Source: Crocinitomicaceae bacterium (GTDB taxonomy: Bacteria > Bacteroidota > Bacteroidia > Flavobacteriales_D > Crocinitomicaceae). From it: a DNA stretch of 64,000 bases. A model generated the notes under the pieces. That model was not told where the DNA came from and did no database searches. It saw only the letters and a list, made by a program, of their open reading frames with translations. The stretch is taken from NCBI GenBank assembly GCA_029251865.1, contig JAQXCN010000025.1, forward strand, positions 1 through 64,000, in the 5' to 3' direction. Each line of letters starts with the position of its first letter. The first letter of the stretch is position 1. Position numbers and translations under genes: made by a program. Shown one piece after another: positions 1 through 64,000 of this stretch.

Positions 1-689
1 GTAGGTACATCATTGAGAATATCCATGTTTGCTACTTGCATCCAATATAAGTATTCAATAGCCATACACTGATAGTCACAAGTTTCATCGTCATAATGGT
101 ACCAAGCATTCTCTGGGTAACTGCCAGGTACGTTCATAAACTGCCCACCACGAGCTACATCCATGGCCTCTGATAGTAATGATGAATTTGGTTCCAAAGA
201 GAAAGCGTCAGGGTATACATTTACATGTCCAACCGAATTAATCGTATGCATAATTTCCTCGACGCTAGCGTCTGCTCCCCAATAACCTGGTTGCGAAGGA
301 TCTATTTCTTGTTGCCATAACACTGCACCTACACCTTCACCATCATAATTGTTAAAAAAGAAATTCATACCAGGACTACCATCTGCCGTAAATATTGGTA
401 CCAAGGCTTGATTATTTTGTAACTCATTAAGAAGAACTAAGTCGTCCACTATTCCGTTTTCATCATTGTCTAATAGTTCTGCAAAAATTGAAGCAGCGTG
501 CTTCACTTTTTCATCTGGTACGCCTTCTTCGGCAATTATTCCACAACCAAAAACATTAATATATTTTGTAAAAACATTTAAACCGGGACCTGTGGGTGGT
601 GAACTAAATTCCAAACATACTGAGTTTTGACTCAATGCTAGAAAAGAAGGACCGAGTAAAATAATAACGAAAGCGCATAAATTATTCAT
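1..689 (-). CDS. Secreted protein of unknown function, C-terminus cut by window edge
   Basis: An uninterrupted reading frame of about 229 codons runs from an ATG at 689 to the window edge, so the C-terminus is missing. The first ~20 residues form a signal peptide (hydrophobic core ending near LALSQ), so the protein is exported. Around residues 73-82 there is an acidic loop, DNDENGIVDD, that looks like an EF-hand-type calcium loop. Around residues 140-152 a segment EEIMHTINSVGH carries closely spaced Glu and His residues. Further on, a Tyr/Asp/Cys-rich block (YHYDDETCDYQCM, then EYLYW) looks like a conserved core. I cannot name the family. A metal- or calcium-dependent secreted enzyme is one guess, but no classical HExxH motif is present. 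It is the last gene before TspO, on the same strand, separated by 45 bases. Confidence 0.75.
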   Translation of the reverse strand, partial: MNNLCAFVIILLGPSFLALSQNSVCLEFSSPPTGPGLNVFTKYINVFGCGIIAEEGVPDEKVKHAASIFAELLDNDENGIVDDLVLLNELQNNQALVPIFTADGSPGMNFFFNNYDGEGVGAVLWQQEIDPSQPGYWGADASVEEIMHTINSVGHVNVYPDAFSLEPNSSLLSEAMDVARGGQFMNVPGSYPENAWYHYDDETCDYQCMAIEYLYWMQVANMDILNDVP

Positions 690-734
690 AGTAAGGAATT
701 TAGGTCATATCATTAGGTACTTAATGTTATTCTA

Positions 735-1193
735 TTAATTCATAAATAAGATATATGCATTTAATGAGGTCGCAATAAATAACCAAATGGTGTAGGGTAA
801 AATTAGTAAGGAGAAACCTTTCGCTATTGGTCGATAGTTAAAAAGGAAATAGCAAATAAGAGCAGTTAATGTTACGATAACAAGTAATCCAATGATGGGG
901 TAGTATAGATAAAAAAATATTGGATTCCATGAAACATTTAAAACCCATTGAATTGAATATAAAATCAGAAGGGCTTTGATTGATTTAGCGCGGGTATATA
1001 CTATGGCCATATATATTGAGAAGCAAAGCATAATTGTAGTCCATGCAAAACCAAATACCCATCCTGGAGGGGTCCATGGTGCTTTATTTAATTCAGCATA
1101 CCAATCAGAACTAGCACCGCTACCTGCAAAAATTCCACCAAGCGTCAATGCTCCAAAATTTAAGATTAGAAAACCAATAATTTTAAGCCACAT
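735..1193 (-). CDS. tspO: TspO/MBR family membrane protein
   Basis: This is a 152-residue protein, the usual size for the tryptophan-rich sensory protein family, with about five membrane helices. The diagnostic block lies at residues ~31-52: WYAELNKAPWTPPGWVFGF followed by a Trp, matching the family's W-x-PP-x-x-x-F-G pattern. Bacterial TspO binds porphyrins and is linked to tetrapyrrole handling and stress or oxygen responses; that role is family knowledge, not visible here. It sits downstream of the cold-shock gene but behind a strong terminator, so it probably has its own promoter. A one-mismatch -7 element (TACATTTA on the minus strand, 1204-1211) lies 10 bases before the ATG. The heme genes hemF and hemE lie elsewhere in the window, not in an operon with it. 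Confidence 0.9.
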   Translation of the reverse strand: MWLKIIGFLILNFGALTLGGIFAGSGASSDWYAELNKAPWTPPGWVFGFAWTTIMLCFSIYMAIVYTRAKSIKALLILYSIQWVLNVSWNPIFFYLYYPIIGLLVIVTLTALICYFLFNYRPIAKGFSLLILPYTIWLFIATSLNAYILFMN

Positions 1194-1220
1194 CTTTTTA
1201 AGTTAAATGTAAGGTATAAA

Positions 1221-1248
1221 AAAAGCCTGTCATTCGTGACAGGCTTTT
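1221..1248 (-). terminator. Intrinsic terminator after the cold-shock gene
   Basis: A perfect 12-bp inverted repeat (AAAAGCCTGTCA and its complement) closes on a 4-base loop. On the minus strand it is followed by a T-run, so it ends transcription of the cold-shock gene at 1273-1464. The stem is symmetric with A/T flanks on both sides, but no gene reads in from the left on the plus strand. Confidence 0.9.
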
Positions 1249-1272
1249 AAAAACATATGTGTTTAGTAATCC

Positions 1273-1464
1273 TTAAATTACTTTTACATTCAATGCATTT
1301 AAACCTTTAGGACTTTCTTCGATTTCGAAGCTTACTTTGTCCCCTTCGTTGATTTCATCAATCAATCCATTTGCGTGTACAAACACGTCTTTCTCTCCAT
1401 CATCTGGAACGATGAATCCAAAACCTTTTGAATTATTGAAGAATTTTACTGTACCGTTACTCAT
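1273..1464 (-). CDS. Cold-shock family protein (CspA-like)
   Basis: A single cold-shock domain of 63 residues covers the whole protein. The RNA-binding motifs are present: KGFGFI at residues 13-18 (RNP1) and DVFVH at 26-30 (RNP2). Proteins of this family bind single-stranded RNA or DNA and act as RNA chaperones in the cytoplasm. The gene is monocistronic: a -7 promoter element lies upstream at 1487-1494 and a strong hairpin terminator lies downstream. The 5' leader is short (about 22 bases), so there is no sign of the long regulatory leader of E. coli cspA. It is slightly shorter than typical 65-70-residue Csp proteins but complete. Confidence 0.95.
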   Translation of the reverse strand: MSNGTVKFFNNSKGFGFIVPDDGEKDVFVHANGLIDEINEGDKVSFEIEESPKGLNALNVKVI

Positions 1465-1486
1465 AATATATTTTTTTATTAGGATG

Positions 1487-1494
1487 CAAATGTA
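1487..1494 (-). promoter_or_regulatory. Bacteroidota -7 promoter element for the cold-shock gene
   Basis: The minus strand reads TACATTTG, an exact match to the Bacteroidota TAnnTTTG element. Twenty-two bases separate it from the ATG at 1464. No good TTG -33 element is seen at the expected distance. Confidence 0.6.
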
Positions 1495-1590
1495 GGGTAT
1501 TAATGTGAGTGTACCTAAAATTCATAGAAATTCGATAATTTTTTTTCCAATTTAAAAAGGCAGAAAGGTTTTAATAGATATTTTTAGTCT

Positions 1591-2223
1591 GTGTTTGTAC
1601 TCTCTCATAAACTAGATTTCCCTGCGACACATTACGCGGATCACAATGGATTACTTGCTTTAGGCGGGGACTTGACGGTCGCTCGCTTGCAATTAGCTTA
1701 TTCAAGAGGGATCTTTCCATGGTATTCTGAGGGCGAACCGATTATGTGGTTTTGTCCCGCGTCAAGAATGGTTCTTTTTCCTGAAGACATAAAAATTTCT
1801 AAAAGTATGGGGCAAGTATTGCGCTCAAAACGTTTTAGGGTTACCTACAATATGGCCTTTGAGGAGGTGATTTCGAATTGTAAAACCATTGATCGTTCTG
1901 CTCAAGGCGAAAATGGGACCTGGATTACCAATGAAATGAAAAGGGCTTATATTGCGCTATTTAAGTTAGGAACAGCAAAGTCTATTGAGGTCTGGGAAGG
2001 TGACACGCTTGTTGGAGGTCTATATGGTGTTGAGGTGGGGGGTGTTTTCTGTGGTGAAAGTATGTTTTCGAAGGTGAGCAACGTCTCCAAGTTGGCTTTT
2101 ATACATTTAGCTCAAAATAATAGATACAAGTTGATAGATTGTCAGGTCTACAATCCGCATTTAGCTAGTTTGGGTGCTCAAGAAATCGATCGGGATGCGT
2201 TTTTAGAGATTTTAAGGAAGTAA
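1591..2223 (+). CDS. aat: Leucyl/phenylalanyl-tRNA--protein transferase
   Basis: Aat transfers Leu or Phe from aminoacyl-tRNA to the N-terminus of proteins starting with Arg or Lys, marking them for ClpS/ClpAP degradation (N-end rule). The protein has 210 residues, normal for the family. The family signature FPWYSEGEPIMWFCPASR is at residues 42-59, and LALGGDL precedes it at 22-28. The start is a GTG; no later ATG would keep the N-terminal motif intact. The stop codon abuts the stop of the convergent gene at 2224 with no gap, leaving no room for a separate terminator. Confidence 0.95.
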   Translation: MFVLSHKLDFPATHYADHNGLLALGGDLTVARLQLAYSRGIFPWYSEGEPIMWFCPASRMVLFPEDIKISKSMGQVLRSKRFRVTYNMAFEEVISNCKTIDRSAQGENGTWITNEMKRAYIALFKLGTAKSIEVWEGDTLVGGLYGVEVGGVFCGESMFSKVSNVSKLAFIHLAQNNRYKLIDCQVYNPHLASLGAQEIDRDAFLEILRK

Positions 2224-2676
2224 TCAGTCGTTACTTTTATAAATACTTTCTACTTCTCTTATCTTTTCCATTACACAACCTGCAACCGCATTTAGGTCTT
2301 TGTGGTACTGATTTGAACATTTTACTGCCTGAAGATTCGTGCTGATTGTCATTTCAAGTAAGACAAGTTCAGTTTTGTACTTGACGATATTAGGAAACTC
2401 GCTAAGGAATTTAATCGCATCTTCTTTTTTTCTGAAAACAGAAACTTTATCTTTCATTATCGAATCATAATAAATATCATGTTTCTCATAAAGTGAACTA
2501 TATGAATTGTATGACACACTTCTCGATTTGTATCGAAACAATCCTGTTACGGCAGAATAGTAGTTGAGATTTTTCTTCTCTGCTACTTTAAAACCTACAA
2601 AGGTTTCTTCTTCTAAAGGTTCGAAATCACTATACCTACATAGCAGTTCTTCACAAAGCTTATTGGATGCATTCAT
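2224..2676 (-). CDS. Hypothetical protein, no recognised family
   Basis: A 150-residue soluble protein if translated from the ATG at 2676. A TTG at 2733 in the same frame would add 19 residues, but the ATG is preferred because the extension starts right after a possible -7 element (TTATTTG near 2738-2744). It has no signal peptide or membrane segment. It has several Lys/Glu-rich stretches, a Tyr/Ser-rich region near the middle, and five cysteines spread along the chain. The C-terminal half is predicted to be mostly helical by eye. I cannot assign a function. It is convergent with aat, and its stop codon directly abuts that of aat. Confidence 0.6.
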   Translation of the reverse strand: MNASNKLCEELLCRYSDFEPLEEETFVGFKVAEKKNLNYYSAVTGLFRYKSRSVSYNSYSSLYEKHDIYYDSIMKDKVSVFRKKEDAIKFLSEFPNIVKYKTELVLLEMTISTNLQAVKCSNQYHKDLNAVAGCVMEKIREVESIYKSND

Positions 2677-2860
2677 ATTTCTTGGTTTGACATCTTGGTG
2701 TAAAGGTAATGAGTTAATGTCTTTTTTACACAACCAAATAAGGGTTTATTTATAAACTAAGTAGAAAACATTAGTGTTATTTGTTCGAGGGTTTTCTTGT
2801 TTTTTTTCGAACTTTATCTTGAGCAGTTACGTTAATATTAAAAATTCAAATTAGTTTCTA

Positions 2861-3652
2861 TTGTTAAGCTATACCATATACCCGCATCCCAATAAAAAAA
2901 AATGGGTGACTTTCGTTCATGGCGCGGGGGGAAGTCGCTCTATTTGGTTTCGCCAGGTTCGTGCCTTTAAAAAAGAGTTCAACGTGCTTCTTGTAGATTT
3001 GAGGGGTCATGGAAATAGTAAAATTCGATGTGAAGAGAACGAAAAGAAAGAATATACTTTTGAGGTTGTCACTAATGATATTTTAGAGGTATTAATGCAC
3101 GTGGGTATTGAAAAATCCCATTTTGTAGGTATTTCTCTTGGTACAATTCTTATTCGCGATATTGCTGAAAGGCATCCTGACATGGTTGAAAGTATGGTTT
3201 TGGGTGGTGCAGTCTTAAAGTTAAATACGCGTTCCAAATTGCTCATGGGGTTTGGTAACGTTTTTAAATCTGTAGTTCCTTATATCTTTCTCTATAAATT
3301 GTTTGCCTTTATAATTATGCCGAAAAAAAATCATAAAGAGTCGCGGCTCTTGTTCGTGAAGGAAGCGAAGAAACTCTACCAGAAAGAGTTCATTCGATGG
3401 TATAAATTGACTGCTCAACTCAATCCTCTTTTGCGCCTTTTTCGTATGAAAGATATTAAAATTCCTACGTTGTATATCATGGGGGAACAGGATCACTTGT
3501 TTTTGCCATCCATAAAGAAAATCATAAAATGGCACCAATATGCCGAGTTACATGTTGTGAGAAATTGTGGTCATGTGGTCAACGTTGAGCAACCTTTGGA
3601 ATTTAATCAAGAGGTACTCTCCTTTTTAAAAGGAAGGATTGATTACTATTGA
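2861..3652 (+). CDS. Alpha/beta hydrolase
   Basis: A 263-residue alpha/beta-hydrolase fold enzyme. The oxyanion-hole HG motif is at residues 20-21, the nucleophile elbow GISLG is at 90-94 (Ser92), and the likely acid and base are Asp211 (GEQDH) and His238 (CGHVV), so the catalytic triad is complete. The substrate cannot be told; esterase, lactonase or thioesterase are all possible. A TTG is used as start, as no ATG precedes the first beta strand. A weak promoter-like pair (TTG at 2797, TATCTTG at 2815) lies upstream. Its 3' end overlaps the convergent SGNH lipoprotein gene by 7 bases. Confidence 0.85.
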   Translation: MLSYTIYPHPNKKKWVTFVHGAGGSRSIWFRQVRAFKKEFNVLLVDLRGHGNSKIRCEENEKKEYTFEVVTNDILEVLMHVGIEKSHFVGISLGTILIRDIAERHPDMVESMVLGGAVLKLNTRSKLLMGFGNVFKSVVPYIFLYKLFAFIIMPKKNHKESRLLFVKEAKKLYQKEFIRWYKLTAQLNPLLRLFRMKDIKIPTLYIMGEQDHLFLPSIKKIIKWHQYAELHVVRNCGHVVNVEQPLEFNQEVLSFLKGRIDYY

Positions 3653-4350
3653 AGAAGTTCCTTTACTGCAGGTGCTATCTCCTCAACCCAATCTGCATAT
3701 TGTAGGCCACTAGGATGCAGGTTATCCGATGCAAGTGCACCTTCAGAATCTCCCAGTTCCCTTGATATTTGAGTTATGTTAATAAATGGGATATTAAAAA
3801 TATCGCATCTAGATTTTGCATAGGCATTATATGTATCAATTTCTGTAGCAATTGTTTCGCTGTTGTTACTTCCAAAGGGGGTGACACCGTAGTCAGGTAT
3901 AGAAACAACAAATAAGCGATTGGCACCTACAGCGGCTATGGTTTGGTTGAGTAATGCGTCAAATTCTGTGGTGTAGGTCTCAAATGGTTGACTTGAAAAT
4001 TGGTTATTGACGCCGATTAATAGTGAGATTAAATTATAACCCTCCAAACTAGAATCTGAAATGGCATTTAATAGATCACTCGTCTTCCATCCCGTTTGTG
4101 CTATAATATCTGTTTTTTCAACGCTATATCCGTCGTTTTCCAGTTTTAAACGGAGCAGATTCGGCCATCGATCAAGTGTGTCCACACTTTGACCAATTGT
4201 ATATGAATCGCCTAAAGCTAAATATTGAATCGGTTCGATTTCAGTATGTGTTACCGTTTTTTCTTGACAAGAAAAAAACATGAATAACATTACCAATTGA
4301 ATGAAGGTCTTACTCATAATTTTAAATAGATTTAATTGTATTCTTTTCAA
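3646..4350 (-). CDS. SGNH/GDSL-type hydrolase, lipoprotein
   Basis: The N-terminus is a lipoprotein signal: a hydrophobic stretch followed by FFSC, with Cys28 as the lipidated residue, so the enzyme is anchored in the envelope. The SGNH hydrolase blocks follow: GDSYTIG at 47-53 (Ser49 nucleophile), GVNNQ at 113-117 (block III), and DNLH at 209-212 (Asp-x-x-His). The family cleaves esters of lipids or of acetylated sugars; the substrate is not evident. A second ATG at 4317 (MSKTF) would still leave a full signal peptide, so the exact start is uncertain. The length of 234 residues is normal for the family. Confidence 0.88.
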   Translation of the reverse strand: MKRIQLNLFKIMSKTFIQLVMLFMFFSCQEKTVTHTEIEPIQYLALGDSYTIGQSVDTLDRWPNLLRLKLENDGYSVEKTDIIAQTGWKTSDLLNAISDSSLEGYNLISLLIGVNNQFSSQPFETYTTEFDALLNQTIAAVGANRLFVVSIPDYGVTPFGSNNSETIATEIDTYNAYAKSRCDIFNIPFINITQISRELGDSEGALASDNLHPSGLQYADWVEEIAPAVKELLQ

Positions 4351-4450
4351 AGAAAATGTTTTTCATTAGACACAACGAAAGTGATTAGAGACATCTTTAT
4401 TTCCTCATACGTAGTGACCGTAAATTAAGGCAATACAAAAGATTACAATA

Positions 4451-5857
4451 CTATGCGCAGATTGTTTCTTCTGTAATTTTTAGGATTTTTCTAACTTCTT
4501 CAAGGGTAGGGGCCTCGGCGTAAACGCGAAGCACTGGTTCTGTTCCTGATGGTCGAATCATCACCCAACGTTCATCGTCTAAAAAGTATTTAAAACCATC
4601 AATAGTTTCAAGATTACGAATGGAGTATTCACCGAAGCTATCATATTTTCCAGCCTCACAATTGGCAATAATGTCTTGCTTCAGTTCCTCTGTAATGTGA
4701 AGGTCGCTGCGTTCAAATTTAAAAGGATTTACGATTTCATAGACCTCTTCAATCAATTCATCCAATGTCTTTCCTGATTTGGCCATAAATTCCCAAATGA
4801 TAAGTCCCATCCAAATTCCGTCGCGTTCTGGAATATGTCCTTTAACAGCAATTCCTCCTGATTCTTCTCCGCCAACTAGAATATCATCCTTAACCATTAT
4901 AGAGGCAATCTCTTTAAATCCAATTTTCGTAGTTATTACCTCTAGGCCATAGTGATCACATAGTTTCTGAACTCTTGGAGTTACACTAAAGGCAATTGCT
5001 ATTTTTCCTGTTTGGCCTTTATACTTAACCAGGTAATGAATTAAAAGTAGTATTAGGTGGTGTGAGTCTATAAACTCACCAGCACCATTAAACATACCAA
5101 TCCGGTCGGCATCTCCATCCGTTGCGAGTGCACAATCAAATGAACCAGTAGACTTCAAATACGCCGCTAACTCTTTTAGATTTTTACCTATAGGCTCAGG
5201 TGCTTGGCCCATAAACGAAGGGTTGTAATCACAATGTAACAATTCAACATTCGGAAGTATTCTGGGTAAAACACGTTGACCTGCGCCATACATTGCATCA
5301 TAGATCAAATTCAAATTCGAGGTTTGAATAGCTTGAAGATCAAAATTATTTTTAACGTGCTCGACATACATGGTTTCAATATCATCAACAAGAACCTTTC
5401 CTTTTTGAGCATGTGATATAATATCAATCTTTGAAAAATCAACACTACAGTTTTCAGGAATGAGGTCTTGAACTTCTTGCACGTGTTCCGGTGCTAAAGG
5501 CCCACCAAAATCTGCTTTTAGTTTATATCCATTATAGGATGGGGGGTTGTGACTTGCAGTAAGTACAACACCAATTTGACAATTGAATCTATTGGCAGCC
5601 AAAGAAACCATAGGGGTTGAGACAAAGCCTCTCGACATTCGAACGTTTAGGCCCATTTTTAGAAATACCTTTACACTCGTTTCCATAAATAGTTCACCAG
5701 CAAAACGGCAGTCGTGACCTACAAAAACAGTTGGGTTATCATAGTTTTTTAAAAGCCACAAGCCGGTTGCCTCACTTACCCTTGCGACATTTTCAACTGT
5801 AAACTCTTTGGCGATTATTGCCCGCCATCCATCTGTACCAAATTTGATTGTATCCAT
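4451..5857 (-). CDS. Phosphoglucomutase/phosphomannomutase family protein
   Basis: A 468-residue alpha-D-phosphohexomutase with all four family signatures: the phosphoserine loop TASHNP at 100-105 (Ser102), the metal loop DGDADR at 247-252, the sugar-binding EESGG at 331-335, and the phosphate-binding RPSGTEP at 435-441. It interconverts hexose 1- and 6-phosphates; whether the substrate is glucose, mannose or glucosamine cannot be told from the motifs. It is the last gene of the secA-to-mutase run, starting 3 bases after the ornithine aminotransferase stop, so it is probably co-transcribed with it. Confidence 0.93.
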   Translation of the reverse strand: MDTIKFGTDGWRAIIAKEFTVENVARVSEATGLWLLKNYDNPTVFVGHDCRFAGELFMETSVKVFLKMGLNVRMSRGFVSTPMVSLAANRFNCQIGVVLTASHNPPSYNGYKLKADFGGPLAPEHVQEVQDLIPENCSVDFSKIDIISHAQKGKVLVDDIETMYVEHVKNNFDLQAIQTSNLNLIYDAMYGAGQRVLPRILPNVELLHCDYNPSFMGQAPEPIGKNLKELAAYLKSTGSFDCALATDGDADRIGMFNGAGEFIDSHHLILLLIHYLVKYKGQTGKIAIAFSVTPRVQKLCDHYGLEVITTKIGFKEIASIMVKDDILVGGEESGGIAVKGHIPERDGIWMGLIIWEFMAKSGKTLDELIEEVYEIVNPFKFERSDLHITEELKQDIIANCEAGKYDSFGEYSIRNLETIDGFKYFLDDERWVMIRPSGTEPVLRVYAEAPTLEEVRKILKITEETICA

Positions 5858-5860
5858 TAT

Positions 5861-7126
5861 TTACTTCTTAAATTCTTTAACCGTTTTCTCGATAATTGCT
5901 AGACATGCATCGAGTTCTTTTTCCGTGATTACAAGTGGTGGTGCAAAACGAATGATATTTCCATGTGTAGGTTTTGCAAGCAAGCCATTTTCTTTAAGTG
6001 CAACGCACAAGTCCCAGGCCGTAGAACTGTCCGGGGAATCATTAATAATAATTGCATTTAATAGACCTTTACCGCGAACAGCACTAATAAGTTCGCAAGC
6101 GTCAATAATTTCCTGCATTCCTTTTCTGAAACGATTTCCAAGTTTCCTTGCGTTTTGAATGAGATTTTCATCCTTAACTACCTCTAATGCTGCAATAGCT
6201 ACTTTGGCTGCAACTGGGTTTCCTCCAAACGTGGATCCGTGTTGTCCAGGCTTAATAACGTTCATAATAGCGTTATCAGCCAAAACAGCGGAAACTGGGT
6301 AAACACCACCTGATAAAGCTTTACCTAAAATCAAAAGATCGGGTCTTGCATAAGTGTCTTTTTGTCTTTCACATGCGTTTTCACAACTGCATGCCCCGCA
6401 AACGGCAAGTAAACTTCCTGTGCGCGCTATTCCTGTTTGAACTTCGTCAGCGATAAAAAGCACATTTTGCGCATTACACAAAGACTTCGCTTTTCTCATA
6501 AAATCATCACTTGGCGTGTAAACACCCGCTTCACCTTGGATAGGCTCAACTAAAAAACCAGCAACATTAGGAAGTTTCAGTGCTTCTTCTAAGGCGTCTG
6601 AGTCATCGTAGGGTATTTTTACAAATCCTGGTGTATATGGCCCAAAATTAGTAGTTGCATCAGGGTCGTTTGAAAAGGAAACAATGGTGGTAGTACGCCC
6701 ATGGAAATTACCATCACAGACAATAATTACCGCCTGATTTTCCGGAATTTTTTTTACCTCATAAGCCCACTTTCTGCATATTTTAAGCGCAGTTTCCACG
6801 GCTTCAGCACCTGTATTCATTGGTAGAACTTTATCAAATCCAAAAGTCTTTGTGACATAGGTTTCGTATTCACCGAGTACATCGTTATAAAAAGCACGCG
6901 AAGTGAGAGTCAGGGTTTGCGATTGGTCATTTAAAGCACCAATAATTTTGGGGTGACAATGTCCCTGGTTTACCGCGGAATAGGCCGATAGAAAATCAAA
7001 ATAGTGTTTGTTGTCAACATCCCAAACATTAACCCCTTCTCCTTTCGCTAGTACCACTGGTAAAGGATGGTAGTTGTGTGCGCCATGTTTGTCTTCTATA
7101 GCTATGAATTCTTCAGTCTTTCCCAT
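5861..7126 (-). CDS. rocD: Ornithine--oxo-acid aminotransferase with a cysteine-rich insertion
   Basis: This fold-type I PLP enzyme moves the delta-amino group of ornithine to 2-oxoglutarate, giving glutamate semialdehyde (arginine/proline metabolism). The ATG at 7126 (MGKTEEF) gives 421 residues, matching the family; an upstream TTG in frame would run into the preceding gene and is rejected. Visible motifs are the N-terminal FDFLSAYSAVNQGHCHP, the PLP-binding D-x-x-x-x-G loop FIADEVQTGIARTG, and LGKALSGG with the Schiff-base Lys269. Unusually, between ARTG and the RPDLLILGKA strand there is an insert with four cysteines spaced C-x2-C-x-C-x3-C (residues 243-252). That spacing suggests a metal site; see findings. 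It follows the KdsC-like gene by 74 bases. Confidence 0.93.
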   Translation of the reverse strand: MGKTEEFIAIEDKHGAHNYHPLPVVLAKGEGVNVWDVDNKHYFDFLSAYSAVNQGHCHPKIIGALNDQSQTLTLTSRAFYNDVLGEYETYVTKTFGFDKVLPMNTGAEAVETALKICRKWAYEVKKIPENQAVIIVCDGNFHGRTTTIVSFSNDPDATTNFGPYTPGFVKIPYDDSDALEEALKLPNVAGFLVEPIQGEAGVYTPSDDFMRKAKSLCNAQNVLFIADEVQTGIARTGSLLAVCGACSCENACERQKDTYARPDLLILGKALSGGVYPVSAVLADNAIMNVIKPGQHGSTFGGNPVAAKVAIAALEVVKDENLIQNARKLGNRFRKGMQEIIDACELISAVRGKGLLNAIIINDSPDSSTAWDLCVALKENGLLAKPTHGNIIRFAPPLVITEKELDACLAIIEKTVKEFKK

Positions 7127-7200
7127 GTTTCTTGTTGTGTTTTGTAGATGGTAAAAATAATAAATAGTATTTAGTCCTTTTGGTTTAATTAAAGATGTGT

Positions 7201-7716
7201 TTACCAATTATAAGCTTTGTCATTCAGCCAGGTTCCTTGTACCCTTAAAGTTTGCTCGATAATCTCTCGAACACAACCCTTACCGCCTGGAATAGGGGAG
7301 TGGTAGTCTACATTTTCTTTCACATCAATTGCTGCGTCTTGTGGACAACAGGATACACCGGCAACTTTGAGAACCGGAATGTCAGGTATGTCATCTCCCA
7401 TGTAAAGCACCTGTCTGTCTTCAATATTGTATTTTTCTTTTATACCCTCGTAAACCTCAAGTTTGTGACTTGATCTTAGAAATACATCTTTTATACCTAA
7501 GTCTATAAGTCGTTTTTTAAGGTCTTCGCTGTAGCCTCCAGTAATAATAAAAATAGCATAATTATTTTTACTTGCATATTGCAAGGCATAACCATCTTTT
7601 GAGTTTAATGCGCGAACAACCTCTTCTTTTAGCAGGTAAACCTTTCCGTCGGTTAATACCCCGTCGACGTCCAAAATAAAGGTGGTAATATCTTTTAACT
7701 TTTCTTTATAATTCAT
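7201..7716 (-). CDS. HAD-family phosphatase, KdsC-like
   Basis: A small HAD hydrolase of 171 residues without a cap domain, the form typical of 3-deoxy-D-manno-octulosonate-8-phosphate phosphatase (KdsC), which makes Kdo for lipopolysaccharide. The nucleophile motif is LDVDGVLTDG (Asp16 and Asp18), and motif IV is GDDIPD at 107-112. KdsC is the best guess because of size, sequence style and the lipid A genes elsewhere in the window, but there is no kdsA or kdsB next to it. It overlaps the upstream DUF2520 gene by 11 bases, indicating one transcript. Confidence 0.87.
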   Translation of the reverse strand: MNYKEKLKDITTFILDVDGVLTDGKVYLLKEEVVRALNSKDGYALQYASKNNYAIFIITGGYSEDLKKRLIDLGIKDVFLRSSHKLEVYEGIKEKYNIEDRQVLYMGDDIPDIPVLKVAGVSCCPQDAAIDVKENVDYHSPIPGGKGCVREIIEQTLRVQGTWLNDKAYNW

Positions 7717-8476
7717 TTTTATATGTACTTATAATACTCTTGCTAAGGAGATGATATATTTTTTTGTTCTTCTCATCAAGCATAGATTCGTGCTTTTCCA
7801 GAATACTTTGATCTCCTCTACGTGCAGGTCCGGTTTGATTATCTTTTGCTTGGAATTGAAGTATTGAATCGCAGGTTTTTTCTAAAAGTGGTTGCAAAAT
7901 GCTCCAATTCAATCCTCTTTCTTTCGCCTCTTGTTGACTTAAGTATACAAGGTGGTTTACAAAATTATTCAGCATTACTGCGACTAAATGATATTCTTTT
8001 CTTTTTTCTGAGTTGCATTTTTCATAGCGCAATCCACTTTTTTCACAAAGGTGAATCATATCTAAAAATAGTTCCTTGTCATTCGCTTCGATGAGTATCG
8101 GAAATTGATTGTCCACCTCTTGGGTATGATTTGTAAAGGTTTGGAGCGGGTAAAAAACACCACACTTTTCATGCTGAAGCATTTTTATATCAACACTCCC
8201 TGCTGTGTATAATACTTTTTGATCTTTAGAAAATTGTTCGATGGTACTCTGAACTTCATCGTCATTTATGCAAATGATAATAATATCGGCGTTCGTATCT
8301 TTAATAGATTCGATAAAGGGGCAGTTAAGTTTAGAAGCTAGTTTATTGCCACTTTCTGTATTGCGACTATGAACAAATGCAATAGTTAGACTCTTAGCGT
8401 GTAAAAGAAGACCAATAGCATTAGCGACTCGACCAGAGCCAATAACCCCAATACTTGGTGTTAACTTTTCATTCAT
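7706..8476 (-). CDS. Rossmann-like and DUF2520 domain protein
   Basis: The N-terminal ~110 residues are a Rossmann fold with the nucleotide loop GSGRVA near residues 13-18, and the C-terminal helical region matches DUF2520. The protein resembles 6-phosphogluconate-dehydrogenase-type NADP oxidoreductases, but the substrate is unknown. The start is set by the overlap with secA: the secA stop and this ATG share one base (TAATG), a standard sign of translational coupling. A frame extension of six codons upstream lies inside secA and is rejected. The length is 256 residues. Confidence 0.87.
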   Translation of the reverse strand: MNEKLTPSIGVIGSGRVANAIGLLLHAKSLTIAFVHSRNTESGNKLASKLNCPFIESIKDTNADIIIICINDDEVQSTIEQFSKDQKVLYTAGSVDIKMLQHEKCGVFYPLQTFTNHTQEVDNQFPILIEANDKELFLDMIHLCEKSGLRYEKCNSEKRKEYHLVAVMLNNFVNHLVYLSQQEAKERGLNWSILQPLLEKTCDSILQFQAKDNQTGPARRGDQSILEKHESMLDEKNKKIYHLLSKSIISTYKNEL

Positions 8477-11400
8477 TACTTGACAATATGCCAAAGACCA
8501 GTTTCAATTAAACTTTTGGCTTTTTTATATTTAATCTCTTTGGTTTCTTGACCATTAGATATTTTGATAAGCTCATTTCGATTTACCTTAGGGGCTGCGA
8601 ATATGGGCTGGCTTTTTTCCTGCTTAGGGGCTGAATTCCGAATAGCCTCTTCAAATCCTTCTCTTCCTGAAGGTATTTGCGTATTGCTACTGCTGGATTT
8701 TGAACCGCCGTAATTGCTTTGCTTGTCCTCTTTGTTTGTACTTTCAACTTCCTGCTGATCTGGAATGTCAAGCTTCATTAAGAGTTCAACAACCTCCTCA
8801 TTAAGTCTGCCGAGCATACTTCTGAAAAGTTCATAGGATTCTAGTTTGTATATAACGAGCGGATCTTTTTGCTCGTAGGTTGCATTATTAACAGCAGAAC
8901 GTAGATCATCCATTTCTCTAAGATGCTCTTTCCATTCTTCGTCTATTTTGGAGAGTATTACATTTTTCTCGAACGCTTTACTTATGTTTTTACCTTCCGA
9001 ACTGTATGCCTCTTCGAGGTTAACAATCAGACGCATTTCTCTTTTACCATCCGAAAGTGGAAAAACGATATTCTTGTACTTTTCAGACATGGTTTCGTAG
9101 ACATGTTTGATTTGTGGCATACCTTTTTCGGCAATCTTTTCGCATTTTCTTTCATACTTAGAGCGTGTTCTTTCGTATACCATTTCCACAAGCTCCGCTT
9201 TTGGAACAGTTGAGAACTCTTCGTTTGTAACAGGAGATTGTATACCAAGTAGTCGGATTAAACTAAGCTCAAAGTCTTGAAAGGTTGAGTTCTCGGAATT
9301 GTAAACCGTATTTTCACACAAATCATAGTACATATTATCTACATCAATATCGAGCCGGTCTCCAAACAATGCATTTTTTCTCTTTTTGTAAATGGCTTTA
9401 CGTTGAGAGTTCATAACATCATCATATTCTAAAAGTCTTTTTCGAACCCCAAAGTTGTTTTCTTCCACCTTCTTTTGTGCGTTTCCAATAGATTTTGAAA
9501 CCAATCCAGCAGAGATCACTTCACCTTCTTTAAGCCCCATTCTGTCCATAAGTTTTGCAATCCGCTCTGAACCAAACTTACGCATGAGATCATCCTCTAG
9601 TGAAACAAAAAATCTTGAAGAGCCAGGATCTCCCTGTCTTCCTGCACGACCTCTTAATTGACGGTCAACACGTCTAGAGTCATGTCTTTCGGTACCAATA
9701 ATCGCTAAACCTCCTGATTGTTTAACACCTTCACCAAGTTTAATGTCAGTACCTCGACCAGCCATATTGGTTGCAATCGTTACCGCGCCGGCATGACCAG
9801 CATTTGCTACAATTTCTGCTTCTTTTTGGTGGTATTTGGCATTTAGTACTTGGTGCTTAACTTTTTTCATTTGAAGCAAGCGACTCACAAGCTCCGATAT
9901 TTCAACAGTTGTTGTTCCGACAAGAACAGGTCTTCCTTCTGCCACGAGACGTTCCACTTCGTCTGTAACGGCATTGTATTTTTCTCTAGCCGTTTTAAAA
10001 ACCCAATCATCTTCGTCTTTTCTGACCACCGGTTTATTCGTTGGAACCACAACCACGTCTAACTCGTAGATATCCCAAAATTCTTTTGCTTCCGTTTCAG
10101 CAGTTCCCGTCATTCCTGACAGCTTGTGGTACATTCTGAAATAATTCTGAAGGGTTACTGTAGCATACGTTTGCGTAGCAGCTTCAACAGTAACATCCTC
10201 TTTAGCTTCAATCGCTTGATGCAAACCATCTGAGTATCTTCTACCGTCCAAAATACGTCCGGTTGATTCATCGACGATTTTCACTTTCCCGTCCATTACG
10301 ACATATTCAACCTCTTTTTCGAATAAGGTATATGCTTTTAACAGTTGGTTTATTGAGTGAATTCTTTCTGATTTTATTGAATATTCTCGAATTAGGGTAT
10401 CTTTTTTCTCGACAAGCGCCTCTTTATCGGAGCTTTCTTTTTCGAGTTTGGCGATTTCTGCTCCAATATCAGGCATAATAAAGAAGTCGCGTTCATCATT
10501 TCCTGATACAAGGTCAATTCCTTTATCTGTAAGTTGAATTGAATTGTTTTTTTCGTCTATCGTGAAGAAAAGCTCAGCATCGATTTTCTTCATGTGCTTT
10601 CCTTGCTCCTGCATATAGAAGTTCTCAGTCTTCTGAAGGTTTACTTTAATACCGGGCTCAGAAAGATATTTTATTAAAGCTCTATTTTTAGGTAATCCTC
10701 TGAAAGCTCTAAGAAGTGCAATACCGCCTTCTTCAAGATCTTTTTTGTCTTGCGCTTTATCACTTGAAGGTGTGTTAATAACACTAAGCTTTTTCTTTGC
10801 TTCTGCCATACATTGCTGAACAAAAGTCTTCTGCGCCTGCACAACACGCTCGATTCTTGGCTTTAGTATATGGAACTCATGCTCGTCTCCTTTTGGTGTT
10901 GGCCCGGAAATAATTAATGGTGTTCTCGCGTCGTCAATTAAAACGGAATCAACTTCATCCACGATTGCAAAATGATGCTTACGTTGAACGAGATCTTCAA
11001 CAGAACCTGCCATGTTATCTCTCAAGTAGTCAAAACCGAATTCATTATTGGTACCAAATGTTATGTCAGCCATGTACGCTGCACGGCGCTCTGTAGAGTT
11101 AGGTCTATGCTTATCAATACAATCTACAGAAAGGCCATGGAATTGGTATAGCGGCCCCATCCATTCAGAATCTCGTTTGGCGAGATAATCATTTACAGTT
11201 ACCACATGCGTACCTTTTTTCGCAAGTGCATTCAGGTAAACGGGTAGGGTAGCTACCAGTGTTTTTCCTTCCCCAGTTTGCATCTCTGCAATATTTCCTT
11301 TGTGAAGTACAGCACCTCCCATGAGCTGAACGTCATAGTGTGTCATGTTCCAAGAAACAGCCGTTCCTGCCGCAGTCCAGGCGTTATGCCAAATAGCTTC

Positions 11401-11853
11401 ATCTCCTTCGATGCTTATCCCATCTTTTTGTGCGGAAAGTTCTCTATCAAAATCTGTCGCTTTTACTGTCAGCTTTCCATTACTTGACCATCTTGAGGCT
11501 GTCTCTTTTACAACGGAGAAGGCTCTAGGTAAAATTTCTTTTAGCGAAACTTCAATACGTTCATCAATTGCTTTTTCAAGTTTTTCGATTTTTTCAAAAA
11601 TCTCAATTTTATCTTGAACAGAAATTGTGAAGTCTTCTGAACTTATTTTCAGTGCTTTTAACTCGTCTTCGAGTCCTGCTTTTTCCTCTTGAATTTTTGT
11701 TATGAATCCTTTCGTTTCATCTCTCAAGCCTTCATCTGATAAGGCTTGTATTTCTGGGTATATCTTGTTTGTAGACTCAACAAAAGGATTGTATTCCTTC
11801 TGGTCTTTAAGATTTTTATCTCCGATGAGTCTTTTTAAAAAGTTTTGAATCAT
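8476..11853 (-). CDS. secA: Preprotein translocase ATPase SecA
   Basis: SecA drives export of unfolded proteins through SecYEG. The ATG at 11853 ([12 protein letters not shown]) gives 1125 residues and an N-terminus typical for the family; an in-frame ATG at 11889 would add 12 residues that look unlike SecA. Motifs: Walker A MQTGEGKT at ~191-198, [14 protein letters not shown] in the Walker B region, [11 protein letters not shown] in NBD2, and the arginine-finger region [10 protein letters not shown]. It is longer than E. coli SecA because of helical insertions near residues 50-110 and further ones later, as is usual in Bacteroidota. The C-terminal tail has no CxCxnCH zinc motif; it ends in a basic stretch. 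It heads the operon secA-DUF2520-kdsC-like, with a -7 element just upstream. Confidence 0.98.
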
Positions 11854-11876
11854 TTTACAGTCTAATTTGCGGAAGG

Positions 11877-11884
11877 CAAATTTA
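11877..11884 (-). promoter_or_regulatory. -7 promoter element for secA
   Basis: The minus strand reads TAAATTTG, an exact TAnnTTTG match, ending 23 bases before the secA ATG at 11853. No convincing -33 TTG is seen. It lies in the divergent gap between secA and guaA. Confidence 0.55.
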
Positions 11885-12021
11885 ATCAAATTAAAGGATG
11901 AAAAGAAACGAAAAGTACACCAATTCTACAATTACTCAAAATGCACTCAATTTGTTAAAATTGTATTAAAAAAAAATCAATTATTCTTGGTCTAGAAATG
12001 AAGCTGAATTGTTATTCGGTT

Positions 12022-12029
12022 TATCTTTG
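12022..12029 (+). promoter_or_regulatory. -7 promoter element for guaA, very close to the start codon
   Basis: TATCTTTG matches the Bacteroidota -7 element exactly. Only four bases separate it from the guaA ATG at 12034, so transcription would begin at or beside the start codon. No -33 TTG is present at 17-23 bases upstream. The element also argues against the earlier in-frame ATG at 11998, which would lie upstream of the promoter. Confidence 0.6.
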
Positions 12030-12033
12030 TGCT

Positions 12034-13566
12034 ATGCATCAAAAAATAATGATTCTCGATTTTGGTTCACAATATACGCAGCTTATCGCGAGACGTATTC
12101 GTGAGTTAAATGTATATTGTGAAATCCATCCTTGGAATAAAGTCCCTGAAATCTGTGATGATATTGTGGGAGTTATCCTCTCTGGTAGCCCCTTTTCAGT
12201 ACTTGATGATGCCTCACCAAAACCCGATTTATCTAAAATAAAAGGTGAATTACCTCTTTTGGGTGTTTGTTTTGGGGCTCAGTATTTAGCACAAAATCAT
12301 GGAGGAAACGTGTTGCCTTCAAGCACCAGGGAATATGGTAGAGCTATCTTAACAGAGGTTGATAACCAATATTCAATATCAAAAGGATTGACACCGAATT
12401 CACAAGTATGGATGTCCCATGGAGATACCATCAAAAATGTACCGGATAATTATAAAATATTTGCTTCAACGAATGAAGTTGAAGTTGCGGGATATGTTAT
12501 TGAAGGAGAGGATACTTTTGGTGTGCAGTTTCATCCAGAAGTGTACCATTCCACTGAGGGAAAAATTCTAATTAAGAATTTTGTTGTGGATATTTGTGGT
12601 TGTGCGGGTGATTGGACGCCCGATTCCTTTGTTGAAGAAACTTGTCGGCAACTCAAAGAAAAAGTAGGGGATGATAAAGTAATTCTTGGTCTTTCTGGCG
12701 GAGTAGATTCCTCTGTAGCGGCGGTTCTTTTGCACAAGGCAATTGGTAGTAATTTACATTGCATATTCGTAGACAACGGATTGCTTCGAAAAAACGAGTA
12801 CGAATCCGTTTTGGAATCCTATCAGGGTATGGGATTAAACGTCATTGGTGTTAACGCGTCTGAATTATTTTACGCTGAACTCGAGGGCGTAAGTGACCCT
12901 GAACTTAAAAGAAAGGCAATCGGAAAGGTTTTTATTGACGTTTTTGAAGCAGAATCTCAAAAAGTAAAAGATGCAAAATGGCTTGGTCAAGGTACCATTT
13001 ATCCGGATGTAATAGAATCTGTATCGGCAACAGGAGGGCCTTCTCAAACGATTAAGTCGCATCACAATGTTGGTGGTTTACCTGACTATATGTCTTTAAA
13101 AGTTGTCGAGCCTTTGCGTAAATTATTTAAAGACGAAGTACGTCGCATAGGACATTCCATGCATATTGATCCTGCTATTCTAGGAAGGCATCCTTTTCCT
13201 GGCCCAGGACTTGGAATTCGTATATTAGGTGATGTGACAAAAGAAAAGGTACGTATTTTGCAAGAAGTCGATTATATATTTGTTCAAGGACTAAAAGAAC
13301 ACGGACTTTATGACGATGTTTGGCAGGCAGGTGCAATATTTTTACCGGTGCAAACTGTTGGTGTAATGGGCGATGAAAGAACCTATGAGAATGCGGTAGC
13401 CTTGCGGGCTGTATATTCTACTGATGGAATGACCGCAGACTGGTGCCATTTGCCTTACGAGTTTTTGGCTTTGATTTCTAATAAAATCATAAATCAAGTA
13501 AAAGGCATTAACAGGGTAACTTATGATATCAGCTCCAAACCACCGGCAACTATAGAATGGGAATAA
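12034..13566 (+). CDS. guaA: GMP synthase (glutamine-hydrolysing)
   Basis: GuaA converts XMP to GMP with glutamine and ATP. The ATG at 12034 gives 510 residues and the standard N-terminus [16 protein letters not shown]. The class I amidotransferase domain has its triad at Cys79 (GVCFGAQ), His167 and Glu169 (FHPEV). The ATP-pyrophosphatase loop SGGVDSS is at 221-227, and the C-terminal dimerisation domain ends with the family's [14 protein letters not shown]. The gene is followed after one base by the LysM/PBP1 gene, so the two are co-transcribed. It is divergent from secA across about 180 bases that hold a -7 element for each. Confidence 0.98.
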
Positions 13567-13567
13567 A

Positions 13568-15271
13568 ATGAAAAGATTTTTGTTTTTAATATTTTTGATT
13601 GTTGGCTTTAATGGCTCAGGACAGGGATATGCAAAAATTGGAGAGAGGGCAGGTGAAAAGTTTTATATTCATGAAGTTGTCGCAGGAGAAACGCTTTATG
13701 CAATTGAGTCAATTTACGGTGTAGAGGTTTCGAAAATTCAAAAAGCAAATGGTCTATTAGAAAATATTGAAATAGGACAAGCGCTTTACATACCAATTCG
13801 TTACCACGATATAAAGCACACGGTTAGGAGACAAGAAACACTCTATGGTATTTCAAAAAAGTATGCCGTTTCCATTGACTCTCTCAAAGCGCACAACCCA
13901 TCCTTAAATGAAGGGCTCAAGCGAGGTCAGCAGCTTATAATTAAGAATATAATCCTGCCTATTCCTTTGAAGTCTGCCACTATTATTTCTGATGCGACTT
14001 TGATTGTTCCAGTGGATTCAAGTCAGATTACTGAAAATGATTCGATTATTGAATACGTAGTGAAGTCTGGAGAGACGATGTATTCTATCTCAAAACGATT
14101 TATGGTTCCTATAAATGTTATTTTGAGTAGGAATAATTTAACTACAGTGGCGTTGCAACCTGGACAGATGATTACAATACCTTTGAAGAAGGAATTGAAG
14201 ATAAATCCAAGACCTCCTTTTGTTTATGAACAGGATTCTCTGAATTCAAATCACGGAAATGATAGCCTAGATTTGGATCGAAAATATAACGTTGTCGTAT
14301 TACTACCTTTCAATTTAGACACAATCGACTCCCGAGGTTTGAGTTCCTATGCTACTGAATATTATATGGGCGCCTTGATGGCGATTGACTCATTGAGGAG
14401 TTACCCCGTGAATGGAAGCTTTCGTTTTGTTGATTATTTATCCAAGTCTGTTCCATTTGACACCCTTCTTTTTAATGGAAGTCTTGATTCTGTCGATTTA
14501 ATTTATGCTCCATTTGATTTCGAGATGTCAAAAAAGCTTTCTGATTGGGCCAAGGATAGAATGGTTAAGATCGTCTATCCGCTTGCCAATCATCACGCAA
14601 TAGGCATTAATAGTAGCAATGCATATTTCATGAATCCAAATACTTTGTCTTTACTTTCTGTCATGGCAACGCATTTGAGTCAAAGAGATTCTGCACAAAT
14701 TGTATTAATAAAAACCAAAGATTCAACTGAAATAAAAATTTATGAGACGTTTCTTAGAATCACTCAATATCTTGATCTCCCTGTCAAAATTCAAGAAGCA
14801 AATTTTGAGAACTACACTTATTTTTCGCGTAAAAAAGATCTAAAAACACTTTACGTACTATTATCAAAATGCGCTCCGATTATTGATGAGCTTCTAAGGT
14901 TCTCACTTGAGGAGGATAATGTTGAGGTTTACGGCATGAAGGAATGGAAAAAATGTTCTTCCTTTTTGAAATCTATTGAAAATGAGAAAGGATATCGGTT
15001 CGCAAACTCCTCTTACTTAGATTACGAAAATGAGGAATTGAAAAGAATACACAGAGCCTATCGGAAAAAATATAATTCTGACCTTACGAAGATGGCCTGT
15101 TTAGGTTTTGATGCAACTTTGAATATGTTTCTTTACGCATTGTACAACGAAAATTTAAATTCAGGCTTAGTTCATAATTTTAGATTTGGTGTTTCAGATG
15201 GCAATCATGTAAATTTGGGCGCATTCATGTTAGAATTTCAAAATTTAGAAGAGAAAATCATCGCGCCATGA
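13568..15271 (+). CDS. LysM and PBP1-like domain protein, exported
   Basis: After an N-terminal signal peptide (residues 1-20) come three LysM peptidoglycan-binding domains at roughly 33-76, 83-126 and 162-206, each with a recognisable GETLY/QETLY/GETMY segment. The remaining ~340 residues look like a type 1 periplasmic binding-protein fold, as in the Bacteroidota 'PBP1 and LysM' family. It should sit in the periplasm bound to the cell wall; the ligand of the PBP1-like part is unknown. It begins 1 base after guaA and its stop overlaps the hemF start (ATGA), so it is in the guaA-hemF operon. Confidence 0.88.
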   Translation: MKRFLFLIFLIVGFNGSGQGYAKIGERAGEKFYIHEVVAGETLYAIESIYGVEVSKIQKANGLLENIEIGQALYIPIRYHDIKHTVRRQETLYGISKKYAVSIDSLKAHNPSLNEGLKRGQQLIIKNIILPIPLKSATIISDATLIVPVDSSQITENDSIIEYVVKSGETMYSISKRFMVPINVILSRNNLTTVALQPGQMITIPLKKELKINPRPPFVYEQDSLNSNHGNDSLDLDRKYNVVVLLPFNLDTIDSRGLSSYATEYYMGALMAIDSLRSYPVNGSFRFVDYLSKSVPFDTLLFNGSLDSVDLIYAPFDFEMSKKLSDWAKDRMVKIVYPLANHHAIGINSSNAYFMNPNTLSLLSVMATHLSQRDSAQIVLIKTKDSTEIKIYETFLRITQYLDLPVKIQEANFENYTYFSRKKDLKTLYVLLSKCAPIIDELLRFSLEEDNVEVYGMKEWKKCSSFLKSIENEKGYRFANSSYLDYENEELKRIHRAYRKKYNSDLTKMACLGFDATLNMFLYALYNENLNSGLVHNFRFGVSDGNHVNLGAFMLEFQNLEEKIIAP

Positions 15272-16161
15272 CGAAGTCAGATATCGCCGCATCTTTTAAG
15301 GAACTTCAAGGGTACATTTGTCGAAGATTAAATGAAGTCGATAAATCTGCAGAATTCTTGTCTGACGATTGGAAAAGGAATCAGGGAGGTGGTGGTATTA
15401 CACGTGCTGTAAGCGGCGGTGAATTTATTGAAAAAGGGGGTGTTGCATTTTCCGAGGTTTTCGGACCTGTTACTGAGAGTATGGCCAAGCAACTCAAGCT
15501 TGATGGTGTTGAGTTTTTTGCAACGGGTGTTTCTATTGTTTTGCATTCAAAGAGTCCACTGCACCCAATTATTCATATGAATGTCAGGTATTTTGAAATG
15601 GATAATGGCACATATTGGTTTGGAGGAGGTATTGATCTGACGCCAATTTACATTGATAAATTAAAAGCCAAAAAATTTCATTTAGGTCTCAAGAATTTGT
15701 GCGATGGTTACGATTTAGATATGTATTTGAAGTATAAGAAGTGGGCTGATGATTACTTCTATTTGCCCCACAGGAATGAAACGCGAGGTGTTGGCGGTAT
15801 TTTTTTCGATCATTTGAGTAAATCCGAAAAAATGACTAAAAATCAGGTTTTTGAATTTTGTATTGCATTGGGTAAGTTATTTCCTGAGCTATATTCTGCG
15901 CAACTAAGTACTAATAATAATGATAAAGTGAATGAAGCAACATTACAATGGCAAATGCTTCGTCGCAGTAGATACGTTGAGTTTAATCTTTTACACGACC
16001 GAGGCACGAAATTTGGCATTTATTCAGGTGGTCGCACTGAGTCTATTTTAATGAGCATGCCTCCTGTTGCCCAATGGTCTTATAATTTTAAACCCGAAGA
16101 AACCTCAAATGAGGCCAATACTTTGGCTTTACTTAAAAAGGATATCGATTGGCTTAAATAA
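15268..16161 (+). CDS. hemF: Oxygen-dependent coproporphyrinogen III oxidase
   Basis: HemF decarboxylates two propionates of coproporphyrinogen III to vinyl groups using O2, a late step of heme synthesis. The 297-residue length and the motifs fit: GGGGITRAVSGG, IIHMNVRYFE, WFGGGIDLTP, HRNETRGVGGIFFDHL, and KFGIYSGGRTESILMSMPP. The ATG overlaps the upstream stop (ATGA), so translation is likely coupled. Its stop lies 8 bases inside the convergent AlkB-like gene. Use of the oxygen-dependent enzyme suggests aerobic growth. hemE lies 33 kb away. Confidence 0.97.
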   Translation: MTKSDIAASFKELQGYICRRLNEVDKSAEFLSDDWKRNQGGGGITRAVSGGEFIEKGGVAFSEVFGPVTESMAKQLKLDGVEFFATGVSIVLHSKSPLHPIIHMNVRYFEMDNGTYWFGGGIDLTPIYIDKLKAKKFHLGLKNLCDGYDLDMYLKYKKWADDYFYLPHRNETRGVGGIFFDHLSKSEKMTKNQVFEFCIALGKLFPELYSAQLSTNNNDKVNEATLQWQMLRRSRYVEFNLLHDRGTKFGIYSGGRTESILMSMPPVAQWSYNFKPEETSNEANTLALLKKDIDWLK

Positions 16162-16729
16162 TATACCGAAATGTTAAATTCAGTCGTGCTTCTTTTTTAG
16201 CTTTTGTCTTTGGAATTTGATGCTTCCAAAACTCTTGTAATGCACCGGACATTATCATGAGACTTCCATGGACTAAAGTTTCTTCCACCCTTTGGTTACT
16301 TGATTTATGTTTGAATTGAATTTTCCGAGATTCACCGAGACTAAGCGATGCAATAAATGGATGAGGACCCAGTTCTTTTTCATTATCTGCATGCCATCCA
16401 TTACTGTCTTGACCATCTCGATAAAGATTTATTAGAACTGAATTGAATTTTTGTGAAGTTGCGGATTCAATCTTGCTACAAATTTGGTCCAAAGTGGCGT
16501 TAAATGGTTTGGGAGTCATTTTTTTACCTGAATAACCATACTGCTCGCCGTTTTTCGAGTAAAATGCTTCTAGGCGCGGTGTTTTGTAATTTTTTCCGAA
16601 AATCACAATATCATTTTGTTTTAATGAAAGTTCCTCTTTAAGTATTTCAAGGATACTATCAGCCTCTGACTTTTCTAAAAAAGATTCCTCATAACCTAGG
16701 TTACCATCTGGTATATCAAAGGCAATCAT
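16154..16729 (-). CDS. AlkB-like 2-oxoglutarate/Fe(II)-dependent dioxygenase
   Basis: AlkB-type enzymes remove alkyl lesions from DNA or RNA by oxidative demethylation. The iron-binding set is visible: HxD in GWHADNEKELG, a distal His in EFWKHQIPK, and the 2-oxoglutarate-binding arginines in ARLNLTFR. The ATG at 16729 overlaps the upstream YdcF-like stop as ATGA, which fixes the start (191 residues); an in-frame upstream extension is rejected. Whether it acts on DNA or RNA is not clear. It is the last gene of a two-gene unit and overlaps hemF tail to tail by 8 bases. Confidence 0.9.
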   Translation of the reverse strand: MIAFDIPDGNLGYEESFLEKSEADSILEILKEELSLKQNDIVIFGKNYKTPRLEAFYSKNGEQYGYSGKKMTPKPFNATLDQICSKIESATSQKFNSVLINLYRDGQDSNGWHADNEKELGPHPFIASLSLGESRKIQFKHKSSNQRVEETLVHGSLMIMSGALQEFWKHQIPKTKAKKEARLNLTFRYII

Positions 16730-17490
16730 AAATAACCGAAAATACCGTATATAATTGTCCCTGTCCATTCCTTTATGATGCGCTGCCACATCACGAATCC
16801 TTCGGCACTCGGTAGTAGTCCTGAAGCTGAAAATGGTTCGGATTTAATGTAGTAATGGTCTGTTGTGTAACTTGAACAAGTAACCCCCTCTTTTTTAAAG
16901 CATTTATGTGCCCTCCGCATATGAATAGCGGAGGTGATCAGGAGAAAGGTTTTTTTTTCGAGCCTATTTTTTTTTATTAATAATGCGGTTTCATAGGCGT
17001 TTTCATGAGTATTTCTTGATTTGTTCTCAATTACGATGTCAGCATCAGGGATATTTTGAGCGATAAGTAGTTTTTTGAGTTGCGTCGACTCGTGTAGCCC
17101 TTTTTTAAAAACATATCCAGAATCTCCCGATAGGAGTATTTTTTTAATCTTTCCGCTATGGTAAAGATGTATGGCCTGCCATAATCGGTCTGAACCTCTT
17201 CTTGCACTCAATCTATTTAGATCTGTATTATACTCGAACATGCCTGACAAAACGATACCGTAGTCATATACGGGAAGTTCTTGTTTGGTTTTTCCAGGAA
17301 CTTCCCAAAGTCCAACAAATAAACCGGCAATCCAACTATTAGAAAAAATGACACTTAGACTTATCGCCACCCAAAGCACTATTCTTTTCGTTTTCACTCC
17401 TTTTACAAGGACAACGCTTACCCAACTTGAAAGTACCCATAAAAAGGGTGAGAGTAGAACTGAAAGCACCTTTGAAAGGATAAAAAACAT
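16726..17490 (-). CDS. YdcF family (DUF218) membrane protein
   Basis: The protein has 254 residues with two hydrophobic segments at the N-terminus (about residues 5-25 and 35-58) followed by a DUF218 domain. The domain core is seen in YDYGIVLSGM, KKILLSGDSG, and the ENKSRNTHENA block that is shared with ElyC/SanA/YdcF proteins. Members are linked to envelope integrity or bind nucleotides, but the exact reaction is unsettled. It is first in a unit with the AlkB-like gene (ATGA overlap), and a -7 element lies 4 bases upstream of its ATG. Confidence 0.87.
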   Translation of the reverse strand: MFFILSKVLSVLLSPFLWVLSSWVSVVLVKGVKTKRIVLWVAISLSVIFSNSWIAGLFVGLWEVPGKTKQELPVYDYGIVLSGMFEYNTDLNRLSARRGSDRLWQAIHLYHSGKIKKILLSGDSGYVFKKGLHESTQLKKLLIAQNIPDADIVIENKSRNTHENAYETALLIKKNRLEKKTFLLITSAIHMRRAHKCFKKEGVTCSSYTTDHYYIKSEPFSASGLLPSAEGFVMWQRIIKEWTGTIIYGIFGYL

Positions 17491-17494
17491 ACTA

Positions 17495-17502
17495 CAAAAT
17501 TA
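17495..17502 (-). promoter_or_regulatory. -7 promoter element close to the YdcF-like start
   Basis: The minus strand reads TAATTTTG, an exact TAnnTTTG match, with only four bases to the ATG at 17490. No clear -33 TTG is seen. Confidence 0.5.
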
Positions 17503-17535
17503 GAACTTTAAAATTAGCGTTTCCTGCATGCTGAA

Positions 17536-18444
17536 TTAGATATATAATCTGTTTTTGTCTAGAATCATAACCTTTAGACTTTTAGGAATCACATTAAACA
17601 TAATGGTGTCGTGGGCAGAAACAAATTCACCATCGTAATGCGCAATGTTTTTTGATAATTCTAGTTTGCCTTCCTTAACCGATATTGTATCTATGTATCG
17701 AGAACGGTATGATTTATTACCAAATATTTTTGCCGCAATAAGTCCTCCCTTCCACTTTGGGAATGGTCGTACAATAATCAATTCAAGCATGCCGTCAGTA
17801 ACACTTGATTTAGGAGATATTTTAAATCTATTTCCAAATTCAGAAGTATTTGCAATGCACAGCATAAAGGCCTCAACCGTTTGTTTTTTTTGAGAGGAGT
17901 CGATGTGAATTTTGATAGGTTTAAGATTGATGAATTCGCGAATAGAATGCTTGACGTATGTTTTTAAACCACGTTTAGAATCGTTTGAGAATTTTTCAGC
18001 AATTACGGCATCAATTCCAAATCCTGCAGTACCCACAAAAAATGCATCATTAACAGCAACCGTATCAATGCGCGTAATTATACCTTTATTAATTACAGAT
18101 ATTGCTTTTTTAATTTTTTTTGGGATACCCAAGTGATTGGCAATCCCATTTCCCGAACCTTTAGGTATGACGCATAAAGTTGACTCGGATTGAATCAGCT
18201 CTCCAGCAATTTCATGGATAGTCCCATCGCCACCGATAGCACAAACCAAAGGAATATTTTCTTGTACAGCACGCCCAGCTATTTCTCTTCCGTGCCCCTC
18301 GTATTTAGTGTAATAGATAGAGGATGAAAAACGACTATGGTCCAAGTGACGCTCTATTTTTTTAACGATAGTCCCTTTCCGTTTCCCGCCAGAAATTGGA
18401 TTTATAATAAACCAAATTGATATTTTATCTTGTTGAATTGTCAA
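17536..18444 (-). CDS. Diacylglycerol/sphingosine kinase-like lipid kinase (YegS/BmrU type)
   Basis: The catalytic domain is at the N-terminus: FIINPISGGKRKG at residues ~12-24, and the nucleotide motif GGDGTIHEI at ~73-81 with GSGNGIANHLGIP following. Family members phosphorylate diacylglycerol, sphingosine or phosphatidylglycerol. The substrate cannot be decided here. The 302-residue length is normal. The start is TTG; no ATG lies between it and the first motif. It stands alone on the minus strand, divergent from the tRNA genes. Confidence 0.9.
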   Translation of the reverse strand: MTIQQDKISIWFIINPISGGKRKGTIVKKIERHLDHSRFSSSIYYTKYEGHGREIAGRAVQENIPLVCAIGGDGTIHEIAGELIQSESTLCVIPKGSGNGIANHLGIPKKIKKAISVINKGIITRIDTVAVNDAFFVGTAGFGIDAVIAEKFSNDSKRGLKTYVKHSIREFINLKPIKIHIDSSQKKQTVEAFMLCIANTSEFGNRFKISPKSSVTDGMLELIIVRPFPKWKGGLIAAKIFGNKSYRSRYIDTISVKEGKLELSKNIAHYDGEFVSAHDTIMFNVIPKSLKVMILDKNRLYI

Positions 18445-18528
18445 TGAAAAAAGACTTAGAATTCAAAATTGAACAAAATTTAGGAGAATTCGATTAAAAT
18501 GAGACTTCAAAAAAATTAATACGGACAC

Positions 18529-18558
18529 TTGTTATTAGAGAATTTCACCCTATATTTG
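18529..18558 (+). promoter_or_regulatory. Complete Bacteroidota promoter for the tRNA-Glu/rpsT unit
   Basis: A TTG at 18529-18531 and TATATTTG at 18551-18558 are separated by 19 bases, which fits the Bacteroidota -33/-7 consensus. The first tRNA begins 31 bases downstream. This is the best-formed promoter in the window, as expected for a stable RNA unit. Confidence 0.8.
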
Positions 18559-18589
18559 CACTCTCAAAATATGCTTTTGAGATTTTAAT

Positions 18590-18661
18590 GGCCCGTTCGT
18601 CTAGTGGTTAGGACGCCAGGTTTTCATCCTGGTAACAGGGGTTCGATTCCCCTACGGGCTA
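18590..18661 (+). tRNA. tRNA-Glu (anticodon TTC), first copy
   Basis: A full cloverleaf of 72 nt: acceptor GGCCCGT pairs with ACGGGCT, the anticodon stem CCAGG/CCTGG encloses loop TTTTCAT with anticodon TTC, and the T arm is AGGGG/CCCCT around TTCGATT. The discriminator base is A and the CCA tail is not encoded, so the CCA-adding enzyme (24326-25750) is needed. A second copy follows after 8 bases. Confidence 0.96.
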
Positions 18662-18669
18662 CTTTTATT

Positions 18670-18741
18670 GGCCCATTCGTCTAGTGGTTAGGACGCCAGG
18701 TTTTCATCCTGGTAACAGGAGTTCGATTCTCCTATGGGCTA
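18670..18741 (+). tRNA. tRNA-Glu (anticodon TTC), second tandem copy
   Basis: Identical to the first copy except at four positions, which form two compensatory pairs: acceptor pair 6-67 changes from G-C to A-T (18675/18735), and T-stem pair 52-62 changes from G-C to A-T (18720/18730). The anticodon and loops are unchanged, so both decode GAA/GAG. CCA is not encoded. rpsT starts 30 bases downstream, probably on the same transcript. Confidence 0.96.
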
Positions 18742-18771
18742 CAGTATTAATAATGAAACTAAATAAAGAAG

Positions 18772-19023
18772 ATGGCAAATCATAAATCAGCAATCAAAAG
18801 GATTCGTTCCAACGAGAAAAGAAGAGTATTGAACAAGTACCAGCATAAAACAACGCGTAATGCAATCAAGGCGTTAAGAGATGTAACCAAGAAAAAAGAA
18901 GCAGAGAAATTGACTTCAGGTGTATTCAATATGATAGATAAACTTGCTAAGAAAAACATCATTCACAGCAACAAGGCTGCAAATCTAAAGTCAGGTTTAC
19001 AAAGTTTTGTGAACGCGCTTTAA
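18772..19023 (+). CDS. rpsT: 30S ribosomal protein S20
   Basis: S20 binds 16S rRNA early in small-subunit assembly. The 83-residue, very basic protein begins with the family's MANHKSAIKRIRSNEKRR and ends with the alanine/lysine-rich helices (IIHSNKAANLKSGL). It lies 30 bases after the second tRNA-Glu with no promoter between, so it is probably transcribed with the tRNAs and released by tRNA processing. A strong terminator follows 24 bases after the stop. Confidence 0.97.
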   Translation: MANHKSAIKRIRSNEKRRVLNKYQHKTTRNAIKALRDVTKKKEAEKLTSGVFNMIDKLAKKNIIHSNKAANLKSGLQSFVNAL

Positions 19024-19047
19024 GTTCTTTTGAACGACAAAATTAGG

Positions 19048-19073
19048 AAGGGGCCAATGTGCCCCTTTTTTTA
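19048..19073 (+). terminator. Intrinsic terminator after rpsT
   Basis: A 7-bp stem AAGGGGC/GCCCCTT with a 6-base loop is followed by a run of T. It closes the tRNA-tRNA-rpsT unit. The next gene's -7 element begins right after it. Confidence 0.9.
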
Positions 19074-19074
19074 T

Positions 19075-19082
19075 TAAGTTTG
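19075..19082 (+). promoter_or_regulatory. -7 promoter element for the outer-membrane barrel gene
   Basis: TAAGTTTG matches TAnnTTTG exactly and starts just after the rpsT terminator T-run. Six bases separate it from the ATG at 19089. No -33 element is evident. Confidence 0.5.
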
Positions 19083-19088
19083 TTTGCT

Positions 19089-20831
19089 ATGAAAGCTCTA
19101 ATAGTCCTGTTATTTTTGGGAGCTTCCTTTTTGGGGGACACACAAAACAACTTGTTAAACGTACAGTACGATTCGCTCAGAAGCGACTACAGAATAGATG
19201 GTGATTTTTTTGCCTTAGAAAAGGCAACTCATTTTTTTGATGCTGCGTTCATTAACATAGATCATTCCTCTCCTTATCTTTCCACATCTGCATATACCAC
19301 TTATGGATCTAAGATTCATCAATTTCGAAGACAATCCATAAAACGGGTTGTTAGTCCATTACCCCATGTTGGGTTTGGTTACACATTTGGATTGCAAGGA
19401 GCCCAACGATTGGTTTTTGAGTATCAACAGGCATTTAAAGGTGACTGGATATTAAATACGAAAATAAGCAATGTGAAGTCTTTGGGCTATTTCAGAAATA
19501 TGGAATTGTCTAAAACTGATATTTTAGCCACCGTATCAAAAATGAGCGAACGCTTTGGCATTTCATTAACTGGCCGAACTTCAAAACTATTAAGAACGTG
19601 GAGTGGGGGAGTAATAGACGCTTCTTTACTTGAGGTATTTGCGCCACTGACCGTTCCCGTTAATAAATCAGATTGTAATTCTGAATTACGTTATTTTGAT
19701 ATTGAAGCTTCAGGCTTCTTAACAATTATTGACAACGAACGTTTTAAAATTGGTATTTCGAATGCGCTAAATGTGAACGGAGAAAACAGGCTGTTTGATG
19801 AACGAGATACTTTGGCTGGATTATATTCATCTATTTATTTTGATTCTTTAGCCTCAAGGGATCAATATCAGATAGGTAGGCTAGAAAATAACAGTGCGTT
19901 TTTTTTCAAAAATGATTTTATAGATTATTCATTTGGTTTAGCACCTACCTACTGGAATTACCGAAATATGAATCTTTATCGAGATACATTTGAATTAGAC
20001 TTCTTACATGACTTTCAGTACCGAAGAAATAGAATGGAATTCCGCCATGAGGCCTCATTAAATACAATAGGTGCGTCTAAATCTTGGTCTTCTAAAAACG
20101 AGCTTTTCTATCACCAGAAAACATGGTCATTTGCGCTTCAAAGCGAAGTCGGACAAGAATTACCGGAGCTTTATCAACGCTTTTATAGCGCGAACAACAC
20201 CTTTTACGACAATACAAATATGAACCGTCAAAGCTTTACTTCGCATTCGATTGAGACAGTATATGCAAAAGACGATTTCGAATTAACAGGTGGTTATCAA
20301 TTGCAGACAAATGACGGAATCTATTTTTACGATAAAACCATATCGAATTGGTCCAATGAGACGGCATTAAGTTCAAGTATTATCCAAAGATTATATTTAA
20401 AATCAAGTATTAAAATTCAAAAGTTTATTTGGAAACAGGAATACCAACTTACAAACTCAAGTTTGAAAAAATACATTGTGCCTCTTCATCAATTGAATGG
20501 CTCTATTATGACGCGTTTAGGTTTATTTAAAGCGAAAAAATTAAAAGTCACATTTGGGTTATCTTACAGGTTAAATTCTAAAACCAATGTCATACCCATT
20601 ATTGAAAATATCGGTATTTATGATTTACTGAATGTATCAGATGAAAATTTACAGAATCCTATATTTACAATGGGGGCAATGCTCGGTATGGAAATTGAAA
20701 CATTTAGATTCTTCGTGAAATTCAGTAATATGGGTTACCTTTGGAATAGTCCCACATGGCAGTATATACAAGGTGTTTATTTACCTGAAACTACGTTGCG
20801 TGTAGGTTTAACTTGGGACTTTTGGAATTAA
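19089..20831 (+). CDS. Outer-membrane beta-barrel protein, putative porin
   Basis: A 580-residue protein with an N-terminal signal peptide (MKALIVLLFLGASFLG). The body is rich in alternating aromatic and polar residues and ends with a strand finishing in WDFWN, the aromatic-terminated last strand typical of outer-membrane barrels. The style fits the Bacteroidota 'putative porin' family, but I recognise no unique motif, so the substrate is unknown. The ATG at 19089 is chosen over a GTG at 19059 because the latter lies within the rpsT terminator. It ends 5 bases before the convergent sucD stop. Confidence 0.75.
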   Translation: MKALIVLLFLGASFLGDTQNNLLNVQYDSLRSDYRIDGDFFALEKATHFFDAAFINIDHSSPYLSTSAYTTYGSKIHQFRRQSIKRVVSPLPHVGFGYTFGLQGAQRLVFEYQQAFKGDWILNTKISNVKSLGYFRNMELSKTDILATVSKMSERFGISLTGRTSKLLRTWSGGVIDASLLEVFAPLTVPVNKSDCNSELRYFDIEASGFLTIIDNERFKIGISNALNVNGENRLFDERDTLAGLYSSIYFDSLASRDQYQIGRLENNSAFFFKNDFIDYSFGLAPTYWNYRNMNLYRDTFELDFLHDFQYRRNRMEFRHEASLNTIGASKSWSSKNELFYHQKTWSFALQSEVGQELPELYQRFYSANNTFYDNTNMNRQSFTSHSIETVYAKDDFELTGGYQLQTNDGIYFYDKTISNWSNETALSSSIIQRLYLKSSIKIQKFIWKQEYQLTNSSLKKYIVPLHQLNGSIMTRLGLFKAKKLKVTFGLSYRLNSKTNVIPIIENIGIYDLLNVSDENLQNPIFTMGAMLGMEIETFRFFVKFSNMGYLWNSPTWQYIQGVYLPETTLRVGLTWDFWN

Positions 20832-20836
20832 AATAA

Positions 20837-21709
20837 TTACTTCCCTAGAACTTCGAACATTTTAGCTCCAATTTGTGCAGGTGAATCAACAACGTGGATT
20901 CCACATTCTCTCATGATTCTTTTCTTTGCTTCGGCTGTATCATCAGAACCACCAACAATGGCTCCCGCATGACCCATTGTTCGCCCTTTAGGCGCGGTTT
21001 CTCCGGCAATAAAACCCACAACTGGTTTCGTGCCATTTTCTTTTATCCATTTTGCTGCATTGGCTTCTAAATTCCCACCAATTTCACCGATCATGACAAT
21101 ACCCTCCGTTTTAGGATCGTTCATCAGCAGTTCAACAGCATCTTTCGTTGTAGTCCCTATAATTGGATCGCCACCGATTCCAATTGCTGTTGTAATACCC
21201 AATCCCGTTTTAACAACTTGATCAGCCGCCTCATAGGTAAGCGTTCCCGATTTCGAAACAATACCAACCTTTCCTTTATTAAAAACAAAACCAGGCATGA
21301 TACCCACTTTTGCCTCATCTGCCGTAATCACACCAGGGCAATTTGGACCAATAAGTCGGCTATCGAACTTATCAATGTAGGCCTTAGCTTTAACCATGTC
21401 GTTCACCGGGATTCCCTCAGTAATACATACAATAACTTTAATTCCCGCTTCGGCAGCTTCCATTATTGCATCTGCCGCAAAGGCCGGTGGTACAAAAATG
21501 ATTGAAACGTCAGCTCCTGTTTGTTCAACAGCTTGGGCAACCGAATTAAATACGGGCTTCTCAAGATGGGTTTGTCCACCCTTTCCCGGAGTAACTCCTC
21601 CAACAACATTAGTACCGTACTCTATCATTTGGCCCGCATGGAAAGTACCTTCACTTCCTGTGAAACCTTGAACAATAATTTTTGAATCTTTATTTACTAG
21701 AACGCTCAT
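20837..21709 (-). CDS. sucD: Succinate--CoA ligase, alpha subunit
   Basis: The alpha subunit binds CoA and carries the phosphohistidine of the TCA-cycle enzyme that interconverts succinyl-CoA and succinate. Motifs: [10 protein letters not shown] near the N-terminus (CoA-binding Rossmann fold), GPNCPG at 121-126, and GHAGAIVGG with the active His247. The length of 290 residues is standard. sucC is not adjacent, so the beta subunit must be encoded elsewhere; separated sucC and sucD are not unusual in this phylum. It has its own likely promoter, and its 3' end nearly touches the convergent porin-like gene. Confidence 0.97.
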
Positions 21710-21728
21710 GTTGTCTTTAATTTGAAGC

Positions 21729-21762
21729 CAAAAATAAGAATTGGAAGTGATAAATTCGTCAA
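21729..21762 (-). promoter_or_regulatory. Likely promoter of sucD
   Basis: On the minus strand, TATTTTTG (21736-21729) matches the -7 element, and a TTG (21762-21760) lies 23 bases upstream, at the long end of the allowed spacing. Nineteen bases separate the -7 element from the sucD ATG. The -33 part falls near the stop of the FKBP gene at 21770. Confidence 0.5.
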
Positions 21763-21769
21763 TTCTCTT

Positions 21770-22210
21770 TTATTTTATGTCAACAATCTCAATTTCGTAG
21801 AATAGGATTGCATTTTGAGGTATTTTATCAAGTTCATGACCGCCATATCCGAGTTGCGGAGGAACAATAATTTCTACTTTCGCGTTTTTTTTACTCATCA
21901 GTAAAATTTCTTTCCAACCAACAATTACATCTTTAACTGCAAACGTCATTGGATGTTTTTCCTCTTCAAATACTTTTCCAGATAAAAGTTCTCCTTTAAA
22001 TCTGACTTTTACACTGTCAGTGTATTTTACTTTTACGCCTTGACCTTCTTCCAGAAAATTGAAATACAAACCGGATTCCGTCTTTTTAAAGTCAATTTGC
22101 CGTTGCACTAACCAGGTCCCTATCTTTTTGTCAAAGTCTTCGAGATCATCTTCTGAATAAGTCGAGCAAGCAGAAAAAACAAGTAGCAAAGCTATAAATG
22201 CAATTCTCAT
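21770..22210 (-). CDS. FKBP-type peptidyl-prolyl isomerase, lipoprotein
   Basis: A 146-residue protein with a lipoprotein signal (VFSAC, Cys15), so it is envelope-anchored. The FKBP domain covers about residues 55-146, with VKVRFKGELLSGKVFEE, VIVGWKEILLMSKKNAKVEIIVPPQLGYG, and the closing FYEIEIVDIK. It should assist folding of exported proteins. It resembles GldI-type FKBP lipoproteins of gliding Bacteroidota, but no gld gene is adjacent, so I do not use that name. The ATG overlaps the TraB/GumN stop (ATGA), so it ends the CCA-to-FKBP unit. Confidence 0.92.
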   Translation of the reverse strand: MRIAFIALLLVFSACSTYSEDDLEDFDKKIGTWLVQRQIDFKKTESGLYFNFLEEGQGVKVKYTDSVKVRFKGELLSGKVFEEEKHPMTFAVKDVIVGWKEILLMSKKNAKVEIIVPPQLGYGGHELDKIPQNAILFYEIEIVDIK

Positions 22211-23058
22211 AATTTTATTTCTTTAAGTGTGTATCCTTCTCTTTTAAGCAATTCAATAAGGCCGTTTCCACCACACAGATGCCCAGCCCCAACCGCAAAA
22301 AAAGTAGGTTGAGATGCCATCATATTTTCCATTTTGGTAATCCACTTTTTATTGCGATCATCTAGGAAGAGTGTGCGGTAATCTTTTAGAAAACCTTTTA
22401 TGGCATAAACACATAGTTCTTGTAATTTCTGCTTTGCATATATTCCTTGCATTTCTAGTAGATCAAGTTTAAGCTGATTTGTATCTGTCAAAGCATCAAA
22501 AATAAACGTTAATTGGTCTGCGTAAGGTATTGCATCGAAGATTGCATATTGTGCCTCAACACCCTCAAGTTCGAGTAGCCTTAAAGTTCTTGAGTTTGCG
22601 ATTTTTTCTAGTTCAATTTCATGTGATTTCGTGTTTTTAGGCAAACTTGTTGAAAGTATAAATTGAAGGACTAGAAAAGGCTTTGCATGGCGGAAAGTCG
22701 TTTCAAATTGTTTCGGGTTGAGCAGTAGAATTTCTTTTGCCCAAATGGTTAATCTTTCCCAGTCGTTTGAATCACAATATTGTTTTATATAAAAAGTTGA
22801 GTCAAAGAGTAATGCGGGATTCATGGATGTTGAACTTATTTCCTTTACCTCAAGACAAAGTGCCTCAGTTCTCTTTAATAGTTTTGATATTTTTTTTGGG
22901 AAAAAGAAATGATCCTCTTCCATTACGTGCATTGTACCAAATAAATAAGAGTTTTCAATACCTAAACTTTCATTACTTATTTCATAACACAAGGCCTGGT
23001 CTTGTGCAGATGACGGAATAGCAAATATTATAAAGGTAAGGACAAGAAGACACCTCAT
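22207..23058 (-). CDS. TraB/GumN family protein, exported
   Basis: The 283-residue protein has a signal peptide (residues ~1-18, ending SSAQ) and the TraB/GumN family pattern: an early SYLFGTMHVMEED with GTMH, an Ala/Glu-rich middle, and a C-terminal FAVGAGHLCGGNG. The conserved GTxH and GAGHxxG motifs suggest a metal-dependent hydrolase fold, as in Tiki-type proteins. Substrate is unknown. It overlaps the upstream methyltransferase gene and the downstream FKBP gene by four bases each. Confidence 0.88.
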   Translation of the reverse strand: MRCLLVLTFIIFAIPSSAQDQALCYEISNESLGIENSYLFGTMHVMEEDHFFFPKKISKLLKRTEALCLEVKEISSTSMNPALLFDSTFYIKQYCDSNDWERLTIWAKEILLLNPKQFETTFRHAKPFLVLQFILSTSLPKNTKSHEIELEKIANSRTLRLLELEGVEAQYAIFDAIPYADQLTFIFDALTDTNQLKLDLLEMQGIYAKQKLQELCVYAIKGFLKDYRTLFLDDRNKKWITKMENMMASQPTFFAVGAGHLCGGNGLIELLKREGYTLKEIKL

Positions 23059-23771
23059 GGTTCAAGCTTTGCTAGGTAATGGTCCCCATCTTCAAATACT
23101 TTAACGCAGTTTAATCCTGCTTTTATTGCATGGGATTTCAGGGTATCGAAATCAACATAAAGCCAGTTGAAAAATGGGCCACTTTCTCCTTTGTAATGCA
23201 TTTGAAATTGAAACTCACCATAGTAGGAGCTATTTAGATCTATCCAAACACTTGAATCTTCCTCTTCGTATAAATATTTAATATCTGTGGAGTCCAATAA
23301 TATTTGGCCGTTTTTTGTCAGTAATGATTTGCATTTTGAAAGGAAAGGACCCAGTGCATCGAGTTTTTCACTTATACCAATTCCGTTCATCATTAATAAA
23401 ACAGTATCAAACTTTTCGGTGCTATTAAAATCTAGGAGTTGGACAAGCTCACATGGTATTTTATTTAACCTAAGATGTGCAATTGCGCCAGGGGATACAT
23501 CCAAACCAAACACTTCAAAGCCTTTATTTTTTAAAATCTTTAAGTGTGCCCCTGCTCCCGCTCCGGCATCTAAAATTTTACCCCTACAATATTTGAGCGC
23601 CGCTATTTCTACTGCAGGCATTTCCTTCTCTGTTCTAAATAGGTAAGTGACAGGTAGTTCATCATCTTCACACAAATCGGAAGAAACACGAATAATAATA
23701 GGTTTTTTATGTTTTGAATAGTCAGTTATTGCTTGTCCAAAAGGATCATTTTTTGAGAAATCTTCGGTCAT
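23055..23771 (-). CDS. Class I SAM-dependent methyltransferase
   Basis: The SAM-binding motif I is ILDAGAGAGAHL near residues 66-77, followed by FEVFGLDVSPGA (motif II, acidic residue Asp) and a conserved FDTVLLMMNGIG segment. The protein has 238 residues and is soluble. Substrate cannot be told; the family includes small-molecule, protein and RNA methylases. It begins 3 bases after the stop of the TnpR-like gene and overlaps TraB/GumN by ATGA, so it is in the middle of a compact operon. Confidence 0.88.
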   Translation of the reverse strand: MTEDFSKNDPFGQAITDYSKHKKPIIIRVSSDLCEDDELPVTYLFRTEKEMPAVEIAALKYCRGKILDAGAGAGAHLKILKNKGFEVFGLDVSPGAIAHLRLNKIPCELVQLLDFNSTEKFDTVLLMMNGIGISEKLDALGPFLSKCKSLLTKNGQILLDSTDIKYLYEEEDSSVWIDLNSSYYGEFQFQMHYKGESGPFFNWLYVDFDTLKSHAIKAGLNCVKVFEDGDHYLAKLEP

Positions 23772-23774
23772 AGA

Positions 23775-24308
23775 CTAGAGATATGAATTTAAATCTTCTT
23801 CTGAAAAACCGTCTTCAAAGTCATTAAACCCAAATTCGTCATCTTCATCGTTATCAGATTCATCTGCAGGCATTTGTAATTCTTCATCAAGAATTTTAGA
23901 GTCTTCTTTGGGCTTATTACCGACGCTTAGAATTATTTGTGCCCCATCCGGAGTTTCTTCTTGCACTCCAATACATTCGATTAAGAAGATCCACATTTTC
24001 ATGAAATCATAGACCAAAATAAATTTTTGATCTGGCGCTTCGGTCATCTCTCTAATACTTGTCGTTTTCATTATTTTTTGCTGATTTTCATCACCAAAAT
24101 TAACATCCATTAGGCTTATTTCTTCACCTTTATCCCAATTCTCATTGGATATATAAAAGCTAGCCATTTGATCTCCTTGAAAGTCGTATGCTCGAATAAT
24201 AGCATTGAAAAAAGATTCAAAATTGTCATCTATCGAAAGGAGCACATCACAAAAAACTTCTTCTTTTTGTTTTGTATCTAATAATACTCTAAACTTAACT
24301 CCTGCCAT
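23775..24308 (-). CDS. IS1096 passenger TnpR / pRiA4b ORF-3-like protein
   Basis: A 177-residue protein whose first ~130 residues match the plasmid pRiA4b ORF-3 fold (FRVLLDTKQ..., FFNAIIRAYDFQGDQMASFYI, and a late KFILVYDFMKMW). The C-terminal ~40 residues are very acidic (DESDNDEDDEFGF...). The family was first named from mobile elements, but copies in Bacteroidota chromosomes stand alone, as here: no transposase or terminal repeat is nearby. Its function is unknown. It sits between the CCA enzyme and a methyltransferase in one operon. Confidence 0.8.
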   Translation of the reverse strand: MAGVKFRVLLDTKQKEEVFCDVLLSIDDNFESFFNAIIRAYDFQGDQMASFYISNENWDKGEEISLMDVNFGDENQQKIMKTTSIREMTEAPDQKFILVYDFMKMWIFLIECIGVQEETPDGAQIILSVGNKPKEDSKILDEELQMPADESDNDEDDEFGFNDFEDGFSEEDLNSYL

Positions 24309-24325
24309 TTCTTTTAACTTAATAT

Positions 24326-25750
24326 TTATTGCGCTTTTATAGCTTTCAAACCTAGGCCTTTACCACATTCAAGCATTAACTTTATGGCTTGCTCCTCTGA
24401 ATTCTCAATAACACCCTCGAGAATTGCTTCTTTAATTTTCCCCTTGATCACTCCTATTTCATAACAAGGACCGATATTAAAAGTTTTCATGATATCCTCT
24501 CCTGTAACAGGCGGCTGAAAATTTCTAATTTGATCTTTAGCTTCTACTTCTTCTAGTTTTTTTGAAACTATTTTGAAATTCTCCCTGTATCTTTTGACTT
24601 TGAATTCATTTTTAGATGTGATATCGGCATTACACAGTTTCATCAAATCATCAATATCATCTCCAGCTTCATTGAGCAGTCTGCGAATAGCGGTATCGGT
24701 AACATTACCCTTAACCAAGGCAATTGGGCGTAAATGAAGCCTGACAAGTTTTTGGACATATTTCATTTTTGCATCTAAAGGGAGCCTATGGTATTTGAAA
24801 ATTCGAGGAACCATCTTTGAACCGAGCTCCTCATGTCCATGAAAAGTCCAACCTATTTTTTTATCAAACCTTTTTGTCGCAGGCTTAGCAATATCATGCA
24901 TAATTGCAGACCAACGCAACCATAACGAATTTGTATTTTCGGAAATATTATCCAAAACCTGCAAAGTATAAAAAAAGTTGTCTTTATGACTCTTTCCGCT
25001 TATTGTTTCTATACCTGATAGGTTTAATAATTCCGGAAAAATATATTCTAATAGATTCGTAGTCTTAAGAAGCTTGAAACCTCTTGAAGGAACATCTGTT
25101 AAAATGATTTTATTGAGTTCATCTGTAATGCGCTCACGCGAAATGATTTTGATTCGACTTGATTGGGTTTTCAAGGATTTTAGACATTCGATATCTATTT
25201 TGAAAGAAAGTCTTGTAGCAAATCGGATTGCCCTAAGCATTCTTAGAGGATCGTCTTGAAAAGTGGTATTCGGGTCGAGAGGCGTACGAATAATACCTTT
25301 TTGCAAATCACCTACACCGTCAAACGGGTCAATTAAAACGCCATAGCGATTGGGGTGAAGATCAAGCGCAAGTGCATTAATCGTAAAATCTCTTCTGTAT
25401 TGGTCATCTTTGAGCGAGCCAGGCGCAATATTTGGATTTCTAGAATGCTCCACGTAGGATTCTTTTCGAGCACCTACAAACTCAACATCAATATCTTTGT
25501 ATTTAAAATGTGCAGTTCCGTAATTTTTAAAAATAGAAACTTTTTTTACACGTAAGGTTTTAGCTATTTTTTGAGCGAATAGGGTACCATCACCATGCAC
25601 AACAATATCTATATCTTTTGATTTGTTTCCGAGAATCAAATCACGCACAAAACCTCCGATTACAAAAGCTTGCTCATCAGAATTTTCTAACTCTTTTGAG
25701 ATAACTTTAAAAACGGGATGTTTTAAATGTGAAGCGTAGTTTTCTTCCAT
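24326..25750 (-). CDS. CCA tRNA nucleotidyltransferase (with HD domain)
   Basis: The enzyme adds or repairs the CCA end of tRNAs, needed here because both tRNA-Glu genes lack an encoded CCA. The nucleotidyltransferase core is at the N-terminus: FVIGGFVRDLIL, then KDIDIVV with the two catalytic Asp residues. The RNA-binding region (DPFDGVGDLQKG, DDPLRMLRAIRFA) follows, and an HD-type domain lies at ~285-300 (WSAIMHDIAKP). The ATG at 25750 gives 474 residues; a TTG four codons upstream is within the promoter and is rejected. It heads the operon that ends with the FKBP gene. Confidence 0.95.
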   Translation of the reverse strand: MEENYASHLKHPVFKVISKELENSDEQAFVIGGFVRDLILGNKSKDIDIVVHGDGTLFAQKIAKTLRVKKVSIFKNYGTAHFKYKDIDVEFVGARKESYVEHSRNPNIAPGSLKDDQYRRDFTINALALDLHPNRYGVLIDPFDGVGDLQKGIIRTPLDPNTTFQDDPLRMLRAIRFATRLSFKIDIECLKSLKTQSSRIKIISRERITDELNKIILTDVPSRGFKLLKTTNLLEYIFPELLNLSGIETISGKSHKDNFFYTLQVLDNISENTNSLWLRWSAIMHDIAKPATKRFDKKIGWTFHGHEELGSKMVPRIFKYHRLPLDAKMKYVQKLVRLHLRPIALVKGNVTDTAIRRLLNEAGDDIDDLMKLCNADITSKNEFKVKRYRENFKIVSKKLEEVEAKDQIRNFQPPVTGEDIMKTFNIGPCYEIGVIKGKIKEAILEGVIENSEEQAIKLMLECGKGLGLKAIKAQ

Positions 25751-25759
25751 AAGACCCTG

Positions 25760-25792
25760 CAAAAATAAACAAACTTAGCTCAGCCTATTCAA
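25760..25792 (-). promoter_or_regulatory. Likely promoter of the CCA-enzyme operon
   Basis: On the minus strand TATTTTTG (25767-25760) matches the -7 element, with a TTG (25792-25790) 22 bases upstream. Nine bases separate the -7 element from the ATG at 25750. A second TAAGTTTG match lies at 25769-25776, so two start points are possible. Confidence 0.55.
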
Positions 25793-25810
25793 TGGGTTAG
25801 CATGATGGAT

Positions 25811-26359
25811 TTATTCATCGTCCGAATCGAAGGAAAAAAGTCCCCCTTCAATGGGCTCATCGTCGTCGAAATAGCGAAAATTCTTGCCACTTTTCTTGTG
25901 CGCAGTCATTTTTTTAGCTTTTTTTCCGCCTCCGCCTTGATCGGAATCATAGCTTTTTGTGGTCTTTCCCTTGAACGACTTTTTACGCGGATCAGTTTTA
26001 CTTTCCTCAGATGGTGCCTGTGCAGATTGATCTGAACCATAGCTTTTGTTCGGCACTGATGTCCCCGATGTTCTTTGATCTCGATTCCCACCACCTGCAG
26101 GTCGTGATCTATCGTTTCTGTTTTCGGCAACTTTTACGGCAATTCGTCTTCTGTTTATTTCAAAGCCGTCAAGCGCATCAATAGCTTTGGCCGCCTCATC
26201 GTCTTTAAACATTTCTACAAAGGCAAATCCTCTTGGCTTACCTGTATCCTTATCTGTAGGAAGATGTACCTTTCCTACTGATCCATATTGCGCGAACAGT
26301 TCTGTAAGCTGCTCCTTCGAAACACCAAAATCTAATTTGGCTACAAAAATACTTGTCAT
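25811..26359 (-). CDS. RRM-domain RNA-binding protein
   Basis: A single RNA-recognition motif spans about residues 3-82, with RNP2 IFVAKL (4-9) and RNP1 RGFAFVEM (~43-50). The remaining 100 residues are low-complexity: rich in Gly, Ser, Lys and Asp, ending in acidic repeats (YFDDDEP, FSFDSDDE). Small RRM proteins of this type are common in Bacteroidota and cyanobacteria and bind AU-rich or other RNA; some respond to cold. The target is unknown. The start ATG follows a 12-bp palindrome at 26385-26396 after about 25 bases. Confidence 0.93.
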   Translation of the reverse strand: MTSIFVAKLDFGVSKEQLTELFAQYGSVGKVHLPTDKDTGKPRGFAFVEMFKDDEAAKAIDALDGFEINRRRIAVKVAENRNDRSRPAGGGNRDQRTSGTSVPNKSYGSDQSAQAPSEESKTDPRKKSFKGKTTKSYDSDQGGGGKKAKKMTAHKKSGKNFRYFDDDEPIEGGLFSFDSDDE

Positions 26360-26744
26360 AGATATATAATCAGTCCTAATTTTTTAATTGCAATTAGAGT
26401 TCGAAATTAGAATAAATTATTGAAATAGTTTATAATTTTTTTCCTAAAACGATGATTTACGCACTACACTTCAAGCGGTTATGTCAATTTAAAAGTTGAA
26501 AATATGCTTTTAATGAGTGCGTATCCCAACATCTTAGCGGGGGATTGTTATGCATACATAAGCAAAGTTTATTTTTTGTTTTTGTTAAATGATTCGTTAT
26601 AAATGCTTTTTTAACGTAATATATAAGGATTGTGGTGCTAATTATTTAAGACTCAAATACGCCATAGTGATTGCAAATTAAATACTGAAAAAAGCATTGG
26701 GTACTATTTCTTAAAAGCATATTATCAGTACATTTGCAGCATTA
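26360..26744. other. Intergenic region, 385 bp
   Basis: This is the only gap longer than 300 bases. It is AT-rich and holds no convincing ORF or RNA gene. It carries a perfect 12-bp palindrome TAATTGCAATTA (26385-26396), a one-mismatch -7 element for the RRM gene, and an exact -7 element for the next gene at its right end. No hairpin with a T-run is seen. A long leader for the RRM gene or a small RNA cannot be excluded. Confidence 0.6.
26729..26736 (+). promoter_or_regulatory. -7 promoter element for the 82-aa gene
   Basis: TACATTTG matches TAnnTTTG exactly and lies 8 bases before the ATG at 26745. The only -33-like bases at a fitting distance are TTTC (26707-26710), so the upstream element is weak. 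Confidence 0.5.
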
Positions 26745-26993
26745 ATGAGACTTTTAAAAACATTCCCTCACGAACGCTACCTCATCGAGCTTCACCATTA
26801 CAATCAAAAGTATATTTTGAAAATTACGCTCGAGGATTATTCGCAGTCGTTTAGAATAGCAGAGATGGACAGCTTCAGTGCCGATAAAATTGATGAGGTT
26901 TTGAATTATGATGGGTTTTTAGGTAATTGTCTTACGCGTTTTTTATCCATGAGAACAGATTTAAGTTCTGCTCTAAATTCTATGAAAAAATGA
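26745..26993 (+). CDS. Small hypothetical protein, 82 aa
   Basis: The frame is preceded by a -7 element and its stop overlaps the next gene's ATG (ATGA), both of which support it as a real gene. The protein is soluble with no signal or membrane segment; its N-terminal half (ERYLIELHHYNQKYILKITLED) suggests beta strands and the C-terminal half helices. No family is recognised. It is translationally coupled to an OmpH-like lipoprotein. Confidence 0.7.
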   Translation: MRLLKTFPHERYLIELHHYNQKYILKITLEDYSQSFRIAEMDSFSADKIDEVLNYDGFLGNCLTRFLSMRTDLSSALNSMKK

Positions 26994-27586
26994 AGATAAG
27001 TTTGTATTTCATTTGTTTGTGCTTTTGTTTTTCATGCGCAAATGATCCTGTTGAGGAGAAAAAAGTTACTTCGCCAACGCAAGTTAACGTTTTAGAAAAA
27101 GACACTGCTGGCCTGGTAATCGCATTTTATTTTAATGACAGTTTAAAGGAAGGTTTTACCTATTATAAGGATATTGATGAGAAGGTAAGTCGAAAGAATC
27201 TCAGTTACCAAAATGAACTCCAATCTAAAACGCAAGCCTTGGAGAATTTTGTGGCCAAAAAAGGAGCAGAAGCAAATCAAGGTTTACTTTCGCAAAATGA
27301 GATTGCGAAAATCCAAGAAAAGGCCCAAAGAATGGAGGCTGAGCTTGTTCAATATCAGCAGCGTGAAGGTGCGCGTCTCGAGGCAGAAGTAATGCGAGAA
27401 TTAACAGCGATAAACAACAAAGTCAAATCATTTGGAAGGAAGTTTAGTGAGGCCAATGGAATTGATCTTTTATTAGGATATGCTGATGGCGGACAAATCA
27501 ATTATGTTAATCCTTCTATGGATGTTACGAGGTCTTTTATTGAATTTTTAAATAATGAACAAAAAGCCATAGAGGCAGATTTATAA
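26990..27586 (+). CDS. OmpH/Skp-like lipoprotein
   Basis: The ATG at 26990 gives 198 residues, with a Cys-rich hydrophobic signal peptide ending in FSC (lipidated Cys16). An OmpH/Skp pattern follows: GLVIAFYFNDSLKEGF strand, then a long charged coiled-coil region (about residues 60-140, QSKTQALENFVAKKG to QYQQREGARLE), then LLLGYADGGQINYVNP, as in Bacteroidota OmpH proteins. Skp-like proteins are periplasmic chaperones for outer-membrane proteins; as a lipoprotein it would be membrane-tethered. An upstream in-frame start is rejected because it would overlap the previous gene heavily. Confidence 0.85.
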   Translation: MKISLYFICLCFCFSCANDPVEEKKVTSPTQVNVLEKDTAGLVIAFYFNDSLKEGFTYYKDIDEKVSRKNLSYQNELQSKTQALENFVAKKGAEANQGLLSQNEIAKIQEKAQRMEAELVQYQQREGARLEAEVMRELTAINNKVKSFGRKFSEANGIDLLLGYADGGQINYVNPSMDVTRSFIEFLNNEQKAIEADL

Positions 27587-27587
27587 T

Positions 27588-28136
27588 ATGTTAGTCTCTC
27601 AGCAGAAACAGCAAGAAAATATTGCTGAATACGTTTTGTATTTATTCCAGATTGAAGATATCGTTCGTTCACTCAATTTTGATATCGACCATATAATGCG
27701 CAAGGTTGTTCAACCTAATCTTCCTGACTCCTCCTTTGAAGGTCAATATCGTAAATGGTACACCGATATCATTCAGGAAATGACACGTTCAAACCTCACT
27801 AAAAAAGGACATCTAGATCGTGTTATGGAGGTGATGAAAGAACTTGTTTTTCTGCACAATACATTATTGTCTGTTAAAGATGAAAGTCAGTACAAGCAGT
27901 TATGTACAAACTCGACTTCTTACATTAGTGAATTTCGGGAAAAAGCTTCAATGAAAAATCAACATGATGTTGAAATTTTGATTCATGCTATGCACATGAA
28001 GCTTCAGTTCAGGCTTCGTAAAAAAGAAATCACTCAGGAAACGGAGGAAGCACTCGACGCAATGCGGATTCAACTTGCATTTTTAGTGCGTGAATACCAT
28101 AAAATGAAGTCAGGTGATTATTCTTCTATGCAGTAG
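27588..28136 (+). CDS. DUF4924 family protein
   Basis: A 182-residue, mostly helical soluble protein starting MLVSQQKQQENIAEYVLYLFQ, matching the DUF4924 N-terminus (QQKxxENIAEYxLYxxQ). The family is limited largely to Bacteroidota and has no known function. It starts 1 base after the OmpH-like gene, so it belongs to that unit. Its 3' end overlaps the convergent HsdR_N-like gene by 11 bases. Confidence 0.85.
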   Translation: MLVSQQKQQENIAEYVLYLFQIEDIVRSLNFDIDHIMRKVVQPNLPDSSFEGQYRKWYTDIIQEMTRSNLTKKGHLDRVMEVMKELVFLHNTLLSVKDESQYKQLCTNSTSYISEFREKASMKNQHDVEILIHAMHMKLQFRLRKKEITQETEEALDAMRIQLAFLVREYHKMKSGDYSSMQ

Positions 28137-28581
28137 GGGGGTAAGCCGGAAAATAATTTAACTTCTTAAATCCAGTTTTCTCTTTTTTTAAAATAACATG
28201 TTCAACACCGTTGCTCATGACCAAATAATTGGACTGTAACCCTTTGAAGTATGTTAAAGATTGTTCAAAAACCGCTTGGTTTATTGGTATGCTTGGCGCC
28301 TTGCATTCGAGCAAAAGAAAACAACGCTGATCCGGTATAAAAACAGCGAGATCCCATCTCTTTTCTAGTCCTCCGTATGTAAGTTTCTTTTCGATTGCGA
28401 GTAATCCTTTAGGGTAGCCTAATTCATCTGTAAAAAAAGCAATGAAATGTTGCCTAACCCACTCTTCAGGCGTTAAAATGATTTTCTTTTTTCGGGCTAA
28501 ACATTGAACATAAATCACCTCACCTTTTTGAGTGAGGTTCAATTTTGTTTTGGGAAGATTTAAAGGAACAATTGCAGCCAT
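28126..28581 (-). CDS. HsdR N-terminal-like nuclease-fold protein
   Basis: A stand-alone 151-residue protein resembling the N-terminal domain of type I restriction HsdR subunits (HSDR_N_2). The PD-(D/E)xK-like core is visible as RWDLAVFIPDQR followed by LLLECKAP. There is no helicase domain and no hsdM or hsdS nearby, so this is not a restriction system. It starts at the stop of alanine dehydrogenase (TAATG), so it is co-transcribed. Its activity is unknown; such small proteins are common in Bacteroidota. Confidence 0.85.
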   Translation of the reverse strand: MAAIVPLNLPKTKLNLTQKGEVIYVQCLARKKKIILTPEEWVRQHFIAFFTDELGYPKGLLAIEKKLTYGGLEKRWDLAVFIPDQRCFLLLECKAPSIPINQAVFEQSLTYFKGLQSNYLVMSNGVEHVILKKEKTGFKKLNYFPAYPPTA

Positions 28582-29801
28582 TAAATACCGGGAAGTATCA
28601 GGTTGATGTCCTTGTAATTCAAATCAAATACTTTCCCAAGTACTTCGTTGGTCAGTATTCCTTTATAAATATAAACACCATTTCTAAACCCCTTATGCGA
28701 TCTTATTAACTCAACAACACCACCGTAGTCGCCCATTTCTAATAGGAGTGGAGAAAATATATTAGAAATTGCGAAGGATGCCGTTCTTGATACACGAGAT
28801 GCAATGTTCGGCACACAATAATGCGTAACACCATGTTTTATAAATGTTGGATCATCGTGGTTTGTGATTTTTGAAGTTTCAAAACAACCACCTTGATCGA
28901 TGCTTACGTCAACAATCACAGAACCCGATTTCATGTCTTGGATCATCATTTCCGTCACTACACAGGGTGTTTTACCGACATTAGAACGCAAAGCACCGAT
29001 TACAATATCTGCCCGTTTTATAGCCTTTGCAAGTACTTTTGGTTGAATGATAGAGGTATATACCCTTTTACCAATATCGTTTTGGAGTCTTCTCAACTTT
29101 GATAGTCTGTTGTCAAAGACCTTGACAGATGCACCAAGACCAAGTGCCGCACGCGTGGCAAATTCGCCGACAGTTCCAGCACCAATAATCACAACCTCTG
29201 TTGGTTGAACACCAGCAATACCGCCGAGCATCATTCCTTTCCCTGATGCAAAAGAAGAGATGAGCTCTCCTGCTATTAAAATACTAGTTGTTCCCGCAAT
29301 CTCGCCAACAGTTCTGACGAGCGAGAAGACGCCGTCTTCATCTCGTATGTAGTCCCATGCAATCGCAGTAATTTTTTTTCGCATTAACTTACTTAAAACC
29401 TCTTTGGGTTGAATAGAGATTTGAAGTGCAGAAATTAGGGTTTGGTGCCCTGGCATTAAATCTACTTCTTCATCTGAAGGTGGTGTTACTTTGAAAACAA
29501 TATTACACTCATAAATCTCTGCTGGTCCTTGGCAAATTTCAGCACCAGCTTCGCTATAATCTTGGTCATTAAAGTTAGCGCCGACGCCAGCATTCGTTTC
29601 TATTTTAACATGATGTCCATTAGCAACAAGTAAAGAGACTGTTTCGGGAACCAAGGCAACGCGTCTTTCTTGGAAAGAGGTTTCTTTTGGGATTCCAATG
29701 TTAAGGCTACCTTTTTTACGTGCAACTTCAAGCATTTCTTCTTGAGGAAGTAAGTTTCCTTTTTGAATGAGTTTCTTAAGTAATTCAGGATCCGTATTCA
29801 T
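28581..29801 (-). CDS. ald: Alanine dehydrogenase
   Basis: A 406-residue enzyme of the AlaDH/PNT family, which catalyses reversible NAD-dependent deamination of alanine to pyruvate. The N-terminal domain shows IGIPKETSFQERRVALVPE with the substrate-binding Arg and Lys, and the NAD-binding Rossmann motif VIIGAGTVGEFA is in the middle. Family alternatives are the transhydrogenase alpha subunit, but that carries extra membrane helices not present here. It overlaps tsaE by 17 bases and HsdR_N-like by 1 base; the tsaE-ald order is common in Bacteroidota. Confidence 0.92.
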   Translation of the reverse strand: MNTDPELLKKLIQKGNLLPQEEMLEVARKKGSLNIGIPKETSFQERRVALVPETVSLLVANGHHVKIETNAGVGANFNDQDYSEAGAEICQGPAEIYECNIVFKVTPPSDEEVDLMPGHQTLISALQISIQPKEVLSKLMRKKITAIAWDYIRDEDGVFSLVRTVGEIAGTTSILIAGELISSFASGKGMMLGGIAGVQPTEVVIIGAGTVGEFATRAALGLGASVKVFDNRLSKLRRLQNDIGKRVYTSIIQPKVLAKAIKRADIVIGALRSNVGKTPCVVTEMMIQDMKSGSVIVDVSIDQGGCFETSKITNHDDPTFIKHGVTHYCVPNIASRVSRTASFAISNIFSPLLLEMGDYGGVVELIRSHKGFRNGVYIYKGILTNEVLGKVFDLNYKDINLILPGI

Positions 29802-30219
29802 AATCTAGGTCTATGGTTCTCGTGTTGTCTGTCTCGTTGTAGATTGAAATCCATATTGTTTCCTCAGGAAGAAACTTAACTACTTTTTCAGGCCACTCTA
29901 TAAAGATAGTTTTTTTTTCATTGAATAATTCCTCTAAACCGAGATCAAAGGCCTCATAATCGTTCTTTATCCGGTAGCAATCTAAGTGGAAATATTCTTG
30001 CTGTGTGGATTCGTTAGTATATTGATTTACAATAGCATAGGTTGGTGAGCCTTGTAAATCGACAATTCCCAATTTTTTAAGTAAAAGTTGTATGAGTGTT
30101 GTCTTTCCCGCGCCCATTTCACCTTTAAAGGCATAACATTTATTTTGATTGAAAAATTCCTTTTCCTCAATAACAAATTGTTCGAGCGCGGCTAAATTTT
30201 CAATATTGTGTTTTCTCAT
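29785..30219 (-). CDS. tsaE: tRNA threonylcarbamoyladenosine biosynthesis protein TsaE
   Basis: TsaE is a small P-loop ATPase that helps TsaB/TsaD make the t6A modification at position 37 of ANN-decoding tRNAs. The 144-residue protein has Walker A GEMGAGKTTL near residues 28-37 and typical GSPTYAIVNQY and HLDCYRI segments. It begins directly after the lpxH stop (0 bp) and overlaps ald. tsaB and tsaD are not in the window. Confidence 0.95.
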   Translation of the reverse strand: MRKHNIENLAALEQFVIEEKEFFNQNKCYAFKGEMGAGKTTLIQLLLKKLGIVDLQGSPTYAIVNQYTNESTQQEYFHLDCYRIKNDYEAFDLGLEELFNEKKTIFIEWPEKVVKFLPEETIWISIYNETDNTRTIDLDYEYGS

Positions 30220-31020
30220 TTAGGATTCTTGGATGCCCTTAAACTCTTCTATAGACCCTCCGGACCAAACCTTAAGGTCTAGTTTCCCTTCGTCATAGGT
30301 AGCAAAAGTGGCGTAGTTCATCCATTCACCAAGATTGATATATCGTGCTGTTGATACTTGGATATCCATTGGTAAATGTCGGTGGCCAAAAATGAAATAA
30401 TCAACTGGTGATGCTTTAAGTCTTTCTTTACTAAATTGATACAACCATTCTGACTCTTTACCATCATAATTATCATCTTTTGTACCAGTATGAATTCGAC
30501 TTTTGTTCGAAAAATATTGTGCAAGAGAAAGTCCTATCCTTGGATGTAAACATGAAAATAAAAATTGACAAAATTTGTTTCGAAATACTTTCTTTACAAA
30601 CTTATATCCACGGTCTCCAGGTCCCAAACCATCTCCATGTGCAACAAATAATATTTTACCATCAATATCTAATTCAAGTTCATTGTGAATCATCGTTACA
30701 CCTAATTCTTCGGCAAAGTAGTTTTTCATCCACATATCATGATTACCAAGGAAAAAGTAAATATCTATTCCGGAATCAGATAGGGTGGCAATTTTTCCTT
30801 GTAATCGAATAAATCCTTTTGGCACTACTTGCTTATATTCAAACCAAAAGTCAAAGATATCACCAACAAGAAAAATGCATTGCGCATCCTTTGAAATATG
30901 ATCTAGCCAATCTACGATTTGTTGTTCTCTCTCTCTACTCGCCTCCATAGAAGGAGCGCCCATATGAAAGTCAGAGGCAAAGTATATTTTTTTACCTTGT
31001 TGTTGTTTTACTCGTTTCAA
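30220..31020 (-). CDS. lpxH: UDP-2,3-diacylglucosamine diphosphatase
   Basis: LpxH removes UMP from UDP-2,3-diacylglucosamine in lipid A synthesis. This metallophosphoesterase has the dinuclear-metal motifs FASDFHMG, VGDIFDFWFEY, GNHDMW, HGDG, and GHRHLPM. The 266-residue length fits LpxH-like proteins of Bacteroidota. It begins right after a TlpA-like gene (0 bp gap). With lpxK in the same train and lpxA/lpxC/lpxD further on, lipid A function is well supported, although a related LpxH2-type enzyme is possible. Confidence 0.9.
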   Translation of the reverse strand: MKRVKQQQGKKIYFASDFHMGAPSMEASREREQQIVDWLDHISKDAQCIFLVGDIFDFWFEYKQVVPKGFIRLQGKIATLSDSGIDIYFFLGNHDMWMKNYFAEELGVTMIHNELELDIDGKILFVAHGDGLGPGDRGYKFVKKVFRNKFCQFLFSCLHPRIGLSLAQYFSNKSRIHTGTKDDNYDGKESEWLYQFSKERLKASPVDYFIFGHRHLPMDIQVSTARYINLGEWMNYATFATYDEGKLDLKVWSGGSIEEFKGIQES

Positions 31021-32130
31021 TTAATTGAATATTTTTTCTAGAGTTGTGTCTAACGCCGTACCTCTAAGATTTGTCTTGATAACTTTTCCTTCTCTGTCAA
31101 TTAAGACAGTAAAGGGAACACTACCTACCTGATATAGTCTGGAAACTTTACTTTGCCAACCTCCTAAATCACTGACATGATTCGGCCAGATGAGTTGATC
31201 ATCTTTAATTGCCTTTTTCCATTTTTCAAGATCCTTATCCAAAGAAACGCTCATGATCGTAAAACCTTTGTCTTTATATTTGTTATAGGTCCTAACAACA
31301 TTTGGGTTTTCACGTCTACATGGCCCGCACCATGAAGCCCAAAAGTCAATAAGTACAACTTTTCCTCTTAAGTCAGAGAGCGTAATACTGTTTTTCCGGT
31401 CGACCATGAACTCTGTAAAATCGGGAGCCTCTTTTCCTATGCCTAGTGGTTTATTTTGTTCTTTTTCGGCTTTTATTTTTTGGTAGTTCTGAACATATTT
31501 CTGTACCGTTAAGCTTTGCGGAAAGGACTTATTCAATTGATTAATTACACTCTCGTATGATTTAGGGTCTTGTTCATAGTTTATTGCACTCAGACCCATT
31601 ACGATCGCTGCTGAATTTTGATTGCTTCCTAAAAATATTTTGAGATCGTTTTGGAAAGAAAAGTATTCCTTTTGCATATATTCATTGACAACCTTTCGTT
31701 GCTCGGGATTTTCTTTAATGGCCTTGACAGCGGAATCATTTTTTAATTGAAAGCCCTCAACAACCTTCGCAAACGAATTCATTGCTGCAGACTCATCTGA
31801 GTTTAAAATATTACAAAAGGTGTTGAGTTTTTTACCGTCACCGTAAATTTTGATATCCGCGTGGTTTCTGCAAACCAAATGCACAGTAAATTTCCCAAGG
31901 CGCAACAAATAATAATCCTCTCGGGGTAAAACGATGTTTTTACTGAATTTCCCATCTTTATCCATAACAATAGAATCAAAATCTTTGACTTGGTTATTGT
32001 CATACATTTGGGAAATAAATAGCATATTAGTTTCTGCTCCAAATATAGACCCAGACAAAGTAACATTTGCCTCTTGTGCATAACTAGAAAGACAGAGTAC
32101 TAAATTGAGGATGAGTAATTTAAATTTCAT
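31021..32130 (-). CDS. TlpA family thioredoxin-like protein with DUF4369
   Basis: An exported protein of 369 residues: signal peptide (1-18, ending SSYAQ), an N-terminal DUF4369-like domain (~20-220), and a C-terminal AhpC/TSA-thioredoxin-like domain with the redox motif WASWCGPC. It should reduce or exchange disulfides in the periplasm. It is the second of two tandem paralogues; the other (32134-33237) is a lipoprotein. It abuts lpxH with no gap and follows its paralogue by 3 bases. Confidence 0.9.
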   Translation of the reverse strand: MKFKLLILNLVLCLSSYAQEANVTLSGSIFGAETNMLFISQMYDNNQVKDFDSIVMDKDGKFSKNIVLPREDYYLLRLGKFTVHLVCRNHADIKIYGDGKKLNTFCNILNSDESAAMNSFAKVVEGFQLKNDSAVKAIKENPEQRKVVNEYMQKEYFSFQNDLKIFLGSNQNSAAIVMGLSAINYEQDPKSYESVINQLNKSFPQSLTVQKYVQNYQKIKAEKEQNKPLGIGKEAPDFTEFMVDRKNSITLSDLRGKVVLIDFWASWCGPCRRENPNVVRTYNKYKDKGFTIMSVSLDKDLEKWKKAIKDDQLIWPNHVSDLGGWQSKVSRLYQVGSVPFTVLIDREGKVIKTNLRGTALDTTLEKIFN

Positions 32131-32133
32131 TCG

Positions 32134-33237
32134 TTAATATTTAAAAATTTCTAAAAGCCGTTTCTCTAGGGAAGGACCCCGAAGATTCATACCAATAATG
32201 CGTCCTTCAGGATTAACTAATACTGTAAAAGGTATTCCTTCTATTTTATACAATGGCACAACTGCAGAGTTCCAACCTCTTAAATCACTTACATGATAAG
32301 GCCACTCCAATCCATCTTTCTCAATGGCTGCCTTCCATTTTGTCATGTCTTCATCAAGAGAAACAGACATTATAGTAAAGTTCTTTTTTTTGTACTTTTT
32401 GTATAAACGAACCACATTTGGGTTTTCCTTTCTACAAGGACCGCACCAAGATGCCCAGAAATCAATCAGTACGAATTTACCTCGTAAATCTGAAAGACTT
32501 ATTACATTACCATCCACAGTTGAGGATTGAAAGTCAGGAGCCTCATAAAATCCGTTGTTCAGCATGTAGGTTTGCATTAATTCAAATTGCCTCACAAAGT
32601 TCATAGCAACTTCAGATTCAGGGTCACGACTGTAAAAAGCGGCGGCAACGTTACCGAAAATTTGAATTCTTTCTTCATTCCAGTCTTCGGGCGACTTCAT
32701 TATATGATTTGAAAGCACCAGATTGAAAGCACTTGATGGATTCGACTTCATTGTCTTTGCTGCAAATTCCGAAAGTGTATTTGGATCTTGAGATGCGCTT
32801 AATTTTTGATAATTTTCTAAATCATTTGCCCATTTAACGCCATCTACGATAATTGAATGCCCAATTGAATCTTTATTCGCTAGGATAGAAATGGAATCGT
32901 TCGGAGCGAGTGTCAAAGGAATAGAGTCAGTAGAGGAGCCCTTTATTTTAAGTAAATAGTAGCCAAGCCCTGGGATATTTGCATTTATGTTAAATTGACC
33001 CTCTTTATCTGATTTCGTTGAGGCCAAGACTATATTCTGTCCGCGTGACTTGAGTAACGGTACCTCAATACTGATTTCCATATTTTCACCTTCAATTATG
33101 CGTCCGGAAATAGAGGTATTCGGTTGTGAAGAATTATTTGTTTGGGCTTCAAATGACGGCTCATCGTATTCTTCGCTACAAGATGTATTGAGTAATAATG
33201 CAATGAGAAAGTAGCAGTATGTTCGTTTAAGCGTCAT
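32134..33237 (-). CDS. TlpA family thioredoxin-like lipoprotein with DUF4369
   Basis: A 367-residue paralogue of the next gene. The N-terminus has a lipoprotein signal (LLNTSC, Cys20), then a DUF4369-like domain and a thioredoxin-like domain with WASWCGPCRKENPNV. The active site and following block are nearly the same as in the adjacent protein, pointing to a local duplication, with one copy lipid-anchored and the other cleaved. It overlaps gatB by 11 bases, so it is in the same train. Confidence 0.9.
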   Translation of the reverse strand: MTLKRTYCYFLIALLLNTSCSEEYDEPSFEAQTNNSSQPNTSISGRIIEGENMEISIEVPLLKSRGQNIVLASTKSDKEGQFNINANIPGLGYYLLKIKGSSTDSIPLTLAPNDSISILANKDSIGHSIIVDGVKWANDLENYQKLSASQDPNTLSEFAAKTMKSNPSSAFNLVLSNHIMKSPEDWNEERIQIFGNVAAAFYSRDPESEVAMNFVRQFELMQTYMLNNGFYEAPDFQSSTVDGNVISLSDLRGKFVLIDFWASWCGPCRKENPNVVRLYKKYKKKNFTIMSVSLDEDMTKWKAAIEKDGLEWPYHVSDLRGWNSAVVPLYKIEGIPFTVLVNPEGRIIGMNLRGPSLEKRLLEIFKY

Positions 33238-34684
33238 TTAGTTTTTGTCTTAAAAGTGCATTTGCAATTTTTGGGTCCGCTTTTCCTCTAGAGATCCTCA
33301 TGAGTTTCCCCATTAGAAAACCTATTAATTGTTGTTCACCATTTTTAAACCTTACAGCTTCTGATGGATTTTCTGAAATCACCTTTTCAATAAACTCATT
33401 CAAATCACTTTCATCAGATACTTGTATGAGATTCATGCGCTCTGCAATTTTAGCCGAGGCTTCGTTCGTAGAAAGCATCTCAGGAAATATTTTTTGCGAA
33501 GCGATCGTACTTGATACTTTCCCTTGGTCAATAAGTGCAATTAGTTCTGCTAAAGCTTCAGGTTTAATAGGAAGGGATTCAATAGATATTCCTTTCTCGT
33601 TAAGATAGGATTTCACATCGCCCATAATCCAATTGGCCGCAGATTTGTAATTTGTGGTTAAAGAAATTAAATCCTCAAAATAAAGTGCAATTGCCTTAGT
33701 TTCTGTAATATTTTGAGCATCATAATCCGATAGTTTGAGGTCCTTTGTGTATTTGTTATAAAGATCATCGGGAAGAGGAGGCATTTCCGCTTTAACAGCG
33801 TTAATTTGATTTTCATCAACAAAAAGTGGTTGTAAATCGGGTTCTGGAAAATACCTATAATCATTGGCGGCCTCTTTTGATCGCATTGACAACGTGCTGC
33901 CATTCAATGCATCAAACCCTCGTGTTTCTTGAGAGAGCGTGCCTCCGGATTCAAGGACTTCTATCTGTCTTGATATTTCAAACTCGATGGCCTTTTGAAC
34001 ATTCCTTATGGAGTTCATGTTCTTGACCTCAACTTTAGTTCCTAATTCTTTTTGTCCCTTCAACCTAACCGAAACATTCGCATCGCACCTCATAGACCCT
34101 TCTTCCATATTCCCATCACAGATTTCTAAATAACGAACCAATTTTCGTATTTCTGATAAATATTGGTGCGCCTCCTGAGAATTTCTCATATCAGGTTCGG
34201 TAACAATCTCCAATAGTGGCGTACCAGCTCTATTTAAATCAACAAGGGTATCATAAACATCAACATCATGGATGCTTTTACCCGCATCTTCTTCCATGTG
34301 TATTCTCGTTATACCTATTCGTGTTGGTTCTCCCTCTTTTGATTTGAGGTTGATAAAACCATCAGTACAAATAGGTGTTTTATCTTGGGTGATTTGATAA
34401 CCTTTGGGTAGGTCAGGGTAGAAGTAGTTTTTTCTTGCAAAATATTGGTGATTTTCAATTTTACAATTTAGCGCGATCCCGAGTTTAATCGCGTACTCAA
34501 TAGACTTTTTATTCATCACAGGGAGCGTTCCTGGATGGCCCAAGGTTATCGGGCTGGTATGTGTGTTTGGTGCGGCGCCGTACGCATTAATATCTGATGA
34601 ATAAGCTTTAGTTTTGGTTAGCAGCTGAGCATGAACTTCAAGTCCAATTACCACCTCATACTTATCTCTTTGCTCTTGTGTCAT
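33227..34684 (-). CDS. gatB: Aspartyl/glutamyl-tRNA amidotransferase subunit B
   Basis: GatB is the kinase subunit of GatCAB, which converts Glu-tRNA-Gln (and Asp-tRNA-Asn) to the amide forms. The 485-residue length and motifs fit: GLEVHAQLLTKTKAYS, the GHPGTLPVMN segment, YFYPDLPKGYQITQ, and the C-terminal YqeY-like domain. gatA and gatC are not adjacent. Its stop overlaps the TlpA-like lipoprotein start, and one base separates it from the nucleoside phosphorylase gene upstream. Confidence 0.97.
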   Translation of the reverse strand: MTQEQRDKYEVVIGLEVHAQLLTKTKAYSSDINAYGAAPNTHTSPITLGHPGTLPVMNKKSIEYAIKLGIALNCKIENHQYFARKNYFYPDLPKGYQITQDKTPICTDGFINLKSKEGEPTRIGITRIHMEEDAGKSIHDVDVYDTLVDLNRAGTPLLEIVTEPDMRNSQEAHQYLSEIRKLVRYLEICDGNMEEGSMRCDANVSVRLKGQKELGTKVEVKNMNSIRNVQKAIEFEISRQIEVLESGGTLSQETRGFDALNGSTLSMRSKEAANDYRYFPEPDLQPLFVDENQINAVKAEMPPLPDDLYNKYTKDLKLSDYDAQNITETKAIALYFEDLISLTTNYKSAANWIMGDVKSYLNEKGISIESLPIKPEALAELIALIDQGKVSSTIASQKIFPEMLSTNEASAKIAERMNLIQVSDESDLNEFIEKVISENPSEAVRFKNGEQQLIGFLMGKLMRISRGKADPKIANALLRQKLNDA

Positions 34685-34685
34685 A

Positions 34686-35498
34686 TTAAATACTTGAAAT
34701 CAATTCTTTCATAATCAAGGTCATTTTAGGCTCTTGTTTCGCAGCAACCTCAATTACCTCTTGATGGGTAACTTTTTTAATTTTACCAGGAACACCCAAA
34801 TCTGTTATGATCGAAATAGCGAAGCAAGGTATACCCATATGTCTAGCGACAATAACTTCTGGCACCGTCGACATACCAACAGCATCCGCGCCAATAGCGT
34901 GCACATACTGGTATTCTGCCGGGGTTTCAAGCGTCGGTCCAGTAAGCCCAGCATAAATACCTTGAGATACTTTTATATTGTTTTTTTCTGCAATAATTAA
35001 TGCCTTTGCGATGAGTTCGTGGCTGTATGGCTCACTCATGTCTGGGAATCGAGGCCCGAGTTCATCGTAATTCTTACCAATCAAAGGATTACCTGGAAAT
35101 AAATCTATGTGGTCATTAAGAATCATGATTTCACCAATAACAAAGGATTCATTGACACCACCCGAGGCATTGCTAACGAATAGTTTTTCAATTCCTAAAA
35201 ACTTCATCACGCGAACTGGGAAAGTAACTTCCTGTAAATTATAGCCTTCGTAGTAATGAAATCTTCCTTGCATTGCAACTACAGATTTACCACCTAAATT
35301 TCCAAATATTAGTTTTCCGGAGTGACCTTTCACAGTAGAAATGGGAAAGTAAGGAATGTCCTCGTATGCAATTTCGTGAATGACTTCAATCTCATTAACG
35401 AGACCACCCAATCCGGTTCCAAGAATGATACCTACGGAAGGTTTTAAGTCTGTTCTGCCCTGAATGTAGGCTGCTGCTGCTTTAAATTTCTCTAACAT
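34686..35498 (-). CDS. Purine-nucleoside phosphorylase
   Basis: A 270-residue trimeric-type (PNP/MTAP family) phosphorylase that splits guanosine or inosine to base and ribose 1-phosphate. Motifs: GIILGTGLGGL near residues 24-34, VKGHSGKLIFG, MQGRFHYYEGY, and VGMSTVPEV. The E/N substrate pattern was not fully checked, so preference for guanine/hypoxanthine over methylthioadenosine is likely but not proven. It overlaps the lpxK gene by 17 bases. Confidence 0.93.
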   Translation of the reverse strand: MLEKFKAAAAYIQGRTDLKPSVGIILGTGLGGLVNEIEVIHEIAYEDIPYFPISTVKGHSGKLIFGNLGGKSVVAMQGRFHYYEGYNLQEVTFPVRVMKFLGIEKLFVSNASGGVNESFVIGEIMILNDHIDLFPGNPLIGKNYDELGPRFPDMSEPYSHELIAKALIIAEKNNIKVSQGIYAGLTGPTLETPAEYQYVHAIGADAVGMSTVPEVIVARHMGIPCFAISIITDLGVPGKIKKVTHQEVIEVAAKQEPKMTLIMKELISSI

Positions 35499-36498
35499 GC
35501 TTTTTTATTAAGGATTGAAAATCACTTTCTTCTCGGATATGAATATTCATGGGTTGGTAATACCAAGGGTAATCCCCTTTAGAAATCAAGGCTTTAAATT
35601 TTGAAAGCCTTACCATGTCTTTTTCTGTTGTAAGAATAATCGTTTTCTCAGAATCAAAGGTACCAAATTTTTCATGGATTTTATTAAGATCTGATGCTGT
35701 ATAAACATGATGATCACTAAACGAAATCGTTTCAATTGAGAACTTGTTTTCTAAGTGATTGATGAGGTGGCTTGGATCGGCAATACCTGTAACGAGTAAA
35801 ATATTTCTTACAGTTTTGTTTTGTTTTTCAAAGGGTACCATATTGCCATAGGTAACGCTACTGAAAAAGATTGGTTTTTCAAAGCGCTCAAAGCGTTGTT
35901 TGATTTTACGAATACGCTCATCGCTGATGTCTTGCGGAATCTTAGTTATCATAACGACGTCAGCTCTCTTTGCACTACTAATAGGTTCTCTTAAACGTCC
36001 TACAGGAAGAATATGGTCATCCAAAAACAAGTCATTGTATGGTGTGGTAAGGATCAAGAATGATGGATTCACCTTTCTGTGTTGAAATATATCATCATAA
36101 ATTATAACACTTTCAGGATGTTTATTTCTGATTTTTTCTGTGCCGTTTATTCTATTTTCACATACAAAGACATGAGCATTGGTCTTGAACCTTTGTTTAA
36201 ACATAAGCGGTTCGTCTCCGACCTCAATACTTAAAGCATTTCTTTGAACTTCGATAAAACCTTTTGATACGCGACCGTACCCTCTGCTTAAAAGTGCTGG
36301 TAAATAGTTGTTTTTTAAGAGAAATTCAGCAAGATATATTGATAATGGGCTTTTACCCGTTCCACCCATAGAAAGGTTTCCAACGCCTATACTGTTAGGG
36401 ACCTTTTGAGAAGGTAAAATATGACGATCAAATAAGCGATTTCGGATAAAAATCACAAGGGCATAAGCTCCTGATATTGGAAGTAAGAGGTACCGCAT
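35482..36498 (-). CDS. lpxK: Tetraacyldisaccharide 4'-kinase
   Basis: LpxK adds the 4'-phosphate to the lipid A disaccharide at the inner membrane. The 338-residue protein has an N-terminal hydrophobic anchor, the Walker A GVGNLSMGGTGKSP near residues 42-55, and DDIFQHRKV, the conserved DDxxQHR block. It lies in a long minus-strand train with lpxH. Fifteen bases separate it from the DUF4956 gene upstream. Confidence 0.95.
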   Translation of the reverse strand: MRYLLLPISGAYALVIFIRNRLFDRHILPSQKVPNSIGVGNLSMGGTGKSPLSIYLAEFLLKNNYLPALLSRGYGRVSKGFIEVQRNALSIEVGDEPLMFKQRFKTNAHVFVCENRINGTEKIRNKHPESVIIYDDIFQHRKVNPSFLILTTPYNDLFLDDHILPVGRLREPISSAKRADVVMITKIPQDISDERIRKIKQRFERFEKPIFFSSVTYGNMVPFEKQNKTVRNILLVTGIADPSHLINHLENKFSIETISFSDHHVYTASDLNKIHEKFGTFDSEKTIILTTEKDMVRLSKFKALISKGDYPWYYQPMNIHIREESDFQSLIKKHVREI

Positions 36499-36513
36499 AT
36501 ATGAATTGGTTAC

Positions 36514-37179
36514 TTAATCAGCGTGGTAGTCTGAAAACTCTTGCTCCTCAGCGTAATAAAAGATTCTTACTTGAGCCGTATCATTGAGAAAATCAATTTT
36601 ACCAATTTCAAAACGATTAATGGCAAGGCCAGTTCTTTCCTCAATGTCTTTTTTCATAATAGGTGCTTTGTCAGGTGTAATTAAATCAATTCGCTCGTAA
36701 TTAATTGTTTTTCTCGTTTCATGCTTCATGAGCCACAAGAATTCCAAAATATAGGTGAGGACTACCATGAAAACATTAATCAATGCCATCTCAGCTATAC
36801 TCAGTTGATTGGATGCCAAGGCGTTTACCACACTTAATCCAATAATGAGAAAAAGATACGTCATCTCTTTTATTTCAATAGCATCAGTTCGGTATCTTAT
36901 AATACCAAAAATAGCAAAGAGCCCTAGTCCCATACCAGTGTCTATGTCTAATTTTTTTAGACCAAAACATAAAAAGAAAGTGATCGTACCAATCAAATAA
37001 TAGGTAAATAAATAGTCTTTCCGCTTGGTTTTTGCGTAGTAAAGAAATCTAATGAGAATGGTAATAAATACCACATTTACACAAAGTCTTATAAGTAATA
37101 GGTAAAAGTCTTCATCGAACCATTGAAGGCCAATCATATTAGTTGCTTTGTTTTTTGCTAAAAATAAGTTTACTAGCAT
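36514..37179 (-). CDS. DUF4956 membrane protein
   Basis: A 221-residue protein with four membrane helices in the first ~160 residues and a soluble C-terminal region. The DUF4956 core is GLGLFAIFGIIRYRTD, followed by YLFLIIGLSVVNALAS. The family has no known activity but is repeatedly found next to VTC-domain (polyphosphate-polymerase-like) proteins, as here. A second ATG at 37137 (MIGLQWF) is an equally possible start and would avoid the 7-base overlap with the VTC gene. Confidence 0.88.
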   Translation of the reverse strand: MLVNLFLAKNKATNMIGLQWFDEDFYLLLIRLCVNVVFITILIRFLYYAKTKRKDYLFTYYLIGTITFFLCFGLKKLDIDTGMGLGLFAIFGIIRYRTDAIEIKEMTYLFLIIGLSVVNALASNQLSIAEMALINVFMVVLTYILEFLWLMKHETRKTINYERIDLITPDKAPIMKKDIEERTGLAINRFEIGKIDFLNDTAQVRIFYYAEEQEFSDYHAD

Positions 37180-37928
37180 ATAATTTTATTTATGGATAAG
37201 TTTTTCTTTTTAAATCTATTTTGTTTGAGTTTACTTGCTGGATGAAATTTCATTATTCCGACACAGTATTTACTCACCCTTAATGGGCGAATCATTCTTT
37301 TTTTCATTTTCATGAAAAACGCACTTGAACGGTCTATATTTCCCTGTTTGAGCTCACAAATCACCAAATTAGTTAAAGATTTAGTTTCTGCTGCATCTTG
37401 AAATTCAATATTTAGGTCAAAGGTAAGCCTTTCAGCTTTTGTTTTGTGCACAAGCGTAATTCGACTAAAACTGTTCGAAATTGTTGAATTTAATCCCTTT
37501 GCACCCTCATAAGCGTTTTCCAAAAAAGAAAGTTCTTCCTGACTGAAATTTGTTCCCCATTGCTCTGTTTTCAATCTCGTCTTTTCTGTCCGACCTTTTT
37601 TCTTACGTTTAACTTCAAGAAAGGATAGGTTGTTGTTCACATATTTTCGAATTCTGATTTTTAATCGATCATTCTTCTTTTTATGGTGATCTGAGAAGAA
37701 TTCAAAGTTTGGGGAATCGAAATATAGGCTTTCGTACTTTGAGTATTTTAAACCACTTACTTCTAATATTCTGTAATGTTCTGTCAGTTCGGGAAGCATT
37801 TCAGTGAAAACATTCTCGTGAATGGCATATTTTGTATCGATACGATTCATTAAAGCAACGGCATCCATTTCTGCGAGATTAACCGCATCAAAAGGGTCCG
37901 TGAGTAATTTGAGTCGTTCTTGTAACAT
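37173..37928 (-). CDS. VTC-domain (polyphosphate polymerase-like) protein
   Basis: A 251-residue soluble protein of the VTC/CYTH tunnel-fold group. Basic tunnel residues are visible: the RIDTKY start of the domain, RLKIRIRKY, and FLEVKRKKKGRTEKTR. In yeast Vtc4 this fold makes polyphosphate from ATP; in bacteria the activity of such proteins is mostly untested. Membrane localisation may come from its partner DUF4956 protein, encoded immediately downstream with a 7-base overlap. A -7 element lies 4 bases before its ATG, so it heads the long gene train down to 28126. Confidence 0.88.
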   Translation of the reverse strand: MLQERLKLLTDPFDAVNLAEMDAVALMNRIDTKYAIHENVFTEMLPELTEHYRILEVSGLKYSKYESLYFDSPNFEFFSDHHKKKNDRLKIRIRKYVNNNLSFLEVKRKKKGRTEKTRLKTEQWGTNFSQEELSFLENAYEGAKGLNSTISNSFSRITLVHKTKAERLTFDLNIEFQDAAETKSLTNLVICELKQGNIDRSSAFFMKMKKRMIRPLRVSKYCVGIMKFHPASKLKQNRFKKKNLSINKIIC

Positions 37929-37932
37929 CTGT

Positions 37933-37940
37933 CAAATGTA
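37933..37940 (-). promoter_or_regulatory. -7 promoter element close to the VTC start
   Basis: The minus strand reads TACATTTG, an exact match, with four bases to the ATG at 37928. A TTG lies 16 bases upstream (37959-37957), slightly short of the usual spacing. It would drive the whole VTC-to-HsdR_N-like train. Confidence 0.55.
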
Positions 37941-38010
37941 GTTCAATAATTGCTAGCAATAAAATCTTTTCCTTTAGACTCTCGCAAAGAAGTAGATCAA
38001 GAGTTTTTTT

Positions 38011-38475
38011 TTAAAATCGAAGCCCGATTTTTAAGTTTCCGTAGACGTAGAATCTTGTTGTTTCTGATGTGTTACCCCCGAAGCTACTTGATACTAATTT
38101 ACCGTTTGCGGGCCCTAAATCAAAAGCAATTAACCAATTGGTTCTGCTGAAAAAGGTAAAGCCCAGTGGAACATAGGCCACAGTGCCTCCTCCAACATCA
38201 ACAAGTACAAAAGAACTCAGTTTTATTCCGCTGTAGAAACAAACTTTTGAAGATCTTATGCGCCCGGGATAAATTGTAAACCCAGCCCCAATACCAATAA
38301 GACCAAAGCCTAATTCTAAGCTTAACTTATCATTTACTAGACGCTCATAACTAAGGCCTATTGCGGACGACGCGCCTAAAAGATTTCCTGAAATGATGTT
38401 TTGTTTTTCTTGCGCTTTTAGGTTTAGCGATAGAAGAAGGAATACAATCAGAATATTCGGATACCAATTAGTCAT
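38011..38475 (-). CDS. Small exported beta-barrel-like hypothetical protein
   Basis: A 154-residue protein with a signal peptide (MTNWYPNILIVFLLLSLNLKA) followed by alternating strands rich in Gly, Phe and Tyr (IGLSYERLVNDKLSLELGFG, ...VYGNLKIGLRF), ending in a terminal Phe. This looks like a small outer-membrane barrel. No family is recognised. It begins directly at the stop of the 71-aa membrane protein gene and is followed after 82 bases by the VTC gene. Confidence 0.7.
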   Translation of the reverse strand: MTNWYPNILIVFLLLSLNLKAQEKQNIISGNLLGASSAIGLSYERLVNDKLSLELGFGLIGIGAGFTIYPGRIRSSKVCFYSGIKLSSFVLVDVGGGTVAYVPLGFTFFSRTNWLIAFDLGPANGKLVSSSFGGNTSETTRFYVYGNLKIGLRF

Positions 38476-38691
38476 TTATTCCTCAAGTTCTTCATCATGT
38501 TCTGTAATCTGATCAGAAGTCCCATATTTTTTTTCTGAATACTGCCCGAGTTCATAACATAAAATTGCTGCTATGGTATAAAATATTGGGGTGGATGAAG
38601 ACAAGTTTAGACTATTAAAGATTTCTGATATCGACATAATAACGATACCAATTCCAATGATTACTGTAATATTGAATATTTTCTTTTTCAT
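38476..38691 (-). CDS. Small membrane protein, two helices
   Basis: From the ATG at 38691 the protein has 71 residues, with two hydrophobic helices (about residues 6-24 and 34-50) and a short acidic C-terminal tail (ITEHDEELEE). It could be an inner-membrane partner or an adaptor; no family is recognised. The downstream barrel-like gene begins at its stop, so the two are co-transcribed. Confidence 0.65.
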   Translation of the reverse strand: MKKKIFNITVIIGIGIVIMSISEIFNSLNLSSSTPIFYTIAAILCYELGQYSEKKYGTSDQITEHDEELEE

Positions 38692-38902
38692 GGACAAGAA
38701 TTTGCTATTTGTGAAGTTACAAGAAATTCAATTGATTTTTCATTGCGTGCTATTTTTTCAATTGGTTTAGCTATTAATTTAATGAATTTCGGTTTGAAAA
38801 ATCTCTTTTATGTATATGCTTTACTCCACTTGATATCCAAAACAATATCCTTTTTTCACCTTTTATTTTAAAAAAATAAAATCAAGTGTTTAATAGATTT
38901 TC

Positions 38903-38910
38903 TATATTTC
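38903..38910 (+). promoter_or_regulatory. Near-consensus -7 element for the CFI-box lipoprotein gene
   Basis: TATATTTC differs from TAnnTTTG only at the last base and lies 4 bases before the ATG at 38915. Just upstream is an AT hairpin (TTTTATTTT at 38861 and its complement ending 38881) and an inverted pair CACTTGAT (38827)/ATCAAGTG (38881); these might be operator-like but this is speculative. Confidence 0.4.
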
Positions 38911-38914
38911 GATT

Positions 38915-39688
38915 ATGAAAAAAACACTTTTCCTCGTTCTTCTTGTTGTTTTTATGACTGCTTGTTCAACGTATAATTACAACTCGACGTATAATTCCTC
39001 CGAGATTTTATTCAATCCAGATGAATTCGCTCAAAATCCCGAATTATGGGATTTTTATGTTCACGATCGAAAAGGAAAATCATATAAGGGAAGATCTTCT
39101 TCAATGAATGATGGTGCATTCAGTACAGTTTTAGTTGAACGATATGTGGAGCCAATTCCAGTTGTGCTTGAATCAGGTCAAGAGTATCGAAAAAATGAGG
39201 TGCACGTTTTTGTTCAAGACACAGTTATTGAGGAGCGCGTGCGAAGTCATTTCAAACCTTCTGACATCATTGAGGTGGTTTCTTTTGGTACACCCTCTTC
39301 CGTTAAAGAGCACAAAAAATCAAACACAAATACCGCTACAAGAAGTGTATTAGGCACTGTCGGTATTATTGTTGGTGGTGTTTTAGGGGGGATTCTGTTG
39401 ATTAGTTTAATTGTTGCGGCAATCGTTGAATCCTTTCTCGGTAGTTTGGGTTGTTATATTGCAACTATGGCCTATGGCTCTTATGATGCACCAGAGGTTA
39501 GGGTATTAAGAAGGTTTCGAGATGAAAAATTGAAAAGAACATTTATAGGACGCGTTTTTATTAGTAATTATTATGCTTTTTCCCCTTTACTCGTCCGGTT
39601 TGTGAAGCGAACAGGTTTCGCTGAAGGCTTTATTAGAGTTAAACTAGATGCTTTTGTGGATCGATTGAAAACAAAAAATAATTGGTAA
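38915..39688 (+). CDS. Lipoprotein with a C-terminal CFI-box domain
   Basis: A 257-residue protein in three parts. First, a lipoprotein signal (MTAC, Cys17). Second, a soluble region with a beta-rich appearance (about 25-140). Third, a strongly hydrophobic Gly/Ile/Val segment at ~144-176, followed by CYIATMAYGSYDAPEV (180-195), then VLRRFRDEKLK, and a basic tail. This last part matches the domain NCBI names CFI-box-CTERM, whose role (a possible processing or anchoring signal) is unknown. Having both a lipoprotein N-terminus and this C-terminal unit is unusual. It is monogenic, with a gap of 73 bases to the next gene. Confidence 0.82.
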   Translation: MKKTLFLVLLVVFMTACSTYNYNSTYNSSEILFNPDEFAQNPELWDFYVHDRKGKSYKGRSSSMNDGAFSTVLVERYVEPIPVVLESGQEYRKNEVHVFVQDTVIEERVRSHFKPSDIIEVVSFGTPSSVKEHKKSNTNTATRSVLGTVGIIVGGVLGGILLISLIVAAIVESFLGSLGCYIATMAYGSYDAPEVRVLRRFRDEKLKRTFIGRVFISNYYAFSPLLVRFVKRTGFAEGFIRVKLDAFVDRLKTKNNW

Positions 39689-39761
39689 AATATCCTTTTT
39701 AATATTGAAATCAGTTTTACATTATTGTGTAATTCAAATTTTTTAATGTCCTTTATAAAAG

Positions 39762-40745
39762 ATGTCTTCCACCCAAGCTGTATTTAAAAGTTTTATACAT
39801 ACATCCCTTTTATGTTTATTCATACTTGTTTTAAGTTCTTGCGGGACTGATCACGATATTGATAGTGCTGTGCTCAAAATGAATTCAGATAGTATTCTTT
39901 TAATGAATATAAGTCTAGGCTTTATTATGTTGGGAGTTGCGCTCAAGCTTGAAGTTAAAGATTTTATCCTGGTTTTTTCTGCGCCTAAATCTGTTTTGGT
40001 TGGCTTTGTTTCGCAATTTTTCGCACTTCCTTTTTTAACCTTCCTGTTTGTTCTGATCTTAAAACCCATGCCCAGTGTCGCTATGGGGATGATGATTGTT
40101 GCAGCTTGTCCCGGAGGCAATATTTCTAATTTCATGACTTCAATTGCCAATGGAAATACAGCTTTGTCTGTTTGCATGACCGCGATTGCAAGTGTTGTAG
40201 CTGTTTTTATGACACCGTTTAATATATCATTCTGGGGAGGTATGTATGCGCCAACAGCTTCTATCTTATCTAATGTCAGTATTGATTTTATTGAAATGTT
40301 GAAGATCGTTGGAATGATTCTTTTGATTCCCCTGGTCATTGGAATGTGCCTTCGTGCTTTTAAACCGAAGATGGCAGATTTTTTATTGCCAATTACCCAT
40401 TATGGCTCAATGCTTATTTTTGGATCCATTGTCGTATTTGCATTTAAAGCAAATACGGAACTATTTCTGAAATACATTCATCTTATAATTTTTATTGTTT
40501 TAGCCCATAATGCGATTGGGATTTTAACGGGTTATTCCTTAGCACGCTTATTCAAATTGCCGGGGACTGATCAAAAAACACTGGCAATAGAAACAGGTAT
40601 TCAAAATTCCGGACTTGGACTTGGGTTGATTTTTGCCTTTTTTGATGGAATGGGAGGAATGGCTATTGTCGCTGGTTGGTGGGGTATTTGGCACATTATT
40701 TCAGGGTTGAGCATCGCCTATTTTTTCAAAAACAAAAACCTTTAG
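39762..40745 (+). CDS. Bile acid:sodium symporter (BASS) family protein
   Basis: A 327-residue membrane protein with about nine to ten helices. Family features are AACPGGNISNFMTSIANGNTALSVCMTAI and later IETGIQNSGLGLGLI, the regions that form the sodium sites. BASS members carry organic acids such as bile acids, pyruvate or glutamate-like anions; the substrate here is unknown. Oddly, the N-terminus contains LVLSSC (Cys27), which looks like a lipobox; an ATG at 39879 would remove it and start at the first transporter helix. Both starts are possible. Confidence 0.88.
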   Translation: MSSTQAVFKSFIHTSLLCLFILVLSSCGTDHDIDSAVLKMNSDSILLMNISLGFIMLGVALKLEVKDFILVFSAPKSVLVGFVSQFFALPFLTFLFVLILKPMPSVAMGMMIVAACPGGNISNFMTSIANGNTALSVCMTAIASVVAVFMTPFNISFWGGMYAPTASILSNVSIDFIEMLKIVGMILLIPLVIGMCLRAFKPKMADFLLPITHYGSMLIFGSIVVFAFKANTELFLKYIHLIIFIVLAHNAIGILTGYSLARLFKLPGTDQKTLAIETGIQNSGLGLGLIFAFFDGMGGMAIVAGWWGIWHIISGLSIAYFFKNKNL

Positions 40746-40756
40746 GATTAAATACC

Positions 40757-40987
40757 ATGGAAAAGGGCCCACAATCTAAAATGCTCATTCAGCTTGTAAC
40801 GATGAGGATGCCTTATGGAAAATACAAAGGCACTTTGTTGTGTGATTTGCCTGAGCCCTACCTGTCGTGGTATAACGCCAAAGGTTTTCCTCCTGGTCAA
40901 ATGGGGCAGCTTTTGGCTTCTATTTATGAAATCAAGCTCAATGGACTTGAGTATCTCCTCAAACCTCTCAAGCAAAAACACGGTTAG
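40757..40987 (+). CDS. DUF3820 family protein
   Basis: A 76-residue protein with the DUF3820 pattern: MPYGKYKGTLLCDLPEPYLSWY, then GFPPGQMGQLLASIYEIKLNGLE. The ATG at 40757 starts 11 bases after the BASS gene stop; an upstream in-frame extension overlaps the transporter gene and is rejected. The family is common in Proteobacteria and Bacteroidota; its role is not established. It probably shares the BASS transcript. Confidence 0.88.
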   Translation: MEKGPQSKMLIQLVTMRMPYGKYKGTLLCDLPEPYLSWYNAKGFPPGQMGQLLASIYEIKLNGLEYLLKPLKQKHG

Positions 40988-41152
40988 TTAAGGGTGTCTT
41001 TCAATGCGTTCTGTTTCTAAAAAGGCAAATATTTATTCATTTATTTTGTATAGATTTAACGTAAGCTAAAATGATTAAAATCAAAATATGACTCCGGCAG
41101 AAACCTTAGTTTTCATCTCATAAATTGATTTTAAATTAGAAACATAATCACC

Positions 41153-44002
41153 ATGAAATCATTTTATTTGAGCATCCTATGCTTCCATATAATTTTATTC
41201 ACCCCTGCTATTTTTCAAGCTCAGAACTTTATTGTAAATACTTTTGATGATACGCCTGATATTAATTTATCCGATGGTATTTGCGCCGATGCTAGTGGTG
41301 AATGTTCTTTAAGAGCTGCTGTTATGGAGTCAAATGCTCTTTCAGGAAGTCATGAGGTCACACTTCAGGTGGGTGTTTATCTATTATCGAATTCAGGAAT
41401 TAATGAAGATGATGGACAAACTGGTGATTTGGATTTATCTGCTAACATTTCAATTGTTGGGATGGGGCCAGAACAAACGTTTATTAACGGTGACAGTCTT
41501 GATCGAATATTACACATTCAGTCTTCAGGGGTAGTTGCCCTTGAAATGTTAAGTCTTGCACAGGGTTATGCTTTGTCCGGTAATGGAGGCGCTATTCTTA
41601 ATCAAGGAGCGTTGACACTTAATAATATTCATATCGCAAATAGCTCAAGTGAATTGAATCAGGGAGGAACCGGCCAAGGAGGAATGGGAGGCGCAATTCT
41701 TAACCAAGGAATTTTGAATGCTACCAATTCAACATTCTATGAAAATACGGCAAAAGGAGGAAGCGGGATTGACGGATCAAACGGTGGTGGTGGCGGTGGT
41801 AGCACTCCTGGTTTAGGAGGTGCCATTTTTAATGCATCAAATGGTACTATTTCATTAATAAATTGTACACTTTCCACAAATAGAGCTATCGGAGGAAGAT
41901 ATTCTAATGGATCAGCAAATGGTGGTAATTTTAATATGATAGGTAATCCTGGTGCTGGTCTTAATGGGGGGCCTCCAGGAGCGTCAGGAGGCGGGGCTGG
42001 TGGAGATGCCACAGGAGACTTTTCAGGCGGTGGTGGTGGTGGTAGTTCTAGCTCCTTTGGTGGTCTCGGTGGCCTCGGCGGCTACGGCGGTGGTGGTGGT
42101 GGTCGTGGCGCACGTTCAGGAAGTGGCTCTTCTGGGCCAGGCGGACTTGGCGGTTTTGCTGGAGGTCAAGGATCTGGTCCTTGTTGTTCATCGGGCGGAG
42201 GTGGAGGTGCTGGTGGTGGTCTTGGCGGAGCTATCTTTAATAATGGAGGAAGCATTGTAATGACGAATTGCACTGTTGCATTTAATGAGGCTATAGGGGG
42301 TCAAGGTCGTTCTGACAATCCCAACTCAGGATATGCAGCAGGAGGAACGGATGGTGAAGGCTACGGGGGTGGATTATTCAATCGAGTAGGAAATTTTGAG
42401 TTAAACAATACAATTGTTTCACAAAACTCAATTACAAATGAAATAGTCAATGCAGCTCCTCAAGGAGTTATTCAAAATGAAGATTTGTTTGGTGAATTTC
42501 AATCGATTGCGGGACATAATTTAATTTACGAATTAGGTACTGCATCATTTAGTGGTTCAAATCAAGGCTTGATTTTATCAGTTGATCCAACTCTTGGTGA
42601 ACTAAATAATTACGGTGGTCCTACGTATACCCATTCGATTCCATCATGTCCTGTCGGTCCAGCCTCAAATGTCGGTAATGATGCCTATGCACTTCAATAC
42701 GATCAACGTGGTTTCGAAAGGTCAGGTATCTCAGATATTGGTGCATTTGAATCACAATCTACAGCAGTATCGCTTGATGTACTTATTACAAAACCTTGTC
42801 AAGGAGCATCTAATGGTGCAATTGTGCTCATTCCTTCTGGTACGCCCGAATACACTTATGAATGGGACTCAGCAACCGGAGGTCAAACAGATTCCATTGT
42901 GCTAAACCTGAGTGTCGGAACATATTCCGTAATTATTACTGACGGGAATGGATGTCTGAAGGATACTTCGTTTGTTTTGGATGAAGCATTAACACCTCAA
43001 ATAGATGCTTTACCCGAACAAGAATCCTGTGATATATTTACTTTGCCTGAAATAACGGGTACTAATTTGTCGGGAAATGAGGCCTATTATAGTTTATCAG
43101 GTGCACAAGGAGATACTTACCTTGCTGATGCATCCATTACAGAATCCTGCTCAATTTTTGTTTTTGACAGTTTATCTTATTGTATAGATGAGTATGCTCT
43201 TCCTATTATTATTCATGATTCTCCTGAGTTAATTGATTTTTCGGGAGAGGCTACGTATTGTGAAGGAAACGAAATCCAAGAACTTATTTTAAATGTTGAC
43301 GGTATACCTGAATTTACTATCGAATACACCCTTGATGGAATCCTTCAAACTTTAAGTTCTAACAATAGCTCCTTTTCAATTGGTAACGCTCCAGGTTTAT
43401 ATACCCTTTTGCAATTGGAGGATGCATTTTGTGGGAGTAGTATTTCAGCGATCCAAAGTATAGTGATAAATGAGATTCCATCAGCTCCAATATTAGAGGG
43501 TGAAACTGAATATTGTGAATCAGATTTTATTGAAGAACTTCTAGCATTTGGAGGTTCTGGTGAAGTGACTTGGTATGAAGATTCTTTGCTAACAGAAGTA
43601 GTATCTTCGTCAAACAGTTATAGCCCAGAAGGCGATCTGGGTTCCGTTTCATACTATGCAACCTATACCGAGAACAACTGTGAAAGCATTCCTTCTCAAA
43701 TAATATTGACAGTTGCATATTGTGATGTGATTGTTCCCACTGCATTTACACCGAACAATGATAATGTGAATGATTTGTGGAATATCCAAAGACTAGACCT
43801 GGTATTTCCAAAAAACTTGGTTTCCGTTTATAATCGATTGGGTAATAAAGTTTATGAATCTACACAAGGGAACTATGAAATTCGACCATGGGACGGAATT
43901 TATGATGGGAATGAATTACCCGTTGGATCCTATTATTATATTATTGATTACAATGATACTAGCCATAAAAAGATGAACGGAATTGTAAGTATTATTAGAT
44001 AG
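41153..44002 (+). CDS. Large T9SS cargo: CSLREA beta-helix, SprB repeat, type B C-terminal domain
   Basis: A 949-residue secreted protein. After the signal peptide (1-24) comes a CSLREA-type motif (CSLRAAV at 51-57), then a beta-helix-like region with repeats GGAILNQG (145-152), GGAILN (179-184), GGAIFN (222-227) and GGAIFN (358-363). It is interrupted by very Gly-rich loops at ~201-220 and ~265-357. A SprB-like repeat (CQGASNGAIVL ... YTYEW ... VGTYSVIITDGNGC) lies at ~545-612, and Ig-like segments follow. The last ~90 residues (PTAFTPNNDNVND ... NGIVSIIR) are the gliding-motility/T9SS type B C-terminal domain. It is probably a surface adhesin exported by T9SS. Confidence 0.9.
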   Translation: MKSFYLSILCFHIILFTPAIFQAQNFIVNTFDDTPDINLSDGICADASGECSLRAAVMESNALSGSHEVTLQVGVYLLSNSGINEDDGQTGDLDLSANISIVGMGPEQTFINGDSLDRILHIQSSGVVALEMLSLAQGYALSGNGGAILNQGALTLNNIHIANSSSELNQGGTGQGGMGGAILNQGILNATNSTFYENTAKGGSGIDGSNGGGGGGSTPGLGGAIFNASNGTISLINCTLSTNRAIGGRYSNGSANGGNFNMIGNPGAGLNGGPPGASGGGAGGDATGDFSGGGGGGSSSSFGGLGGLGGYGGGGGGRGARSGSGSSGPGGLGGFAGGQGSGPCCSSGGGGGAGGGLGGAIFNNGGSIVMTNCTVAFNEAIGGQGRSDNPNSGYAAGGTDGEGYGGGLFNRVGNFELNNTIVSQNSITNEIVNAAPQGVIQNEDLFGEFQSIAGHNLIYELGTASFSGSNQGLILSVDPTLGELNNYGGPTYTHSIPSCPVGPASNVGNDAYALQYDQRGFERSGISDIGAFESQSTAVSLDVLITKPCQGASNGAIVLIPSGTPEYTYEWDSATGGQTDSIVLNLSVGTYSVIITDGNGCLKDTSFVLDEALTPQIDALPEQESCDIFTLPEITGTNLSGNEAYYSLSGAQGDTYLADASITESCSIFVFDSLSYCIDEYALPIIIHDSPELIDFSGEATYCEGNEIQELILNVDGIPEFTIEYTLDGILQTLSSNNSSFSIGNAPGLYTLLQLEDAFCGSSISAIQSIVINEIPSAPILEGETEYCESDFIEELLAFGGSGEVTWYEDSLLTEVVSSSNSYSPEGDLGSVSYYATYTENNCESIPSQIILTVAYCDVIVPTAFTPNNDNVNDLWNIQRLDLVFPKNLVSVYNRLGNKVYESTQGNYEIRPWDGIYDGNELPVGSYYYIIDYNDTSHKKMNGIVSIIR

Positions 44003-44148
44003 ATGATTTTAATAAGCTTGAAGTTTTTCGTAAGCCCATTAAAGTCCAATATGTTGTGCACTAATCGTAATGTGAAACATCGATGACGTATAAATACCTT
44101 TATGAATAAGTGCTTTTATATTTGCTAAGGTGATTTCTAAAAGTCGAT

Positions 44149-44156
44149 TATCTTTG
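44149..44156 (+). promoter_or_regulatory. -7 promoter element for purT
   Basis: TATCTTTG matches exactly and lies 5 bases before the ATG at 44162. A second exact match, TATATTTG, is at 44117-44124. Its TTTG end could serve as a poor -33 for the first (24-base spacing), or both could be separate start points. Confidence 0.55.
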
Positions 44157-44161
44157 TCTCC

Positions 44162-45319
44162 ATGAAAAAAATACTTCTTCTAGGTTCCGGAGAGCTCGGT
44201 AAAGAATTTGTGATTGCATGCCAGCGTCTCGGACAGTTCATTATTGCTGTGGATAGCTACCCCAATGCGCCAGCAATGCAAGTAGCCCATGAGTCAGAGG
44301 TAATTTCAATGCTTGACGGTGCAGCACTCGATCGCATCGTGGCCAAGCATCAACCTGATTTCATTGTGCCCGAAATTGAAGCCATTCGTACAGAACGCTT
44401 TTACGATTATGAAAAACAAGGCATCAAGGTAATCCCAAGTGCAAAAGCGGCAAACTTTACCATGAATAGAAAAGCCATACGTGACTTGGCAGCAATTGAC
44501 TTAGCTGTGCGCACTGCAACCTACAGTTACGCAACAAATTCAGAAGAGCTGCGTGAAGGTGTCAATAAATGTGGAATGCCTTGTGTTGTAAAGCCTTTAA
44601 TGTCTAGTTCAGGGAAAGGGCAGTCAGTGATTCGAACTGAAGCGGATATTGAGAAGGCATGGACATATGCCTGCGAGGGTTCTCGAGGGGATTTACAGGA
44701 AGTTATTGTGGAGGGTTTTATTGATTTTGATTATGAAATCACCTTACTCACAGTGACCCAGAATGATGGACCTACTTTATTTTGTCCACCAATTGGTCAT
44801 CGACAGGAGCGGGGAGATTACCAAGAAAGTTGGCAGCCGATGCCCATGAATCCAGAGCATCTTAAAGAGGCGCAGGATATGGCAGCAAAGGTAACCGCGG
44901 AGCTAGGAGGCGCAGGCATTTGGGGTGTTGAATTTTTCATTACGGCGGAAGGTGCTTATTTTTCAGAGTTATCACCAAGACCACATGATACAGGAATGGT
45001 TACACTTGGTAAAACACAAAACTTAAATGAATTTGAATTGCATGCACGAGCGATTCTATCACTCCCGATACCAGAAATTAAATTGCTTCAAAATGGAGCG
45101 AGTGCTGTTGTATTGGCAGAGGAAGAATCTTCAACGACTCCCGTTTTTAACGGACTTGAAGATGCGATGAACACCCTTAATTCAGAAGTGCGTTTGTTTG
45201 GAAAACCAGCTACGCGTCCCTATCGACGAATGGGGGTCACACTGAAATATGGCACGAATGATGTTAAAGAATTGGTCGAACAAGCCCAAGAAATGGCGGC
45301 AAAAATAAATGTAAAATGA
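44162..45319 (+). CDS. purT: Formate-dependent GAR transformylase (PurT)
   Basis: PurT makes formyl-GAR from GAR, formate and ATP in purine synthesis, independent of folate. The 385-residue ATP-grasp enzyme starts [21 protein letters not shown] and has the glycine-rich loop MSSSGKGQS, and ITLLTVTQ and [14 protein letters not shown] in the grasp domain, which tell it from PurK and PurD. It heads a run of overlapping genes on the plus strand: its stop overlaps the M61 peptidase start (ATGA). Confidence 0.96.
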
Positions 45320-47076
45320 AATTAAAAGCACTAGTATTTGTTTTTTTATGCTGTGGAACGGTATATGGACAAACTGTTAAATATTACCTTTCCATGCCAA
45401 AACCTCAGAACCATTATTTTCATGTGGAGATGGTCCTAGAAGGCTTTAATGAAAAATCAATTGATGTTTCATTACCTGTGTGGTCTCCAGGTTCTTATTT
45501 GGTGCGTGAATTCTCCAAAAACATCAATCTCGTAACAGCAACTGATGGTTCAGGGAAAGAATTACAGTTGAAAAAGACCAAAAAGAACACATGGTCCATT
45601 GCAAAAGGTAAGTCATCTGAAATTCGCATTGCTTATGATGTATACGCTTTTGAACTTTCCGTTAGAACTTCGTTCTTAGATCTGACTCATGGTTTTGTGA
45701 GTGGAAGTGGGGTATTTATGTTTGTTGAAGACCATTTAGATATTAGTGGTGATGTTGTCGTTGTGCCTTATGATGGTTTTTCTGAGGTTTCAACTGCCTT
45801 ACCAAGAAAAGAAAGAAATAAGCCTTTTGTGTTTTCCTACTCGGATTATGACCACCTTGTAGATTGCCCAATTGAGATTGGTAATCAACTTATTTTTGAT
45901 TTCAAGGCATCGGGCGTTAATCATACCGTAGCGATTTATGGAGAAGGGAATTTTGAAATAGAAACTTTAAAGCGCGATATGTCTAAAGTTATTGAAGAAG
46001 AAACCAAGGTCTTTGGTCAAAATCCAAACAAAGAATATCTTTTCATTATTCATAATGTGGTTGATGGGCAAGGTGGACTTGAGCACAAGAATTCAACAAC
46101 ACTAAGTGTTAATCGATGGACCTATTCTGGCAATAGCTACGTCAAATTTCTTAGCTTGGTTGCGCACGAATATTTTCATTTATGGAACGTAAAGCGAATC
46201 AGACCTTTTGAACTCGGACCTTTTGATTACAACAAAGAAAATTATACCGATCTCTTATGGGTTATGGAAGGCTTTACATCCTATTACGATGAACTATTGT
46301 TGTTGCGTGCAGGGTATTATTCACAATCAGAATTTCTTGCAAAAATGGAAAGTTCTATTAATTATGTTGAAGGTTCCGTAGGTGCGCGAGTGCAACCCGT
46401 TGCCCATGCGAGTTATGATGCATGGATAAAGGCATATCGACCGAATGAGAACAGCTCAAATACCACAATGACCTATTACACAAGGGGCTCAATATTAGCG
46501 GCTTTTTTGGATGTTAAAATCATACGTAATAGCAAAGGAGAAAGAGGTCTTGATCATTTCTTACAGCATATGTATGAAAAGTTTTATGTCAAGGCAGCTA
46601 GAGGATTTACATCTTCAGAGTTTAAACAAGAACTTGAAGGATTTACGGGAGAGAATCTAGATAGTTTTTATGCTGATTATATTGATGGAACTGCCATACC
46701 TACTTATTCAGACCTATTTGAAGGAATGGGGGTAAGTGTAACTGATGTGACTTCAACGAAGCCTGATTTTGGTGCAACGCTTAGAAGTTCTGGTGGTAAA
46801 GCAATTATTTCAAGAATACGAACTAACTCAGCTGCTGAGGATGCCGGTTTAAGTGTAAATGATGAGATTATTGGTTGTAATGGCTATAGAGTCAATAAAT
46901 CAGATATTGAAGGCGTTATGAGGAGTCTAAGAAAAGGTGACGAGCTAGATTTATTGATCTCAAGAGATGAAATACTTTTTTCCGTAAGTTTTAAAATGAC
47001 GAACTACGCTAAACCAAGATTTTTATTGAACCTAACGAATGAAGAAAATAAACTTCGCGACTATTGGTTGCGTTAA
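45316..47076 (+). CDS. M61 family metallopeptidase with PDZ domain, exported
   Basis: A 586-residue protein with a signal peptide (1-18), the M61 N-terminal beta domain, the zinc motif HEYFH at 284-288, and a third ligand Glu near 318 ([10 protein letters not shown]). A PDZ domain lies at about 490-560 ([31 protein letters not shown]). The family are glycyl aminopeptidases; in Bacteroidota they are periplasmic or outer-membrane-associated. The physiological substrate is unknown. It overlaps the Asp-box protein gene by 38 bases. Confidence 0.94.
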
Positions 47077-48343
47077 ATGTATAGGTGTTTTTATTTTTTG
47101 TCTACCCATTTTAATTTGGGGTCAAAGTGAATATAAAAACGTTCAAATCCCATTAGCGAAAGGTAACTACACCTATAGTGGATGCGAGCCTTCAATAGAT
47201 ATTGATCCGAAGGACCCGTATAAGATTGCAGTCGGTTCAATTCTTGATGGTTATCATTTCTCAGAGGATGGTGGTGAAACATGGAAAGCAAAACGTTTAG
47301 AAAGTCCTTATGGCGTCTACGGAGACCCCGTTTTGAAGTTTAATTCAAAAGGGCATCTTTTTTATTGGCATTTGGCTTCCTATGAGAAAACAACACATTT
47401 AGATAGAATCGTTTGTCAGCGGGCAGGAGATGTAAAAGGATTTTTTAATGAAGGGTCTTTTTCAATGCCAAACGGAACCAAGGTGCAAGATAAACATTGG
47501 GTCGTGATTGACCCGATAACGGATGTTATTTACATGACCTGGACTCAATTTGATGCCTATAATTCATCAGAAACTAAGGATAGTTCTTTTATTCATTTCG
47601 CAAAATCTTTGGATGATGGTGAAACATGGACGGTCCCTAAAAGAATTTCAGTTAAAGGAGGAGATTGCTTAGATGATGACAATACGGTGGAAGGAGCAAT
47701 GCCTGCAATTGGAAATAATGGGATGCTTTATGTGGTTTGGACTGGTCCTCATGGGCTAATGCTGAGACGTTCTTCCGACAAAGGAGATTCTTGGGGCGCA
47801 CCTGAAAATATGTTATTTGAACATGAAGGCGGCTGGACTATTGATGTCCCAGATTTTTACCGAAGTAATGGTTTGCCAGTATTTATAAGTGATCACAATG
47901 CGGATTCGCCCTATTTCGGGAATCTTTATTTGAATTGGGCGATTGAGGACAAAAACACGGGACGAACATCTGTTCTATTTTCAAAATCTGTGGATAATGG
48001 TGAGACCTGGTCTAAACCTGTTGCAGTTCACAAGGATATTACCAATTATAATCATTTTTTAACATGGATGACTGTTGATCCGTCAAATGGGAACCTACAC
48101 TTTGTTTATTACCGAAAATCAAGAAACACCAAGGAAACAGACGTTGTTTGGGCGAGCAGTAAGGATGCCGGAGATTCCTTTGAAGAAGCGGTTATTTCCG
48201 AACGTTCCTTTGCGCCTTCAGGTTCGGTATTCTTTGGAGATTATCTAAATATTGCTGCCGTAAATAATATTGTTCGACCTGTTTGGCCAAGAATGGACAA
48301 TGGTAAGATTACCTTATGGACCGCCTTAATAAATTTCAAGTGA
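47039..48343 (+). CDS. Exported Asp-box (BNR repeat) protein, sialidase-like
   Basis: A 434-residue protein with a signal peptide (MKKINF ... LIWG) and at least five Asp-box motifs (S-x-D-x-G-x-T-W type): SEDGGETW at 75-82, SLDDGETW, SSDKGDSW, SVDNGETW and SKDAGDSF. These fold as a six-bladed beta-propeller, as in sialidases. The catalytic Arg/Glu/Tyr set of true sialidases was not identified, so enzymatic activity is uncertain. The start ATG is 38 bases inside the M61 gene, in another frame; it is chosen because it precedes the only signal peptide. The 3' end overlaps ung by 28 bases. Confidence 0.85.
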   Translation: MKKINFATIGCVKCIGVFIFCLPILIWGQSEYKNVQIPLAKGNYTYSGCEPSIDIDPKDPYKIAVGSILDGYHFSEDGGETWKAKRLESPYGVYGDPVLKFNSKGHLFYWHLASYEKTTHLDRIVCQRAGDVKGFFNEGSFSMPNGTKVQDKHWVVIDPITDVIYMTWTQFDAYNSSETKDSSFIHFAKSLDDGETWTVPKRISVKGGDCLDDDNTVEGAMPAIGNNGMLYVVWTGPHGLMLRRSSDKGDSWGAPENMLFEHEGGWTIDVPDFYRSNGLPVFISDHNADSPYFGNLYLNWAIEDKNTGRTSVLFSKSVDNGETWSKPVAVHKDITNYNHFLTWMTVDPSNGNLHFVYYRKSRNTKETDVVWASSKDAGDSFEEAVISERSFAPSGSVFFGDYLNIAAVNNIVRPVWPRMDNGKITLWTALINFK

Positions 48344-49011
48344 TTGATTTTGATCTTAAGACTTGGAATGATTTTCTCGGTAAAGACGCTCAAGAGTCTC
48401 ATGGTCGTATAATTAAAGGTAATTTAAAAGCAATATTTTCCAATCAAACTTTGAATATTTTCCCTTCTAAAAATGAGGTTTTTAATGCTTTTAAATTATG
48501 TTCTTATGATGATGTAAAAGTAGTGATCTTAGGGCAAGATCCATACCCAACAGTCGGACATGCCCACGGTTTATCTTTTTCTGTAAGGAGTCACATCAAA
48601 CCTTTCCCAAAAAGCTTAAATAATATTTTTAAAGCGCTTTCAAAAGACTTGAATCAAGCTCCCCCTAAAAACGGAGATTTGACAAGGTGGGCTAAACAAG
48701 GCGTGTTACTTTTAAATTGCGTACTAACTGTTGAGGAAGGAAAGCCAAATAGTCACAAAAACCTTGGGTGGGAAGATTTCACGGATGCAGTTATTCAAAG
48801 ATTATCGAATGAAAAAGTAGGCCTTGTGTTTTTATTATGGGGTGCGTATGCGCAGAAAAAACGAGAACTGATAGATACATCAAAGCATTGTGTTTTAGAA
48901 GCTCCACATCCATCACCTTTATCCGCTTATCGCGGTTTTTATGATTGTGAACATTTTAGCAAGACAAACAATTATCTTGCGAAGAATCAGATTACATCTA
49001 TTAAATGGTAA
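48316..49011 (+). CDS. ung: Uracil-DNA glycosylase, family 1
   Basis: Ung removes uracil from DNA, the first step of base-excision repair. The 231-residue length and the family-1 motifs fit: GQDPYPTVGHAHGLSFSV (catalytic Asp75) and HPSPLSAYRGF (His, DNA intercalation loop). The ATG overlaps the preceding Asp-box gene by 28 bases, suggesting coupled translation. hemE follows after 25 bases, with its own -7 element in that gap. Confidence 0.97.
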   Translation: MDRLNKFQVIDFDLKTWNDFLGKDAQESHGRIIKGNLKAIFSNQTLNIFPSKNEVFNAFKLCSYDDVKVVILGQDPYPTVGHAHGLSFSVRSHIKPFPKSLNNIFKALSKDLNQAPPKNGDLTRWAKQGVLLLNCVLTVEEGKPNSHKNLGWEDFTDAVIQRLSNEKVGLVFLLWGAYAQKKRELIDTSKHCVLEAPHPSPLSAYRGFYDCEHFSKTNNYLAKNQITSIKW

Positions 49012-49022
49012 GTATTCCTTCC

Positions 49023-49030
49023 TATATTTG
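49023..49030 (+). promoter_or_regulatory. -7 promoter element for hemE
   Basis: TATATTTG matches exactly, 6 bases before the hemE ATG at 49037. No -33 TTG lies at the usual distance. It allows hemE to be expressed apart from the upstream purT-ung run. Confidence 0.55.
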
Positions 49031-49036
49031 CGTACG

Positions 49037-50065
49037 ATGAAAATAGCCAATGATTTATACCTTAGAGCATCAAGAGGAGAAAAAATAGAGCGTTACCCCG
49101 TTTGGTTAATGCGACAGGCAGGAAGAATATTGCCCGAATATAGAGCGGTACGCGCAAGTGTTTCAGGTTTTAAAGAATTAGCCGAGACGCCTAAATTGGC
49201 TGCTGAAGTGACAGTTCAACCAGTTGACTTACTTGGAGTTGATGCCGCAATTATTTTTTCGGATATACTAGTAGTTCCAGATGCAATGGGGCTTCCTTAT
49301 CAAATGATTGAAAAGAAAGGTCCTTGGTTTGAGCATACGATTCGTTGTGAAGCAGATCTTCAAAGGTTAGATGGAACTATCGACGTTGAAGAACGATTAT
49401 CGTACGTGCTAGAAGCGATTTCAATCACGAAAAAAGTTTTAAATGGTCGCGTTCCACTTATTGGATTTGCAGGAGCCCCTTGGACTATTTTATGTTATAT
49501 GGTTGAGGGATCGGGCTCAAAAACTTTTTCAGAAACTCGAAAATTACTTTACACAAATCCAAGGTTGGCACATGAATTGCTACAACGGATTACAGATGTC
49601 ACAATTACTTATCTAAAAGCACAATTGAAACATGGTGCAGATGCACTTCAATTGTTTGATTCATGGGCTGGTATTTTAGGACACAAGCAATATCAAGAAT
49701 TTGGAATGAAATATATTCAACAAATAGTTCACGCAATAGAGGGCCCCTTTACGGTATTCTCCAAAGGCGCATATAGTGCTCTTCCTTCACTTATGACGCT
49801 GAATTGCACAACTATAGGCCTTGATTGGAATATGAATATTGAAGAAGCGAGATTGCTTGCAGGTGAAAATAAGACATTGCAGGGTAACCTTGATCCCTGT
49901 GTACTCTACGGAACAGAGTCATCGATTGAGAATGAGACGCTCCAGTTATTGAAGTCTTTTAAAAGTCAACGACATATTGTAAATTTGGGACACGGTGTTT
50001 ATCCCGATATCAAACCAGAACATGTGAAAGCATTTATTAAAACTGTTAAAAACTATGAAATTTAA
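49037..50065 (+). CDS. hemE: Uroporphyrinogen decarboxylase
   Basis: HemE removes four carboxyls from uroporphyrinogen III to give coproporphyrinogen III, the substrate of HemF (encoded at 15268-16161). From the ATG at 49037 the protein has 342 residues, the family's usual size; an in-frame extension 32 codons upstream overlaps ung and lies before the -7 element, so it is rejected. Motifs: PVWLMRQAGRILPEYR near residues 22-37, LFSDILVVPDAMG-like FSDILVVPDA, and GFAGAPWTILCYM. It overlaps the OmpA protein gene by 11 bases. Confidence 0.97.
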   Translation: MKIANDLYLRASRGEKIERYPVWLMRQAGRILPEYRAVRASVSGFKELAETPKLAAEVTVQPVDLLGVDAAIIFSDILVVPDAMGLPYQMIEKKGPWFEHTIRCEADLQRLDGTIDVEERLSYVLEAISITKKVLNGRVPLIGFAGAPWTILCYMVEGSGSKTFSETRKLLYTNPRLAHELLQRITDVTITYLKAQLKHGADALQLFDSWAGILGHKQYQEFGMKYIQQIVHAIEGPFTVFSKGAYSALPSLMTLNCTTIGLDWNMNIEEARLLAGENKTLQGNLDPCVLYGTESSIENETLQLLKSFKSQRHIVNLGHGVYPDIKPEHVKAFIKTVKNYEI

Positions 50066-51281
50066 TTTATACCTACTTACGGCGTTTACGCTATTATTGT
50101 CAATACCGTTGGTCAACGCTCAAAAAAAAGGTAAATCTATTTCCTCAGATATTTTAAATATGACTTTTGAGAAGCTTCAAGATGATGAATCTGTAACTGA
50201 GCTTGGAGCGATTTCAATTTTGGAAAATGGCGTAAGTTCTCCTACAGAAAATGCTGCGGATTTATTTCAAAAAGGCGCAGGAAATGAGTTTGGAGTGCCG
50301 AATAATGTTTTCGGAAATGAGATGACTGCTGAAAACGGAGGTAGTCTCTATGCCGGTTTTGTTGCTTACAGACCGGGACGAGAATCTTCATTAAGAAGCT
50401 ATATTACTATTCCATTCCTAAAGGGCAAGGCAAACGAATCTCTTAGGAAGGATCGAATGTATTGTATCCAGTTTGATGTTTCCTTGGCAGAATCTTCAAA
50501 ATTTGCTTGTAATAATGTTGGTGCCTATTTGACTAAAGAGGCTCCCTCAACACCGTCAGGTATTATTAATGCCTCTGAAAATATTATCCGTGGTAAGCAC
50601 AATAGAATTCACCAAGGATTTTTTGGTTGGGATAAGGTCTGTCAGATTTATACGGCCAAAGGTGATGAGAAGTTTATAACTATTGGAAATTTTGACGCTA
50701 ATTCAGCTACAAAATATATTACAGTGAAAAAGCCAAAATCATCTGATGTTGAGGCACTTAAGCATGCATATTATTATGTCGATAATGTTACCGTGAAGCT
50801 CATAGACAGCGAAGAGGAGTGTCAATGTATTGCAACCAATCAAATGGCAAACGTAGAAGAATATTCCACTTTGGTTTATGCGAAAGCTGCGAATATTGAT
50901 GAAACAATGAGTTTATCCGATAAAATTTCGGCAAATGTGGCTTATTTTGGTTTTGGAAAAAAAGATTTTACTGCAGGTTCCAAAGAGGCTCTCAAATTCA
51001 TTGCCGCTCAGCTCAAAGCTAATCCGGAATTATCCCTTGTTATTACCGGGCACGCAGATGCACAGGAAGAAGAACTTGGAATCAATAAGAATGAATTTAA
51101 GGATATGGGAATGGTTCGTGCGAAATATGCCGAGAGATATTTCATGGCTCAAGGTATAGATCTTTCAAGGCTAACAATCAAGTCAATGGGTGCTGAAATG
51201 AGCAGTAGAGAAATTGCTGATGTTGATGAAGATGAGCTTAAAGCCGCGAAAAATAGAAGAGTAGAGTTCTCTTTGGATTAA
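50055..51281 (+). CDS. OmpA family protein with an N-terminal jelly-roll-like domain
   Basis: A 408-residue exported protein: signal peptide (1-22), a beta-rich N-terminal domain of about 220 residues (SPTENAADLFQKGAG, GSLYAGFVAYRPGRESSLRSYITIP, CIQFDVSLAESSKFACNNVG) that resembles a carbohydrate-binding-type fold found in many Bacteroidota OmpA proteins, and a C-terminal OmpA domain (~290-408) with the peptidoglycan-binding segment ITGHADAQEEE ... NRRVEFSL. It should anchor to the cell wall. The start overlaps hemE by 11 bases. Its stop and that of maf share the palindrome TTAA. Confidence 0.9.
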   Translation: MKFNLYLLTAFTLLLSIPLVNAQKKGKSISSDILNMTFEKLQDDESVTELGAISILENGVSSPTENAADLFQKGAGNEFGVPNNVFGNEMTAENGGSLYAGFVAYRPGRESSLRSYITIPFLKGKANESLRKDRMYCIQFDVSLAESSKFACNNVGAYLTKEAPSTPSGIINASENIIRGKHNRIHQGFFGWDKVCQIYTAKGDEKFITIGNFDANSATKYITVKKPKSSDVEALKHAYYYVDNVTVKLIDSEEECQCIATNQMANVEEYSTLVYAKAANIDETMSLSDKISANVAYFGFGKKDFTAGSKEALKFIAAQLKANPELSLVITGHADAQEEELGINKNEFKDMGMVRAKYAERYFMAQGIDLSRLTIKSMGAEMSSREIADVDEDELKAAKNRRVEFSLD

Positions 51282-51841
51282 TTAGAGAGTCGCATGATTT
51301 CCTGGTACAAGCGCTGTGTAGGTAAACCCATAACATTGGTATAGCTGCCATCAATGGATGAAACACCAATATGACCTAACCATTCTTGAATACCATAGGA
51401 CCCTGCTTTATCAAAAGGCTCATATGTTGTTACATAATAATCTATTTGAGCATTACTAAGTGGTATAAATTGAATACTGGATGAATCCTTGAACTGTATT
51501 GTTTTTTCATTTAATATCATACAAACGGCACTAACTACCTCATGTTTTTTTCCTGATAAGCGCCTTAATGTATCCTTCGCGTCTTGTGGGTTATTCGGCT
51601 TCCCTAGAATTTCACTATTTTCAATAACAACCGTATCACAGCAAATTAATAATTGGTTGGGTGTTAAATCAATTTTTAAAGTATCTGCTTTCAATTTTGC
51701 CAGTATTACGGGTACTTCCGTTGCAGGTGTCGAAGGATCGTAGATTTCTTCTACGTCAGAAACTTTCACAACGAAGTCAAATCCCATTTGTTTTAAAAGC
51801 TGCTTTCTTCTTGGAGATGCAGACCCGAGTATTATTTCCAT
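51278..51841 (-). CDS. Maf-like nucleoside triphosphate pyrophosphatase
   Basis: Maf-family enzymes hydrolyse non-canonical or dTTP/UTP nucleotides to the monophosphates. The 187-residue protein has LGSASPRRKQLL near the N-terminus, ICCDTVVIENSEILGKP in the middle, and GSYGIQEW with the conserved ground at the end. It may be the dTTP/UTP type (YhdE-like), but this is not sure. It follows the UbiA gene with one base between, in the queE-PorE-UbiA-maf run, and shares its stop palindrome with the OmpA gene. Confidence 0.93.
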   Translation of the reverse strand: MEIILGSASPRRKQLLKQMGFDFVVKVSDVEEIYDPSTPATEVPVILAKLKADTLKIDLTPNQLLICCDTVVIENSEILGKPNNPQDAKDTLRRLSGKKHEVVSAVCMILNEKTIQFKDSSSIQFIPLSNAQIDYYVTTYEPFDKAGSYGIQEWLGHIGVSSIDGSYTNVMGLPTQRLYQEIMRLSN

Positions 51842-51842
51842 T

Positions 51843-52763
51843 TCACAAATATAAAGAGCTTAACCCTATTACCATACTGATTTTTAAGAGATTACCACCG
51901 TATTTCATAAATAACCTATGCTTAGAAATTGAAACTAAAATTATTAGGTTCATACTCAGGGCTAAGTTAAAAACTAAAAAACTATTTGGGTTGAGTTCCA
52001 TTTTCAATTCTTTGAAGAACATAAGGGATAATAACAATTCTGTAATAAGAATGAACGCTACAATCCTTTTTGCATTTTGGATTCCATACTGTATGGGAAT
52101 TGAAATCACATTGATTTTCTCATCCCCTTCAACATCTTCGGCATCCTTCCAGATTTCTCTTGCAAGATTCTGCAATGAAGCAAATATCGACAAATAGATA
52201 GTAAAGCTTAATGTTTTATTGAAATATAGATTTGTAGTATCAAGAATACTATTAATCTCAGTTGCTTTTGTAAAGTAGAAATAACTTAATGCTACAAGAG
52301 GAATAAGTCCAGTTAACAGTGCGATTAATATATTCCCAATGATTAGTTTTTTTTTTAGAGTACGACTGTAAAACCATAGTGCTAGAATACAAGCGGAATT
52401 CAAAAAAAGAAACCAAAAAGAGTTGTGTTCTATTGAGAGATAAAGTCCTATGAGAATCGCGCTTAGATTGAGGCCCATATAGAAAAAAAGAGCCTGTTTC
52501 TTTGATAGGATATTTGAGATTATAAGCTGTTTTGGTTTATTGATTTTATCTGCTTTGATATCATAATAATCATTGATGACATTGCCACCTGAAGCCACTA
52601 GCAATGTCCCTATTGTGAAAAAGACAAAGTCAAAGAAATCGAGCCTCAGTATGGGGTTTGCAGTAATTATCTTTGTATATACTCCGAGCATTGTAGCCCC
52701 GATAATTAATAGATTTACGGGTCTTGTTAACCTTAATATTGAAGTTAAAAAGTTTCCCTCCAT
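51843..52763 (-). CDS. UbiA-family prenyltransferase
   Basis: A 306-residue membrane protein with about nine helices. The two prenyl-diphosphate motifs are NVINDYYDIKADKIN near residues 60-74 and DAEDVEGDEKIN near 217-228. In Bacteroidota, close homologues next to maf are annotated as geranylgeranylglycerol-phosphate geranylgeranyltransferase-like, but the acceptor (quinone precursor or glycerol phosphate) cannot be decided here. It overlaps the PorE-like gene by 19 bases. Confidence 0.9.
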   Translation of the reverse strand: MEGNFLTSILRLTRPVNLLIIGATMLGVYTKIITANPILRLDFFDFVFFTIGTLLVASGGNVINDYYDIKADKINKPKQLIISNILSKKQALFFYMGLNLSAILIGLYLSIEHNSFWFLFLNSACILALWFYSRTLKKKLIIGNILIALLTGLIPLVALSYFYFTKATEINSILDTTNLYFNKTLSFTIYLSIFASLQNLAREIWKDAEDVEGDEKINVISIPIQYGIQNAKRIVAFILITELLLSLMFFKELKMELNPNSFLVFNLALSMNLIILVSISKHRLFMKYGGNLLKISMVIGLSSLYL

Positions 52764-54784
52764 ACGGTTCTCCTGTTTTTCTGATGTGCTACTTTTTTCT
52801 CTTTCGTTGTTTTCAAGTTGTCGATTTCTTCAATTGAAAAAATAGGAGAGGAGGAGCCATATCCTTCAAAAGTCATTCTTTGCGCTGAAATACCTTGCTC
52901 CAAAAGGTATCTGAATACGGATTCTGCACGATCTGTAGATAACTTTAAGTTTAAACTCTCGTCCCCTCGAGAATCTGTGTGTCCTCCGAGAACTATTTTA
53001 ATGTTTTTATGCTGTAGTAGATAGTTGGCGAAAAGATTTAATTCGATTCTAGATTCTGCTCTAAGAGTCGACTTATTAAGGTCAAAGAAAACGTTTTTAA
53101 ATACATTTTCAATTCCTTTACTTTCACTAGTTTCATTTGATAATAGCATAGGCTTTGTCATTGGAATGTCGATATGATAATTTTGATTTATTTCAACTTG
53201 GGATAAATCAAAGTTTAGTGAGTAGGGATGATAACCCTCATGACTCACAGAAATCACATAGTTTTTATCCATTGGAAGAGGAACTATAAACGTTCCTGTA
53301 ACTTCATCCGCCTCCGAAACAATTACTTGTGCACCATCGGATAGGTCATATAATTCGAATTTCCCGGGAATTGGTTTTTTACTTTCTTTGTCAAAAACAA
53401 ATCCATCGAAATATAAGGTTTTGACTGCTCGGGCTTCAAGAGGTAAATTAAAGGAATATATATCTAAATCCCCGTAACCTCCCTCTCGATCCGATGCGAA
53501 GTAAGCAATTTCTCCATTGGCAGAAACCATTAATGAGTTTTCATCATATTTTGTATTGATGGGATAACCAAGGTTTTCAGGAATGGACCATTCTCCTTTC
53601 GCATTTTTACGCGTAACATAAAGATCAGATCCACCCATGCCAGGATGTCCTTTAGATGCGAAATAAAGCGTTCTTCCATCGGGGTGAATATGAACTGATT
53701 CTTCAGTGTTTGGCGTATTTATATGGTCTGGAAGTCGCTGGGCAGGTTCCCAGTAGCCATCTTGATTAAGAACAGACATGTATATGTCACTATTGTTTGT
53801 TCTGTCTCCTTTTCGTCCTCTCACGAAATAAAGTGTTTTTCCATCTGCAGATATTGACGGTTGAGATTCCCAATTCCCAGAGTTTACGGAACCAGGAAGA
53901 TTTATTGGACCATACCATGTATTGCCAATCTTTTTGGCGTAAAATAAGTCGCAGCTCCCTTTACCTTTCCTTTTTTCACCATAATACCCGGTTTGATCAG
54001 CGCATGCAACAAATACAAGGCTTCTTCCATCTGCAGAAATTGTAGGTGCACCCTCATTGCTTAAGGTATTTATATTTTTTGGCATCGGTTGAGGATGACC
54101 CCATATCCCGGGTGCTGTTTTGTTTGAGACAAAGAAGTCTTCCTGTTCTTTAAAATCTACATTGTTTACTTTAAGCAGTCTGGTAAATAATAATGTTTGT
54201 CCATCAACAGTTAGAGCAGGATAATATTCGGGTCGTGCTGTATTTATTTCGGGGCCTAGGTTGATTGGATTAAATTCTTTTGGATTGGCTAGAGCATGCA
54301 TTGCGAATTCTGCACTTCTTTTCATTAAATAAACCTGAGGACCTAGTTTTTTACTAGCTCTTGGATTTTTTAGAAAAATAGTACAATATTTAATACATTC
54401 CGAATAGTTTGCAAGCGCAAGGTTAAGATTTGCCAAATAGCAATAGGTTGCACCTGAGCTACTATGCATGGGATTGAGTTCTAAAGCTAATTCATATTGT
54501 GTAATCGCCGAAGTATAATTCATATTGTACTCGTAAAATTCTCCCAACAACAGTTGAGCCTCCCAAAATTTAGAATCTTTTGAAATAGCTTGTTTTAATA
54601 AGCGAATACCTTCCTCATAATTTGGTTTTCCTGTAGCACTATTCGCATAATCTGACGGTGCATTTCTTCCCCTTTCAAACAACTTGATGGCTTTCTTACT
54701 CTTCGCTGAGTAGCCCATAGGTCTTTGAGCGCATGCGCTTAAAAAACCACCTAGCAGAATCAAAATAAGGATGTAATTTCTCAC
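52745..54784 (-). CDS. PorE-like lipoprotein: TPR, PD40 beta-propeller and OmpA domain
   Basis: A 679-residue lipoprotein (lipobox LSAC, Cys18). In order it shows TPR-like helices (~30-150, SKFWEAQLLLGEFYEYN), a six-bladed PD40/WD40-like propeller (~180-440, repeated pattern GAPTISADGRSLVF, QPSISADGKTLYFVRG, SVHIHPDGRTLYF, SLMVSANGEIAYF), a carboxypeptidase-regulatory-like domain (~450-530, FDGFVFDKESKKPIPGKFEL), and a C-terminal OmpA domain (~560-679) with VLGGHTDSRGDESLN. This order matches PorE of the T9SS, which binds peptidoglycan. A GTG is the likely start. It lies between queE and ubiA in one run. Confidence 0.88.
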   Translation of the reverse strand: MRNYILILILLGGFLSACAQRPMGYSAKSKKAIKLFERGRNAPSDYANSATGKPNYEEGIRLLKQAISKDSKFWEAQLLLGEFYEYNMNYTSAITQYELALELNPMHSSSGATYCYLANLNLALANYSECIKYCTIFLKNPRASKKLGPQVYLMKRSAEFAMHALANPKEFNPINLGPEINTARPEYYPALTVDGQTLLFTRLLKVNNVDFKEQEDFFVSNKTAPGIWGHPQPMPKNINTLSNEGAPTISADGRSLVFVACADQTGYYGEKRKGKGSCDLFYAKKIGNTWYGPINLPGSVNSGNWESQPSISADGKTLYFVRGRKGDRTNNSDIYMSVLNQDGYWEPAQRLPDHINTPNTEESVHIHPDGRTLYFASKGHPGMGGSDLYVTRKNAKGEWSIPENLGYPINTKYDENSLMVSANGEIAYFASDREGGYGDLDIYSFNLPLEARAVKTLYFDGFVFDKESKKPIPGKFELYDLSDGAQVIVSEADEVTGTFIVPLPMDKNYVISVSHEGYHPYSLNFDLSQVEINQNYHIDIPMTKPMLLSNETSESKGIENVFKNVFFDLNKSTLRAESRIELNLFANYLLQHKNIKIVLGGHTDSRGDESLNLKLSTDRAESVFRYLLEQGISAQRMTFEGYGSSSPIFSIEEIDNLKTTKEKKVAHQKNRRTVWRETF

Positions 54785-54793
54785 TGTTTTAAT

Positions 54794-55396
54794 TTAGGGG
54801 ATATTCATGAATTTATGAGTTTGTAACGAAATCCTCCAGCCTTTGTTACTTTTTACAAACGCTACAATAGCATCCATAAGCTGGTCTTTTTTTGACCATT
54901 CAGGTTGAATGTAAAGTAAACAATTAGGACTCACCTTTTTAGCATGGTCTAAAGCCCATTGAAAATCTGATTTATTAAAAACAACAACCTTTAATTCGTC
55001 CGCCTTTTTATAGGCTTCATCGCAGGGTTTTTTAAATTTTTTTGGCGAAAAAGTATACCAATCTACTTCTGCTTTCAAGGGATAACATCCTGATGTTTCA
55101 ATTGCAATTGAGCGCTGAATAGATTTCAGAGCTTTAACCAATGGACTAAGCTCATACATTGCGGGTTCTCCACCTGTGAGAACAATCCATTCGCTATCGT
55201 TTTCTTCCGCTAATATTTTTAAATCGTTAATATTTTGGCTTGGATGTTTTTCAGCATCCCAGCTGTCTTTAACATCACACCATACACAACCCACATCACA
55301 ACCGCCTGTGCGAATAAAGAACGCCGGTTTCCCAGAGTGAAATCCTTCTCCTTGAATGGTTAAGAAACTCTCCATTATCGGTAAATGTTCAGCCAT
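54794..55396 (-). CDS. queE: 7-carboxy-7-deazaguanine synthase
   Basis: QueE is a radical-SAM enzyme that makes CDG for queuosine in tRNA. The 200-residue protein has the variant cluster motif C-x3-C-x2-C (Cys33, Cys37, Cys40 in TGGCDVGCVWCDVKDSW) and the early QGEGFHSGKPAFFIRTGG segment typical of QueE. The other queuosine genes are not in the window. It heads the minus-strand run into the PorE-like gene (9 bases apart) and is divergent from the T9SS cargo gene. Confidence 0.95.
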   Translation of the reverse strand: MAEHLPIMESFLTIQGEGFHSGKPAFFIRTGGCDVGCVWCDVKDSWDAEKHPSQNINDLKILAEENDSEWIVLTGGEPAMYELSPLVKALKSIQRSIAIETSGCYPLKAEVDWYTFSPKKFKKPCDEAYKKADELKVVVFNKSDFQWALDHAKKVSPNCLLYIQPEWSKKDQLMDAIVAFVKSNKGWRISLQTHKFMNIP

Positions 55397-55516
55397 GTGC
55401 TCTAAAATTTGAGATAAAGTTAAGCAATTGCTTTTTCATAATTTGATAAATTTTTATTTCAGAAGAGGTCAATATTTAGTTGTATTTACAAATGTTATTC
55501 CAATAAAGTATTTCGT

Positions 55517-55524
55517 TATATTTG
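55517..55524 (+). promoter_or_regulatory. -7 promoter element for the PCMD-like cargo gene
   Basis: TATATTTG matches exactly and ends 21 bases before the ATG at 55546, giving a normal short leader. It lies over an in-frame TTG (55522), which is a reason to reject that codon as the start. Confidence 0.55.
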
Positions 55525-55545
55525 AATGAACCTAAAATTTGTACT

Positions 55546-56475
55546 ATGAAAAAAATCTACACGAGTTGTTTTATTATGATTTTTACTCTTTCCGCTTTTG
55601 GTCAGCAAATTGATAATGGCTCGATGGAGGCATGGGATGACCTTGGGGGAAGTGATGAGGAACCTGCCAATTGGAATAGCTTTATGAGCGCAACAGGTGG
55701 TTTGTCTTTGTTTGGTTCACAACAAGTTGAACAGTCGTCGGATATTAGATCCGATGCAACAGGTATGTATAGTGCACGAGTGTTTTCGAAAAGCACTTTG
55801 GGTATTGTTGCGAATGGTAATCTAACACTCGGAAGAATCAATATGGGCAGCAGTACTCCTGATAGTGAGGATAATTATAATTTTTCTAAAATAACAAATA
55901 GTGAATTTTCACAAGACCTTACCGAATTACCCGACTCTATAGTTTTTTGGGTTAAATTTAATTCAAGTAGCAATCAAGATTCTGCAAGAATTCATGCAAT
56001 CATTCATGATGCTTATGAGCTTCATGATCCAATTAATGCATCCTCATCTTCACATGTCGTTGGTGCAGCAGGTTTAAATTATTCAAAAACGAATGGTCAG
56101 TGGGAAAGAAAGTCTGTGCCATTTGTTTATAATGGGCCTTCAAGTACACCTGAATTTATTTTAGTCACATTTACAACCAATAAAATTCCTGGAGGCGGTT
56201 CTGCGGGTGATGAGATTATACTGGATGATGTTTCTTTGGTCTATAATAATACTTCAGTAGATCAAAAATTTAGTAATAGACAATGGGTATCCTATACAAT
56301 TGAAGGATTACTATTCTCCAAAAGTTTTCCCTTAGATGAAGAATTGAATATCTATTCTACTACTGGTGCTCTTCTCAAATCTGGAACACCTGAAGGGCTT
56401 CAAGGTCTTAGATTAAAAAATGGAATATATTTGATTTCCGGAAAAAGCCAAAGTTTTAAAGTAATTGCATATTAA
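55546..56475 (+). CDS. PCMD-like secreted protein with a T9SS type A C-terminal domain
   Basis: A 309-residue protein: signal peptide (MKKIYTSCFIMIFTLSAFG), then a domain resembling PCMD, a putative carbohydrate metabolism domain (IDNGSMEAWDDLGG, EEPANWNS, LPDSIVFWVKFN, GGGSAGDEIILDDVSLVYN), then a ~70-residue T9SS type A sorting domain (LNIYSTTGALLKSG ... LKNGIYLISGKSQSFKVIAY). It should be exported to the cell surface or released. The TonB receptor gene begins 4 bases downstream, so the two form a pair; the ligand is unknown. Confidence 0.85.
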   Translation: MKKIYTSCFIMIFTLSAFGQQIDNGSMEAWDDLGGSDEEPANWNSFMSATGGLSLFGSQQVEQSSDIRSDATGMYSARVFSKSTLGIVANGNLTLGRINMGSSTPDSEDNYNFSKITNSEFSQDLTELPDSIVFWVKFNSSSNQDSARIHAIIHDAYELHDPINASSSSHVVGAAGLNYSKTNGQWERKSVPFVYNGPSSTPEFILVTFTTNKIPGGGSAGDEIILDDVSLVYNNTSVDQKFSNRQWVSYTIEGLLFSKSFPLDEELNIYSTTGALLKSGTPEGLQGLRLKNGIYLISGKSQSFKVIAY

Positions 56476-56479
56476 TTTA

Positions 56480-58918
56480 ATGAAGCAATTATTAGTGCTC
56501 TTTTTTCTAGGATTCTTGTCGGCTTATCGTGCCCAAGAATTTGCAACAGTAAGTGGAAAGGTTTCAAATGAAAAAGGGGAGACTTTGTTGGGCGCTTCCG
56601 TAATTTATCGTGCTGATGTGTCAAAGGGTACAATTGCAAGAGATGACGGCTCATTTGAGTTAATAGTCCCTCCAGGTCAATGCAAACTTATATGTCGTTA
56701 CACAGGTATGCGTTCTGATACAGTTTCGTTTGACCTTAGCCCAAATGAACAAAAAATTGTAGACTTTACACTGTTTTCCTACATAAAAGAATTTAAGGCT
56801 GTGGATGTCAAAGTTGGAAAATTTGATAAGCCAATTGAAGAGCAAACAGTAACAATGATTGTTTTGAAGCCTGAACTTATTGAAAACCGGAATACAAGAA
56901 GCATTGAAACGGCATTAGATCAAACCCCAGGATTGAATATTTTGGATGGTGAACCTCAGATTAGAGGAGGGAGTGGTTTTACCTTTGGTGTGGGTTCCAA
57001 AGTTGCTGTTATCGTAGATGATATGCCCATGCTCTCTGGTGATGCAGGTCGTCCTGAATGGGGATTTATTCCGGTAGAGAACATTAGTCAAATAGAAGTT
57101 GTCAAGGGCGCAGCATCTGTTCTTTCTGGCAGTTCTGCATTGTCAGGTTCTGTAAATATTAGAACAGCTTATCCCACCTCAAAACCCAAAACTAAAATCA
57201 ATATATACAATGGGGTATATAACGCGCCAAATCAGCCTAATGCAAATTGGGGAGAAAAAGCACCTATTATTTTAGGGGCTAATTTTCTACATTCTCAAAT
57301 GTTTGGCAATCTCGATGTTGTTATTGGTGGTAATTTGAACTATGACCATGGATATATCGGCCCCCCAATTACAGATTCAATCGTTGCGACAGTATTTCCC
57401 GACACCCTAACCAATTTTACAGAAGAAGATTTAATTTCCAAGCGGGCGCGCTTTAATTTTAATCTCCGCTACCGATCTAAGAAGTTTAAAGGTTTAAATT
57501 ATGGCCTTAATGGTAATTTTATGGCAATGCATACAAATATGCCCTTGGCTTGGTTAAATGACTCCTCAGGTCTTTTTAGGGCCTATCCTGGTGCGGTTTT
57601 CTTGCAAGACCAATTCATTTTCAATCTGGATCCATTCGTAAATTTCTTTACACAAAGTAATGGAAAGCATTACTTAAGAGGAAGAATCTTACGGGTTGAT
57701 AATGAAATGAGCGCCAATCAATCGAATAACGCAACGACGTATTATGGAGATTATATGTTTAAAAAGAAGTATAAGGAATTCAAAAACCTCGAATTCGTTG
57801 GGGGGTTGACCTCTACATTTACCAATTCGTACTCGAATATTTATATAGGTTCTGGAACGCCAAATAATAAAATTTTCAATGTTTCGGCGTACTCTCAAAT
57901 TGAAACAAAACTCAAGAATATTCTGAACCTATCGTTCGGTGGACGTTTAGAATATTTTCAGCTTAACGATTCTATAACTGCTTTGAAACCAATATTCAGG
58001 GCGGGTTCGAGCCTTAAGATTTATCAGGAGACCTATCTGCGTGCATCATATGGTCAGGGTTATCGCTTCCCAACAATCACGGAACGATTTATTCGTACCG
58101 GTGTAGGTAATTTTGGTGTTTTTCCTAATCCTGGCTTACTTCCTGAAAGCAGTTGGAATGCGGAGATAGGATTGAAGCAGGGCATTAAGTTTGGAGGGAT
58201 TTATGGCTACCTTGACTTAGCAGGCTTTTGGCAGGAATACCAAAATACAATTGAATATATGTTCGGTATTTGGAATGAACTTACTGATGTACAGGCCATG
58301 GGGTCGAGTGCCGGATTTATGTTTCTCAACACGGGTGAATCAAGGGTCTTAGGATTAGATCTTTCTTTTGCGGGTTTTGCAGAGTTAAAAAAGCATGGCA
58401 AAATGAACTTTCTATTGGGCTATAATTATATTGTGCCTAAAACGCTTACGCCAGATTATGTTTATGCAACCGATTCGTTGAATCGGGTGTTTAGTTACAA
58501 TTCGACTTCCATGGACCCCTCACAGGGTATTTTAAAATATAGATTTTTGCACAATGCCAAGATGGATATCGAATATTCTTGGAAGGATAAGTTCTCTTTT
58601 GGCGCGAGTGCGAAATATTTTTCTAAAATGGTTAATATGGACGCAATTATTAAAGATTTTGAGGAATTCACAACAGACATCGAGGTGCTACAAGATCTTC
58701 GTTATATAGACTTCTTTGAATCACATAGGTACGGAAATTGGATTTTTGATGCAAGGATTTCATTCAACTTTACGAAGTCTCACAAGTTGGCATTAATCGG
58801 GACAAATATTTTGAACAGAACGTACTCACTGCGACCGTTAAAAATCGAGCCACCTAGGACTTTCACCATTCAGTATACCTATAAGCTAGAGGGTAAAGTG
58901 AAGAATAGTCGTCGCTAG
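56480..58918 (+). CDS. TonB-dependent receptor
   Basis: An 812-residue outer-membrane transporter. After the signal peptide come a carboxypeptidase-regulatory-like domain (~20-105, TVSGKVSNEKGETLLGASVIYR), a plug domain (~125-235, with SIETALDQTPGLNILDGEPQIRG and VEVVKGAASVLSGSSALSGSVNI), and a 22-strand barrel ending in a terminal TYKLEG. The ATG at 56480 is taken; a TTG in frame at 56465 is less likely. No SusD partner is adjacent, so it is not a typical Sus-type polysaccharide transporter. Its stop shares the palindrome CTAG with cinA. Confidence 0.94.
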   Translation: MKQLLVLFFLGFLSAYRAQEFATVSGKVSNEKGETLLGASVIYRADVSKGTIARDDGSFELIVPPGQCKLICRYTGMRSDTVSFDLSPNEQKIVDFTLFSYIKEFKAVDVKVGKFDKPIEEQTVTMIVLKPELIENRNTRSIETALDQTPGLNILDGEPQIRGGSGFTFGVGSKVAVIVDDMPMLSGDAGRPEWGFIPVENISQIEVVKGAASVLSGSSALSGSVNIRTAYPTSKPKTKINIYNGVYNAPNQPNANWGEKAPIILGANFLHSQMFGNLDVVIGGNLNYDHGYIGPPITDSIVATVFPDTLTNFTEEDLISKRARFNFNLRYRSKKFKGLNYGLNGNFMAMHTNMPLAWLNDSSGLFRAYPGAVFLQDQFIFNLDPFVNFFTQSNGKHYLRGRILRVDNEMSANQSNNATTYYGDYMFKKKYKEFKNLEFVGGLTSTFTNSYSNIYIGSGTPNNKIFNVSAYSQIETKLKNILNLSFGGRLEYFQLNDSITALKPIFRAGSSLKIYQETYLRASYGQGYRFPTITERFIRTGVGNFGVFPNPGLLPESSWNAEIGLKQGIKFGGIYGYLDLAGFWQEYQNTIEYMFGIWNELTDVQAMGSSAGFMFLNTGESRVLGLDLSFAGFAELKKHGKMNFLLGYNYIVPKTLTPDYVYATDSLNRVFSYNSTSMDPSQGILKYRFLHNAKMDIEYSWKDKFSFGASAKYFSKMVNMDAIIKDFEEFTTDIEVLQDLRYIDFFESHRYGNWIFDARISFNFTKSHKLALIGTNILNRTYSLRPLKIEPPRTFTIQYTYKLEGKVKNSRR

Positions 58919-60150
58919 TTATTTAGTGCTAACCTCAATAGGTTTAAGGCAGTCAACACCGTCATTTTTATATTGCGTTCTCTATGTTTTGAAAACTGCA
59001 TCATTTTACTAGTCGTTCCGCTTTTTGTTGCAATAGCGATCCATACCATCCCCACGGGCTTTGTTTCAGTGCCGCCTCCAGGACCTGCAATTCCTGTGGT
59101 TGAAATACATATATCTACATCCAAAATCTTGCGCCCATTTTCAGCCATTGCTTTAGCTACAGGTTCGCTAACCGCACCATGTTCAATGATAAGGCTTTCT
59201 GGAACATTGGCTAGACTTGACTTAATATTATAGCTATAAGTAAGTAAGGCACCTTCATAATATGCCGAAGCTCCAGGAATGCTGCTGATTTGGCTTGCGA
59301 GCATGCCAGCCGTGCAGCTTTCAACAGTCCCAATGGTCAGTTTTTTATCAATCAGCTGTTGGCCAATAATTTGCGGTAGTGTATCACGGTCGTAGCCAAA
59401 AAAATGATTTGGAATCTGCATTTCCAAGGCTTTGAATAAATCATTTATTTTTTCAGTATCATCGCTGCCGTGTGCTGAGGTAATTCTAAGTTTTACGATT
59501 CCCGAAGAGGGAAGGTATGCGAGTGAAAATCCTTCTTTATAGACTTGATTCTCCCATTTTGCGATTTTTTCTGCCAAAAAGGACTCACCAATCCCCTGAG
59601 TTAGTGCAGTCTTGTAGTACATTGACTTGAGCTTAAACCTCTCTTTAAGTTTCGGTATAGCTTGTTCCGTCATAATACCTTGCATCTCGTACGGTACTCC
59701 AGGAAGGCTGATATAGATTTTATTGTTTTTTTCAAACCACATTCCGGCTGCAGTTCCGTAATCGTTTTCAAGAATAGTACAATCCGTAGGAAGCTCGGCT
59801 TGTTTGTAATTTGAGGCAAGCATAGGTCGTTTTCTTTGACTGAAAAACGCCTCTATTTTTGATAGGGTATGTGGGTCGTTTTCCAAAGTGCTTCCAAAGT
59901 ATTCAGCAAGTGTATATTTTGTAATATCATCTTTAGTAGGACCAAGTCCTCCTGTTATAATAACGCATTCTGTTTCTTCATAAACATGATTTAGGCTTGA
60001 AATTATTTCTTCCTTCTTATCGCTAATTGCGACCGTTTTAATAATTTCTGAGCCTGCTTTTGATAAAGTTTCGCCTAACCATGATGCATTCGTATTGACC
60101 GTTTGCCCAATCAGTAATTCGTCTCCAATAGAAATGATTTCTACTTTCAT
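58915..60150 (-). CDS. cinA: CinA family protein
   Basis: A 411-residue protein with two parts: an N-terminal MoCF-like domain (~1-170, with ITGGLGPTKDD) that in other species hydrolyses ADP-ribose or NAD-derived nucleotides, and a C-terminal NMN-amidase domain (~255-411, VESCTAGMLASQIS and GIAGPGGGTETKPVG). NAD salvage is the likely role; a link to competence is not implied. Its ATG overlaps the rlmD stop (ATGA), so it ends the lpx-rlmD run. Its stop lies inside the convergent TonB gene's stop. Confidence 0.95.
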   Translation of the reverse strand: MKVEIISIGDELLIGQTVNTNASWLGETLSKAGSEIIKTVAISDKKEEIISSLNHVYEETECVIITGGLGPTKDDITKYTLAEYFGSTLENDPHTLSKIEAFFSQRKRPMLASNYKQAELPTDCTILENDYGTAAGMWFEKNNKIYISLPGVPYEMQGIMTEQAIPKLKERFKLKSMYYKTALTQGIGESFLAEKIAKWENQVYKEGFSLAYLPSSGIVKLRITSAHGSDDTEKINDLFKALEMQIPNHFFGYDRDTLPQIIGQQLIDKKLTIGTVESCTAGMLASQISSIPGASAYYEGALLTYSYNIKSSLANVPESLIIEHGAVSEPVAKAMAENGRKILDVDICISTTGIAGPGGGTETKPVGMVWIAIATKSGTTSKMMQFSKHRERNIKMTVLTALNLLRLALNN

Positions 60151-61577
60151 TTTTTTGTAAATTTTGCTATTGATTCAATATGACCTGTATGAGGGAATTG
60201 ATCAACTAAACTGTATTTTTTAAGCTTATATCCGGCATCCGATAGCGTTGATGCATCACGGGCTTGAGTAGAAGGGTTGCAAGAGATGTAAACTATATTT
60301 TTCGCACCCAATTCGATTACTTTTTTTAAAGTTTTGGGCGCAATACCTGCTCTTGGTGGATCAAGAATCAATGTATCTATTTTACCTTGATATTGAGGGT
60401 TGAATTTCAAAAACTTGCCAACGTCTGCGGCGAAAAATTCAGTATTCGAAATAGTATTATTTATCGCATTTTTACGGGCATCGTCAATAGCCTCTTCAAC
60501 GATGTCTACTCCAATGATAGATACCTCCGGATTTCTTTTAGCCATGAGTTGGGCAATCGTCCCGGTTCCACAGAATAAGTCAAGTACTACTTTGTTATTT
60601 CTTATTTCGTCTTCAAAAACATAATCCAAAGCTTTACTATATAATAACTCAGCACATTTGGGGTTCGTCTGGAAAAAGCTTTCCATACGCATTTGAAAAT
60701 TCAATCCTAGTAATTCTTCTTGGATCACATCATTACCAAATAGTAGTTTGCTTTGACCATTTTCAATTTTCGCACGATCAGCGACATTATCATTAACAGT
60801 ATGTAAAAGACCCGCAACGCGTTTGTCAAATAAATTTTGAATGAATTCGGCAAAAGCTATGTGGTCAAAGGAATTTAGATTTTCAGAAGAGGTTACGAGA
60901 TTCACCAGTAACTGATTGGAGGCAAATGATTTTCTTACTACGATATGTCGAAAAAAGCCTGTCTTTTTTGGTGGGTGCCAAGCAGCAAGTCCTGTCTTTT
61001 CGAGGTACTTTCTAACCAAATGTAATTGATCTTCCCATTCCTTATCGAAGAGCCCTGATGCTTTATTTAAACTCTCAACTTTCCACCAAGTACCACGACG
61101 TTTAAAACCTAGAGCAAATGCGTCGTCAATTTCTGTTTCTGATTCAAGGCAGTGCTCAATGCATGAAAAACTATATTCCATCTTATTTCTGTAAAAGAAA
61201 TGATCTGGAGCTGTTATAAACGTGTCAAAAACTTCATGAATATCTTCAATACCTGACAATCTTCTGAAGGTTTCAAGTGTCGATTCTTTCTTTAATTTTT
61301 CTTGTTCTTTAACCGGTACATAAATATATGGCGCTCCAGATATAGGCTGATATTCGTTGATGTTTTCTATTGGTGATCTCTCAATAATGTCTAGTAACTT
61401 CGCTTCGTAGTGTTTCTTTTTTTTCGCAGATATTGTGACTTTTACCTTTTGTCCTGGAAAGGTGTTAGGAACGAATACAAGTGTTCTTTGCGTATCATTA
61501 TCTATTTTGGATATACCTCTTCCACCAAAGGCAAAGTCTGTTATTTCTAACTCAATTTTATCTCCGCGTTTAAACAT
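60147..61577 (-). CDS. rlmD: 23S rRNA (uracil-C5)-methyltransferase, RlmD type
   Basis: A 476-residue enzyme with an N-terminal TRAM domain (~1-65, RGDKIELEITDFAFGGRGI) and a SAM-dependent methyltransferase domain (VVLDLFCGTGTIAQ, LDPPRAGI, and the catalytic YISCNPSTQARD). It should methylate U1939 or a similar uridine in 23S rRNA. Unlike E. coli RlmD, the region after TRAM (INEYQPISGAPYIYVPV) lacks the C-x5-C-x2-C cysteines that hold the 4Fe-4S cluster, so this copy appears to be cluster-free (see findings). It follows lpxA with one base. Confidence 0.92.
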   Translation of the reverse strand: MFKRGDKIELEITDFAFGGRGISKIDNDTQRTLVFVPNTFPGQKVKVTISAKKKKHYEAKLLDIIERSPIENINEYQPISGAPYIYVPVKEQEKLKKESTLETFRRLSGIEDIHEVFDTFITAPDHFFYRNKMEYSFSCIEHCLESETEIDDAFALGFKRRGTWWKVESLNKASGLFDKEWEDQLHLVRKYLEKTGLAAWHPPKKTGFFRHIVVRKSFASNQLLVNLVTSSENLNSFDHIAFAEFIQNLFDKRVAGLLHTVNDNVADRAKIENGQSKLLFGNDVIQEELLGLNFQMRMESFFQTNPKCAELLYSKALDYVFEDEIRNNKVVLDLFCGTGTIAQLMAKRNPEVSIIGVDIVEEAIDDARKNAINNTISNTEFFAADVGKFLKFNPQYQGKIDTLILDPPRAGIAPKTLKKVIELGAKNIVYISCNPSTQARDASTLSDAGYKLKKYSLVDQFPHTGHIESIAKFTKK

Positions 61578-61578
61578 C

Positions 61579-62358
61579 CTAAATCATTCCTCGAATAACA
61601 CCTTTGTCTGAGGAACTTATGAAATTTAAAATCTCTGTTCTGATCTCACTATCTGGAATTTGTGATTTTATGGCTTCAATCCCCTTTGAAATATTGCTAT
61701 TTTGAATGTAAAGTATTCTGTATAAATCTTCTATTTCGCGAATCGTATCGTCTGAATAACCTCTCCTTCTTAAACCAACAGAGTTTACTCCAGCAAACGT
61801 TAATGGTTCCCGAGCCGCTTTGACATAGGGAGGTATGTTCTTTCGGATTAAAGATGCGCCTCCAATAAATGTATGTTTACCAATATGCGTAAATTGTTGC
61901 GCCGCAACTTTGCCTTCTAGAATTGCATAATCATCAATCTGTACATGACCTGAAAGACCAGTATAGCTTGCCAGAATGACGTGATTACCTATTGTACAGT
62001 CATGTGCTACGTGGACATACGTCATTAGAAGACAATGGGAACCTATTTTTGTTGAAAGCTTATCGTTGGTTCCTCTGTGAATAGTAACGCACTCGCGAAT
62101 CACTGTATGGTCCCCTATTTCAACTAGTGTATACTCACCTCCAAATTTTAAATCCTGTGGAATAACGCCAATTACTGCACCCGGGAAAACCTCACAGTTT
62201 TTACCGATTCTCGTGCCTGGATAAAGAACCGCATTCGAGTGTATTTTTGTTCCTTCTCCAATAACTACATCTTCGTGAATATGCGCAAAAGGCTCAATAA
62301 TTACACGGTCATGTAGTGATGATTTTGGGTGAACAGAGGCTAATGGGCTAATATTCAT
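61579..62358 (-). CDS. lpxA: UDP-N-acetylglucosamine acyltransferase
   Basis: LpxA does the first step of lipid A synthesis, adding a 3-hydroxyacyl chain to UDP-GlcNAc. The 259-residue trimeric enzyme is built of hexapeptide repeats that form a left-handed beta-helix, and the catalytic His is His119 in YVHVAHDCTIGN. The C-terminal helical part is normal. It follows lpxC-fabZ with a one-base overlap or contact, and rlmD follows it, so the order lpxD-lpxC/fabZ-lpxA is the classic Bacteroidota arrangement. Confidence 0.97.
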   Translation of the reverse strand: MNISPLASVHPKSSLHDRVIIEPFAHIHEDVVIGEGTKIHSNAVLYPGTRIGKNCEVFPGAVIGVIPQDLKFGGEYTLVEIGDHTVIRECVTIHRGTNDKLSTKIGSHCLLMTYVHVAHDCTIGNHVILASYTGLSGHVQIDDYAILEGKVAAQQFTHIGKHTFIGGASLIRKNIPPYVKAAREPLTFAGVNSVGLRRRGYSDDTIREIEDLYRILYIQNSNISKGIEAIKSQIPDSEIRTEILNFISSSDKGVIRGMI

Positions 62359-63761
62359 TACGCTTGTTTATCTTTTATCACCTGAGCTAGCATTTCTGCT
62401 TCTGCAACAATTTTTCCATTTACGTAAGCAATACCGGCCATTTCAACTAGTCCCCTTCGTATGGCTGACATCAATTTAAGTTCAAATACAACCGTATCTC
62501 CTGGTAATACCTTTTGTTTAAATTTAACATTATTGATTTTCATAAAATAAGTGGAGTAGAGGTGCGGTTCATCTACTTTACTTAGTGCAAAAATACCCCC
62601 TACCTGGGCCATAGCTTCTACTTGTAAAACCCCGGGAAAAACAGGGTTTCCTGGAAAGTGCCCTGTAAATACAGGTTCATTCATGGTTATGTTTTTGATA
62701 CCCCAAATTGAGTTTTCAGTTATTTCCATGATTTTATCTATCATTAAAAATGGAAAACGATGGGGTAACATTTTTTCAATTGCATTGATATCGTAAAGTG
62801 GTTCTTTTGTAAGGTCGAAAGATTTTCCTTTTTGCTGCTGCTTTTTAATTTGTTCTTTGAGAACTTTTGCAAATCGGACGTTTCCTGAATGACCCGGTCT
62901 AGCTGCTAAAATATGAGCCTTTAAAGGCCTGCCAATCAATGCCAGATCTCCGACAATATCAAGAAGTTTGTGTCTTGCTGGTTCGTTTTCGTACTGAAGT
63001 TTTGTGCTATTGAGCACACCTATTCCGTCAATACTTACTTTCAGGTCTTCTTTACCGAGAAGTTTTGCAAGGTCCGTAAGCTCTTTTTCTGAAATTTCAG
63101 TGCGTTCCACCATGACAATTGCATTGTCTAAATCTCCTCCCTTAATGAGGTTGTTTTTTGCCAAATATTCAAGTTCTCTGAGAAAGACAAAAGTCCGACA
63201 TTTTGCAATTTCAGATTTAAATTCACCTACATGGTACATACTAGCATGTTGTGTACCTAAAACCGGAGATTGATAATCCACCATAACGGTAAGTCTGTAA
63301 TTTTCGTCTGGAATAGCCAAGAATTCAATACCATTTTCCTCGTCTTCCCAAGGGATATTTTCCGTAAGTTCAAAGTAGAGACGTTCTGCATCTTGTTCTT
63401 CGTAACCAACTTTTTCTATGGCTTCCACAAATTTCAAGGAACTCCCGTCCATAATGGGGATTTCAGGACCATCAATTGTAATTAAGGCATTGTCTACTTG
63501 ACATCCGTAAATGGCGGCGAGAACATGCTCAGTGGTATGTACTTTTGCATTATTTTGCTCTAATGTTGTACCTCTTTCTGTAGAAACAACAAGATCTACA
63601 TCTGCCTTGATCGTAGGTTTTCCTTCTAAATCAATACGTTGAAATTTATATCCATGGTTCGCTGGTGCAGGATGAATCTCTAAGTTTGCCACTACACCCG
63701 TATGTAAACCGATACCGTTTAATTTTACTACACCTTTCAGCGTTCTTTGCTTTTCAGACAT
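62358..63761 (-). CDS. Bifunctional LpxC deacetylase / FabZ dehydratase
   Basis: A 467-residue fusion. The N-terminal ~310 residues are LpxC, which removes the N-acetyl group of UDP-3-O-acyl-GlcNAc, the committed step of lipid A: zinc ligand His79 (HTTEHVLAAIYG) and the ARHKLLDIVGDLALIG segment with His and Asp ligands. The rest (~315-467) is FabZ, 3-hydroxyacyl-ACP dehydratase: LPHRFPFLMIDK and GHFPGNPVFPGVLQVEAMAQ. This fusion is a Bacteroidota/Chlorobi trait. A TTG at 63764 could also start it; the ATG at 63761 is preferred. Confidence 0.97.
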   Translation of the reverse strand: MSEKQRTLKGVVKLNGIGLHTGVVANLEIHPAPANHGYKFQRIDLEGKPTIKADVDLVVSTERGTTLEQNNAKVHTTEHVLAAIYGCQVDNALITIDGPEIPIMDGSSLKFVEAIEKVGYEEQDAERLYFELTENIPWEDEENGIEFLAIPDENYRLTVMVDYQSPVLGTQHASMYHVGEFKSEIAKCRTFVFLRELEYLAKNNLIKGGDLDNAIVMVERTEISEKELTDLAKLLGKEDLKVSIDGIGVLNSTKLQYENEPARHKLLDIVGDLALIGRPLKAHILAARPGHSGNVRFAKVLKEQIKKQQQKGKSFDLTKEPLYDINAIEKMLPHRFPFLMIDKIMEITENSIWGIKNITMNEPVFTGHFPGNPVFPGVLQVEAMAQVGGIFALSKVDEPHLYSTYFMKINNVKFKQKVLPGDTVVFELKLMSAIRRGLVEMAGIAYVNGKIVAEAEMLAQVIKDKQA

Positions 63762-63765
63762 CAAA

Positions 63766-64000
63766 TTATACTTTGGTTAATGCTTCTATTTTTTCTTCTA
63801 ATTCTTGTACCTTTTTTAGTAGACCAGGCAACTTTCTAAACCCAAAATAAGAACGTTTGAAATCATCGAGTGGAATGCCTGGGGAACCCATTAATGTTTG
63901 TGCTTTTTTGATATTTGATGGAATACCTGATTGCGCAACAATTTTAGTGTGGTCTGCAATTTTGATGTGTCCGCTAATTCCCGCTTGTCCGCCAATTAGG
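63766..64000 (-). CDS. lpxD: UDP-3-O-acylglucosamine N-acyltransferase, C-terminal end only
   Basis: About 78 codons of the C-terminus are in the window; the rest lies past the right edge. The visible part has hexapeptide-repeat sequence (IGGQAGISGHIKIADH, VAQSGIP) and a closing helix (FRKLPGLLKKVQELEEKI), as in LpxD. LpxD adds the second acyl chain, using the product of LpxC. Four bases separate its stop from the lpxC-fabZ ATG, so the two are co-transcribed. Confidence 0.9.
   Translation of the reverse strand, partial: LIGGQAGISGHIKIADHTKIVAQSGIPSNIKKAQTLMGSPGIPLDDFKRSYFGFRKLPGLLKKVQELEEKIEALTKV

Follow-up and report, generated by a model that had tools for sequence, protein, structure and literature searches.

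The yeast VTC complex (Vtc1/Vtc3/Vtc4), whose catalytic TTM domain belongs to Vtc4, carries out ATP-fed synthesis of polyphosphate at a membrane. In a passage of PMC4641920, K458 of Vtc4 is named as the catalytic lysine, and glutamates around the tunnel are given as the mark of a phosphohydrolysing tunnel enzyme. Bacterial relatives have also been described. Excerpts of PMC7112168 and PMC12345266 report that Gram-positive pel loci carry CotH, polyphosphate polymerase and DUF4956 genes alongside, and that streptococcal SIR_1592, encoded beside the polymerase gene, consists of an MgtC membrane domain and an ACT domain. Part of PMC12345266 describes an action of MgtC on ATP synthase and PhoR. Published work already covers the pair itself and an MgtC link for its relative in streptococci.

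The window (the whole stretch of 64,000 nucleotides analysed) carries the same VTC and DUF4956 kind of pair as the pel accessory genes, but differs from that set, as excerpts of PMC7112168 and PMC12345266 describe it, in having no adjacent CotH gene, in showing no pel genes that were noticed, and in being placed before lpxK (Table 1). A common tunnel fold and conserved basic residues tie the pair to the yeast complex, and ATP-fed synthesis at the membrane is likewise predicted for it. Unlike the yeast proteins, the bacterial protein consists of just the tunnel domain, lacking both SPX and a fused membrane domain, and its membrane partner belongs to a separate Pfam family. The whole genome contains a single match to each of VTC and DUF4956. 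An ORF check of the window found all four reading frames, all on the minus strand, where an earlier note on this DNA had placed them, and bore out both its 7-base overlap within the pair and its two small genes upstream. The two-helix frame would encode 73 aa if an upstream TTG is taken as the start.

Table 1. Features at and around the VTC/DUF4956 pair (positions in the window)
Feature	Position	Strand	Remarks
gatB	33227..34684	-	identity read from sequence; its cluster conserved
Purine nucleoside phosphorylase gene	34686..35498	-	overlaps lpxK; conserved downstream neighbour
lpxK (lipid A 4'-kinase)	35482..36498	-	PF02606, E 2.3e-69; 15 bp after DUF4956
DUF4956 gene	36514..37179	-	221 aa; predicted membrane partner of VTC
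VTC end / DUF4956 start overlap	37173..37179	-	7 bases
VTC-domain gene	37173..37928	-	251 aa; predicted ATP-dependent polyphosphate polymerase, triphosphate-tunnel fold
Promoter-like -7 box TACATTTG	37933..37940	-	TAnnTTTG pattern; starts 12 nt upstream of the VTC ATG
Weak -33-like TTTA	37960-37963	-	upstream of VTC
Barrel-like exported ORF	38011..38475	-	154 aa; neighbour, outside the pair as defined
Two-helix membrane ORF	38476..38691	-	71 aa from ATG; neighbour, outside the pair as defined

The VTC protein matches PF09359 (E 1.4e-26, 94 bits against a cut-off of 23). Searched singly against the PDB it found no convincing match (best E 0.1), so a family profile was needed. This profile (A1; the window protein plus 68 of 94 length-filtered fetched VTC ORFs) matched yeast Vtc4 (3g3q) at E 2.1e-11. 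In a Foldseek search of the PDB with the predicted structure (pLDDT 93.4), VTC chains filled the first 13 rows (best 3g3r, E 1.8e-12), with tunnel phosphatases coming after them in the same list. Judged by this model, the protein has the tunnel fold of yeast Vtc4.

Seventeen columns are invariant among the aligned VTCs (69/69). The invariant residues R29, K33, R92, R94, Y96, E105 and K107 align with Vtc4 R196, K200, R264, R266, Y268, E279 and K281, and the first-half tunnel residues of Vtc4 (R196, K200, R264, R266, K281) all have counterparts. S219-K220 and E192-x-K194 are likewise invariant in 69/69. S219-K220 may correspond to Vtc4 S457-K458, a match that rests on the SK motif because this second aligned stretch scored only -3.7 bits; the metal-binding E426 and K428 are placed by motif order only. 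Of the four positions at which an acidic patch would bind a second metal, R29 and K194 are basic, and position 31 is acidic (D in 59 and E in 10 of 69; D31 in the window) where yeast Vtc4 has a threonine, T198. The earlier note had proposed polyphosphate or a nucleotide-derived polymer as the product. The first stands as the best guess for the chemistry of this protein, from Vtc4 homology and fold; the second has no support beyond Vtc4's known use of ATP.

Their distribution gives strong support to VTC and DUF4956 as a genuine, coupled gene pair. Among 150 genomes, DUF4956 is present in 124 of the 125 that bear VTC, and in the sole exception (G144) the VTC gene lies 447 nt from a contig end. 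VTC stands directly 5' of DUF4956 in 79 of the best 80 public loci of 532 relatives. A cultured relative, Crocinitomix catalasitica ATCC 23190 (locus L188), also carries the pair. The gap between the genes is at most 30 bp in 95/96 pairs, and they overlap in 73 of the 96 pairs scored. Five of 100 loci in the synteny table lacked a called VTC ORF (L042, L066, L075, L080, L116); for L042, L066 and L080 this was put down to the simple method of ORF picking, and L075, which contains unread bases, was rechecked by tblastn. Apparent VTC-negative, DUF4956-positive members of the genus were set aside, both of those fetched (G055, G074) having DUF4956 at a contig end. Five genomes without a VTC match carry DUF4956 on an unbroken stretch, and in four the gene lies next to one for an ABC ATPase; DUF4956 must therefore do more than serve VTC as a channel. 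In some other lineages, the pair has exported-looking neighbours: CotH with a secretion tail, DUF2490, a lipoprotein-like inorganic pyrophosphatase and an HlyD-like protein, the last being a sequence reading because no Pfam name scored above cut-off (one sub-threshold HlyD_3 match).

The DUF4956 protein matches PF16316 (E 7.5e-54, 182.4 bits against a cut-off of 30.6). It is predicted, with medium confidence (pLDDT 77.0, pTM 0.63), to have five long membrane helices and a C-terminal beta-alpha-beta-beta domain. It is the best conserved of seven proteins compared with genome G017 (96%, against 84% for VTC and 70% for LpxK). In an alignment of the window protein and 67 of 97 fetched DUF4956 ORFs (A2), R95 and R97 are invariant (68/68), and two further basic positions, R44 and K54, are kept in 60/68 and 62/68. 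The sequence found no match in the PDB and the model none by Foldseek at E 0.001 in the PDB or a viral library; a second structure comparison gave middling Z only (best 6.7), so that fold comparison added nothing.

Profile comparisons suggest that window-type DUF4956 is remotely linked to MgtC, and only through a second DUF4956 subtype. The MgtC/SapB family (PF02308) aligns with the RFRT-motif subtype over about 200 columns. Eight bridging sequences, not picked through MgtC, matched it at a probability of 97.5 (E 7e-12, 198 columns) in a profile-profile comparison, and at E 1.5e-10 and 3e-7 when split into two groups of four. A set of 60 window-type sequences matched these eight at a probability of 96.0 (E 4.1e-9 over 129 columns). 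Unlike the RFRT subtype, the window protein gave no row against the MgtC model at E 1 or 0.1, and the 60 window-type sequences reached no significance against the MgtC profile (E 0.23); two of the 68 aligned members match the model at E <=0.1 (best 0.002). Short blocks alone can give high scores, since block-shuffled MgtC still reached a probability of 87.9 against a fourth set, A4 (E 3.2e-6, 35 columns), and one of 47.6 against A2; the reversed MgtC control scored 1.8 against A4. The A2 comparison with A3 (25 of 35 extracted ORFs), at E 0.007, was no better than block-shuffled controls. That with A4, at E 1.9e-36, was discounted as circular: of the 15 A4 sequences, 8 are also in A2, and 7 (L264-L270) were picked via a match to the MgtC model. 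Of seven weak MgtC matches (E 7.6e-7 to 9.2e-4), six were fetched (frames of 223-248 aa) and G221 (422 aa) was left out.

The PPK1 and PPK2 polyphosphate kinases would share the product proposed for the pair, and their fold is unrelated to that of VTC. Unlike VTC, neither was found in the window's genome at the sensitivity of the search, which leaves the pair as the only visible candidate polyphosphate maker. The genome has two Ppx/GppA matches, one with an internal stop; proteins of this type also include (p)ppGpp phosphatases. The idea that VTC makes up for a missing PPK1 was rejected, there being no anticorrelation. Across 150 genomes, 86 have both, 39 VTC only, 16 PPK1 only and 9 neither (Fisher p 0.64); in the 103 counted as at least 90% complete, with contamination ignored, the figures are 67, 22, 8 and 6 (p 0.20). 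The presence of VTC is independent of PPK1.

Taken together, we favour, at a probability of about 0.5, the view that VTC is an ATP-driven polyphosphate polymerase in the cytoplasm, docked to DUF4956 as a membrane partner, which anchors it, regulates it or threads its product. The pair would be a two-component inner-membrane machine, comparable in action to the VTC complex of eukaryotes yet built with a different membrane part. As a soluble triphosphate-tunnel enzyme oriented to the cytoplasm, VTC would take the gamma-phosphate of ATP in a metal-dependent reaction and extend the chain inside its basic tunnel. DUF4956 may hold VTC at the membrane through its cytosolic C-terminal domain and invariant RYR loop, and may accept, thread or gate the growing polyanion towards the periplasm, or else regulate synthesis. 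The pair would then be the only synthase of cellular polyphosphate in this genome, with Ppx/GppA-type proteins as the breakdown side. If so, ppk-less Bacteroidota scored as non-makers could make the polymer (of the 150 genomes, 39 have VTC and no PPK1 match), the uncharacterised and unusually well conserved DUF4956 would gain a role, and relatives of MgtC-type membrane proteins would be tied to phosphate polymers. A further, tentative and on balance doubtful step is that a PPK-less bacterial lineage makes polyphosphate solely by a Vtc4-type tunnel polymerase and a remote MgtC relative, an independently assembled counterpart of the eukaryotic synthase-translocase; MgtC relatives would thereby gain a direct role in phosphate-polymer handling.

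The same proteins could instead act as a phosphate or nucleotide sensor or a short-chain phosphohydrolase, with VTC binding or cleaving tripolyphosphate or NTPs and the MgtC-related DUF4956 relaying to phosphate or ATP metabolism. The full-length, if remote, relation of a DUF4956 subtype to MgtC, which acts on ATP synthase and PhoR according to part of PMC12345266, would fit such a role, as would the acidic residue 31, the occurrence of DUF4956 without VTC and the independence of VTC from PPK1. This is nonetheless unlikely: the invariant basic set, with K194 two residues past the presumed metal-binding E192, is Vtc4-like and not that of a Glu-rich hydrolase as a passage of PMC4641920 marks it, VTC chains head the structural matches even though phosphatases come next, and window-type DUF4956 has no direct MgtC match.

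As the earlier note had observed, no CotH gene stands beside the pair, by synteny and by a Pfam scan of the eight proteins around it, yet the genome as a whole has six CotH matches. These matches, together with CotH genes beside or near the pair at other loci (L089, L094, L097, L104, L106, L109, L132, L267 and the genus locus L040) and the pel neighbourhoods in excerpts of PMC7112168 and PMC12345266, would suit another alternative, a pair that supplies exported targets with a phosphate polymer or phospho-donor, with CotH-type kinases or surface polymers as the real clients and, in this genome, the unlinked CotH proteins in that role. Such a role seems distinctly improbable. CotH occurs in 146/150 genomes whether or not VTC is present, so its co-occurrence carries no information and was dropped as evidence, and a profile search detected no CotH ORF at any genus locus of the lpxK type; the one genus locus of 51 with CotH (L040) is not of that type.

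Within the genus, the pair heads an lpxK-purine nucleoside phosphorylase-gatB row: lpxK lies directly 3' of DUF4956 in 44/51 loci (43 by synteny scoring, plus L075). The earlier note had not mentioned this downstream row. lpxK also follows the pair directly in 19 of the best 80 public loci of the 532 relatives. As the first genes of this lpxK-punA-gatB row, VTC and DUF4956 probably have a promoter of their own. This arrangement could mean that the target of the pair is lipid A or the envelope, reached by way of lpxK as operon partner, for example in extra lipid A phosphorylation. That would be very unlikely, as the lpxK link is lineage-specific. Seven of the 51 genus loci carry the pair elsewhere, many loci of other families place it among other genes (with genes for PorV and a PorU-like C25-peptidase to one side), and the genes further downstream are unrelated housekeeping genes.

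Upstream of the pair, the earlier note had joined the two small genes to VTC and DUF4956 in one four-gene envelope module, which is hardly credible. Its statement that the barrel ORF is of no recognised family agrees with the Pfam scan, which matched none; the two-helix ORF has one sub-threshold match. The proposed gene order is not conserved in related genomes: homologues of the two-helix gene occur in 4/150 genomes and close homologues of the barrel gene in 6/150, both genes preceding VTC in four and the barrel gene alone in two more. All fall within one nine-locus clade in a tree of 47 loci, those of the 56 offered that had all of DUF4956, phosphorylase and GatB, and three loci of this clade (L050, L067, L075) keep the pair with both small genes absent. 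On the side of a module, the barrel gene stands directly before VTC in 6/6 genomes with a close homologue, and these six loci span the root of the clade, so the arrangement has lasted some time. Nevertheless, VTC has a promoter-like box of its own in the 82-base gap after the barrel gene, where the earlier note had placed a promoter, and the module was rejected on distribution, tree and promoter evidence. The motif TAnnTTTG, which we take to be the Bacteroidota -7 promoter consensus, is present in the 100 nt before VTC at 39 of 48 loci (the window and the 47 of 51 genus loci where a VTC ORF was called, out of 52), against 2.6 expected by mononucleotide shuffling. The small genes look like neighbours confined to one small clade.

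VTC and DUF4956 form a true, well-conserved gene pair, of a known kind that has been little studied. The four open reading frames lie where the earlier note had placed them, with a 7-base overlap between VTC and DUF4956 and an 82-base gap between VTC and the barrel-like gene. In a family scan of the proteins around the pair, VTC and DUF4956 passed the Pfam curated cut-offs; neither small ORF reached one. The genome itself (86 contigs, 2.38 Mb, 100% complete) holds a single match to each family. Among 150 genomes, VTC is present in 125 (own included) and DUF4956 in 136. Comparison of the two genome listings places DUF4956 in 124 of the 125 VTC genomes, the sole exception being G144, whose VTC lies 447 nt from a contig end. 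VTC comes first in 92 of 96 scored pairs (from 100 fetched loci plus the window), overlaps its partner in 73, and is separated from it by a gap of 30 bp or less in 95. Public databases gave the same order, with VTC directly before DUF4956 in 79 of the best 80 loci out of 532 relatives; the nearest named DUF4956 relatives among those 80 are mostly Flavobacteriales MAGs, several titled Crocinitomicaceae/Fluviicola. Two loci (L272 of G051 and L280 of G060) have a VTC broken into two frames, by decay or assembly error, beside an intact DUF4956. The pair is worth following up for its occurrence in a genome without detectable PPK and for the MgtC relationship of the DUF4956 family.

Features of the window discussed in the text
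Feature	Position	Strand	Description
tRNA-Glu pair	18590-18742		tandem genes (TTC), spacing 7 bp
Gene doublet	31021-33237		tandem, both in one cluster; second (32134-33237) reads as thioredoxin-like
DUF4956	36514-37179	minus	221-aa predicted membrane protein
VTC	37173-37928	minus	251-aa VTC-domain protein
Barrel-like ORF	38011-38475		154 aa
Two-helix ORF	38476-38691		71 aa
Insertion	38915-44002		CFI-box-CTERM lipoprotein, SBF/BASS-type transporter, 949-aa glycine-rich protein; between pair and ATP-grasp gene
ATP-grasp gene	44162

In the window, lpxK lies 15 bp downstream of DUF4956, ahead of a purine nucleoside phosphorylase gene and gatB (the last named by reading of the sequence). The same succession of DUF4956 and lpxK is seen in 44 of 51 loci of the genus (43 by ORF calling, plus L075 by tblastn). 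Elsewhere, many loci in other families have genes that read as pyruvate dehydrogenase and cytidine deaminase on one flank of the pair, and carry ispF, porV, and a porU-like C25 peptidase on the opposite flank; only PorV and the C25 peptidase have Pfam support, the rest being named by reading. Because other families place the pair among different neighbours, the lpxK link is a lineage trait, while an envelope setting recurs. Exported-looking neighbours at other loci include CotH with a secretion tail, DUF2490, a small lipoprotein-like protein, and an HlyD-like protein. The last, membrane-anchored and named by reading, directly precedes VTC in L265, L267, L268, L269, and L270, and its position suggests transport across the envelope. 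A lipoprotein-like inorganic pyrophosphatase (family by Pfam on the L117 copy) directly follows DUF4956 in L107, L115, L117, L121, L127, and L128, in whose genomes PPK1 was not found. The ATP-grasp gene is the direct divergent neighbour of the pair in many genus relatives, and parts of the insertion that separates them here are common to other loci of the window's clade. A doublet like that of the window comes after gatB in many genus loci.

The earlier note had proposed that the small genes, VTC, and DUF4956 could together make a four-gene envelope module. This is not supported, since the small genes are confined to one clade, three members of which lack them and keep the pair. Homologues of the 71-aa gene occur in four of the 150 genomes (G000, G017, G032, and G071, the last at 34% identity). 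Matches to the barrel gene come from 23 genomes. Only six are close (G000, G017, G032, G071, G082, and G051; E 1.5e-47 or better), and each of these is immediately upstream of VTC. The 17 remaining genomes give weak matches only (best E 6.7e-15), at listed positions away from those of VTC. A tree built on DUF4956, phosphorylase, and GatB across 47 loci joins the six loci that have the barrel gene with L050, L067, and L075 in a single nine-locus clade (support 1.0). Because the latter three, which lack the barrel gene, cluster together inside it (support 0.993), a single loss on their branch is the simplest history. They retain VTC (76–81% identical) and DUF4956 (93–95%). The small genes are thus most likely clade-specific neighbours. 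The gap that separates VTC from the barrel gene contains TACATTTG, which fits the Bacteroidota -7 promoter box consensus TAnnTTTG and lies 12 nt ahead of the VTC ATG. Of 48 genus loci, 39 carry this box in the 100 nt preceding VTC (2.6 expected from mononucleotide shuffling); no convincing -33 box was seen. The -7 box is found whether or not a locus has the small genes. VTC therefore most likely begins its own transcript.

A profile of 69 VTC proteins matched yeast Vtc4 structures (E 2.1e-11). The predicted VTC model (pLDDT 93.4, pTM 0.90), compared with the PDB, returned VTC-complex chains in all top 13 rows, followed by other tunnel enzymes. Seventeen alignment columns are invariant in 69/69 proteins. 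Residues R29, K33, R92, and R94 align with Vtc4 R196, K200, R264, and R266, and Y96, E105, and K107 with Y268, E279, and K281. S219-K220 corresponds to Vtc4 S457-K458 (construct numbering shifted by three), in a stretch that scores only -3.7 bits. E192 and K194 presumably fall on Vtc4 E426 and K428, placed by motif order only. According to PMC4641920, Vtc4 K458 is the catalytic lysine, and the four basic residues along which polyphosphate leaves Vtc4 have glutamates as their counterparts in a plant tripolyphosphatase. In the window VTC, R29 and K194 are basic, whereas position 31 is acidic (D in 59 and E in 10 of 69). The support thus extends to the enzyme class but not to an exact activity.

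PPK1 occurs in 102 of the 150 genomes. It was not found in the genome studied here (100% complete) or in the eight further members of its clade (G017, G026, G032, G051, G058, G069, G071, and G082); completeness is only 79–84% for G051, G071, and G082. PPK2 was also not found in the window's genome, which has two Ppx/GppA matches, one with an internal stop. VTC is the only candidate polyphosphate synthase found there. Across the 150 genomes, VTC and PPK1 are statistically independent (both in 86, VTC only in 39, PPK1 only in 16, neither in 9; p 0.64). VTC is therefore no simple replacement for PPK1, and the idea of a plain substitute was discarded.

In the DUF4956 model (pLDDT 77.0, pTM 0.63), five long helices precede a beta-alpha-beta-beta domain at the C-terminus. 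Both R95 and R97 are invariant (68/68), and a basic residue is kept at R44 in 60 and at K54 in 62 of 68. The C-terminus is probably cytosolic, which the loop charges fit, so the RYR loop would face VTC's side. Among seven proteins compared between the window and G017, DUF4956 is the best conserved (96%), with phosphorylase at 91%, GatB and the 71-aa protein at 86%, VTC at 84%, LpxK at 70%, and the barrel at 67%.

Searching 120 genomes with the Pfam MgtC model gave, below the curated cut-off, a match to the VTC-adjacent DUF4956 of G113 (E 7.4e-4). When 198 genomes from across the phylum were searched, the clear matches were followed by seven weak ones (E 7.6e-7 to 9.2e-4); the six fetched are all DUF4956 by profile, and four adjoin VTC. 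An alignment of the DUF4956 subtype with an RFRT motif (A4) matched the MgtC alignment with probability 98.1 (E 1.2e-13, 200 columns), 7 of its 15 sequences having been found through the MgtC model. Reversed MgtC gave 1.8 as a control, and block-shuffled MgtC against A4 gave 87.9 over 35 columns. Because eight DUF4956 proteins picked solely as VTC neighbours still match MgtC (97.5, E 7e-12), the A4 subtype is, judged by profile comparison, a remote relative of MgtC. Sixty window-type sequences matched those eight (96.0, E 4.1e-9) but not the MgtC alignment itself (E 0.23), and on that pattern the window protein appears tied to MgtC only via the subtype, without being an MgtC member.

Streptococcal SIR_1592, whose gene adjoins those for a polyphosphate polymerase and CotH, has already been described as an MgtC membrane domain plus an ACT domain (PMC12345266); its authors report that they failed to find these three genes together anywhere but in the Pel locus, and the excerpt available does not term SIR_1592 DUF4956. 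At L267 the genes for VTC, DUF4956, and a CotH protein stand in a row, and no pel genes were recognised there on reading. A full-text literature search returned no paper holding both 'DUF4956' and 'MgtC'.

We favour a mechanism in which cytoplasmic VTC would polymerise polyphosphate from ATP while docked on DUF4956. The latter would anchor VTC and may also serve to thread the chain or to gate it; the analogy here is the yeast complex, whose channel entrance is lined by basic residues (PMC9911596). In the main rival reading, the pair would be a sensor or hydrolase whose regulator is related to MgtC. This reading is kept alive by genomes without a VTC match in which DUF4956 lies on unbroken stretches (G106, G112, G127, G131, and G140), which show that DUF4956 also exists independently of VTC. 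DUF4956 adjoins an ABC ATPase gene in G106, G112, G127, and G131 (L276, L277, L279, and L281), and an MlaE-like permease gene is also adjacent in L276, L279, and L281 (by Pfam in L276 only), which suggests a second context for this family.
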